Shown in pieces: positions 1 through 38,311 of a stretch of 38,311 nt of DNA. Location: positions 1 through 38,311 of the forward strand of contig JAHRVQ010000076.1 in assembly GCA_019090615.1 (NCBI GenBank), written 5' to 3'. The translations under genes and the position numbers were made by a program. This stretch comes from Pseudomonadales bacterium (GTDB lineage: Bacteria; Pseudomonadota; Gammaproteobacteria; Pseudomonadales; Azotimanducaceae). The notes under the pieces are model-generated. The model was not told where the DNA came from. It did not search any database and saw only the letters and a list, made by a program, of their open reading frames with translations. Each line of letters opens with the position of its first letter. Positions within the stretch are counted from its first letter, which is position 1.

Positions 1-212
1 CGGTTCATCCCCACAGGTGTGGGGAACAGTCCAAATACCCCCATACCTAAGCCGATACAGCCGGTTCATCCCCACAGGTGTGGGGAACAGCTTTGCTGCC
101 TGTTTTGCCCACTCTTCTTTTTCGGTTCATCCCCACAGGTGTGGGGAACAGCATTTCCCTTCAGCCCTTCAAAGATTGCATCCCGGTTCATCCCCACAGG
201 TGTGGGGAACAG
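1..212 (-). CRISPR. Type I-E CRISPR array, leader-proximal part
   Basis: Four identical 29-bp repeats lie at 1-29, 62-90, 123-151 and 184-212, separated by three spacers of exactly 32 bp (30-61, 91-122, 152-183). Read on the minus strand the repeat starts CTGTTCCCCACA and ends GTGGGGATGAACCG. This is a type I-E repeat with a palindromic stem and an 8-nt crRNA handle ATGAACCG. Transcription is therefore leftward, from the leader at 213-305, and 152-183 is the most recently acquired spacer. The window begins on the first base of a repeat, so the array very likely continues to the left and its length is unknown. I found no match to these spacers elsewhere in the window. Confidence 0.97.
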
Positions 213-305
213 ACTAAACGTAACTTATTGATTTTTAAAGAGCTTTATTGCGGCAAAAAAAGTACCACTTTTTTCACAAAAAATATACCTCATGCAACAA
301 CAGAT
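213..305 (-). promoter_or_regulatory. CRISPR leader between cas2 and the array
   Basis: This A/T-rich stretch separates the cas2 stop from the first repeat. On the minus strand it holds several A and T runs and ends AAGTTACGTTTAGT directly before the repeat. That resembles, from memory, the GTTATGTTTAG end of enterobacterial I-E leaders. In that family the leader carries the array promoter and the IHF and Cas1-Cas2 integration signals. I cannot place a -35/-10 pair with confidence. Confidence 0.75.
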
Positions 306-602
<297 letters not shown>

Positions 603-1535
603 CTAACCGCTCCTATGACCTTCATCACCTATACTTACTGGTTCGGCAATCGCTGGTGGTTGGGCATCCTCTGGCGGCGGCGGGGGTTCGATACCGCCAG
701 CAGACAACATCTGCTCAATAGACGGAATAATTTTTTTGAGCAATTTGGAACTGCGGAAAATATCGCGGCAAGCAATACGCACGTCACGATCAGGGTTACC
801 AGAATGTTTGGCTGCAACCTTGAAAGCAACAGGGACCACGGTTTCAAACTTAAAAATATCAGCAACGTCATATACAAAAGATAACGGTTTACCAGAATGA
901 ATAAAGCCAATTGCGGGGGCGTAGCCAGCGGCCAGGATCGCTGCTTCAGATACACCGTAGAGACAGGAAGTTGCCGCGCTCAGACAACGGTTAATCACGT
1001 CACCGGCCTGCCAATCCTTTGGATCATAACGACGCCCCTGCCAACTGACGCCATATTGTTTGGCCAATAACTCATAAGTTTTGCGTACCCGCGCGCCCTC
1101 AATGCCACGCAACTGGTTGACACTGCGCCGCTCAGGCGCCGGTTCACCAAAGCGCATCTCGAACATTTTACGGACCACTTTTAATCTTAGATCATCATCC
1201 AGCGCCAGTTTTGCCTGATAGAGTAATTTATCAGAACGGGCACCACCTGGTTGACCCGCTGAATATAAGCGCACTCCCGCTTCGCCAACCCAAATTAGCA
1301 AAGTGCCTGTAGTGGCTGCCAATTTAACGGCGGTGTGTGAGATCCGAGTGCCTGGCTCTAGCATCAAACAAGCAACCGAACCAACGGGGATATGCATGCG
1401 TTCACCATTGACTTCGTCAATAACAACGAAAGCACCGTCCTTAACATCAATACGCCCGTACTGGATAAAAACCATTGAGATCCGATCTTTTATCGGAATC
1501 GGCTTGAGAGGAATAAAAGGTGTTGATTGCGCCAT
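603..1535 (-). CDS. cas1: CRISPR integrase Cas1e
   Basis: The 310-residue Cas1 has the metal-binding residues expected of the family: Glu146 in RGIEGARV, His213 in GFIHSG, and Asp223 and Asp226 in FVYDVADIF. The His to Asp spacings of 10 and 13 match E. coli Cas1 (His208, Asp218, Asp221). Cas1 is the catalytic subunit of spacer integration. The C-terminus after about residue 278 is a proline-rich, probably flexible tail (EPPPPPEDAQPP). An AGGAGG ribosome-binding site lies 8 bases before the ATG. cas2 follows directly. The 355-bp gap upstream suggests that cas1-cas2 may have their own promoter. Confidence 0.97.
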   Translation of the reverse strand: MAQSTPFIPLKPIPIKDRISMVFIQYGRIDVKDGAFVVIDEVNGERMHIPVGSVACLMLEPGTRISHTAVKLAATTGTLLIWVGEAGVRLYSAGQPGGARSDKLLYQAKLALDDDLRLKVVRKMFEMRFGEPAPERRSVNQLRGIEGARVRKTYELLAKQYGVSWQGRRYDPKDWQAGDVINRCLSAATSCLYGVSEAAILAAGYAPAIGFIHSGKPLSFVYDVADIFKFETVVPVAFKVAAKHSGNPDRDVRIACRDIFRSSKLLKKIIPSIEQMLSAGGIEPPPPPEDAQPPAIAEPVSIGDEGHRSG

Positions 1536-1890
1536 TTGCCAGGCCTCCTGTCTAGAATAGTTCTGACCTGCTTAAACTGGCAAAAATTTATAATGGCCGA
1601 TCATTTTCACTGCAAAAAAGCACGGACTGCCACTGGAAAGCATAAGAGAGACGAATTCTGCAATCCACTTTTATCAACGTTTTAGCCTGCCTAACACGTT
1701 TGTGTGGCTTCATCAGAAAACCTTCCAGCAATTTGTAGCCATACACAACCAATGCAAGAGATAGACTAGCCTAATTATTCTGCGCAAAAACCGAGACAAC
1801 CATCTGGTCTAACCCAAAGATAGCCAATATTTTTTGCACGCGTTAATCGGCATTTGGCGGAAACATTCAACCATATCCTGAGGGCAATAT
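1536..1890. other. Gene-free 355-bp gap between cas6e and cas1
   Basis: All other cas genes from cas8e to cas6e are nearly contiguous, so this gap is unusual within the operon. I see no open frame with a good ribosome-binding site on either strand, no repeat copy and no clear terminator. On the minus strand TTGCCA and TATTCT are 18 bases apart just before cas1. However, the predicted start point would fall inside the cas1 ribosome-binding site, so I do not call it a promoter. Confidence 0.5.
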
Positions 1891-2505
1891 TCACATAGCT
1901 GCTAACGACAACAGCCCACACCCAAAAGCCTTTGCTGGGCCAATGCCAGCTTCGAGAATAGTCTGAAATGCCTCCACATTTTTTACCTCAAATACACCTT
2001 CAAATATTACCGGTTGAATCTTGCCACTATGTTGCGTTTTAGCTTTGCGAAAATAAAGTGCGCGTTCTGGTTGTACAATAAGACTTTGTAGGGAGGTTAC
2101 ATCTTTCATCTTCCGCATTAACCAAACGCGCTGCTGTTCGTCATGTATCAATGGCACTCTGACCGTCCTGGGCGAGGTTTTACCCTTTTTGGTTACGTTG
2201 CCTTTGCTGGGGTCTTTAATAGTTTTCGTAGGGTTTGCTCTGAGCCGAAAACGTAGTCGCTGCCCCAATATAAAATTCGGTCGAAATTCCTTTTGTCCAA
2301 GTATATTCATCTTTTCAGCATCCGCTGGCGCGCATTGCGATTGCATCAACAGTTCATAACCAACCCCCTGTCGGTGTGTTTCAACTCTAAATAAAAACGT
2401 GCGAGCTGCATCAGGCTGGTTTGGAAAAAGCTGCCAGATTTTTTTATGAATGTTATAGGTGTTATTACGACCTCGGTCTTCGACAAAAATTTTACTAAGA
2501 AACAT
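1891..2505 (-). CDS. cas6e: crRNA-processing endoribonuclease Cas6e (CasE)
   Basis: The 204-residue product matches Cas6e in length and layout. Near the N-terminus it has NIHKKIWQLFP with His at position 20, the position of the catalytic His20 of E. coli CasE. Near the C-terminus is the glycine-rich loop GIGPAKAFGCGLL typical of Cas6/RAMP proteins. Cas6e cuts pre-crRNA at the 3' base of the repeat stem, leaves the 8-nt handle, and stays bound to the 3' hairpin in Cascade. The gene begins four bases after cas5e. A Lys-rich segment around residues 95-115 (PSKGNVTKKGKT) is probably a surface loop. Confidence 0.96.
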   Translation of the reverse strand: MFLSKIFVEDRGRNNTYNIHKKIWQLFPNQPDAARTFLFRVETHRQGVGYELLMQSQCAPADAEKMNILGQKEFRPNFILGQRLRFRLRANPTKTIKDPSKGNVTKKGKTSPRTVRVPLIHDEQQRVWLMRKMKDVTSLQSLIVQPERALYFRKAKTQHSGKIQPVIFEGVFEVKNVEAFQTILEAGIGPAKAFGCGLLSLAAM

Positions 2506-2509
2506 ATGC

Positions 2510-3160
2510 TCATCCAGAATGTATAAATACCGCGCGGGTGCCGAACTGTCGATTTAGCTTCAGTGAAATATCCCGCAACTTCAATTGCCCGTCTGCACCT
2601 TCATCAATATCGCTATAAAAAAGCCCTTTACCTGGGGCAACTTTTGCAAACGCTTCAGAAAAGGAGTTTGCCTGTAGGCGGGTTTCAAAAAGCGGCCGAG
2701 TGAGCGGGCAAGCCCGCCGACCTAAAAAGGGTGTAAAAACCGGTTTGTTTAAGCAGCTTTCTATTTGCTGCAGTGAAAAAGGTGCTGCCTCACCTACTGC
2801 ACTTAAGGCAACAGTAAAACTGGCATCACATAAATATTCTCGGCGCGTAACCACAGGATGCTTGTTTTCTTTGCCATCGACTTTACGGGCTTTTTCAACC
2901 GTGTGGAAATCAGTTAAACACGTCATGGAGTAAGTTTTGTTGTCGTCTAAATTGCCATCCTGGCGGACTGCGACAACTACACTTGCGGCAAGTGCCTGCT
3001 GATTTTGCTGGTCGGCGCGATCAATACCCATGCACGCAGCAAGCAGGCCCATAATTGCGCTGCGGGTAGGGAAACCATTACTTGGGCGATAATCCTCATA
3101 GGTATGAGTACCCCATGCCTGCATTGGACCCTGTAGTTTCAAAATCAGGTAATCCTTCAT
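2510..3160 (-). CDS. cas5e: Cascade subunit Cas5e (CasD)
   Basis: The 216-residue product has the Cas5 N-terminal signature: LILKLQGPMQAWGTHTY, then RPSNGFPTRSAIMGLLAACMG, the RAMP fold with the G-rich helix start. Cas5e binds the 5' handle of the crRNA (here ATGAACCG) and caps the Cas7 backbone next to Cas8e. It lies four bases from both cas7e and cas6e, consistent with a single message. Length is close to that of E. coli CasD. Confidence 0.95.
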   Translation of the reverse strand: MKDYLILKLQGPMQAWGTHTYEDYRPSNGFPTRSAIMGLLAACMGIDRADQQNQQALAASVVVAVRQDGNLDDNKTYSMTCLTDFHTVEKARKVDGKENKHPVVTRREYLCDASFTVALSAVGEAAPFSLQQIESCLNKPVFTPFLGRRACPLTRPLFETRLQANSFSEAFAKVAPGKGLFYSDIDEGADGQLKLRDISLKLNRQFGTRAVFIHSG

Positions 3161-3164
3161 AACC

Positions 3165-4436
3165 TTACTCCTGGGCCATTACCCACCCTGTCAGCTCCCT
3201 CATACTATTAGCTTTTTTGTAGGACGGTGGGTTTTGCTCGGCTACTACGGTATCTAAAAGCGTGAACAATTGGCTCTTGTCATTTAAGCCATATGCATCA
3301 GTTAGTTTTCGATGATGGCTAAGTAGTGCGCTACTGGAGGGCTGACGAAAGCCGCCATCAAGGTCTGCTTTAATGGGGGCTTCAAATGCGTTCGCGAGCG
3401 ACAGGGGCTGGTCAGCAAAAGATAATAATACGGTGTCTGCCAAGTTGTGAGCGGCAAAGGTCTGTTGTTTTGCAGAAGGTACGACAGTGGCAAATAGATG
3501 AATAAAATGACTGGCAATTTCAAGCGCCCGCATTCGAGTAGCGTCACCAAGGTTTTTTTGCAACTGGGCTATATTTAGGCTTGCGTATCGGTAAAACACG
3601 CCGCTTGAGAACTCCTGGGTATTAAGATGACCGGCCCCAACATCGCCTTCTTCAAGAATCAGATCATCAACCGCGGTAAACCAGTCAATATCAGCATCAA
3701 TGCTGTGGGTGGTAATGGCATGAGCAACAGCCAGCGCACCATCAATTGACGTCATCAACCCAGATGTCGCCATGCGGCCGGATAGTGCGATATCGACGGC
3801 GCTACCGCATGCTGCCTGCAACTGTGTCGCACTAGCTTCTAGCTTTTTTTTAACCTTTTTAGTTAAGAAGTCTTGCTCTATTTCTACTGGCTCCTTTTTT
3901 GGTTTTTTCTTGGTTGGTTTTCGGCCCTTTTCTTTTTCAGTGGCTTTCTTCAGGCTTGCTGATTCCTTGTCAGTGAGCGGACTTTCAAAAACTTCTTTGA
4001 CTGTCTCGCAGATAAGTTTAAATTCATTGATAGACCAGGGTGTAACAGCCACCTTGTTGCCCGTCGCAGCTGCATCAATCGCTTCATTTTCGCTTGCCTC
4101 CTCCTCACCTTCCTCAGGATCCACTTTGTTATTTGCGAAAATTTCAACACCTAAATCAATCCATTTTTTATCTAGATCACAAGTAGCATCATTGGTTAGC
4201 GCTTGATGCATTCTTTCTGCTAACAAGGTTAGTTCCCTCGTTCGAATTGAGTGGGCGCCTAGCTTTTCGGCATAATAATCGCTGATACGAATTGCCCGCT
4301 TTAAACTTTGGCTAGAAATTCTGACGCGCCGTTTGCCGCCAAATATTGCTGATTTTTGCATATTCATATCATCGCGATTCAAACAGGATGGGCTGTGTGA
4401 TATCAGCACGTGCATATTCAAATAGTTCCTACTCAT
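3165..4436 (-). CDS. cas7e: Cascade backbone subunit Cas7e (CasC) with internal charged insertion
   Basis: The N-terminus (NMHVLISHSPSCLNRDDMN, then SAIFGGKRRVRISSQSLKRA) and later blocks (VDIALSGRMATSG, DIDWFTAVDDL, QEFSSGVFYRYA) are textbook Cas7e. Six copies of this protein coat the guide in Cascade. The product has 423 residues against about 363 in E. coli. The extra length is an acidic stretch near residues 107-120 (EEGEEEASENE) and a lysine-rich stretch at about 160-200 (KKATEKEKGRKPTKKKPKK), inserted before VDIALSGRM. The flanking core is intact, so I expect a functional protein with an extra surface loop. The start overlaps the cas11e stop by four bases (ATGA-type coupling). Confidence 0.96.
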   Translation of the reverse strand: MSRNYLNMHVLISHSPSCLNRDDMNMQKSAIFGGKRRVRISSQSLKRAIRISDYYAEKLGAHSIRTRELTLLAERMHQALTNDATCDLDKKWIDLGVEIFANNKVDPEEGEEEASENEAIDAAATGNKVAVTPWSINEFKLICETVKEVFESPLTDKESASLKKATEKEKGRKPTKKKPKKEPVEIEQDFLTKKVKKKLEASATQLQAACGSAVDIALSGRMATSGLMTSIDGALAVAHAITTHSIDADIDWFTAVDDLILEEGDVGAGHLNTQEFSSGVFYRYASLNIAQLQKNLGDATRMRALEIASHFIHLFATVVPSAKQQTFAAHNLADTVLLSFADQPLSLANAFEAPIKADLDGGFRQPSSSALLSHHRKLTDAYGLNDKSQLFTLLDTVVAEQNPPSYKKANSMRELTGWVMAQE

Positions 4437-4948
4437 TGGGCTGCTGCCTTGTTTTTTGATTCGTCTGCTTGACCTGAAGGTGGATTTGAAGAATTGCTTG
4501 AAGCGTCGCCTAAAAAATATTGCTCGACAATTTGACGCTTATTCCATTTTCCCCAGTATTGAATAATTGGGCCGAACTTTGTCCAGTCCACCGCTGGTGC
4601 CGCGTGCCGCACAAGACGGCGCAACATCTCAATGTCTTTGGGTGATTCCGAACGCAGCATCTGAAACAACCGTGTCTCACTGATACGCGCAATTTTGAAA
4701 GATTCGCCTATTGCCATAGCGCCTTGCCGGTGGACTAGCCAGGGCATTAAAAAGGCAATCCGTTGGGCTGCCAGGTCCGGTTTGATATACCCCTGAATCA
4801 ATCGATAATAAGCGGGATAATCGGCAATATCGTCAAGGCCAGGGCAACGTTTAAGTTCTGCAAGCCAGCCTCGATGCTGTTGCTGCCATTCGTTAATACG
4901 CGTGCTCAGTGCTAGCCAGTCAATTTCTGGCTTTTCATTACTATCCAT
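4433..4948 (-). CDS. casB: Cascade small subunit Cas11e (Cse2/CasB)
   Basis: The 171-residue product is close to Cse2 length. It shows the helical family's features, for example WQQQHRGWLAELKRCPG near the N-terminus and ARISETRLFQMLRS with RRLVRHA in the middle. Cse2 forms the dimer along the belly of Cascade that stabilises the R-loop. The gene starts nine bases after cas8e and overlaps cas7e by four bases. The last 20 residues are polar and low in complexity. Confidence 0.93.
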   Translation of the reverse strand: MDSNEKPEIDWLALSTRINEWQQQHRGWLAELKRCPGLDDIADYPAYYRLIQGYIKPDLAAQRIAFLMPWLVHRQGAMAIGESFKIARISETRLFQMLRSESPKDIEMLRRLVRHAAPAVDWTKFGPIIQYWGKWNKRQIVEQYFLGDASSNSSNPPSGQADESKNKAAAQ

Positions 4949-4957
4949 ATTGGCCTC

Positions 4958-6427
4958 CTATATTTGTATTTTCTGCAGGCTGGTATTTAGGCTTCGCCAG
5001 TCTTTAGCATACTGCTGTAAACCGGCAGGGGAATGCTGGTATGGGCGGCTTAAATCGTTAAAAATGGTTCTTGCCAGCTGTTTGCAGCAATTAATAAACG
5101 CTTCGGTAGTCTGCCGGCCTTCTTTACGGTTGGAAAATGATCTAAGTAGCGTATGTACCTGTGATTCAGTTTGTTGGTAGTAGCTTCGTTCAGCCCGCTC
5201 ATGAATTTTTGCACCGGTTTCTGTACCGAAATAATAAGCGCGTCCTCGTAGTACGGTCTTTATTTCCAGCGCTGCATTAATTCCCATTTCCAACCAGCGT
5301 TTATTTGTTGACCAGTCCGCGGGCATCGAAAAAATTTCGTGATGGCGCTCTAGTATTGCCGCTTGTTTGTTGGCATAACCACCAACCAACAACACCATTT
5401 TGTCGTGGGTTTGATCCAGAAAAACTGATTCAAACTGGTCAATCACTGGTGCCCTAACACTGCCCTGTTTCAGGGTTTCTGCATTGAGTGCAAACTGATT
5501 AAGCTGTGTCCACCCAGGCGTCATTTGGTTTAACGAGAGGTAACGTTCTTTTTCCCGCTGCTCTTTTTTCATGTCCCAACACCTGGGTGAGTGTGGGTGC
5601 GGCCACTGGTCGAGCACTTCAAACTTAAAATCCGCTTCGCACCAGAAGCCGGTATACGCTATTGCCGTTGTATAGCCACAATGGTCGCAATCTTTCGCCT
5701 GTTGGTCTGACTCAAGTTTTAATCGCAAAGGCTGCCAAAACAAACCTCTTGCCAGGCCAATGGTCGCTGCCGGGGTTTTTGCACCGGATTCTATTGGTTC
5801 AATCCAGCACAGTTGGTCTGTCTTAATATCGGGCAGCAATGTGCTGGCTACATTACTATTAAGTACATTTAACCAGATGGTTTCGCGCAAGCCCTTACCG
5901 CTGATAAAGGTGTTAATTTTGCCGCCACCTCGCAAACCTGCCTTGTGTTTGCCCGAAAAACCTGGTGCATTACTGGCTTGATTAAATAACGCGATGGCAG
6001 CACAGCCACCGCAGATTGCCGTTATCTCATTCACCTCATTAAAGAAAGCATGATTATTACCCGCTGGCAGGCCAGTGAATAACTTCTGGATAGGCGTTAT
6101 GTTTTTGGCCGCTGGCGTTATTACTTGCATAAAGGGGGTTTCAGCATGGTCGAGGACGAAGCAATCATTAAAGTCTTCGACGTACCGCCAAAATTCTTCA
6201 TCTGTCAGTGGGCTAGTGGTGCGTTGCCTAAGGACAGTAGCATCTTTTGGTGTAGCAATGACCTGCACCAGGCTGATTAACAGTTGCAGCGCCGATAACT
6301 CCATATCATCTCGTGGCAACGACAGATGATAAGTCTGCTTTGAAGTGAGCAGTGTTTGTAAAGTAATTTGGTGTGGGCCGATTGATGACCGCACAGGAAT
6401 CCAGCACGAGGCTACCAAGTTTGTCAT
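4958..6427 (-). CDS. casA: Cascade large subunit Cas8e (Cse1/CasA)
   Basis: The 489-residue product is a full-length Cse1 (E. coli 502). Cas8e reads the PAM, opens the DNA and recruits Cas3. Two Cys pairs, CGGC at 139-142 and CDHC at 247-250, are placed as in the zinc-binding Cse1 proteins that have such a finger. The C-terminal third is helical, as expected for the four-helix bundle. The ATG has AAGGA six bases upstream. It is the first large gene of the Cascade operon. The stop of the 38-codon small frame lies 26 bases before its start, so both should share one message. Confidence 0.95.
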   Translation of the reverse strand: MTNLVASCWIPVRSSIGPHQITLQTLLTSKQTYHLSLPRDDMELSALQLLISLVQVIATPKDATVLRQRTTSPLTDEEFWRYVEDFNDCFVLDHAETPFMQVITPAAKNITPIQKLFTGLPAGNNHAFFNEVNEITAICGGCAAIALFNQASNAPGFSGKHKAGLRGGGKINTFISGKGLRETIWLNVLNSNVASTLLPDIKTDQLCWIEPIESGAKTPAATIGLARGLFWQPLRLKLESDQQAKDCDHCGYTTAIAYTGFWCEADFKFEVLDQWPHPHSPRCWDMKKEQREKERYLSLNQMTPGWTQLNQFALNAETLKQGSVRAPVIDQFESVFLDQTHDKMVLLVGGYANKQAAILERHHEIFSMPADWSTNKRWLEMGINAALEIKTVLRGRAYYFGTETGAKIHERAERSYYQQTESQVHTLLRSFSNRKEGRQTTEAFINCCKQLARTIFNDLSRPYQHSPAGLQQYAKDWRSLNTSLQKIQI

Positions 6428-6453
6428 TTTGCGTCCTTACCTTTTGATCACTA

Positions 6454-6570
6454 TTAACTGGCTAAAACAACAACTAATACCACTAATAAAACCAACACCA
6501 TCAGCCCTCTGTCGTCGACTTGGTTGCAGGCTACTAATAGCTTCGACAAGCCCTCAACAATATTTTTCAT
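6454..6570 (-). CDS. Small hydrophobic protein, candidate CreT-like toxin or cas leader peptide
   Basis: This is a 38-codon frame from ATG (6570) to TAA. A strong ribosome-binding site, TAGGAG, lies five bases before the ATG. The N-terminal half is mixed (MKNIVEGLSKLLVACNQVDD). The C-terminal half is a run of Leu and Val (GLMVLVLLVVLVVVLAS), long enough for one membrane helix. Size and layout resemble small type I toxin peptides, but I recognise no family. It lies between the candidate cas promoter and cas8e, 26 bases before the cas8e start. Its ribosome-binding site is sequestered by the hairpin at 6575-6597. Translation is inferred. The alternative is a leader peptide that couples to cas8e, or no protein at all. 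Confidence 0.6.
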   Translation of the reverse strand: MKNIVEGLSKLLVACNQVDDRGLMVLVLLVVLVVVLAS

Positions 6571-6574
6571 GCAA

Positions 6575-6597
6575 GCTCCTACGATCACAATAGGAGC
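6575..6597 (-). promoter_or_regulatory. Hairpin sequestering the small ORF ribosome-binding site
   Basis: On the minus strand GCTCCTA (6597-6591) and TAGGAGC (6581-6575) form a perfect 7-bp stem around a 9-base loop. The right arm contains the AGGAG ribosome-binding site of the 38-codon frame, so the folded message should hide it. The hairpin would lie about 10 bases from the predicted 5' end of the cas8e-operon transcript. Hidden ribosome-binding sites of this kind are common on toxin messages. A protein-binding palindrome is the other possibility. Confidence 0.6.
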
Positions 6598-6613
6598 AAA
6601 GAATACCAGATGT

Positions 6614-6642
6614 ATTTTAAAATGGAAGTAGGTATTGGATAA
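6614..6642 (-). promoter_or_regulatory. Candidate promoter of the small ORF-cas8e operon
   Basis: On the minus strand TTATCC (6642-6637) and TAAAAT (6619-6614) are separated by 17 bases, with a predicted start near 6607. The -10 matches the sigma-70 consensus at five of six bases; the -35 is weak. An alternative extended -10, TGGTATTCT, ends at 6600. cas3 ends with its own terminator upstream, so the operon needs a promoter in this gap. The seed-matched site (6629-6639) lies between or over these promoter elements in either model. Confidence 0.5.
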
Positions 6643-6660
6643 TAAAGTTAACCCATCTAT
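6626..6660 (+). promoter_or_regulatory. PAM plus partial protospacer matched by the mini-CRISPR guide
   Basis: AAG at 6626-6628 is the canonical type I-E PAM on the non-target strand. It is followed at 6629-6639 by TAGGTATTGGA, identical to the first 11 bases of the mini-CRISPR guide at 6696-6706. Beyond the seed only 6 of the remaining 21 positions match, 17 of 32 in total. In type I systems such a pairing typically allows Cascade binding but not Cas3 destruction. The site covers the -35 side of the cas8e-operon promoter and nearly all of the mini-array promoter. Confidence 0.7.
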
Positions 6661-6663
6661 AAT
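6635..6663 (+). promoter_or_regulatory. Candidate promoter of the mini-CRISPR RNA
   Basis: TTGGAT (6635-6640) and a perfect TATAAT (6658-6663) are separated by 17 bases, predicting a start near 6670 inside the first diverged repeat. Such a start keeps the whole repeat stem and handle but drops the first few bases. Those are the bases that have diverged most from the main-array repeat. Confidence 0.6.
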
Positions 6664-6666
6664 TCC

Positions 6667-6756
6667 TTTATCCCCACGCCCGTGGGGATGAACCGTAGGT
6701 ATTGGAAAAAACATACTCTACAAGATATTGTTCCCCACACTCGTGGGGATGACTGG
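6667..6756 (+). CRISPR. Two-repeat diverged mini-CRISPR between cas3 and cas8e
   Basis: Two 29-bp repeat-like units (6667-6695, 6728-6756) flank exactly 32 bp (6696-6727), the I-E unit geometry. Aligned with the main-array repeat, the first matches at 24 of 29 positions. It keeps the stem ATCCCCACG/CGTGGGGAT and the complete handle ATGAACCG. The second keeps CCCCAC/GTGGGG but has a decayed 3' end (ATGACTGG), as a terminal repeat would. Orientation is plus, opposite to the main array and all cas genes. The guide matches the nearby promoter rather than looking like a random spacer, so I read it as a CreA/CreR-type regulatory unit. Confidence 0.85.
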
Positions 6757-6799
6757 TCAAAATAAATGGGTCTGTATTTTATTGACCCATTTATTTTTT
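6670..6799 (+). ncRNA. Predicted Cascade-guiding regulatory RNA (CreA/CreR-like)
   Basis: From the predicted start (about 6670) to the terminator T-run (6794-6799) this unit would give an RNA of about 130 nt: repeat stem, handle ATGAACCG, 32-nt guide, second repeat stem, terminator. Cas6e cutting at both stems would yield a normal-length crRNA. Known precedents are crRNA-like antitoxin or regulator RNAs (CreA of CreTA, first described in a haloarchaeal I-B system, and CreR RNAs) that guide Cascade to a promoter with seed-only complementarity. Expression and processing are inferred. Confidence 0.6.
6759..6797. terminator. Bidirectional intrinsic terminator between mini-CRISPR and cas3
   Basis: A 14-bp perfect stem is formed by AAAATAAATGGGTC (6759-6772) and GACCCATTTATTTT (6784-6797) around an 11-base loop. 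On the plus strand it is followed by a T-run (6794-6799) and would end the mini-CRISPR RNA. On the minus strand the stem is also followed by T-rich sequence and would end cas3, whose stop codon (6791-6793) lies inside the right arm. Confidence 0.8.
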
Positions 6800-9412
6800 G
6801 GTTAATCCCAGGCCGGCAAAGTTGTCGTAAGACAAAGAAATATCTTTCTCTCGCAACAACCAGGATGACCCAACTTTAGCCATGGCTATTTGAATCACCC
6901 CATCACTGTTTTTATCTGGTAGCCATTTTTGCCAGCTTGCGGGTACGCCAACTGTGCTCAGCAGCATCACCTCCTGCTTATCCCATTCTTCCAGCTCGTC
7001 AATTTTGTCGCCTTTGATTGTCATAGGCCCGTTATCACTCTCGCACAGCAGTAACAGGCTGAGGTTCATATCACCATCTCGTGTCATACAGGCGACATTT
7101 TCATCGGTATCTGCGGCGGGTACAGATGGCATATGAGCCAACTGCCGGGCGCAGTAATAGGTGGCCTCAGATTTGATACTGTACTCTTCATGGGATCGTT
7201 CAATGGCTGCAGGTTCACCTGGCCATGGGGCTTCGTCGTATACCCGCTCAATCCAGTCACGATATACAAAGGGGAAAGCCACGACGGGCATTTGTTCGAG
7301 TAATTTTTTAGTGCGCCATAACAATCGGCCAGAGGCGTACACCAGTTGATGCAGGCCGAAGTCTTCAGCTGTCGTTGGCACAATGATCGTAGCCTCCGGC
7401 ACCTGGGCAAACTCATCAGGCCTATTATTTCGCCTATGCCGGTGTAAGCGGCCAAAGCGCTGGAACAACAGGTCCACTGGGCAAATCTGGCTAATTAGCC
7501 AGTCAAAATCCAGATCAAGGGACTGCTCGATGACCTGTGTTGCTACAAGTATACGGCCCTGGCTGCGCGGTGCATCTTTGCCGTAGTGCTCAAGTACCTG
7601 TTGTTCGTGGTGTTGACGGTCGGCAAACACATATCGTGCATGGAAAATATCGATGGCAATATTCTGAGTCGAACAATCGAGTAATATTTGGTAAAGCTGT
7701 TGCGCATCCACCACGAGATTACAGACTATGCCAACCAGCGCGCCCTGTTGTGCAGCGGCCAGAATCTGCTCAATCAGCTGCGTATTGGGCAGGCAGTCAG
7801 CTGTAGCCAGTAACGTTGTATGGACTTCTCGCTGCGCGGGCAACTGAGATTCGTCCGCTATTTTAATGGCATGTATATTGTTGTTGTAGACTTGTGTCAG
7901 CAGCGGATAGGGGGGCAGGGTGGTATTGGGTTCAGTGCGGGGTTTTGCGCCCCAGGCACTAATCAGTTTGTTTATATGACTCGCAGGCAATGTGGCAGAC
8001 AATAAAATGGCTGAGCCGCCGGCTTGCCGTTGATGCTCTAGCACCGTTGTGAGCAGGCCATACATATAAGCGTCATAAGCATGCACCTCATCAATAATGA
8101 GCACACTTTTCTGGACCCCAAAGGCACGCACAAAGTTATGCCGGACTGGCAGCACCGAAATAAGCACCTGGTCTATTGTACAGACACCTATTTGCCCTAA
8201 GAATACTCGTTTGCGGCTTTCTCCCAACCATTGCGCGCATTGCACCTGGGCGGCCTCCTCACCCTGTACGTCGCCCTTTCTTGCAACGGCTTTAATCCGC
8301 TTAAAGTCCTGATTAAACCATGCTCTGCCATGGGCCAATACAACATTACTGCCTCGCTCATAAAGCGAGGAGGCAGCTGCCTCCAGGCGTGCAAGCATGG
8401 CATTGGCAGTTGCCTGTGTAGGTAAGGCGAAGATGATACTATCAGCCTTTTTAGCGGCTAATAGCTCACTTGCAAAGGCGAGTGCTGCCTCTGTTTTACC
8501 TGAACCTGTGGGGGCTTCTATAAGCGTTAACCCTTGCTCAGTACTGAGTTGGTGCAATACTGTCTGTACTTGCCTTGGTCGCATTTTTGGAAATAACCCA
8601 AGCATTCCCTTTGTGCCTGCTAAGCGACGATGCAGGCCAAATTTTTCTATGAGTGGTGCCGCAGTAATAAGCGTTGTTGCCCAATAACCAGCTAAGTCTT
8701 TACCGCCAGGTGTTGAATTATAGGCAAAGAAATCGTTATTCGACCCGACCCAGTCGCAAATTGAGCAGAACCCTGCGAGCATTGGTGGGCAAGCAGGTAA
8801 TTGAGTTGTCGGGTCGATGCTTGCAGGCTCAAGGAATAGATCGATTAATGTGTTGATCCACTCGAACCGGGCTTGCTGGTCCTTATTGATTACCCAGTCT
8901 TCGGCATCTGGCGCGCGCCACTCACCGCGCATTTGTAAATCGCCGTGGTGACCAGCTACAGCCCCCAGCCATGTTTGCGTATTATCAGCGTCAAAGCCAA
9001 AATGATTAGTTATTTGTTTGCGAAAAACAAGGAAACCTTGCGGGCCATGAAAGTACGTTTCCTTGTTAGCATCTTCGTCGGCATTAAATTTAGGCCATAA
9101 CCGCTGGAGTGCTTCTGGCGCTTTGAGCTGAAAGCGAATATCGAATTTACCCAGGTCATGCAATGCTATATAAAACAATAACCATGCTTTGGCTTGCGCT
9201 TCAGGAAAACCAGTCTGTGCAATAAAACTTAGTCGTAGCGCAGGTGATTGATCCCACCATTGTGACGCCACTGCCGCCACATCCAAACAATGAAAAACAA
9301 GCAGATGATGGCCTGCCGCTATATCTACGTTTTCGTCTTTCGCAGCAGGCCAGGCCTTACCCCAATAGTCAAAATAAATTTTTTGCTTTGTAATCTTTCC
9401 GCTACTACTCAT
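6791..9412 (-). CDS. cas3: CRISPR helicase-nuclease Cas3 (type I-E)
   Basis: The 873-residue product (E. coli 888) has an N-terminal HD nuclease with HHLLVFH near residue 36, LHDLGKFD (His85-Asp86, Lys88) and GHHGDLQ (155-160). The superfamily 2 helicase follows, with Walker A APTGSGKTE at about 300-308, the DEVH box at 441-444 and SATLP at 472-476. The motif VI-like QRFGRLHRHRR lies further on. Cas3 is recruited by Cascade to nick and unwind the displaced DNA strand. cas3 is followed by its own terminator and separated by 360 bp from cas8e, so it is probably a separate transcription unit. The start codon has only a distant GGGAG, about 11-15 bases upstream. Confidence 0.96.
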   Translation of the reverse strand: MSSSGKITKQKIYFDYWGKAWPAAKDENVDIAAGHHLLVFHCLDVAAVASQWWDQSPALRLSFIAQTGFPEAQAKAWLLFYIALHDLGKFDIRFQLKAPEALQRLWPKFNADEDANKETYFHGPQGFLVFRKQITNHFGFDADNTQTWLGAVAGHHGDLQMRGEWRAPDAEDWVINKDQQARFEWINTLIDLFLEPASIDPTTQLPACPPMLAGFCSICDWVGSNNDFFAYNSTPGGKDLAGYWATTLITAAPLIEKFGLHRRLAGTKGMLGLFPKMRPRQVQTVLHQLSTEQGLTLIEAPTGSGKTEAALAFASELLAAKKADSIIFALPTQATANAMLARLEAAASSLYERGSNVVLAHGRAWFNQDFKRIKAVARKGDVQGEEAAQVQCAQWLGESRKRVFLGQIGVCTIDQVLISVLPVRHNFVRAFGVQKSVLIIDEVHAYDAYMYGLLTTVLEHQRQAGGSAILLSATLPASHINKLISAWGAKPRTEPNTTLPPYPLLTQVYNNNIHAIKIADESQLPAQREVHTTLLATADCLPNTQLIEQILAAAQQGALVGIVCNLVVDAQQLYQILLDCSTQNIAIDIFHARYVFADRQHHEQQVLEHYGKDAPRSQGRILVATQVIEQSLDLDFDWLISQICPVDLLFQRFGRLHRHRRNNRPDEFAQVPEATIIVPTTAEDFGLHQLVYASGRLLWRTKKLLEQMPVVAFPFVYRDWIERVYDEAPWPGEPAAIERSHEEYSIKSEATYYCARQLAHMPSVPAADTDENVACMTRDGDMNLSLLLLCESDNGPMTIKGDKIDELEEWDKQEVMLLSTVGVPASWQKWLPDKNSDGVIQIAMAKVGSSWLLREKDISLSYDNFAGLGLTKK

Positions 9413-10229
9413 ACGAGGCGGAACTCCCTAAGACTTAATTGGCGCTTAGCCTTATTTTACCGCCAACGACACCATAATAACGCAGTTAGAAACCGCTAAA
9501 TGTACTTTAGTCTTCAACTTGCTGCACAGTAAAAACCCGACATACACGACTTTAGTTAAAACCAACCTAATAGGATATATTGTTGCTAATACCTAGTTGA
9601 TAGTACAATGACCAGACCACCACCGCAATCTGCATTTTTTGTAATTACCCAAAAAACACCAGCACCTTGGGTCTATTGGTTAGTCAAGCTTGTTTACTAA
9701 CACTACCCCTGCACAAAAAACGAACACTGCACGATATTTAGAAAAGCGGGACGTTAATCATCAGCACAAATAAAAACCTGTAATTTTATCAGCTGCAATA
9801 CCCATTAATACCATCAGCAATACAGCGGCGTTAATGGCTCAACTGGTTTTTAAAGTTATGAGGTAGCAGCACACTTCAGCGCGACCCTGCGGTCAATTTA
9901 GCCCAACCTGCTGAGGTTACTAATAAATACCCTGCAACACCCTTTCGCCCAACAGCTTATATATGTTTTCTGACAACAAAAAACAGACTCGCTGAACTGA
10001 CCCTGATTTTTAACCAATACCGCGTTGATAACTAGCTTAAATTTTATAAACACAATTATCACTAACAACTAAAATTCGTCGCCAGGGGTCAAACATAAAT
10101 ATCCTGGACAACCTAATAGAGCGGTGCTTTATATCACTGGCAAGTGGGCGCATATAGATGCTCATATATATTACGCGATAGATAAAAAACAATGGTGCCC
10201 TCTTAAATGTCACGCTGCCTTATGCTGGC
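9413..10229. other. Gene-free region upstream of cas3, about 820 bp
   Basis: The sequence is A/T-rich. I see no open frame with a credible ribosome-binding site, no repeat copies and no RNA gene. It must hold the cas3 promoter on the minus strand, but I cannot place a convincing -35/-10 pair. An 8-base match to the mini-CRISPR seed (TAGGTATT, minus strand, 9595-9588) lies 176 bases before the cas3 start, beside AAC, which is not a canonical I-E PAM. Confidence 0.4.
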
Positions 10230-11312
10230 TCAGGGGTCAACTATCAATATATCGGCACTTGCTGCAGGCAGCTCAAAAATCATCCCATCCTCGGTGAGCA
10301 CCGTACCCTGCGGCACATCTCGCATGAAAACTTTCACCAACAGCGCGTTCTGCGGCGGCGGGATCAGGTGATAAAGGGCGAGCTGCGCTACCCCACTCTG
10401 TTCAACTAACGCCGCGAGGTCACTGGTATGAGCATGATAATCCCGGATATCAAAGAAGATTTTAGCCATCCTCGACCCAGCAGATGCCCGCTCAAGGCTT
10501 TTAATTATCGGTAGTGACAGCGTATCCTGGAGCAACAGATCAGCGCCGGTCGCCGCCTCGATTAAAGCAGGCGTTATTGTTGCGTCACCACTAATCACCA
10601 CCGATCTGCCACGATAGTCAAACCGATAACCGACCGCAGGCTGCACTGGATCATGATTAACCAAAAAGCTTGATATAGTCAGATCGCCCATTTCAAGTAC
10701 TGAACCTGCCGCCATCAACCTGGCCTCCATGACCCCAAGCCCAGGCGGTAAAAGTTGCGCGCCGTGATGCGCCACTCGGTAAGTCAAATCGAGTCGATAA
10801 GCGCTATTAAGGCCAGCGACAACCTCAGCCACACCGACAGGCCCATATACCGCCAGAGGCTGTTGCCTGCCAGCGACCCAGGAATTGAGATTAAACTCTG
10901 GCAGCGCAGCAATATGGTCAGAGTGAAAATGCGTGAGAAAAACCGCCTCCAGACGCGCCAACGGTAGCCGACCCAATGCAGCGACCTGAGCTGAGCCAGC
11001 ACCGGCATCCACCAGATAGACGGATTCACCAGCAAGAATAGCCACACATGCCTGGGCGCGGCCAGGACCAGGCAACGGCGAGGAAGTGCCGCAAAGAAAA
11101 ACCTTAAGCCCGTCATAGCTTGCCATTGTTGAGGGGCGCTTTATCGCTGCGGTCACGGCGCGCTCTAGGAGCCAGTTTTGTCCCGCTTCAGAATGCCACA
11201 CCCAGCTTGCCAGAAGCACAATTACAATTACAATTACAACCATCATGCCGACAACAATCATGCCAGAGAAAAATCGGAACATTATATTTCTGATATTGAT
11301 TCTGGATTCCAC
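10230..11312 (-). CDS. Membrane-anchored metallo-beta-lactamase-fold hydrolase
   Basis: The 360-residue product has an N-terminal hydrophobic helix (about 13-37, with MVVIVIVIVLLASWVW) that should anchor it in the inner membrane or act as an uncleaved signal. The hydrolase domain follows, with the metal motif THFHSDH (His128, His130, Asp132, His133), a further ligand His220 in FLVNHDP, Asp243 in ISGDAT, and His315 in LYHLIPPP. The GTSSPLPGPGRA start and the DYHAHT motif place it with RNase Z/arylsulfatase-like members of the fold. The substrate is unknown. The GTG start is preceded by AGAGG at nine bases. It stands alone, with gaps on both sides. Confidence 0.85.
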   Translation of the reverse strand: MESRINIRNIMFRFFSGMIVVGMMVVIVIVIVLLASWVWHSEAGQNWLLERAVTAAIKRPSTMASYDGLKVFLCGTSSPLPGPGRAQACVAILAGESVYLVDAGAGSAQVAALGRLPLARLEAVFLTHFHSDHIAALPEFNLNSWVAGRQQPLAVYGPVGVAEVVAGLNSAYRLDLTYRVAHHGAQLLPPGLGVMEARLMAAGSVLEMGDLTISSFLVNHDPVQPAVGYRFDYRGRSVVISGDATITPALIEAATGADLLLQDTLSLPIIKSLERASAGSRMAKIFFDIRDYHAHTSDLAALVEQSGVAQLALYHLIPPPQNALLVKVFMRDVPQGTVLTEDGMIFELPAASADILIVDP

Positions 11313-11480
11313 TGCTTCAACCTCTTACACCACCTGATGAAGCAATAGACTAACCCAGAATAGAAACAATCGCTGATCAGTGCTCCTTTAGGTTAATACG
11401 GCGTGTTGTCACGACCCAAATAAACACAAATTTACGGCCGAGCACGCTCGCGATGTGCTGCATCAGATAGTAGCAGCTCT

Positions 11481-12059
11481 TTAACTGTAGACTTCGATAT
11501 CAGGTAAGTTCTCATAAACGGTTTTACAGGTATTATATTTTTGTAAGGTTTTCACAATAACTGGCAGTGGCTGCGGCCAAATACCTTGAATATCAGTTTC
11601 AAGACGGCCTTCGATATCAAATGCCAATTGCTCAACTGGCGGAGTAAATTTTGCATCTACTCCCTCCTTGTTGCCTCTTGGGTCAATTCTGTACCAGCCA
11701 AAGTCATTCAAATATACCGCGTTCAACCCATGCAAGCAGTATGGCGCACCTCCACCATTTATAGATAGACGCTGGTAACACAGGCCAGCTGGAATTTCAT
11801 TGGCCCTTAATAACGCGGCCAAAAGATGACTTTGAGCGTAGCAATAGCCCGTTTTATGCATCAATACATCTGAAGCATTGCAGGTGATTATATCTATTTG
11901 GAAGTCCCAGCTGTGCTTAATTGAATCTCGAACATATTCAAAACATGCCCTGGCAACGTCTATGTCTGTACTCAAGCGGCCTTTTAAGCTACCCGCCAGT
12001 TCCAGGATATCTGGACAATCCCAATCGATGAATTCAGAAATTTCAAGATACTGCTTCAT
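11481..12059 (-). CDS. Transglutaminase-like cysteine peptidase-fold protein
   Basis: The 192-residue cytoplasmic protein has the transglutaminase-like triad in order: Cys73 in KTGYCYAQSHLLAALLR, His110 in YCLHGLNAVYL and Asp126 in WYRIDPRGNK. No signal peptide or membrane segment is visible. AGAGAG lies six bases before the ATG. Bacterial members of this superfamily are usually proteases or amide hydrolases, and the specific role here is not evident. The DUF2846 remnant lies just upstream. Confidence 0.85.
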   Translation of the reverse strand: MKQYLEISEFIDWDCPDILELAGSLKGRLSTDIDVARACFEYVRDSIKHSWDFQIDIITCNASDVLMHKTGYCYAQSHLLAALLRANEIPAGLCYQRLSINGGGAPYCLHGLNAVYLNDFGWYRIDPRGNKEGVDAKFTPPVEQLAFDIEGRLETDIQGIWPQPLPVIVKTLQKYNTCKTVYENLPDIEVYS

Positions 12060-12072
12060 TGCTGACTCTCTT

Positions 12073-12264
12073 TTAAACGAACCAGGCGGAGGCTACTGCC
12101 TGGTTATTTACCATCACATCATATTGGTTTATCACGCCAACGAACGACTTATCTCGATAGACAAACATTGTTCCCTTGTTTGGGTCAGCATTCGTTAACC
12201 CCTCAAATTTACCACTACTGGTAACAGGTGTAGCAATAGCATTTGAGGGGGTATTAACAGGCAC
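12073..12264 (-). pseudogene. Remnant of a DUF2846-family gene
   Basis: In one minus-strand frame about 63 codons end KGTMFVYRDKSFVGVINQYD, then VMVNNQAVASAWFV and a stop. The core resembles the strand pattern of DUF2846 lipoproteins (VYxYRxxxxxG..). No signal peptide or lipobox precedes it, the frame upstream runs into the end of the epimerase gene, and the C-terminal part expected for the family is missing. I read it as a fragment truncated at both ends. A GTG at 12264 could start a short product, but I see no ribosome-binding site for it. Confidence 0.5.
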
Positions 12265-12283
12265 TAGATGAGACTGCCGGTGT

Positions 12284-13408
12284 TCATCTGCGCCGATGGT
12301 CGCGCATCTGACCGGCTTTTTTAGGATGCGGATAAGGATGATGCACTTCGGTATTTGAATGCTCAACCGCAGCCAGTTGCTGGTGCATTGCTCGATAAAT
12401 CGCCACCTGCGCATCTTCGGCAGCATAATTATTCCTGATTGCGCGTTTCTCGAAAGATTCGTTTCTATTAGGTTGATTATCCATACACCAACGCACCACC
12501 TGTGGTATTGCCTCAACCGCTGGCACGATATCTTTATAACCTAACTCTGAGCGCAGCGCATGTAAATCCAGCATCTGGTGAATGGGTGCGCTTTGTAATG
12601 GCAGCATATCCCGCGTTGAATAAGCGACATCGGCTGGCACCCCAACAACTTCAAGTGGGCGGTCCATTGCGTCGGCAATTATACGCACCCACTGCGCCAG
12701 GGTAAATTGCTGCTCATCACCACAGTTGTAGATGCGACCGGCAGCAGCATCAGGCTGGTCGACGGCTAACAATACAGATTGTGCGACATTACGCGCATAA
12801 CCCCGAGTAACAATGGCCATGCCGCCATCGGGTAAAACGATATGTGAGCGCTCATCCAGGATGCGCTCCATCACCTGCCAAACTGACGCGCCCAGTTGAC
12901 CCGCACCATAGACGACAGGATACCTGAACATGGTGGCCGCATAATGACCTGCCGCATGGTTATTAAAAACGGCTTCTTCTGTCTGGCGGATTAAATAGCC
13001 GAAACGAAACTCCTGCTCGTTCGCCACCTGCGGCGCATCCTCTGGCGTGGGGATCATCATGCCAGGGGGATAGTTGGCCTCGGTTGCGAACATACCCGCA
13101 TACCCAGGCGGGCCACCGATGGCAATAAGGCGCGGTGTTTTGCCCACCATCTCATCCGCTATATAACGAATTCGACCATAGGTTGCGATCACCAGATCGA
13201 ACTGCCGCCCTGCCAACGCTTCAGCCAGTGTTTCACGAAAATGTGGATCGCCAATCAGGCGCTCAACCGAGTCAGGGATCAGCGGCGAATCATGCGTACC
13301 TCGGTGCATCATGGTTACATCATAACCTCGCTCGATCAGGCCACCAATCAGATGCGGCCCGGTAGGCCCGGTACCACCAATTACTAATGCACGTCCCATA
13401 GCACTCAC
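12284..13408 (-). CDS. NAD(P)-dependent epimerase/dehydratase family protein
   Basis: The 374-residue product has an N-terminal Rossmann motif, ALVIGGTGPTGPHLIGGLI, and follows the extended short-chain dehydrogenase pattern used by sugar epimerases. VVYGAGQLG and later GRIYNCGDEQQFTLAQWV match the C-terminal substrate domain of such proteins. The usual YxxxK catalytic motif is not obvious, so the reaction cannot be named. The GTG start has AAGGAG seven bases upstream; an in-frame ATG three codons later is possible. The last 30 residues are His/Arg-rich. Confidence 0.8.
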   Translation of the reverse strand: MSAMGRALVIGGTGPTGPHLIGGLIERGYDVTMMHRGTHDSPLIPDSVERLIGDPHFRETLAEALAGRQFDLVIATYGRIRYIADEMVGKTPRLIAIGGPPGYAGMFATEANYPPGMMIPTPEDAPQVANEQEFRFGYLIRQTEEAVFNNHAAGHYAATMFRYPVVYGAGQLGASVWQVMERILDERSHIVLPDGGMAIVTRGYARNVAQSVLLAVDQPDAAAGRIYNCGDEQQFTLAQWVRIIADAMDRPLEVVGVPADVAYSTRDMLPLQSAPIHQMLDLHALRSELGYKDIVPAVEAIPQVVRWCMDNQPNRNESFEKRAIRNNYAAEDAQVAIYRAMHQQLAAVEHSNTEVHHPYPHPKKAGQMRDHRRR

Positions 13409-13813
13409 TCGATACTCCTTCTTTGAATAATTAACAGTTTTGACAATTAACGTTTTGACAATTTATAGCGCACAATTAATCGTCGAATAAAGGTTTGGTT
13501 TTGTAAAAATTCAGCGTTGATCGCCAATTTCAGTGGGCATTTAAGCCAAATTTTCAGTCCAACAACGGCATGTAGATGCTTAGCCGCCTATTGGCTAGCA
13601 CCTACAACTAGCGGAACACTTGTTTCGTACAGAGTTACAGGATTCACGCCCCTAGTCAAGTTACTGCCCTCGCTTACATAAGCCTCAATGGATGTCACTG
13701 GATATTGAACGAAGATTGATCAACAATAAATCGCCATTAAATACCACGCATCACATACCAGGGATCTATCCAGAGCAAGAAGCAGGGCAATAACCAGACC
13801 AAGCAGTAAGGAG
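13409..13813. promoter_or_regulatory. Intergenic region between divergent genes, with TTGACA repeats
   Basis: This 405-bp gap separates the divergent epimerase-like and methyltransferase genes. The 12-base word GTTTTGACAATT occurs twice (about 13437-13464), giving two perfect TTGACA hexamers on the plus strand. The first (13440-13445) is 18 bases before TATAGC (13464-13469), a possible promoter for the methyltransferase with a long leader. I see nothing else in the gap. Confidence 0.3.
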
Positions 13814-13825
13814 TTGACAAGTATC

Positions 13826-14470
13826 ATGAGCCGGCAGATTTCAGAAGCACCGCCACCAGACAGAAAACCCTCCCGAGCGGGCCGCAATAGTTGTGATTTT
13901 GTGGATGTAGATAAGGTGTTCAGGCGAATGAAACTGCAACCGGACGCCGTATTTCTGGACCTGGGATGTGGTCTGGGGGGTTATAGTTTTATTGCCGCCC
14001 GGCAACTCTGGCCACAAGGGCGCGTGCTGGCGATGGATAAATGGGCGCAAGGTATTAATTCGATTAACAATCAGCTAGAACAACAGGTAGAACGCAATAT
14101 AGCGGCATTTTGCGTTGATATCGCGAAACAAATACCACTACCCAACAACAGTGTCGATGTTTGCCTGATGGCTTTTGTGGCCCACCATCTGGTGGCTGCA
14201 AAGACCATCGACAAAGTGCTAAACCACCTCAATAGCGTTCTCCGGCCTGGCGCAAAGGTGCATTTTATTGAGTTTAAAAAAACACCACCACCGCCGGGCC
14301 CACCTTTAAGTATTCGCCTGTCAGCTAGTCAGCTCAGGCAATGGCTGCCTGAGCAACATTTCACCCTGGTTGAGACCACCGACATTGAACCGCATATTTA
14401 TATGCAAACATTCACTTACAACAAAGAATCTACCACAAATGATCTACCACAAATGATCTACAACAAATGA
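13826..14470 (+). CDS. Class I SAM-dependent methyltransferase
   Basis: The product of about 214 residues has motif I, VFLDLGCGLGGYSF, then RVLAMDKW (the acidic loop of motif II), and IPLPNNSVDVCLMAFVAHHL followed by VLRPGAKVHFIEF. This is the layout of UbiE/arsenite-methyltransferase-like class I enzymes. The substrate is unknown. I chose the ATG at 13826 with AAGGAG 12 bases upstream; a TTG at 13814 is too close to that site. The C-terminal residues after about 200 (NKESTTNDLPQMIYNK) are encoded by 14-bp tandem repeats, so the present end may be an extension. Confidence 0.85.
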   Translation: MSRQISEAPPPDRKPSRAGRNSCDFVDVDKVFRRMKLQPDAVFLDLGCGLGGYSFIAARQLWPQGRVLAMDKWAQGINSINNQLEQQVERNIAAFCVDIAKQIPLPNNSVDVCLMAFVAHHLVAAKTIDKVLNHLNSVLRPGAKVHFIEFKKTPPPPGPPLSIRLSASQLRQWLPEQHFTLVETTDIEPHIYMQTFTYNKESTTNDLPQMIYNK

Positions 14471-14483
14471 TCTACAACAAATA
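14428..14483 (+). repeat. Four tandem copies of a 14-bp unit at the methyltransferase 3' end
   Basis: The unit ATCTACCACAAATG repeats at 14428, 14442, 14456 and 14470; the last two copies read ATCTACAACAAATG/A. Since 14 is not a multiple of three, each copy shifts the frame, and the TGA stop arises across copies three and four (14468-14470). Copy-number change would alter the C-terminus. Confidence 0.9.
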
Positions 14484-14516
14484 ATCCTGCGACTAATGTT
14501 TGCAATCCGTTAAATT

Positions 14517-14569
14517 ACAACCTGATATACCAACAACAGTTTTTTCAGTTGCGGGGTATATCAGGTTGT
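14517..14569. terminator. Long hairpin between convergent genes
   Basis: ACAACCTGATATACC (14517-14531) and GGTATATCAGGTTGT (14555-14569) are perfect 15-bp inverted arms. Inside the loop CAAC and GTTG can extend the stem, and a six-T run sits at the tip. The hairpin lies between the convergent methyltransferase and amidohydrolase genes and could end both transcripts, but there is no T-run after the stem on either strand. Confidence 0.5.
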
Positions 14570-14588
14570 GGGATCGATCAGGGTAAAG

Positions 14589-15701
14589 CTATTTAACCCC
14601 TGGCAGATCAAATAGATCCAGCACATTGTCATGCACCACCGCATCTTTCTGCGTGTCGGTTAAACCCGTCATTTGCTCCGCCAATACTTTTTGCGAATTG
14701 GGATAAGTTGAATCCGTATGCGGATAATCACTGGCCCAGATCAGCTTGTTATTATTCAGCATTTTAGGGTTTTCATAGGCAGTTTCGTCATCCTGGAAAG
14801 TAAACCAGACATTCTCGCGCACATAATGGCTGGGGGGTTTAGAAATAATCCCGGTGCCCTCGCCGAGGCGCTCCGCGCCATGGTCAGCGCGGTACATATA
14901 ATGCGGTACCCAGCCCGCATCACCTTCGGCTATAACCATTTTCAGTTTCGGATGACGCTCAAACACACCACCAAATACAAACACACCCATAATATCCTGA
15001 ACACCGCGAATAATATTCAAAAAGCCCAGCCCAGCAGGTCCACGAGTCGGTTTAAAAGCGGAAGCAACATCATGGCCTTTCATGGTGAGGATATGAAATG
15101 CTACCGGCATATCAAGATCTACAGCACATTCCCACAGCGCATCATAATCAGGATGATCATAATCTTCATACCGTGGATTACCGGTCATCATCATACCCAC
15201 CATACCCATATCTTTAGCCCGACGAAAATCCTCAATGGTTTCATCAATGGAAGACACGGCAGTCTGTGCCAGGCCATATAGACGGGTTGGTGCTTCACCA
15301 CAAAAAGTTTCTAACCAGCGGTTATAGGCATTAAAACAGGCCGACTTGTAGGCGTAATCCTCAAGGCCACAAAGCACCATGCCCACTGAGGCGTAGATTA
15401 TTTCGGCAGTGACGTCTTCTTCATCCTGGATGATCAATCGATCACTGGGGTTCCAGGCGCCACGGGCCAGTTCATGGAAATCGAGCGCGCGCTGCCTGGG
15501 AAAGTCAGAGGTGGGCACACCAGCCCCGGCAAGCAGACCAAGGGGCAGATTGTTATCCATCCCTTCGACCTTGAACGAATCAACTCCTTTATGATTTTTT
15601 TCAATTCGAGGGGCAATATCACGGTATTTCGGTTCAATAAAATCCACATAACAATGTGGCGGTTCGACAATATGAGAATCTGCGGATATACAGGACTTCA
15701 C
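14589..15701 (-). CDS. Amidohydrolase-2 family metal-dependent hydrolase/decarboxylase
   Basis: The 370-residue TIM-barrel protein has Asp8 and His10 in ADSHIVEPP at the first strand, His203 in MPVAFHIL, and the C-terminal Asp325 in WASDYPHTDSTYPN. This is the pattern of the amidohydrolase-2 group that contains aminocarboxymuconate-semialdehyde decarboxylase. The Asp-x-His of the typical metal site is kept as D-S-H. Many such proteins in marine gammaproteobacteria lie near aromatic or terpenoid catabolism genes; no such pathway is visible here, so the substrate is unknown. The GTG start has AAGGAG eight bases upstream. Confidence 0.87.
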   Translation of the reverse strand: MKSCISADSHIVEPPHCYVDFIEPKYRDIAPRIEKNHKGVDSFKVEGMDNNLPLGLLAGAGVPTSDFPRQRALDFHELARGAWNPSDRLIIQDEEDVTAEIIYASVGMVLCGLEDYAYKSACFNAYNRWLETFCGEAPTRLYGLAQTAVSSIDETIEDFRRAKDMGMVGMMMTGNPRYEDYDHPDYDALWECAVDLDMPVAFHILTMKGHDVASAFKPTRGPAGLGFLNIIRGVQDIMGVFVFGGVFERHPKLKMVIAEGDAGWVPHYMYRADHGAERLGEGTGIISKPPSHYVRENVWFTFQDDETAYENPKMLNNNKLIWASDYPHTDSTYPNSQKVLAEQMTGLTDTQKDAVVHDNVLDLFDLPGVK

Positions 15702-16572
15702 TATAATGGCTCCTTAATAATGTTATTTTGATGAATACGACCAGAAGGGACGATAAATAACTGAATATTCTGACTGATTGTTGTAACTGATTATTGTAAC
15801 TAAATGTTGTTGCGGCTTTACGATACACTTTCTGTGTGTGGATTGCATCGCTTGCGCCTTATTTAAACTGCGCAAGCTGGCCAACGCTGCGAATTATAGA
15901 TAAGCGTCAATCTACAACCTCAGAATGCAGCTCTAACAGTCATTCACATGACGCAACGATTACCTTTCGAATATTGACTGGCAACTATTAAGCGACCCCC
16001 ACGACCAATAATATGTAGCCTGTTAGCCATTTCAACGCAACCTGACATACCCATTTAAAAAGCTCAAAACCTTAGCAGATCGTCAAGATATACCCCGACC
16101 AAATATCAAAGTTTACACTTGCCACTATCATCCAAAGGTGGCCATAAAACAGATCAGTTAGAAGCCCTGCACGCAAGGCCTGACCCTCAGGGCATATTAT
16201 AAAGGGCAATACCTGACACCAAAGGAAATTCGATGTTGCAGAGCATTTTAACAGCACCCTATACCCCATGTTGCACCGCTACATCATGGACGACATCACT
16301 TTGCAATCGCACAAAAGGCGTTGCCCACAGCCGGCAATTTAGGGCTGAACCGTTGCTTAGCTTGCCGTTGCAATGAGTTTTTCATAATGAATTGATTTCG
16401 ACATAGACTATTTCTATACAGGCCGGCTTCGATGTGGTATTAAATCTTCTCCGAGATGAGGTAAAAAAGGAAAGCGTATATTTAAAAACAGCTGAAATCA
16501 TTTACAGATAGGCATTGTGCAAAATTATGCGGGGTGAATTCAGTTATATAAATCCAGATAGGAGATGATTTC
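15702..16572. other. Gene-free region of about 870 bp between divergent genes
   Basis: I see no credible open frame or RNA gene here. Toward its right end TTGATT (16392-16397) and TATACA (16415-16420), 17 bases apart, form a plausible promoter for the TonB receptor gene with a leader of about 145 bases. Such long leaders before receptor genes can be regulatory, but I recognise no riboswitch. Confidence 0.35.
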
Positions 16573-18873
16573 ATGCGATACAGTTACAGATCTAAAGTGG
16601 TTTGTGTTACAAAATCGGTTTTGTTGTCTTTAATCCTACTAGCGGCCTCGCCACTAGCCTTCGGCGCGGGTGCGGCCGATATTATCATGGAAGAAGTCCT
16701 GGTATACGGGACCAAGAAAAGCTCAGCGGAAGCTGTCCAGGATACACCAGCGCAGGTTACGGCCTTTGGTAGCGATTATCTGGAAGCCATGCAAATCCTC
16801 AACATCGAGGATCTATCATTTTCAACCCCCAATGTACAACTCGAAAGTATCGGTACTCAAGTCAGTTTCGCAGCGTTTTCGATTCGAGGCCTGGGCATCG
16901 ATAATTCAACCCCAACGATTGATCCCAATGTCGGCACCTTTATTGATGGTGTTTACGCGGGCGTTCCATTTGGGGTTGTCACAGATACTTTTGACCTTGA
17001 GGGTGTGGAAATCTATAAGGGGCCCCAGGCCCTGCTGTTTGGACGTAATGTCACCGGTGGCGCAGTCCTACTAAGATCCAAGCGCCCCTCGGGAGAATTT
17101 GGCGTTGAAGCCAAGGTTGCCCTGGAAGAAGAAAACACCTATGTGGCCGCAGTTGCTGTGCAGGGCTCGCTGATTCCCGAAGTGCTAGCAGGTCGTCTAT
17201 CTATGCAATACAAAGATGACGATGGCTGGTTTGAAAACGACTTTTTGAATGACGATATTGGCGACCAAACCAGTGAGTTTATACGTGGCTCACTACTCTA
17301 CACACCCACCGACGATATTGAACTGACTTTTATTTTTGAAGATGGTCATACCGAAGGTCATCAGACAGCGGTTAACAACCTGTACATTCCAGGCGGCGCA
17401 TCTAACAATTTTAATAACCCGCTGACACCGCAAAATGATGACTTCAAAATCGAACATGATTATGTCGGTCTAACAGAACTCAATTGGCGCCAGGCGACCT
17501 TTGAAGCTGTGATTGATTTTGGCGCACGCGGCCAACTGACCAATATCATGGCCTATAGAGAGGTTGATTCTTTATCTGAAACCGATGTTGATGGGGTAAA
17601 CCAGCAGGTCCCCGGCACCAACGGTGGAACACCACTGGATATCATTGGTATTTACAAAATACAACAGCATCAATTTAGTAATGAGCTGCGGTACAATATG
17701 ACGCCAACAGATAATTGGGAGTTCACTACCGGCCTGGTTTATTTTGTCCAGGAAGCGGCCTACGGCACAGGTCTATGGCGGGGTGGTGCCGTAGGCATCG
17801 ATCATCCAGGTAATGTTTTTGGCGGCGGCACGCAGAAAAATGACTCCTGGTCTTTCTATTTCAATAATGAATACGCATTAACTGAGACCCTTTCATTGAA
17901 CGGCGGTTTTAATTATCTGCTTGAGGACAAAGAAGTCCGTATCGTACCAAGGGCCGCGTCAACCCTGGCAGCTGGAACCTGCACCTTAGACGGTTATAGC
18001 TGTAACTGGTCTGAGGGTCTTGGCGGCAGTGATGACTGGCAGACTTTTGCGCCAAAAATTGGCTTTACCTGGCAGTTGCTAGAAGATGGCCAACTATACG
18101 GCCATGTTGCACGCGCCTATCGTTCTGGGTTCTTTAACGTCCGCCAAACTAATCCTGCGCTTATTAATAACCAGGCAACCGATGTTGAAGAACACACCTC
18201 TTACGAACTGGGTATTAAATCACAATTTGCTGAAGGCAGAGTAAGACTTAATGCGGCAATGTTTTTCCAGCAGATTGACGATTTGGCACGTTCAGCAGGC
18301 GGCGAATTCATTCAACCCGGCACTGGCCTGTCGACACCTTTTCAGGACCTCATCAATGTTGGCGACGCTGAAATTTCTGGGATAGAACTCGACATCAGAG
18401 GCCGAATTGGCGACAACCTGGTGATATCCGCAGCACTAGGCTATCTCGACGGTGACATAACTGACGCAAGGGCCAATATCAATTCTAGTAGCACCGACGG
18501 TAATAAAGATACCGTTGGCGATGCGATAGACGAGTCCCTTAGCCTGGTCCGACTGTCCGAGTGGTCGACCAATATTGGCGTGGTTTACGATCTGCATTTA
18601 CCCAGCCTGGGCGCAGTCACTTTCCGCATCGACCATAATTATCGCTCCGAAGCCGCAGCCAGAGACGATAACGCAGTGTTTTTCCCAGCCACTAATATGG
18701 TCAATGGTGGCATCAGTTATGAGCCACAAGATGGCAACTGGGTGTTATCATTATATGGCAAAAACCTGACCGATAAGGTCATCTACAAATCACTATTCCC
18801 CCTGTCTAATCAAAATTTCGCACCCGTGGCCAAGGGCCGTCGCTATGGGCTGGAATTCCGATATCAGTTATAA
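16573..18873 (+). CDS. TonB-dependent outer-membrane receptor
   Basis: The 766-residue product has a signal peptide (about 1-34, SVLLSLILLAASPLAFGAGA). A TonB-box-like EEVLVYGTKK follows, then a plug domain (DTPAQVTAFGSDYLE, SIRGLGIDN, GVEIYKGPQALLFGRNVTGG) and a long beta-barrel with many aromatic strand ends. It would import a ligand across the outer membrane using TonB-ExbBD energy. The wide family spans siderophores, vitamin B12, sugars and other compounds, and the ligand here is unknown. TAGGAG precedes the ATG by eight bases. The protein ends EFRYQL rather than the more usual Phe/Trp. No linked uptake or catabolic operon is present. Confidence 0.92.
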   Translation: MRYSYRSKVVCVTKSVLLSLILLAASPLAFGAGAADIIMEEVLVYGTKKSSAEAVQDTPAQVTAFGSDYLEAMQILNIEDLSFSTPNVQLESIGTQVSFAAFSIRGLGIDNSTPTIDPNVGTFIDGVYAGVPFGVVTDTFDLEGVEIYKGPQALLFGRNVTGGAVLLRSKRPSGEFGVEAKVALEEENTYVAAVAVQGSLIPEVLAGRLSMQYKDDDGWFENDFLNDDIGDQTSEFIRGSLLYTPTDDIELTFIFEDGHTEGHQTAVNNLYIPGGASNNFNNPLTPQNDDFKIEHDYVGLTELNWRQATFEAVIDFGARGQLTNIMAYREVDSLSETDVDGVNQQVPGTNGGTPLDIIGIYKIQQHQFSNELRYNMTPTDNWEFTTGLVYFVQEAAYGTGLWRGGAVGIDHPGNVFGGGTQKNDSWSFYFNNEYALTETLSLNGGFNYLLEDKEVRIVPRAASTLAAGTCTLDGYSCNWSEGLGGSDDWQTFAPKIGFTWQLLEDGQLYGHVARAYRSGFFNVRQTNPALINNQATDVEEHTSYELGIKSQFAEGRVRLNAAMFFQQIDDLARSAGGEFIQPGTGLSTPFQDLINVGDAEISGIELDIRGRIGDNLVISAALGYLDGDITDARANINSSSTDGNKDTVGDAIDESLSLVRLSEWSTNIGVVYDLHLPSLGAVTFRIDHNYRSEAAARDDNAVFFPATNMVNGGISYEPQDGNWVLSLYGKNLTDKVIYKSLFPLSNQNFAPVAKGRRYGLEFRYQL

Positions 18874-18902
18874 ATTATAACCGTGATAAAAAACTAGTGT
18901 AA

Positions 18903-18928
18903 AGCAACTGCCCGTCAGGGTAGTTGCT
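18903..18928. terminator. Hairpin between TonB receptor and DUF2167 genes
   Basis: AGCAACTGCCC (18903-18913) and GGGTAGTTGCT (18918-18928) form an 11-bp stem with one G-T pair and a 4-base loop. It lies between convergent genes. On the minus strand a TTTTTT run follows about ten bases later, so it could terminate the DUF2167 gene. It could also end the receptor gene, less clearly. Confidence 0.5.
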
Positions 18929-19006
18929 AATACTCAGTAAATTTTCCCAGACCCTTAGCCGCCAAAAGAAATCATTACAACATCATTTTGCAACCATAGA
19001 TAAATA

Positions 19007-19912
19007 TCAACCTGAAGACGCCTGCTTTTTACGCCGCGAAAACAGTGTCCTGGCAAAAGCGATTATCGCCAAAACAATAAAAATGCCAAACTTCTTGAGG
19101 AAAACCAGCGCAAGCACAAAAAAACCGGTCTTGGCAATCACCTTACCAGCAATCAAGGCACCCAAACCATAAGCCGCAACCTTATCCAGGTCAGGGTCAA
19201 AATCGGCATAAGTCGAACCCTGCTCGAAATCAGCAATCGCCAGCACCGCCTCAAGGTTGGTTTCGATGGTTGGTTTCTGGTCCATATTGGCAATAAAATT
19301 TAGCACCAGCACACCCTTTCTACCCAGTACTCGAATATTATAATTGAGTGTATTTTGTTCCTGGGCAGAAAATTTGATCTCTTTAGCCCAGTGCAACTTA
19401 TTAGCCTCCGCATCATAATAAGGGTCAGCTGCCCAACCGACTAATTCAATCGCCTCATAACCCTGCGCCTGCCTTTGCTCACTCGCCAGGCGTGTTTCCT
19501 CCTGCATCTGTTGTAGCAAATCAGCATAGTTGATGTCGGCCGCATCATCATCGACCACATAACCCTCTTCCTCATATTTAATGGTCACAGCCCATGAGTC
19601 CTGATCATAGGGCGTTAACCCCGCAGGAAATATCATACCCAGCACATTTTGATCAGGCGGGTTACCCCATACATCAACCAGTACTTTTTCGGCATCGGCC
19701 GCATCCAGAAAATAGAATGCTTCAGGCACGTCTAACGCCGCCACTGCGTCCGGCAATTTAATTACCCCAGTTTGCGGATCTAACGACGCCAACAACTGAT
19801 TAGCCTGCTCAATATAAAGCAATTCCTCAGCGTCAACTATGTCACTATCACTGGCAATGCAATAGCCGGCAATTAGGTTAAGGACCAGGATAAAAATCAA
19901 TTTTAGTTTCAT
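19007..19912 (-). CDS. DUF2167-family membrane protein
   Basis: From the chosen ATG (19912) the product is 301 residues. It has a signal peptide (MKLKLIFILVLNLIAGYCIA), an exported domain with LDVPEAFYFLDAADAEKVLVDVWGNPP and GMIFPAGLTPYDQDSWAVTI, and WADDPYYD-like blocks (here WAADPYYDAEANKLHWAKE). A hydrophobic C-terminal segment (VIAKTGFFVLALVFL and FGIFIVLAIIAF) and a basic tail follow. This matches DUF2167, whose function is not established. An in-frame start 14 codons earlier would place a Cys-rich stretch before a good signal peptide, so I prefer the internal ATG. Confidence 0.85.
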   Translation of the reverse strand: MKLKLIFILVLNLIAGYCIASDSDIVDAEELLYIEQANQLLASLDPQTGVIKLPDAVAALDVPEAFYFLDAADAEKVLVDVWGNPPDQNVLGMIFPAGLTPYDQDSWAVTIKYEEEGYVVDDDAADINYADLLQQMQEETRLASEQRQAQGYEAIELVGWAADPYYDAEANKLHWAKEIKFSAQEQNTLNYNIRVLGRKGVLVLNFIANMDQKPTIETNLEAVLAIADFEQGSTYADFDPDLDKVAAYGLGALIAGKVIAKTGFFVLALVFLKKFGIFIVLAIIAFARTLFSRRKKQASSG

Positions 19913-20128
19913 TACAACTTCCCAACAACAATATAATAGGTAACAGATAACCACCCAAAATAGCCTAACGACTCTTATGGGGCAAGGAACAATTAACTCC
20001 GTTATGCAATGCGATGGTCACCTTCAGCCTGCCGACCAACAGTTATGAATTCTGCCTGGTGCACTGTTTTGCGTAAGCCGACCCCTACTAAGCATCCAAA
20101 TTTTAGGCGCGGTATATTAGCGCTCTTT

Positions 20129-20527
20129 TTAAATTTTTTGAAAAAACACATTGGGGCAAATAATGGCGTTGGAATCTGCAATTTTCGCCTCAACCGCTGC
20201 GAGCTCACCATTCTTGTTAGTTAAATTACTTTCAGCCGCAAAAATTGCTTCGCCTTTGGCAAACCACCAGACCAATATCGCAGCGAAGGCGAATAAAACA
20301 GCAACAACGAATTCAACCCACCGTCCCACTCTAAATAAACTTTTATTGCGATTCTCAATCTCAATTGTTTCTTGTTCAAGCTTTGCCCGTTGCAGAATAA
20401 CTTCTTTCTTCAACTCACGCTCAGTCGCCAGTTTCGCTCGAATAAGCGCTAGCTCAGCCTCGTCTCGTGCCGACAGTTTTGGCTTGTCATCATCTGATTT
20501 TATTGGCGGTGCTTTAGTTTCAGACAC
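20129..20527 (-). CDS. Small coiled-coil single-pass membrane protein, unknown function
   Basis: The 132-residue product starts at GTG. An N-terminal charged tail precedes a heptad-like helical region of about residues 20-62 (ARDEAELALIRAKLATEREL, later VILQRAKLEQETIEIEN). One membrane helix follows at about 72-90 (VEFVVAVLFAFAAILVWWF), then a second short helical region. I recognise no family. The ribosome-binding site is weak (AAGAA), so expression is uncertain, but the ordered layout argues for a real gene. Confidence 0.6.
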   Translation of the reverse strand: MSETKAPPIKSDDDKPKLSARDEAELALIRAKLATERELKKEVILQRAKLEQETIEIENRNKSLFRVGRWVEFVVAVLFAFAAILVWWFAKGEAIFAAESNLTNKNGELAAVEAKIADSNAIICPNVFFQKI

Positions 20528-20969
20528 AATTGCGTTCTTATTTTTTTACCATCGCATTTTCCCAGAATAAACAATCCACGCAGCTACAGCAACGTGGTTA
20601 GTTTTCGATCAAATTGTGCTTTTAAGAAAATATTGATTTTGCGAGTGGCGATAAGCCGACCGTTGCAGGCCGTACAACAAAAGCTGTGTACGAAACAGAA
20701 CCCAGAAAGACCTCCAATGAAGTCCTGAAAGTAAGATAGCTTGGGTTAAACGACATTCTAAATTGCATTCTAAACAACAACCAATCAGGCAACGCGCCAG
20801 CCTGCGATTGAACAATTCCAGACAGCCTTATAGGCAGTTGATTTTAGTGGGGTATACGGAGGTATTCATCTAACGGTCAAATCAGTGTCAAAACTACTGT
20901 ATATGCCACGAAGTATGCCACGACTTGGTTTTAGTTAGTGGTTAATTACGCTAAGAGGCTTGATTCTAT
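20528..20969. other. Gene-free region with integrase-site-like direct repeats near tRNA-Arg
   Basis: No gene is recognisable in these 440 bp. TATGCCACGA is directly repeated at 20902-20911 and 20914-20923. Earlier, GGGGTATA and GAGGTATT occur at about 20849-20866. Similar short direct repeats are arm-binding sites for tyrosine recombinases, whose elements often sit at tRNA 3' ends. No integrase gene or second attachment site is visible here, so a relic is the most I can claim. Confidence 0.35.
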
Positions 20970-21046
20970 TGGTACGCCCGAGAGGAATCGAACCTCTAAC
21001 CCTCGGCTTAGAAGGCCGATGCTCTATCCGATTGAGCTACGGGCGC
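20970..21046 (-). tRNA. tRNA-Arg (UCU)
   Basis: Read on the minus strand, a 77-base cloverleaf starts GCGCCCGTAGCTCAATCGGA. The anticodon loop CTTCTAA on stem TCGGC/GCCGA gives anticodon TCT, the T-arm has GGTTCGATTCC, and the 3' CCA is encoded. It lies 150 bases after tRNA-Pro on the same strand and probably shares its transcript. Confidence 0.96.
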
Positions 21047-21196
21047 ATATTCCCAAGATAACCTGCTGAAGAATGGCACTGTAGAACGCAGGTATTTTCC
21101 ATATCAAACTTAAATATCTAGACTTAAATATCTAGACTTAGATAGGCTGATACAGTTTTCTGCCAATAGATCGGGCTGCTGCCGATCCATTAAAAT

Positions 21197-21273
21197 TGGT
21201 CGGGGTAGAGAGATTCGAACTCCCGACATCCTGCTCCCAAAGCAGGCGCGCTACCAGACTGCGCTATACCCCG
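21197..21273 (-). tRNA. tRNA-Pro (UGG)
   Basis: On the minus strand the 77-base gene starts CGGGGTATAGCGCAGTCTGG. Its anticodon loop TTTGGGA on stem CCTGC/GCAGG gives anticodon TGG, followed by the T-arm GAGTTCGAATCTC and an encoded CCA. It is the first gene of the tRNA-Pro/tRNA-Arg unit. Confidence 0.97.
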
Positions 21274-21385
21274 ATTTACTGCTACAACTTTTGCTGCTTT
21301 CTCAACGGCTAACAACGAACTAGATTTAACCTGCTGTTGGCCTGCCGAATGTGATTTAATCCACTCGCCTCGTTAAGAGGAGCGC

Positions 21386-21415
21386 ATTCTACTGAACCAT
21401 ACCCAAGGCCGTCAA
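21386..21415 (-). promoter_or_regulatory. Strong promoter of the tRNA-Pro/tRNA-Arg unit
   Basis: On the minus strand TTGACG (21415-21410) and TAGAAT (21391-21386) are 18 bases apart, each matching the sigma-70 consensus at five of six bases. They are followed by a G/C-rich discriminator (GCGCTCC) typical of stringently controlled stable-RNA promoters. The predicted start is about 105 bases before tRNA-Pro. Confidence 0.7.
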
Positions 21416-21421
21416 ATACAA

Positions 21422-22171
21422 ATGAACAAGTTGTTTATATCCGATCTCCATCTTGATGAATCTCGCCCTGATTTAACCCAGGCTTTAGCCACATTTCTTG
21501 ATCAAAAAGCCCCACAGGCCAATGAATTGTACATACTTGGTGATTTTTTTGAAGTCTGGCTGGGCGACGACTATATTTCAAAATATAATGAAAAAATTAT
21601 TCAACTGCTGGCCAGGCTAGAAATACCCATCTTTATGATGCACGGAAATCGTGATTTTCTGCTTGGCGAAGCAATTTGCAACAAAATTGGCGCAACTCTA
21701 CTAGTGGACCCCTGCGTTATCGATATCGACGGGACACAGGTACTACTCATGCATGGAGATAGTCTTTGTACCCGCGATACTGAATATATGCAGGCCCGCA
21801 AAATACTTCGTGATAAAAATTTCCAGGCAGACTTTCTCTCAAAATCCGTAGCCGAGCGCCAGGCCTTTGCTGATGCTGCCAGAGAGCAAAGCAAAGCTCA
21901 TACGGGCAAATTAGCCACTGATGCAGACCCGCTTAGCAATAACAGCCAGGGCAACAGTATCCTCGATGTAACGGCCAGTGAAGTTGAAAAAATCATGCAT
22001 CAATATGCCGTGCAGACGCTGATTCACGGACATACACATAGGCCGATGGTGCATCAATTAACCGTACAGGGCCAACCAGCGCAACGTTTTGTGTTGGGTG
22101 ACTGGGATAAAACCGGCTGGTACCTGGACAACTTCGCGGGCGAGCTACGCCTGCAGAGTTTCGACATATAA
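21422..22171 (+). CDS. lpxH: UDP-2,3-diacylglucosamine diphosphatase LpxH
   Basis: The 249-residue calcineurin-like phosphoesterase has the family motifs in order: FISDLHLDESRPD at the N-terminus, LGDFFEVWLGDD, MHGNRDFLLG, LMHGDSLCTRD and IHGHTHRP. LpxH makes lipid X in the fourth step of lipid A synthesis at the inner membrane. The ribosome-binding site is weak (AAGG, 13 bases before the ATG). It starts six bases from the divergent tRNA promoter, so its own promoter must overlap that region or lie within the tRNA leader. Confidence 0.96.
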   Translation: MNKLFISDLHLDESRPDLTQALATFLDQKAPQANELYILGDFFEVWLGDDYISKYNEKIIQLLARLEIPIFMMHGNRDFLLGEAICNKIGATLLVDPCVIDIDGTQVLLMHGDSLCTRDTEYMQARKILRDKNFQADFLSKSVAERQAFADAAREQSKAHTGKLATDADPLSNNSQGNSILDVTASEVEKIMHQYAVQTLIHGHTHRPMVHQLTVQGQPAQRFVLGDWDKTGWYLDNFAGELRLQSFDI

Positions 22172-22279
22172 CCCACGCTAGACCCGCTTGTGGTGTTTTT
22201 TTACAGTGGATCAATACAGACCTATGCAAAAATGCCAGTGACACCAGCAACCAGTGAAGCCAGCAATTAGTACCGGCTT

Positions 22280-22906
22280 TTAATGGCCTGCTTTTAATGG
22301 CCCACTGTGAAAACGAAACTCAGCGCTCGGTGCCTGGATCAATTGTTTGTCCTTAGCAAGAAAGAACTCAACGCGTTCACCAATATCGGTGCTGGAGATC
22401 GTTTCCGCAAACCCTAAGTACATTTTAAAATGCCTGGCTTCACTCTTTAGCAGCGACGTATAGAAACTGGCCAATTCTTCATCCATTACAGTTACCAGGC
22501 GCTGGAACCGTTCACAGCTCCTGGCCTCTACAATGGCACAGACGATCAGTAGATCAACCAGCCTGGCAGGCTCATAGGTACTTAAACCAGCGCGCATTTT
22601 GGCGGCATAATTAGCTGAAGAAATATGCCTGAACTGAACCTCACGCTGCTTAATCAAACTCATCACCTGTTCATAATGCCGCAGCTCTTCTCTGGCCAAC
22701 TTTGATAAGCGCATCATTAGCTCGGGCTTATCATCATAACGAAACATCAAATTCAGCGCCGTAGAGGCTGCTTTTTTTTCACAATTGGCATGATCGATTA
22801 ATAGAATATCCAGATTATCTATTGCTGCCTGCAACCATTCATCCGGGGTTTCACATTGAAGAAATTGATCTACATTCATATTAGGTAACACTCGATCCTT
22901 TAACAC
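22280..22906 (-). CDS. miaE: tRNA-(ms2io6A37) hydroxylase MiaE
   Basis: The 208-residue diiron protein has the ligand motifs CEKKAASTALNLMFR, REELRHYEQV, EARSCERF and LLKSEARHF, spaced as in the MiaE four-helix bundle. The enzyme hydroxylates the isopentenyl group of ms2i6A at position 37 of certain tRNAs. A start at the second Met (MNVDQFLQC) nine codons in is possible. It is divergent from acnB. Confidence 0.93.
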   Translation of the reverse strand: MLKDRVLPNMNVDQFLQCETPDEWLQAAIDNLDILLIDHANCEKKAASTALNLMFRYDDKPELMMRLSKLAREELRHYEQVMSLIKQREVQFRHISSANYAAKMRAGLSTYEPARLVDLLIVCAIVEARSCERFQRLVTVMDEELASFYTSLLKSEARHFKMYLGFAETISSTDIGERVEFFLAKDKQLIQAPSAEFRFHSGPLKAGH

Positions 22907-22911
22907 TTAAC

Positions 22912-22940
22912 TTAACTTTGGAATATCTTTGAGGTATACT
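22912..22940 (+). promoter_or_regulatory. Candidate acnB promoter
   Basis: TTAACT (22912-22917) and TATACT (22935-22940) are separated by 17 bases and followed by the G/C-rich CGGCCCCCG. The -10 matches the consensus at five of six bases, the -35 at four. The predicted start near 22947 gives a leader of about 200 bases before acnB. Confidence 0.45.
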
Positions 22941-23150
22941 CGGCCCCCGTTTTTAACGGCCTGTAGCGGGATATACCACCCTGCTTCGGCCAATGAATCA
23001 TCAACAAAACATATATAATTCATAAACGCGCCATAAATTAATTTATAACTTGTTTATAACCTAATTTACGGTACGGCGACATCAAATCGCCAGCCACTTT
23101 AATCACATGGCCTGTTTATTAACGCCATCATAAGAAAGAGGACATCTGTT

Positions 23151-25724
23151 GTGCTAGAAGCCTATCGACAACATGTAGCTGAACGCTCAGAGCAAGGAAT
23201 TGACCCCAAACCATTGTCAGCGGAGCAGGTTAACGATTTAGTTGATCTTTTAAAAGCGCCACCTGCTGGAGAAGAGGCCTTACTGCTCGACTTACTGGCC
23301 AATCGAGTCCCTGCTGGCGTTGATGACGCCGCCTACGTAAAGGCCGGCTTTCTAACCGCAATCACCAAAGGCGAAACAACTTCGCCACTGGTTGATAAAA
23401 AGCAAGCCACTGAACTGCTCGGCACCATGCTGGGTGGCTATAACATCGACTCTCTGGTGGATTTACTGGATGACGAAGATCTTGCTGCCACTGCGGCCAG
23501 CTGTTTATCCAAAACCTTATTAATGTTTGATGCCTTTCATGATGTTGTCGAGAAATCAAAAACCAACCCGCATGCCAAAGCTGTGGTTGAAGCCTGGGCT
23601 AACGCCGACTGGTTCACGGCCAAACCAAAAGTAGCTAAAGAAATAAAATTAACCGTCTTTAAAGTCGATGGCGAAACCAATACCGATGACCTATCACCCG
23701 CAGGTGATGCCTGGAGCCGGCCGGATATTCCGCTGCATGGTTTGGCAATGCTGATCAAACGCATGGATACCCCATTACAGGATATTGAAAAACTAAAACA
23801 GGCCGGCCATACAGTAGCCTATGTCGGCGATGTCGTTGGCACCGGCTCATCACGTAAGTCGGCGACCAATTCAGTGCTTTGGCATATGGGCAACGATATC
23901 CCCAATATCCCTAATAAACGCGATGGCGGCGTTGTACTTGGCGGCAAAATTGCCCCCATTTTCTTTAATACCATGGAAGACGCCGGCGCCCTGCCCATTG
24001 AATGTGATGTCAGCAAGATGAATACCGGTGACGTAATCATTGTGCATCCCTATGATGGCAAGGTCACTAACGAAGCGGGTGAGGAAATCTCAAACTTCAG
24101 CCTGTCTACCGAAGTACTACTGGATGAAGTTCAGGCTGGCGGCCGTATCCCTCTCATTATCGGTCGCGGTTTAACAACTCGGGCCAGAGAATCTCTTGGC
24201 CTTGGTGCATCGGATGTATTCCGTAAGCCACAACCCGCTACCGAGTCCACTAAAGGTTTTACCCTGGCACAAAAAATTGTCGGCAAGGCCTGTGATGTGG
24301 ATGGCATTCGTCCGGGCACATACTGCGAACCCAAGATGACCACAGTAGGCTCACAGGATACCACCGGCCCTATGACCCGCGATGAACTAAAAGAACTGGC
24401 CTGCCTTGGTTTTTCAGCCGATCTAGTGATGCAATCTTTCTGTCATACCGCTGCCTATCCCAAACCTGTGGATATCGATACCCAGCATACCTTGCCAGAT
24501 TTTATCCAGACCCGTGGCGGCGTTGCTCTGCGACCCGGCGACGGCATTATCCATTCCTGGCTAAACAGAATGTTATTACCTGATACGGTCGGCACAGGCG
24601 GTGATTCACATACCCGTTTCCCGATGGGCATCAGCTTTCCTGCTGGATCAGGACTAGTGGCCTTTGCTTCTGCCATTGGTGTTATGCCGTTAGATATGCC
24701 TGAATCAGTACTGGTACGGTTTAAAGGTGAAATGCAGCCAGGCATCACCTTACGCGATCTGGTTAACGCAATCCCACATGCAGCTATTAAACGCGGCCTG
24801 TTAACGGTTGCAAAAGCCGGTAAGAAAAACGTTTTTAGTGGTCGTATCCTTGAGATCGAAGGCCTGCCAGACCTTAAAGTAGAACAGGCATTTGAGATTA
24901 GCGATGCATCAGCCGAACGTTCTGCCGGCGGTTGTACCATTCGCCTTGGTAAAGATTCCATTGCTGAATACATCACCTCCAACGTGACCATGCTCAAATG
25001 GATGATTTCTGAAGGTTATGGTGACCCAAGAACTATCGGCCGTCGTATCGAGGCGATGCAAGAGTGGCTTAAGAATCCAACCTTGATGGAGCCTGATGCT
25101 GATGCCGAATACGCTGAAATTATCGAGATCGATCTTAATGAGATCAAAGAACCCCTGCTTGCCTGCCCCAACGATCCAGATGACGTAAAAACCCTGTCTG
25201 ATGTGATGAACACTAAAATTGACGAAGTATTCATTGGTTCATGTATGACCAATATTGGTCATTTCCGAGCTGCCGCCAGTTTATTATCTAAAGCGAGCTC
25301 CATCCCCACTCGGCTGTGGATTTCACCGCCCACCAAGATGGATGAACATCAACTGCGCGAAGAAGGCATTTACAACACTTTTGCCAGTGTTGGTGCACGT
25401 ACTGAGATGCCCGGTTGTTCTCTATGTATGGGCAATCAGGCGCGAGTAGCGGCCAATACCACTTGCGTTTCTACCTCAACGCGTAACTTTCCTAATCGAT
25501 TAGGCGATAATGCCGATGTTTATTTAGCCTCTGCAGAACTCGCAGCTATTGCCAGCATTCTGGGTAAATTACCCACACCTGAAGAATATCTGGAATATGC
25601 CGGAGAGCTAGACACCCTGGCTGATGATATTTATCAATATCTCAATTTCGATCAGATAAAGTCGTTTCAGGATAGTGCCGCCAGCGTCGCAATCCCTGCG
25701 GTCAATATTGTAGATGCGGTATAA
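23151..25724 (+). CDS. acnB: Bifunctional aconitate hydratase 2/2-methylisocitrate dehydratase AcnB
   Basis: The 857-residue product has the AcnB order: an N-terminal HEAT-like helical domain (about 1-160), the swivel domain ([39 protein letters not shown]), then the catalytic domains with [36 protein letters not shown] and the iron-sulfur cysteines in [13 protein letters not shown] and [12 protein letters not shown]. It isomerises citrate and isocitrate in the TCA cycle and can hydrate 2-methylaconitate. The GTG start has an AGAGGA site eight bases upstream. It is full length, with no anomaly. Confidence 0.97.
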
Positions 25725-25781
25725 CTGTTGCGATACAACAGTTAATCAGGGTGCTTAGTTGCGTTGTTAAGGCGCAACTAA
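25722..25781. terminator. Two hairpins between acnB and tgpA
   Basis: TAACTGTTG/CAACAGTTA (25722-25730, 25736-25744) is a 9-bp stem that includes the acnB stop codon. TTAGTTGCG/CGCAACTAA (25755-25763, 25773-25781) is a second 9-bp stem over the end of tgpA. The convergent placement suggests transcription end or message-end protection. No T-run follows, so intrinsic termination is uncertain. Confidence 0.5.
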
Positions 25782-27841
25782 ACACGCGTGGTGAGGGCTC
25801 TGATTTTCAGCGCTCTTACCATTTGCCGCAGGCTTTTAATATTCGGCTGAGCTGAATTATTCCCAGCGCAAGAATAATTAAGCCGTACATATTCACTCAC
25901 CACAGAATCTATTTCCGTCGCCAGCTCTGGCGTATACAGCGCTAGCCGTGCCCCATAGTCAAAGGGCCCTTCACCGGTTTTGCGGGCACAGCCTCGTTTC
26001 TGCATCAGCCGACAAAACTTCAAAAATTCCGCATCAAGTGGCGCCACCACTGCGCGGCTACGCTTGCGTAGAATGAAGACCGCGAGCAAACCAAGCACGG
26101 TAAAAAAGACCGCCAACATAATACTACCCAGGCGTTGTCGATTCATACGGTCAAAATACTTTGATAACAGGCTCATTTGGCGATCAGGCGTATAACCCAC
26201 TACCCAGGAATCCCAATAATAGGCAATGGAACCTAATTGCAATCTAAGCTCGGTCAGCCATAGCAGTTGCCGATAACGAAAAATCGACAGCGGTGAACCT
26301 TCGAGAAAAGTATTTTCACCAGCAACCGCCGCTTCAAGGCCCCGTTCGACCCGTTCGGGAGCAACAGCGGAAGTTGGGTCAAACCGAACCCAGCCTTTAT
26401 CTTCTAACCATACTTCAGCCCAGGCGTGTGCATCAAATTGACGAACCGCAACGTATTTTCCGCTCGGGTTATACTCGCCACCCTGATAACCAAGAACCAC
26501 ACGTGCGGGTATACCTGCCGCACGCATTAAAAATACGAACGAGCCCGCAAAATGCTCACAAAAACCTCGGCGGGATTGCAGTAAAAACTCATCAATGCTT
26601 TCACCACCTAACAGCGGCGGCTTTAAGGTATAAACAAACTCTTCAAAATGATACATCCGCAATACATCATTTATATATCCCTGCGGGCTGCTTGCTTCGC
26701 GGTACATTTTTTTCGCCAGCGACTGAGACTGAGGATTGCTCTGTGCCGGTATACGCGTATACCGATAACGATAGAAATTGGTAAGCTGCGGGTCAATGCG
26801 ATACTCAAGCGATGAGCGCAGCGCATAACGAATACGCTGTCTAACAGGCTTAACCGCCGCCAGCCTGAAATCCCGCAAAATCACATAATCTCGATTAGCG
26901 GGTAATACCGGCATGGCAAGGCTGAACAACCATGACTGCTGGTTGGGCTCCATGATAATCGAATAATTATAGGATTTACCGATATAGCTGAGATTATTCG
27001 ACCACTCTGGTGGCGCTTCACCCTGGCGCCATATACTGCGGCGTAAATCTGGTGCCTGAGACCAGCTTTTACCATCAAATTCAGATAGTACCAGGCCCCG
27101 CCAATACAAGGCGCCGTAAGGCGGCGGATCAGTCTCAAAGGTTGCCGTAAAAGCCAGCGCATCTGATTGCGCCAAAGATGATATATCACCCGGTGACATA
27201 ACATCTGTGACCCCGGTTTTAGCCACGCCGGTTTGCAGCGGCACACTCCATAACGGCGCTATCCTTGGAAATAAAACAAACAACACCAACATCAGTGGGA
27301 TAGATTGAGCTAACAGAACCACAGCAGTACGAAAGGTCTGCAGCGGCTTCATATGAGATTTGGTCTGGTGCAAACCAATTAATGCCGTGGTGATCATGAC
27401 CACTGTGGCAAACATATATAAGGTATAGGGAATGGATTGAAAGAACAGGAATTCTGTAATGGCAACAAAATAAGCCAGTAGAATCACAATATAGGCATCA
27501 CGTTTATGGTGCATTTCAAGCAATTTAAGTACGAAAGCGATCACCAACAACGCAATTGCCGGCTCCAGCGCATAAATTTTGCTATAGCCTAATGGGATGC
27601 CAATCAAACCACTAAAAACGAAACAGACTTTTACCCAGCGTGGTGGATAGGACCAGCGACCCTGGTAGACCATTACCCGCCAAAAACCGCAGGCGAAACA
27701 TACCATGATAATCCACCAGGGCAAGCGCACAAGATGCGGCGCAATCACCGCTACCTGCGCAAATAACATCCACGCCAGGCTATTGCGAGGTATCTCATAG
27801 CCAGTCACCGGGCTTAAACTACTCATCTGGGTCAAGGCCAA
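25778..27841 (-). CDS. tgpA: TgpA-like membrane transglutaminase (DUF3488-transglutaminase-DUF4129)
   Basis: The 687-residue protein has several N-terminal membrane helices (about 24-200), then a periplasmic transglutaminase core with Cys428 in SRRGFCEHFAGSFVFLMRAAG, His472 in FDAHAWAEVWL and Asp488 in WVRFDPTSA. A further helix follows at about 580-602, then a cytoplasmic C-terminal domain. This is the architecture of Pseudomonas TgpA, a protein with periplasmic transglutaminase activity. It is the last gene of the moxR-DUF58-tgpA operon, and its start overlaps the DUF58 gene end by 23 bases. Confidence 0.93.
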   Translation of the reverse strand: MALTQMSSLSPVTGYEIPRNSLAWMLFAQVAVIAPHLVRLPWWIIMVCFACGFWRVMVYQGRWSYPPRWVKVCFVFSGLIGIPLGYSKIYALEPAIALLVIAFVLKLLEMHHKRDAYIVILLAYFVAITEFLFFQSIPYTLYMFATVVMITTALIGLHQTKSHMKPLQTFRTAVVLLAQSIPLMLVLFVLFPRIAPLWSVPLQTGVAKTGVTDVMSPGDISSLAQSDALAFTATFETDPPPYGALYWRGLVLSEFDGKSWSQAPDLRRSIWRQGEAPPEWSNNLSYIGKSYNYSIIMEPNQQSWLFSLAMPVLPANRDYVILRDFRLAAVKPVRQRIRYALRSSLEYRIDPQLTNFYRYRYTRIPAQSNPQSQSLAKKMYREASSPQGYINDVLRMYHFEEFVYTLKPPLLGGESIDEFLLQSRRGFCEHFAGSFVFLMRAAGIPARVVLGYQGGEYNPSGKYVAVRQFDAHAWAEVWLEDKGWVRFDPTSAVAPERVERGLEAAVAGENTFLEGSPLSIFRYRQLLWLTELRLQLGSIAYYWDSWVVGYTPDRQMSLLSKYFDRMNRQRLGSIMLAVFFTVLGLLAVFILRKRSRAVVAPLDAEFLKFCRLMQKRGCARKTGEGPFDYGARLALYTPELATEIDSVVSEYVRLNYSCAGNNSAQPNIKSLRQMVRALKIRALTTRV

Positions 27842-28934
27842 ATAATGCCAGGGCTTTCAAGACTTTATTTTTATGTTCGGGGTTATTCGCCGGCTGTATC
27901 AAAATGCCGGGTATACGCAGGCCATAGTCATCGGTCATTTGACTGAGCTGTACTACCAAAAAACAAAGTCGACTTAACCTGGCCTCAGGGTCCATAGCAG
28001 TAAAGTGATCCCAATCTAGCCACACGGTCCGATCAACAAAAGAATTAAACTCTTTAGTGAGTAGCTCATCTGTTCTGGCATAGGATTTCCAGGCAATATG
28101 TCGCAACGAATCGCCTGCCTGATGCTGCCGCAAACCATGAAAATCATCGGTGCCACTTTTCAGCAGCGCCTCGCCTTCATTTACCGCCACTAAGCTAACA
28201 GGAATATCCCCGCCAGCCACAGGGCCGGGATAAACTAATACCGACATATCCAGATCAACCCAGGACCAGGCACGAAATAATCCGACAGGATAATTGGTCT
28301 GAATCAGCAGTCGACCGGGATTAAACCACCCCCTTTGGCCGGTAGTTACATACAACCTGGCCTGATCCTCGGTGTTGTCCAGCAAATCAGCACCTTGCAT
28401 CATATCGGCATGCCAACCCAACACAATTGATTCATAGGTGCGGGCCCCGTTGCGGCTCAATGTCACTGTAAAAGCCGCATCCTGGCCGCTAAAAACAGGC
28501 CCTGCCTGTCCAGCCTGTATGGTTAAACCCGACAGGTTACGAAAGGTATGTAAAATACTGACAATAAATAAACTAATTAGCAGAAATGCCAGGGCAAAGA
28601 TCAGACTGTTTTGATAATTGATACCGGCAAGCATCATAAAAAAAATCAGCACTACAAAGTATAAACCTTGCCCTGTAGGTAAAATAAATATATTCCGCTG
28701 ACCCAAGGTTACAACTTTGGCGGGTGGTACGCGTTTCTTAAGCCATATATTAAAACGTTTAGAACGCCAGAACCCCTGTTTAATCGTTGGCATTGCCTGT
28801 TTATCTAATGACTGTCTATCTAATGACTGTCTATCTAATGACTGTCTATCTAATGACTGTTTATCTAATGCCTGCTTATCGATCCCGTGCGGGGCTATCG
28901 TTTGAGCATCCAATGCTGTTTTTTTATCCGTCAT
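27819..28934 (-). CDS. DUF58 (von Willebrand-like) protein with N-terminal 5-residue repeats
   Basis: The product of about 371 residues has two closely spaced membrane helices (about 84-130) and the DUF58 core (DDFHGLRQHQAGDSLRHIAW followed by KSYARTDELLTKEF). Such proteins are partners of MoxR ATPases. The chosen ATG at 28934 avoids overlap with moxR and has AGAGG ten bases upstream; an ATG nine codons earlier would overlap moxR by 14 bases. Residues about 18-47 are tandem copies of DKQSL/DRQSL, encoded by 15-bp DNA repeats, ahead of the conserved part. Confidence 0.9.
   Translation of the reverse strand: MTDKKTALDAQTIAPHGIDKQALDKQSLDRQSLDRQSLDRQSLDKQAMPTIKQGFWRSKRFNIWLKKRVPPAKVVTLGQRNIFILPTGQGLYFVVLIFFMMLAGINYQNSLIFALAFLLISLFIVSILHTFRNLSGLTIQAGQAGPVFSGQDAAFTVTLSRNGARTYESIVLGWHADMMQGADLLDNTEDQARLYVTTGQRGWFNPGRLLIQTNYPVGLFRAWSWVDLDMSVLVYPGPVAGGDIPVSLVAVNEGEALLKSGTDDFHGLRQHQAGDSLRHIAWKSYARTDELLTKEFNSFVDRTVWLDWDHFTAMDPEARLSRLCFLVVQLSQMTDDYGLRIPGILIQPANNPEHKNKVLKALALFGLDPDE
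28798..28880 (-). repeat. 15-bp tandem repeats in the DUF58 gene
   Basis: The plus-strand unit TGTCTATCTAATGAC occurs five times from 28798 to 28872 with one or two changes, followed by a partial copy. The three central copies are identical, which suggests recent slippage. Each unit adds five residues, so length change keeps the frame. Confidence 0.92.
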
Positions 28935-28947
28935 GAGACGCTTGCCT

Positions 28948-29868
28948 CTATCCGATAACATCTACTCTGGTTAATAGACGCTGCGCCAAAGCCCCACTTC
29001 CCTGACCAACAAAATCAGCAGCTTCTCTAAGTCGGTGTCCAATTACAGAGGGTAAAACAGCCTGTACATCCTCTGGTATGACGTGACTTCGATCATCCAG
29101 TAGCGCCCAGCCTTTGGCGCAACTGAGCAACGCCAGTGCACCTCGCGGGGATAGGCCATAAGCAAATTCAGACGCCACTCTGCTGTAGTGAACCAGCCGT
29201 TGTACATAGTCGATTAACGCATCCGATGCTACGACCTGTTTGCTGGCATGCTGAATTTCTGCCAATTGGGTTTGTGTTATAACCGGTTGTAAACGCGTCA
29301 AAACCGCTCGCCGTTCCTCGCCGACCATCAGCATTCGTTCCGACGCTGGATCAGGATAACCTAACCCGATGCGCATCAAAAACCTGTCTAGCTGCGACTC
29401 CGGCAGAGGAAATGTCCCTGCCTGGCTATTCGGGTTTTGGGTCGCAATAACAAAAAATGGCGATGGTAAAGCACGTGTTTCACCTTCAATAGTGACCTGT
29501 CTTTCTTCCATCGCTTCAAGCAAAGCGCTCTGGCTTTTAGGTGTCGCCCGGTTAATTTCATCGGCGAGGATCAACTGGTTAAAAATTGGCCCGGGATGAA
29601 AAGTAAAACTGCTGCTAGATTTTTCGTAAATAGATATCCCCAGGATGTCAGCAGGAAGCAAATCACTGGTAAACTGAATTCGGTTAAAGCTCAACCCAAG
29701 CACTCGGGCCAGGGTATGCGACAGGGTTGTTTTACCCATCCCGGGTAGATCCTCTATCAACAAATGCCCACCGGATATCAAACAGGTCAATGCCAGACGA
29801 ATTTGATGTTCCTTACCCAATACAACGGTGCCAATCTGATCAATGGTTCTTTTTATCAAATCCTGCAT
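28948..29868 (-). CDS. MoxR-family AAA+ ATPase
   Basis: The 306-residue ATPase has Walker A, IEDLPGMGKTTLS (about 37-49), Walker B, LILADEINRATPKSQSALLE, sensor FFVIATQNPNSQAGTFPLPE, and the arginine-finger region AQLDRFLMRIGLG-like (ESQLDRFLMRIGLGYPDP). MoxR proteins act as chaperone-like assembly factors with the DUF58 and transglutaminase proteins encoded downstream. It is the first gene of the three-gene operon. Confidence 0.95.
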   Translation of the reverse strand: MQDLIKRTIDQIGTVVLGKEHQIRLALTCLISGGHLLIEDLPGMGKTTLSHTLARVLGLSFNRIQFTSDLLPADILGISIYEKSSSSFTFHPGPIFNQLILADEINRATPKSQSALLEAMEERQVTIEGETRALPSPFFVIATQNPNSQAGTFPLPESQLDRFLMRIGLGYPDPASERMLMVGEERRAVLTRLQPVITQTQLAEIQHASKQVVASDALIDYVQRLVHYSRVASEFAYGLSPRGALALLSCAKGWALLDDRSHVIPEDVQAVLPSVIGHRLREAADFVGQGSGALAQRLLTRVDVIG

Positions 29869-29912
29869 ATGGAAAACTAAATACCCGCTTTAAGATAGAA
29901 GATTACGCAAGT

Positions 29913-31424
29913 TTAACTTTGGTTATGCAGGTCAATGGCTTCCTGGTCAAGACCAGAATTACTCGACTTAACACTATCGCTACGTTTCCGTTCCAGACGT
30001 TTCAGATAAGACATATCAACCCCTTTGGTCACATATTCCCCATCAAAGACGCTGCAATCAAATTCTTCAATACGACTATTTATCCCTTCAGCACACAACT
30101 TGAGATCTTCCAGGTCCTGATATACCAACCAGTCTACCCCAATATATGCAGCAATTTCTTCTTCACTTTGGCCATCTGCTACAAACTCGTTAGCCGCCGG
30201 CATATCAATGCCATATACGTTGGGAAAACGCACCGCCGGCGCAGCTGAAGCCAGATAAACTCTGTTAGCGCCTGCATCCCGGGCCATTTGAACAATTTGT
30301 TTAGACGTCGTACCGCGTACAATTGAGTCATCTACCAGCAGAACATTTTTACCTTTGAATTCCAGTTCAATGGGGCTTAACTTACGCTTAACTGATTTAA
30401 TCCGTTCTTTTTGTTCAGGCATAATAAATGTACGGCCAATGTAACGATTTTTAACTAAACCTTCTCGATATTTAACGTTGAGCCTGAACGCCATTGGCAA
30501 TGCCGCCGTGCAACTGGTATCAGGAATTGGTATAACCACATCAATATCGTTATCAGGGTACAGCCGAAGAATTTTTTCAGCCAACATTTCACCCATCCGA
30601 AGGCGCGCTTTATAGACCGAGATACCGTCAATAATTGAATCTGGACGGGCCAGATATACCTGCTCAAAAATACACGGATGGTATGCAGACGTAGCACTGC
30701 ATTGTAGGCTATGTACTGTACCGTTGGATTGAATATAAACTGCTTCGCCTGGGTTAATATCACTGATCAACTCAAACCCCAGCACACTTAAGGCTACACT
30801 CTCTGAAGCAATCATATACTCGGTGCCAGTCTCTGTTTCGCGCTTTCCATAACAGATCGGTCGAATCCCATTAGGATCCCGAAAACCAACTATGCCGTAG
30901 CCAACAATCAAAACGACCACCGCATAAGCCCCTTCTGCTCGCTCATGGACACGAGCCACCGCCTCAAAAATTTGACTGGGTTGCAGCTGACTGCCAGCCA
31001 CCAGGTCTAATTCATGGGCAAAAACATTAAGCAAAACTTCGGAATCTGAAGAAGTATTGATATGCCGACGATCGGTACGAAATAGATCCTGATTTAATTC
31101 ATCCTCATTGGTGAGGTTGCCGTTATGTGCCAGGCAAATTCCGAATGGTGAATTAACATACATGGGTTGGGCTTCGGCTGAACTGGATGATCCGGCAGTA
31201 GGATAACGCACATGACCAATGCCCATATTACCTTTGAGCAGGTCCATATGACCCTGTCGAAAAACATCCCGCACCAGTCCATTGCTTTTTCGCTGATTCA
31301 ATTTGCCACCCGCACAGGTGACTATGCCAGCGGCATCCTGCCCCCTATGTTGCAGTACCGTTAATGCATCATAGAGATCGTACGAGACTCCAGAGCTACC
31401 AACCATTCCAACGATGCCACACAT
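29913..31424 (-). CDS. purF: Amidophosphoribosyltransferase PurF
   Basis: The 503-residue product begins MCGIVGMVG, with the nucleophilic Cys2 exposed after Met removal. It carries the glutaminase domain (LQHRGQDAAGI, GIGHVRYPTAGSSS) and the phosphoribosyltransferase domain with the PRPP loop VLLVDDSIVRGTTSKQIV. It performs the first committed step of purine synthesis. It lies downstream of cvpA in the conserved dedD-cvpA-purF order. No terminator or PurR-like operator is clear to me. Confidence 0.97.
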   Translation of the reverse strand: MCGIVGMVGSSGVSYDLYDALTVLQHRGQDAAGIVTCAGGKLNQRKSNGLVRDVFRQGHMDLLKGNMGIGHVRYPTAGSSSSAEAQPMYVNSPFGICLAHNGNLTNEDELNQDLFRTDRRHINTSSDSEVLLNVFAHELDLVAGSQLQPSQIFEAVARVHERAEGAYAVVVLIVGYGIVGFRDPNGIRPICYGKRETETGTEYMIASESVALSVLGFELISDINPGEAVYIQSNGTVHSLQCSATSAYHPCIFEQVYLARPDSIIDGISVYKARLRMGEMLAEKILRLYPDNDIDVVIPIPDTSCTAALPMAFRLNVKYREGLVKNRYIGRTFIMPEQKERIKSVKRKLSPIELEFKGKNVLLVDDSIVRGTTSKQIVQMARDAGANRVYLASAAPAVRFPNVYGIDMPAANEFVADGQSEEEIAAYIGVDWLVYQDLEDLKLCAEGINSRIEEFDCSVFDGEYVTKGVDMSYLKRLERKRSDSVKSSNSGLDQEAIDLHNQS

Positions 31425-31527
31425 ACTTTTTCACCCATTAATCAACATTAATCGACATCAATCTTTGCGGTCACAGCCACTATTGTATTGAATGTTACTT
31501 GCTAAAATTTTTTAATTCGAAGATCTA

Positions 31528-32019
31528 TCACAACATCTGTTGTGCGCTTTCCCAACCAGTCATCTGTACCCAATCAGCCAATTCAACAAACCTTGGTAAT
31601 AACAGCGATGCCTGCCACAACGGGTCTTCTGCCAAACCTATACGCGCCAATACCATGACAATTACCACCACGACTAACAGGCCTCGGCCAAAACCAAAAA
31701 TCATGCCGAGCAATCTGTCAAAAGTTGATAACCCAGCGAAACGTACCACTCGGACCACTAAATTATTTATCAGCCCACCCATTATTAATGTAGCAAAAAA
31801 AATCCCAATATAAGCGACTGTATTCCGCAATGTGGCCGTTTCAATCAAATCGATTAATAAAGTGGAAACCTGAGGGCCAAAAAACCGTGAAATGGCCATT
31901 GCAGCCACCAGATTTACAAGCGACAGCGCTTCTTTCACAAAACCGCGTTTAATACTTACCAGTGTTGAGATAACAATGACTGCCAAGACAACCCAATCAA
32001 CCACACTAACTGACGCCAC
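31528..32019 (-). CDS. cvpA: CvpA family membrane protein
   Basis: The 163-residue protein has four hydrophobic segments (for example VVDWVVLAVIVISTLVSI at the N-terminus, FGRGLLVVVVIVMVLARIGLA near residue 120) and the family's SIKRGFVKEALSL and FDRLLGMIFG motifs. CvpA is named for colicin V production, and its biochemical role is still unclear. It lies 103 bases upstream of purF and downstream of dedD. Confidence 0.94.
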   Translation of the reverse strand: MASVSVVDWVVLAVIVISTLVSIKRGFVKEALSLVNLVAAMAISRFFGPQVSTLLIDLIETATLRNTVAYIGIFFATLIMGGLINNLVVRVVRFAGLSTFDRLLGMIFGFGRGLLVVVVIVMVLARIGLAEDPLWQASLLLPRFVELADWVQMTGWESAQQML

Positions 32020-32078
32020 AGGTTATCCTTTTATTTATCATGCGTTCATATTGTGTATTGGTTATAAGATACAGAATG

Positions 32079-32651
32079 CTAGCCCCCCAGTTGGTGGGCG
32101 TCATCCGCTATTCGAAAACGAGTTATCGGGCCTTTCAATTTAAACCTGGCTTCTATCTCAACCGCAAACTCCATTAACTCGCTACGACTCAATACCGGCC
32201 CAACAAAAACACGATACATTTCACCCTCCGACGTGTCCGCCGTTAATATAAAAGCCTTATATCGCTGGTCTCGTAATGATTGCCTGAGTTTAATCGCGTT
32301 CTGCCGCTCTCGAAAACTGCCAAGCTTTAAATTCCAGCTAATGGGTAAACCATTAGTATCAAGCTGAAATTCAACTTCTTCAGAGGTATTTTCGGCACTA
32401 TTATCTACTTGGTCTTCTAACGCGACATAAACGGGTAATCTGCGAGCGCTTTCCTGCTCCATTGCCAGCATGGCTTGCTTCACTTCTGCTATCGTTAGGC
32501 TTTTTAATTCTATATCAGGCGGGTTCGGTATGACCATTATCGCCCGCGCGCGTTCATCGGCATTACCATCGAACAATAGCGGCAATGCGATAACCGCTAT
32601 TGCCGTCAGCACCAGGGCGCCGATTATCCGCTGTCTTAATTGTGCTTCCAC
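32079..32651 (-). CDS. dedD: SPOR-domain cell-division protein DedD
   Basis: The 190-residue protein has a short cytoplasmic start, one membrane helix (IIGALVLTAIAVIALPLLFDG) with the DedD-type LRQRIIGALVL lead-in, a linker, and a C-terminal SPOR domain (WNLKLGSFRERQNAIKLRQSL, then YRVFVGPVLSRSELM). SPOR domains bind denuded septal peptidoglycan. Its place between folC and cvpA is conserved. Confidence 0.93.
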   Translation of the reverse strand: MEAQLRQRIIGALVLTAIAVIALPLLFDGNADERARAIMVIPNPPDIELKSLTIAEVKQAMLAMEQESARRLPVYVALEDQVDNSAENTSEEVEFQLDTNGLPISWNLKLGSFRERQNAIKLRQSLRDQRYKAFILTADTSEGEMYRVFVGPVLSRSELMEFAVEIEARFKLKGPITRFRIADDAHQLGG

Positions 32652-32713
32652 TTCTTCCTTCTAATTTGCTGAACGCCCAATTGATCTGCGATCGCTGAGT
32701 TTTTAATGTAGTG

Positions 32714-32826
32714 CCGCTGAAGTTCTTTATTAGAGCCGCTGAAGGCTCCTTATGTAAAACCGCTGAGGGCTCTTTAATAAAACCGCTGAAGCTCCTTATT
32801 AGCGCCGCTGAGGGCTCTATATCGCT
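32714..32826. repeat. Degenerate tandem repeats of 22-24 bp between folC and dedD
   Basis: The word CCGCTGA starts copies at 32714, 32736, 32760, 32783 and 32805, followed by an A/GGGCTC-type word and a T/A-rich tail; a partial copy follows in the end of folC. GAGCC/GGCTC pairs (32733-32737, 32744-32748) give small hairpins. The repeats fill the whole folC-dedD gap except the dedD leader. Confidence 0.8.
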
Positions 32827-34052
32827 GGTAGCTCAAGATGCCGGAGTGCTGCTGCTACGACGGGGAATGAACCAAATACCAATATCAAATCCTTATCCTT
32901 GCAGACTAATTTAGCCGCTTCGTAGGCGTCTCCTACCTTACCATAAGTACTGGCTATTGACCCACAACTGGCCAGCAAACGCTGTGACATTTCTTCAACC
33001 GACGCCGCTCGTTCGGTTTCGAGTTCACACAAATGCCAAAAATCAATGTGCGGCGCAAGAATCTGAAACACCTGCTCAAGGTCCTTATCCCCATACATAC
33101 CGACCACGGCATGTATGCAATCTGGTTTTTCCGTTAGCTGTAGTAACTTTTGTTGTAAGTATTTCGCAGCGCTCGGATTATGCCCCACATCCAGAATAGT
33201 CGCTGTCGGCTGTTTAATATGTTGAAAACGACCTGGCAATTTTGCACCGGCAGATGCCAGGTCAATTATCTCTTGAGACAGTTCAAAGCCAGCTACTAAC
33301 ATCGCTTGAATGGCAGCAAGCACCGAACCAATGGGCAGCGCAACTGGCTTTACCTGGTATTCCAGGGACTTCCAGCTCAATCGGTTATGACTAAACTTGA
33401 ACTCATGACCCAGGCGGTAACAACGCGCCCCAGTTTCCGCTGCCACCTCCATCAGGGAATTGGGTAGTTCTGGGTCCACCAATACACAAGGCTTATCACG
33501 GCGCATAATACCGGCCTTTTCTCGACCAATTGATTCTCTGTCCGTGCCAAGATAGTCTTCATGATCAATATCTATTCTGGTGATTATACTTATATCTGGG
33601 TCAACAATATTCATGGCATCAAGCCGACCACCCAGCCCCACTTCAATAATCGCAACATCAAGCGCATGTTTACAAAATATATCCAGCGCAGCCAGGGCGC
33701 CAAATTCGAAATAGGTAAGGCTAGTATCTTTGCGGGCTTCTTCTATTCGGCCAAAACTAGCAATAATCTGCGAATCTTCGACAGCATTACCGTTGATTAC
33801 AATCTGCTCGTTATAATCCAGAAGAAAAGGCGAAGTAGTTTTGCCATAGGATAAACCCGAAGCCTGGCATAATTGCGCCAAAAACTCGCACGTTGAACCT
33901 TTACCATTAGTCCCTGCGACTAAAAAAACAAACCTGGCGGGCTTCAAAACGCCCATTCGTTGACCAACAGAGGCCACTCGTTTGAGACCGAGATCCCATT
34001 TAACAGGATGGATTTGCAGAATCTGATCTAACCACTGTTGCAAATTTTTCAA
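32817..34052 (-). CDS. folC: Folylpolyglutamate/dihydrofolate synthase FolC
   Basis: The 411-residue ligase has the ATP-binding loop FLVAGTNGKGSTCEF near residue 50, TSPFLLDYNEQI, and EVGLGGRLDAMNIVDPDISI, typical of the Mur-ligase-like FolC family. It adds glutamate to dihydropteroate and to folates. It is in the trp-folC-dedD operon, 57 bases from trpA. The C-terminus abuts the tandem repeats at 32714-32826. Confidence 0.96.
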   Translation of the reverse strand: MKNLQQWLDQILQIHPVKWDLGLKRVASVGQRMGVLKPARFVFLVAGTNGKGSTCEFLAQLCQASGLSYGKTTSPFLLDYNEQIVINGNAVEDSQIIASFGRIEEARKDTSLTYFEFGALAALDIFCKHALDVAIIEVGLGGRLDAMNIVDPDISIITRIDIDHEDYLGTDRESIGREKAGIMRRDKPCVLVDPELPNSLMEVAAETGARCYRLGHEFKFSHNRLSWKSLEYQVKPVALPIGSVLAAIQAMLVAGFELSQEIIDLASAGAKLPGRFQHIKQPTATILDVGHNPSAAKYLQQKLLQLTEKPDCIHAVVGMYGDKDLEQVFQILAPHIDFWHLCELETERAASVEEMSQRLLASCGSIASTYGKVGDAYEAAKLVCKDKDLILVFGSFPVVAAALRHLELPAI

Positions 34053-34109
34053 TTGATTAACCTATTTGACATATAGGTAACAGATCGAACATACAGCCAA
34101 CACAGAACA

Positions 34110-34940
34110 CTACTCACTCAGCGGAGTAATTTTTCTAGCAGCGTCCATCGCCTGTCTCATTTCTTCAATAAGATGTCCAACACGTTGAATTATTTCATCT
34201 GGCTCAGTTTGAAACGCCTGAAAAATATCAACGATTGCTGTGCCAACCACAGCGCCATCGGCAAAGCCGCATACCCTGGCAGCGTTCGAGCCATTTTTAA
34301 TACCAAACCCAACTACCATCGGTATTTGGGTAAATTGACGCAAACCGTTAACGCGTATCTCAACCTCATCCATTTTAATGGAAGAAGCGCCCGTGGTTCC
34401 TTTCAACGAAACGTAATAAATAAATCCTCGCGCCTGTTTACCTAAAAAAGCAGCTCGCTCATCCGTCGTTGTGGGCGCCAACAGGTATATAGAATCCATT
34501 TTATGGGCTGTCAGGGACTGCTCCAGCAAAGTATCTTCTTCCGGGGGCAAATTAACAATAAGCACCGCATCCACACCAGCAGCAGACGCCTGGCTAGCAA
34601 ATATTTCGAACCCCATCTTCTCGATGGGATTAAGATAACCCATTAGTAACACTGGCGTTTCATTATCTGTTTGACGAAATTCAGCGACCATTGCAATAGT
34701 ATCTTTAAGCGAGGTATTATTTTTTAATGCGCGCTCGTGCGCAAGCTGAATAACCGGCCCTTCAGCTTCCGGATCTGAAAACGGCACACCGAGCTCTATT
34801 ATATCTGCGCCTTTGGCAACCATTTCCTGCATAACCTTTACTGTTAGGCTATTTATCGGGTCACCAGCCACAATATACGGGATCAATGCCTTTTTATTCT
34901 GACTCGACAATTTTTTAAAACGATTCTCAATACGACTCAC
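34110..34940 (-). CDS. trpA: Tryptophan synthase alpha subunit TrpA
   Basis: The 276-residue TIM-barrel cleaves indole-3-glycerol phosphate and passes indole to TrpB. The catalytic Glu49 lies in ADIIELGVPFSDP. The position of the second catalytic acid, Asp60 of E. coli in LADGP, is Glu60 here (PEAEGPVIQ). The phosphate site GFGIKNGSNAARV and the loop GTTGASS are intact. It follows trpB by 13 bases. The Asp-to-Glu change is conservative and may occur in a TrpA subgroup. Confidence 0.95.
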   Translation of the reverse strand: MSRIENRFKKLSSQNKKALIPYIVAGDPINSLTVKVMQEMVAKGADIIELGVPFSDPEAEGPVIQLAHERALKNNTSLKDTIAMVAEFRQTDNETPVLLMGYLNPIEKMGFEIFASQASAAGVDAVLIVNLPPEEDTLLEQSLTAHKMDSIYLLAPTTTDERAAFLGKQARGFIYYVSLKGTTGASSIKMDEVEIRVNGLRQFTQIPMVVGFGIKNGSNAARVCGFADGAVVGTAIVDIFQAFQTEPDEIIQRVGHLIEEMRQAMDAARKITPLSE

Positions 34941-34953
34941 AAATTCCGCCCTT

Positions 34954-36186
34954 CTATGCTATTGATATTCCATCTATTTTGGCCAGAGTGGGTATATCCT
35001 TATCGCCTCTGCCAGAAAGGTTGACAATTACAATCTCCTCTTTATCCATTTTCGCAGCCAGTTCTGCGCCATAGGCAACTGCATGCGCCGACTCCAATGC
35101 TGGCAAAATGCCCTCAAGAAGGTTTAATTGCCTAAAAGCGTCCAACGCCTGTTCGTCTGAAACTGATACATATTCAGCACGTTTTATATCTTTTAACCAG
35201 GCATGCTCTGGCCCCACACCTGGATAATCGAGCCCAGCAGATACTGAGTGAGTATCAAGAATTTGACCATTCTCGTCCTGCATAAGATAAGTTTTGTTAC
35301 CATGTAAAACACCCACTTCACCCATACTCAAAGGCGCTGCATGTTCACCTGTGGACAAACCTTTACCAGCCGGTTCAACACCAATCAAACGAACGTCGGT
35401 GTCTTCAAGAAACGGATGAAAAATACCCATTGCATTCGAGCCACCCCCTACACAGGCAACGATTGCCGTTGGCAACTGACCATATAATGCCTGGCATTGT
35501 CGGCGCGCTTCTTTACCAATCACCGATTGAAAGTCTCTGACTAGCATTGGATAGGGGTGAGGCCCTGCAACAGTGCCTATAATATAGTAGGTATCATCCA
35601 CATTAGTTACCCAATCACGCATCGCCTCACTCAGGGCATCTTTCAAGGTTTTCGAACCGCTAGTCACCGGCACCACTTCGGCACCCAAAAGTTTCATGCG
35701 GTAAACGTTAAGACTCTGACGTTCAATATCCTCACTGCCCATATACACCTGACATTTAAGACCAAAACGCGCCGCTACGGTTGCTGATGCTACACCATGC
35801 TGCCCTGCACCTGTTTCAGCAATAACACGCGGTTTACCCATATACTTAGCAAGTAAAGCCTGGCCAATGCAGTTATTAATTTTATGCGCACCGGTATGGT
35901 TAAGGTCTTCTCTTTTCAATAAAATTTTTGCGCCGCCTACTTTTGCAGTTAAACGCTCAGCAAAATAAAGCGGCGATTCACGCCCAACATAATGTTTAAG
36001 GTCACTTTCATACTCTGCGATAAATGTTGGATCATTCTTTAAGCGCGCATATTCCGACCTTAATTGATCCAATGCTGCAATCAATATTTCCGAGACATAC
36101 CGACCGCCATAGATACCGAACCTTCCATCTTTATCTGGCATATCTAATAAGGCCGAATTATCACCTTGTTTAGTTTGACTCGCCAT
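34954..36186 (-). CDS. trpB: Tryptophan synthase beta subunit TrpB
   Basis: The 410-residue PLP enzyme has the Schiff-base lysine in [14 protein letters not shown], the glycine-rich phosphate loop [12 protein letters not shown] and [17 protein letters not shown] chose the ATG at 36186, five bases after the trpF stop. An upstream ATG at 36216 would overlap trpF by 26 bases and add ten atypical residues. It condenses indole with serine to tryptophan, paired with the downstream TrpA. Confidence 0.96.
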
Positions 36187-36190
36187 ATAA

Positions 36191-36817
36191 CTAACTACCC
36201 CGATCTGCCGCAGCAACTGCGTTTACAAAATCCCTGATTTTATTAATATCTTTGCGGCCTTGCTGCGCTTCCACACCACTACTAACATCAATACCATACG
36301 GATTAACCAATGAAATTGCAGCAGCCACGTTGTTCGGTTCAAGCCCGCCAGCCAGCACTACTTTGTTTCTCAATGTTGGTAATGCTTGCCAGTCAATAGA
36401 TTCACCTGTGCCGCCATAATTACCTGGTACGTAGGTATCAAGTAATACACCATGACTCGATGGATATTCATCAACAACCTGTTGCAACGACATATCTTTT
36501 TTAACTCGAATTGCTTTAAGGAAAGGCTTTTTAAATTGTCGGCAATATTGGTCAGATTCATCACCATGAAATTGACATAAATCGAAACTAACCTGATCCA
36601 ATACCCGGTTAACAAACTCGCTAGATTCATTCACAAATAATGCGACAGTGGTAACAAAGGGAGGAATTTTTTCTACCAGCTCCATCGCTGCTTCAACAGT
36701 TATATACCGCGGACTTTTTGCATACATGACGAACCCTAGCGCATCAACGCCTGCATCAATCGCTGCATTGGCATCATCAATATTAGTAATACCACATATT
36801 TTTATCCGGGTACGCAT
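36191..36817 (-). CDS. trpF: Phosphoribosylanthranilate isomerase TrpF
   Basis: The product of 208 residues from the ATG at 36817 starts [12 protein letters not shown] with the catalytic Cys. It has [44 protein letters not shown] and the C-terminal phosphate site [16 protein letters not shown]. It catalyses the Amadori rearrangement before indole-glycerol phosphate synthesis. A GGGTGG site lies near the ATG. trpC and the anthranilate genes are not in this window. Confidence 0.95.
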
Positions 36818-36964
36818 TTTCCACCCTACCAAAGGGTCGAGAGTTTACCAGAATCACAACAAAGGGTAACAGTTAATCACGGCGAGAATTGCAACCCAAA
36901 CTACGAAGTAAATATTACCGCCAGAAACCAAACAGCTATGCAAGTTATTATCCGCGTCGAACCA

Positions 36965-37780
36965 TCAATCTACAGCCAACTGCGAGAAAAAATGGGGTAA
37001 TGCGGGTCCAGCAGGAATTTGCGGAAAATCGGGATAACAAACATCCACCAGATAAAGGCCCGTCGCCGCTGCCGTCATACCAGCCTGTTTTCGATCCTGA
37101 AGTCGCAAAAGTTCTTCTGTCCAGTTCTCAGGTTTCTGCCCAGCACCTATATCCATTAACACTGCAGCAATATTTCTGACCATATGGTAAAGAAATGCAT
37201 TAGCCTGGATATCAATTAAAATAAGGTCACCTCTCTGACTCACGTTAAGATGGTGAACGTTTCGCATTGGCGTTTTTGACTGGCAATTAGCGGCACGAAA
37301 AGCGCTAAAGTTATTTTCGCCTAGTAAGTGTTGACCGGCACGATGCATACGCTCGACATCTAATGGGCGCTGCTCTCTGGTAAAATTGCCGGCAAATAGT
37401 CCCGAGCGGATTCGCGCATTAAAAATCAAATAAAAATATCGTCGTGCAGACGCTGAAAAACGCGCGTTGAACACCGTTGGTACGGTTCTGCTCCAGTTAA
37501 CTGCGATGGCATCAGGTAAATGGGCGTTTACACCAAAAACCCAGGCTTTCAGCGGACGAGATACCCGAGTTTCAAAGTGAACAACCTGTTTTGTTGCATG
37601 AACTCTAGCATCAGTCCTACCTGCACAGACTACTCTAACAGCTTCGTCTGCAACGATACTTAGGGCTGATTCAAGTTTTCCCTGAACAGTAGGCAGCGTT
37701 TCGTTTTGATACTGCCAGCCATGAAACTCATTGCCATAGTAGCTGACCCCGAGCGCAACCGATTGAATTATTGAAGACAT
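36965..37780 (-). CDS. truA: tRNA pseudouridine(38-40) synthase TruA
   Basis: The 271-residue synthase begins VALGVSYYGNEFHGWQYQ and has the catalytic Asp in CAGRTDARVHATKQVVHF, then FSASARRYFYLIFN and FLYHMVRNIAAVLMDIG. It modifies positions 38-40 in the anticodon arm of many tRNAs. It lies between fimV and trpF, as in Pseudomonas. Confidence 0.96.
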   Translation of the reverse strand: MSSIIQSVALGVSYYGNEFHGWQYQNETLPTVQGKLESALSIVADEAVRVVCAGRTDARVHATKQVVHFETRVSRPLKAWVFGVNAHLPDAIAVNWSRTVPTVFNARFSASARRYFYLIFNARIRSGLFAGNFTREQRPLDVERMHRAGQHLLGENNFSAFRAANCQSKTPMRNVHHLNVSQRGDLILIDIQANAFLYHMVRNIAAVLMDIGAGQKPENWTEELLRLQDRKQAGMTAAATGLYLVDVCYPDFPQIPAGPALPHFFSQLAVD

Positions 37781-37804
37781 GTAGAATTATAGCCAATACT
37801 AGCA

Positions 37805-38311
37805 CTAAGCCATTTTCTCTAACAATTCGTTCGCTTCCTGTACTTCCGTATCCGACCCATCTTCAAGCACCTGACGCAGGACACTGCGTGCTCCATCGCT
37901 ATCGCCCATGTCGATATAAGCCCTGGCAAGATCTAGTTTATTGTCTTCTTCCGCATCCAATTCTTCATCAAGCTCAAGATTAAGCTCGTCATCATCCAGG
38001 TCCAGACTAAATTCTCCGTCATCTTCTTCAAGGTCAAGACTTAATTCACCGTCGTCTTCTTCAAGATCAAGACTTAATTCACCGTCGTCTTCTTCAAGAT
38101 CAAGACTGAGTTCACCGTCGTCTTCTTCAAGATCAAGACTAAGTTCTCCGTCGTCTTCTTCAAGATCAAGACTAAGTTCTCCGTCGTCTTCTTCAAGGTC
38201 AAGACTTAATTCACCGTCGTCTTCTTCAAGATCAAGACTGAATTCTCCATCGTCTTCTTCAAGATCAAGACTTAATTCTCCGTCGTCTTCTTCAAGATCA
38301 AGACTGAGTTC
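37805..38311 (-). CDS. fimV: FimV-like protein, C-terminal part, cut by the window edge
   Basis: The visible 168 residues end with the FimV C-terminal TPR-like domain (LDLARAYIDMGDSDGARSVL, then RQVLEDGSDTEVQEANELLEKMA). Before it lies an acidic repeat tract of about ten copies of the 11-residue unit SLDLEEDDGEL. FimV organises cell poles and type IV pilus or motility functions; its placement upstream of truA is conserved. The start lies beyond the right edge. The repeat tract is the acidic linker expected in FimV, but unusually regular at the DNA level. Confidence 0.88.
   Translation of the reverse strand, partial: ELSLDLEEDDGELSLDLEEDDGEFSLDLEEDDGELSLDLEEDDGELSLDLEEDDGELSLDLEEDDGELSLDLEEDDGELSLDLEEDDGELSLDLEEDDGEFSLDLDDDELNLELDEELDAEEDNKLDLARAYIDMGDSDGARSVLRQVLEDGSDTEVQEANELLEKMA
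37992..38311 (-). repeat. 33-bp tandem repeats encoding the acidic FimV linker
   Basis: About ten consecutive 33-bp units are visible up to the window edge, differing mainly at third codon positions (for example CTTAATTC, CTGAGTTC, CTAAGTTC). Each encodes 11 acidic residues and keeps the frame. The array probably continues to the right. Confidence 0.9.

Follow-up and report, generated by a model that had tools for sequence, protein, structure and literature searches.

Autorepression of cas genes by CreR RNAs has been described for CRISPR-Cas subtypes I-B, I-E, and V-A (PMC13131331, citing Liu 2023), and the cited passages of two further papers report that this repression is relieved when free Cascade is depleted by array crRNAs or anti-CRISPRs (PMC12737573, PMC12948488). 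For CreA, mutation has established a seed consisting of positions 1 to 5 and 7 to 11 (PMC8501985). Binding of Escherichia coli Cascade is known to need little: an AAG protospacer-adjacent motif (PAM) and as few as 5 bp of seed are enough. For interference, however, an extended R-loop is required; each sixth base in the R-loop is flipped out (PMC5904413). Type I-E is thus among the subtypes in which CreR has been published, and the mini-CRISPR described here would belong to a known kind of system. We report its anatomy, its occurrence across type I-E loci (including that of E. coli K-12), and its association with a small membrane peptide.

RESULTS

A one-guide mini-CRISPR in the cas3-cas8e gap

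The window, by which we mean the whole stretch of DNA that was analysed, is one complete contig of 38,311 bases from a 4.88-Mb draft genome (92 contigs). On the minus strand, its left end carries all the genes of a type I-E system, in the order cas3, cas8e, cas11, cas7e, cas5e, cas6e, cas1, cas2, and then the array; NCBIfam identified each of the eight cas genes. Four repeats of the main array are visible at positions 1 to 212, also on the minus strand, before the contig ends. The presumed controlled operon, cas8e-cas11-cas7e-cas5e-cas6e-cas1-cas2, is separated from cas3 by a gap of 363 bp (60% AT). Elsewhere in the window, the cas1/cas6e gap (1536 to 1890, 355 bp) has no listed open reading frame (ORF) of at least 90 aa, and a run of 14-bp direct repeats (TACAACAAATGATC-like) occupies 14417 to 14486, at the end of ORF 13814-14470.

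Table 1. Coordinates of the cas3-cas8e gap features in the window, with their E. coli K-12 counterpart
Feature	Position	Strand	Basis or remark
PAM AAG	6626-6628	+	Overlaps predicted -35 box of the minus-strand cas8e-operon promoter
Target (protospacer)	6629-6660	+	Guide positions 1-11 match, 17/32 in all
Mini-CRISPR repeat 1	6667-6695	+	24/29 identical to array repeat; 6-bp stem
Guide, spacer-like, 32 nt	6696-6727	+	Sequence
Mini-CRISPR repeat 2	6728-6756	+	23/29 identical to array repeat; stem intact
Terminator-like hairpin with T run	6758-6799	+	Sequence and RNA fold; overlaps cas3 end
Mini-array promoter (predicted)	6635-6663	+	-35 TTGGAT/TGGATA, -10 TATAAT at 6658-6663; 10/12 consensus bases
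Peptide-cas8e operon promoter (predicted)	6600-6627	minus	-35 TTCCAT from 6627, 16 bp, extended -10 TG-n-TATTCT at 6605-6600
38-aa single-span membrane peptide ORF (MKNIVEGLSKLLVACNQVDDRGLMVLVLLVVLVVVLAS)	6454-6570	minus	GGAG ribosome-binding site; ends 26 nt before cas8e start codon
cas8e (casA/cse1)	4958-6427	minus	NCBIfam; first cas gene of the presumed controlled operon
cas3	6791-9412	minus	NCBIfam; upstream of the gap
E. coli mini-array and AAG seed target	L077 9357-9542, equal to NC_000913.3 about 2,884,356-2,884,541		

The first-pass annotation had described two diverged I-E repeats around exactly 32 bp, with the first 11 bases of that guide recurring at 6629 to 6639 directly after AAG and 17/32 positions matching overall. 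Our recount gave the same values, and the coordinates of repeats, guide, PAM, and target proved correct (Table 1). Repeat 1 provides a perfect 5' handle for the guide, ATGAACCG; the handle of repeat 2 is degenerate, ATGACTGG, as is expected because no further guide follows. The mini-array is on the plus strand, divergent from cas8e, and the segment from 6669 to 6802 has an RNA fold z-score of -5.5. The terminator-like hairpin is predicted to close the mini-array transcript; it was not among the hairpins listed by a simple terminator scan of the window. As in CreR, a single guide with repeat-like flanks lies near cas genes.

Past position 11, guide and target match at 6/21 positions, which is near background, and the 12-base guide prefix has no copy within the window besides the guide itself. 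Both AAGTAGGTATTGGA and AAGTAGGTNTTGGA occur in one copy each in the whole genome, and both copies are here. The 14-mer formed by AAG and the seed (6626 to 6639) is single copy in the genome, and it is unique also when position 6 is left free. For AAG plus 11 exact bases, the chance expectation over both strands of the 363-bp gap is 2.7e-6. We also considered tandem duplication as a source of the match. It was rejected because the edge of the match falls exactly at the 5' end of the guide and at the PAM, and because the triplet in front of the guide is CCG and not AAG.

Survey of type I-E loci

Loci were collected by a Pfam Cse1 search (matches in 31/369 genomes of the class and 34/390 of the order), by a protein search in relatives (3/58), the window's genome being included in each of these counts, and by a Cas7e alignment scan of 84,980 species genomes, from which 102 relatives were confirmed and the best 80 of 102 were kept; E. 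coli K-12 was added. These 154 sources, 16 of them without a usable cas8e start, gave 138 regions, of which 119 were distinct. In 58 regions, cas3 and cas8e were apparently separated by 120 bp or more (some apparent gaps being merely the end of the Cas3 alignment); 55 were gapless, and cas3 was unseen in 6. Under our strict rule, a pair needed three elements: a stem and handle resembling those of a repeat, a guide, and an AAG site in the same gap that matched guide positions 1 to 5, 7, and 8 plus at least 3/8 further positions.

Strict pairs were found in 30/64 gapped or cas3-unseen loci versus 1/55 gapless loci, in which 480 bp were scanned (Fisher 2.7e-9, for loci that are related and not independent). 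When guides were swapped onto the gaps of other loci, 41/12,800 draws (0.3%) gave a pair. Set against this null and the expectation of 2.7e-6, similarity arising by chance in an AT-rich intergenic region is an explanation to which we give almost no credence, although the gap is indeed 60% AT; the view of the first-pass annotation that the match is not a product of chance agrees with both figures.

A looser rule, which did not require the stem and allowed further PAMs, gave pairs in 10/34 remaining loci and again in 1/55 gapless ones. We judged the pairs in L008 (AAA), L009, L013, L035, L048, L119, L145, and L148 to be good and those in L046 and L059 to be spurious. Neither rule yielded a pair in 24/64 loci, including L108, L115, L157, and L158. 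L072 and L046 have a good repeat and handle in the gap and no convincing AAG target, which has perhaps been lost or has moved. L025, whose cas8e start was not found and which stands outside the counts, has a pair with AAT, and in L057 the mini-array is co-oriented with cas8e, unlike in the other 25 nonredundant pairs. Upstream of cas3 in gapless loci, 2/39 had a pair, a good one in L132 and a weak one in L142. The L132 pair, in a gapless Geobacter locus, is located ~180 to 260 bp upstream of the cas3 start near 1340, where the operon promoter would be. Annotated plasmid I-E loci had no cas3-cas8e gap or had another gene order, and so they do not bear on the arrangement; further records carried no annotated feature there.

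Guide-target covariation and mismatch pattern

The first-pass annotation had proposed to ask whether guide and target covary in related loci with PAM and seed kept, and this was what we observed. The closest relatives are the Porticoccaceae metagenome-assembled genomes L083 and L085, with Cas8e proteins 71% and 68% identical over the best N-terminal segment. Guide and target both read TAGGTATTGGA in the window; in L083 the guide is TATGTATTGGT and the target AAG-TATGTATTGGT, and in L085 the guide is TAGGTATTGAG and the target AAG-TAGGTgTTGAG. Among the three loci, positions 3, 10, and 11 changed in guide and target alike, and the sole seed mismatch is at position 6. Position 11 changed jointly in guide and target of the Xenorhabdus pair L160/L161, and the guides of the Ectothiorhodospira pair L099/L101 differ, within positions 1 to 12, at position 6 only. 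Guide-target complementarity is kept across relatives, a property that we added to the comparison with CreR and that apparently lies outside its published definition.

For counts by position, we used 26 pairs, L133, L016, L101, and L161 having been dropped as near-duplicates. Positions 1 to 5, 7, and 8 prove nothing here because the search rule required them, and positions 9 to 11 and 13 to 17 were partly scored by the rule; the bias-free positions are 6, 12, and 18 onward only. Position 6 matched in 6 pairs and position 12 in 5, versus 6.5 expected by chance. Matches numbered 22, 24, 25, and 23 at positions 9, 10, 11, and 13, respectively, then 17, 17, 15, and 14 at positions 14 to 17 and 9 at position 18, with 28% matching over positions 19 to 32. 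The free positions 6 and 12 fit the Cascade R-loop. The above-chance match at position 6 that the cited passages report for off-target sites (PMC5904413) was not seen in the 26 pairs.

These data bear on whether the guide could be an accidental self-targeting spacer that is now decaying. The chromosome can be a source of spacers, and the match past position 11 is near background; however, unrelated guides in many genera keep seed and PAM, with matched changes in guide and target, and over 26 loci positions 6 and 12 drift freely while 9 to 11 and 13 are kept, which random decay would not have spared. We therefore regard such an origin as highly improbable. The comparison supports an autorepressive role for the mini-CRISPR.

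Predicted promoters at the target

The first-pass annotation had placed the site over a candidate cas8e-operon promoter. By consensus and comparison this placement stands, and it is refined to two predicted promoters lying back to back (Table 1). As in CreR, the guide has limited complementarity, beside a PAM, to a cas promoter, which here is known by consensus and comparison. The window's operon promoter is a weak consensus match (6/12 plus the extended -10) whose position is suggested by 23 loci, and its -10 box ends ~30 nt before the peptide start codon. In these 23 loci of common orientation, a minus-strand promoter was scored at 70 offsets from the target, a test that was done after the pattern had already been noticed in the same loci. 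At the top offset, the -35 box starts with two bases complementary to the AA of the PAM; scored without these two PAM-supplied bases, that offset had a mean of 5.26 versus 3.72 (standard deviation [SD], 0.61) over offsets. Offsets 11 to 15 were also high, at 4.6 to 4.9. Since the best of 70 offsets falls at the PAM, the PAM probably sits within the -35 box of the cas8e operon.

The predicted mini-array promoter is almost wholly within the protospacer and precedes repeat 1; its -10 box is TACAAT/TATAAT in L083/L085. In 10/23 loci, a mini-array promoter site scoring at least 9 (extended -10 counted) overlapped the protospacer, a count that has no null. The 23 loci gave no support for a constant spacing between mini-array promoter and repeat (best 5.22 versus a mean of 4.56; SD, 0.35; distances scattered), and the claim that the target covers the mini-array promoter therefore derives from single loci.

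A membrane peptide ahead of cas8e

Between the target and cas8e, the window has a small ORF that the first-pass annotation guessed to be under the same control. That guess fits our data: the peptide (6454 to 6570, minus strand) is conserved in relatives. A longer, 86-aa ORF (6454 to 6714) had no NCBIfam match; of its residues, only the C-terminal 38 could be aligned to relatives. By a rule that called for a hydrophobic span, a length of 25 to 60 aa, and an end within 140 nt of cas8e, the peptide was present in 16/30 strict-pair loci, 2/34 others, and 0/55 gapless loci (Fisher 4.4e-5 for the link of peptide and pair, kinship uncorrected); such an ORF occurred in 29/3,050 resampled gaps. The two loci with a peptide and no strict pair, L119 and L145, both have a looser-rule pair. 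Two further loci missed the peptide rule: L041, a pair locus, by a small margin, and L039, for which neither pair rule gives a pair. The similar peptide of L039 speaks against a strict peptide-guide link.

Peptide-bearing loci are the window, L083, L085, L003, L004, L039, L040, L041, L096, L119, L120, L131, L145 to L147, L150, L155, L160, and L161. Cut to their likely starts, the 19 aligned peptides are 33 to 44 aa long and share no invariant column; a short N-terminal part, often ending in N-x-x-(S/T)-P or similar, is followed by one hydrophobic span. Four pairs gave pS/pN values of 1.01/0.27, 0.76/0.24, 0.85/0.33, and 0.58/0.15, the highest pS being saturated, with pS of 0.76 to 1.01 versus pN of 0.24 to 0.33 among the window, L083, and L085. 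The excess of pS over pN indicates that the peptide is translated and under purifying selection. Searches of Pfam, NCBIfam, and PADLOC gave no family match (best E, 0.02), and a full-text literature search gave no paper on such a peptide among the matches listed, judging by titles and the opening of abstracts. PMC12231136 mentions small membrane proteins next to I-E variants of Streptomyces that lack cas3.

The peptide invites a different reading, a CreTA- or CrePA-like addiction or alarm in which the guide serves mainly to restrain the membrane peptide, a toxin freed when Cascade fails or is blocked, and repression of cas8e is a by-product of the shared promoter. Its ORF does lie directly behind the target, it is found in pair loci at the frequencies given above, and its 33 to 44 aa, single hydrophobic span, and purifying selection would suit such a role. 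However, 14/30 guide-target loci have no peptide by our rule (L041 being a near miss), L039 has a similar peptide and no pair, and the peptide matches no toxin family. Moreover, the peptide shares the orientation of cas8e and lies no more than about 100 nt from it, so that production of Cascade would always bring production of the peptide. We consider this reading unlikely and prefer a guide gene that regulates cas expression.

The E. coli K-12 locus

In the MG1655 casA-cas3 gap, we found a degenerate repeat at 2,884,481 with the handle ATAAACCG and a guide beginning TTATTGGTCTTATTATCG, and AAG-TTATTcGTtTTATTAT ~125 bp from the repeat, near 2,884,356. None of the shuffled K-12 guides scored as well as the real one (0/300). 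The gap was matched by 1,126/5,426 E. coli genomes, in 1,106 over at least 80% of its length. Six E. coli alleles (97.4 to 100% identity) are invariant in PAM, target positions 1 to 16, repeat 1, and guide positions 1 to 11, and their guide varies at positions 12 and 28. This conservation lends the guide-target pair weak support, because 19/431 columns vary in all and a gene marked as a pseudogene lies beside three of the six alleles (casA for L078 and L079, cas3 for L080).

A divergent promoter in this gap, anti-Pcas, is given in the cited passages as having an unknown role, perhaps that of hindering cas3 termination or translation (PMC10011333); we infer that anti-Pcas drives the K-12 guide. 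The strains used for Cascade chromatin immunoprecipitation sequencing (ChIP-seq) had cas3 deleted and the cse1 promoter replaced (PMC5904413). Strains of this type have probably lost the guide or its target, and so the K-12 site was probably not shown. In L077, a GTG-start frame (NVIIELITPYFFFVFTDNG...) overlaps the casA start; it begins NVIIELITP, first residues that resemble the peptide family, and it is possibly a remnant of the membrane peptide.

DISCUSSION

We put the probability at roughly 0.9 that the mini-CRISPR is a CreR-type guide gene regulating cas expression and that Cascade represses its own operon by seed-only pairing. The defence complex would then probably switch itself down. 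Transcription, processing, binding, repression, and sensing could proceed as follows. A plus-strand transcript would start near 6670, and Cas6e would cut at both repeat stems, leaving one crRNA-like RNA to be loaded into Cascade. The complex would be led to 6626 to 6660 by AAG and positions 1 to 5 and 7 to 11 only, which would place Cas8e over the -35 region of the promoter of the cas8e operon, with the mini-array's own promoter covered by the complex as well. The effector genes, the small membrane peptide ahead of them, and the guide would all be repressed. No self-cleavage would be expected at the target: a match of 11 positions would not sustain the extended R-loop needed to recruit Cas3. 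Array crRNAs or anti-CRISPRs that draw Cascade away would lift the repression.

A more speculative extension, which we put forward tentatively and would sooner doubt than assert, is as follows. Besides cas genes, the CreR switch of E. coli-type I-E systems would also keep in check the conserved single-span membrane peptide encoded at the head of the cas8e operon. When Cascade is lost or inhibited, new Cascade would be made in a burst, and an alarm or effector acting on the membrane would be released with it. A K-12 guide under anti-Pcas would be the purpose of that promoter.

Judged by sequence alone, seed-only Cascade self-repression would be widespread among type I-E loci in which the effector operon is served by a promoter of its own, K-12 included. 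K-12 is a laboratory model in which self-repression is directly testable; the replaced cse1 promoter and deleted cas3 of strains such as those of PMC5904413 would hide it, guide or target probably being lost. We regard the linked membrane peptide as a candidate part of type I-E systems; the literature and family databases searched gave no description of it. What may be new here is the breadth of the arrangement at the cas3-cas8e gap, the fit of PAM and -35 box, the K-12 case, and the peptide.

Among described systems, autorepression of Cas9 by tracr-L (type II-A) shares a short, 11-nt guide match with a PAM at a cas promoter and apparently prevented cleavage; unlike the window's mini-CRISPR, it has a single-protein effector, takes the form of a tracrRNA, and involves no mini-array (PMC8616872). 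In CrePA (Shu 2025), as would be the case in the window, Cascade is guided to repress a gene that encodes a protein, and anti-CRISPRs relieve the repression (PMC12737573). CreP is a toxic protein, whereas the window's peptide is at most a candidate toxin. CreA of CreTA (Haloarcula hispanica, Halobacterium hubeiense) likewise derives from a degenerate mini-array, uses a PAM and a seed of positions 1 to 5 plus 7 to 11, and guides Cascade in repressing a nearby promoter, that of its own pair included (PMC8501985, PMC9458426, in the passages cited). The position pattern of our 26 pairs equals this seed. In contrast, CreA silences a toxic RNA, and the client in the window would be a type I-E cas8e operon fronted by a membrane peptide, with an AAG PAM. 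The K-12 casA-cas3 gap also has a degenerate repeat, a guide, and an AAG target, in the same gap and orientation as in the window and with other letters; the promoters there are also silenced by H-NS. With CreR, as the cited passages describe it, the window shares a mini-CRISPR guide with limited complementarity to a cas promoter, in one of the subtypes, I-E, for which CreR is named (PMC13131331, PMC12737573, PMC12948488).
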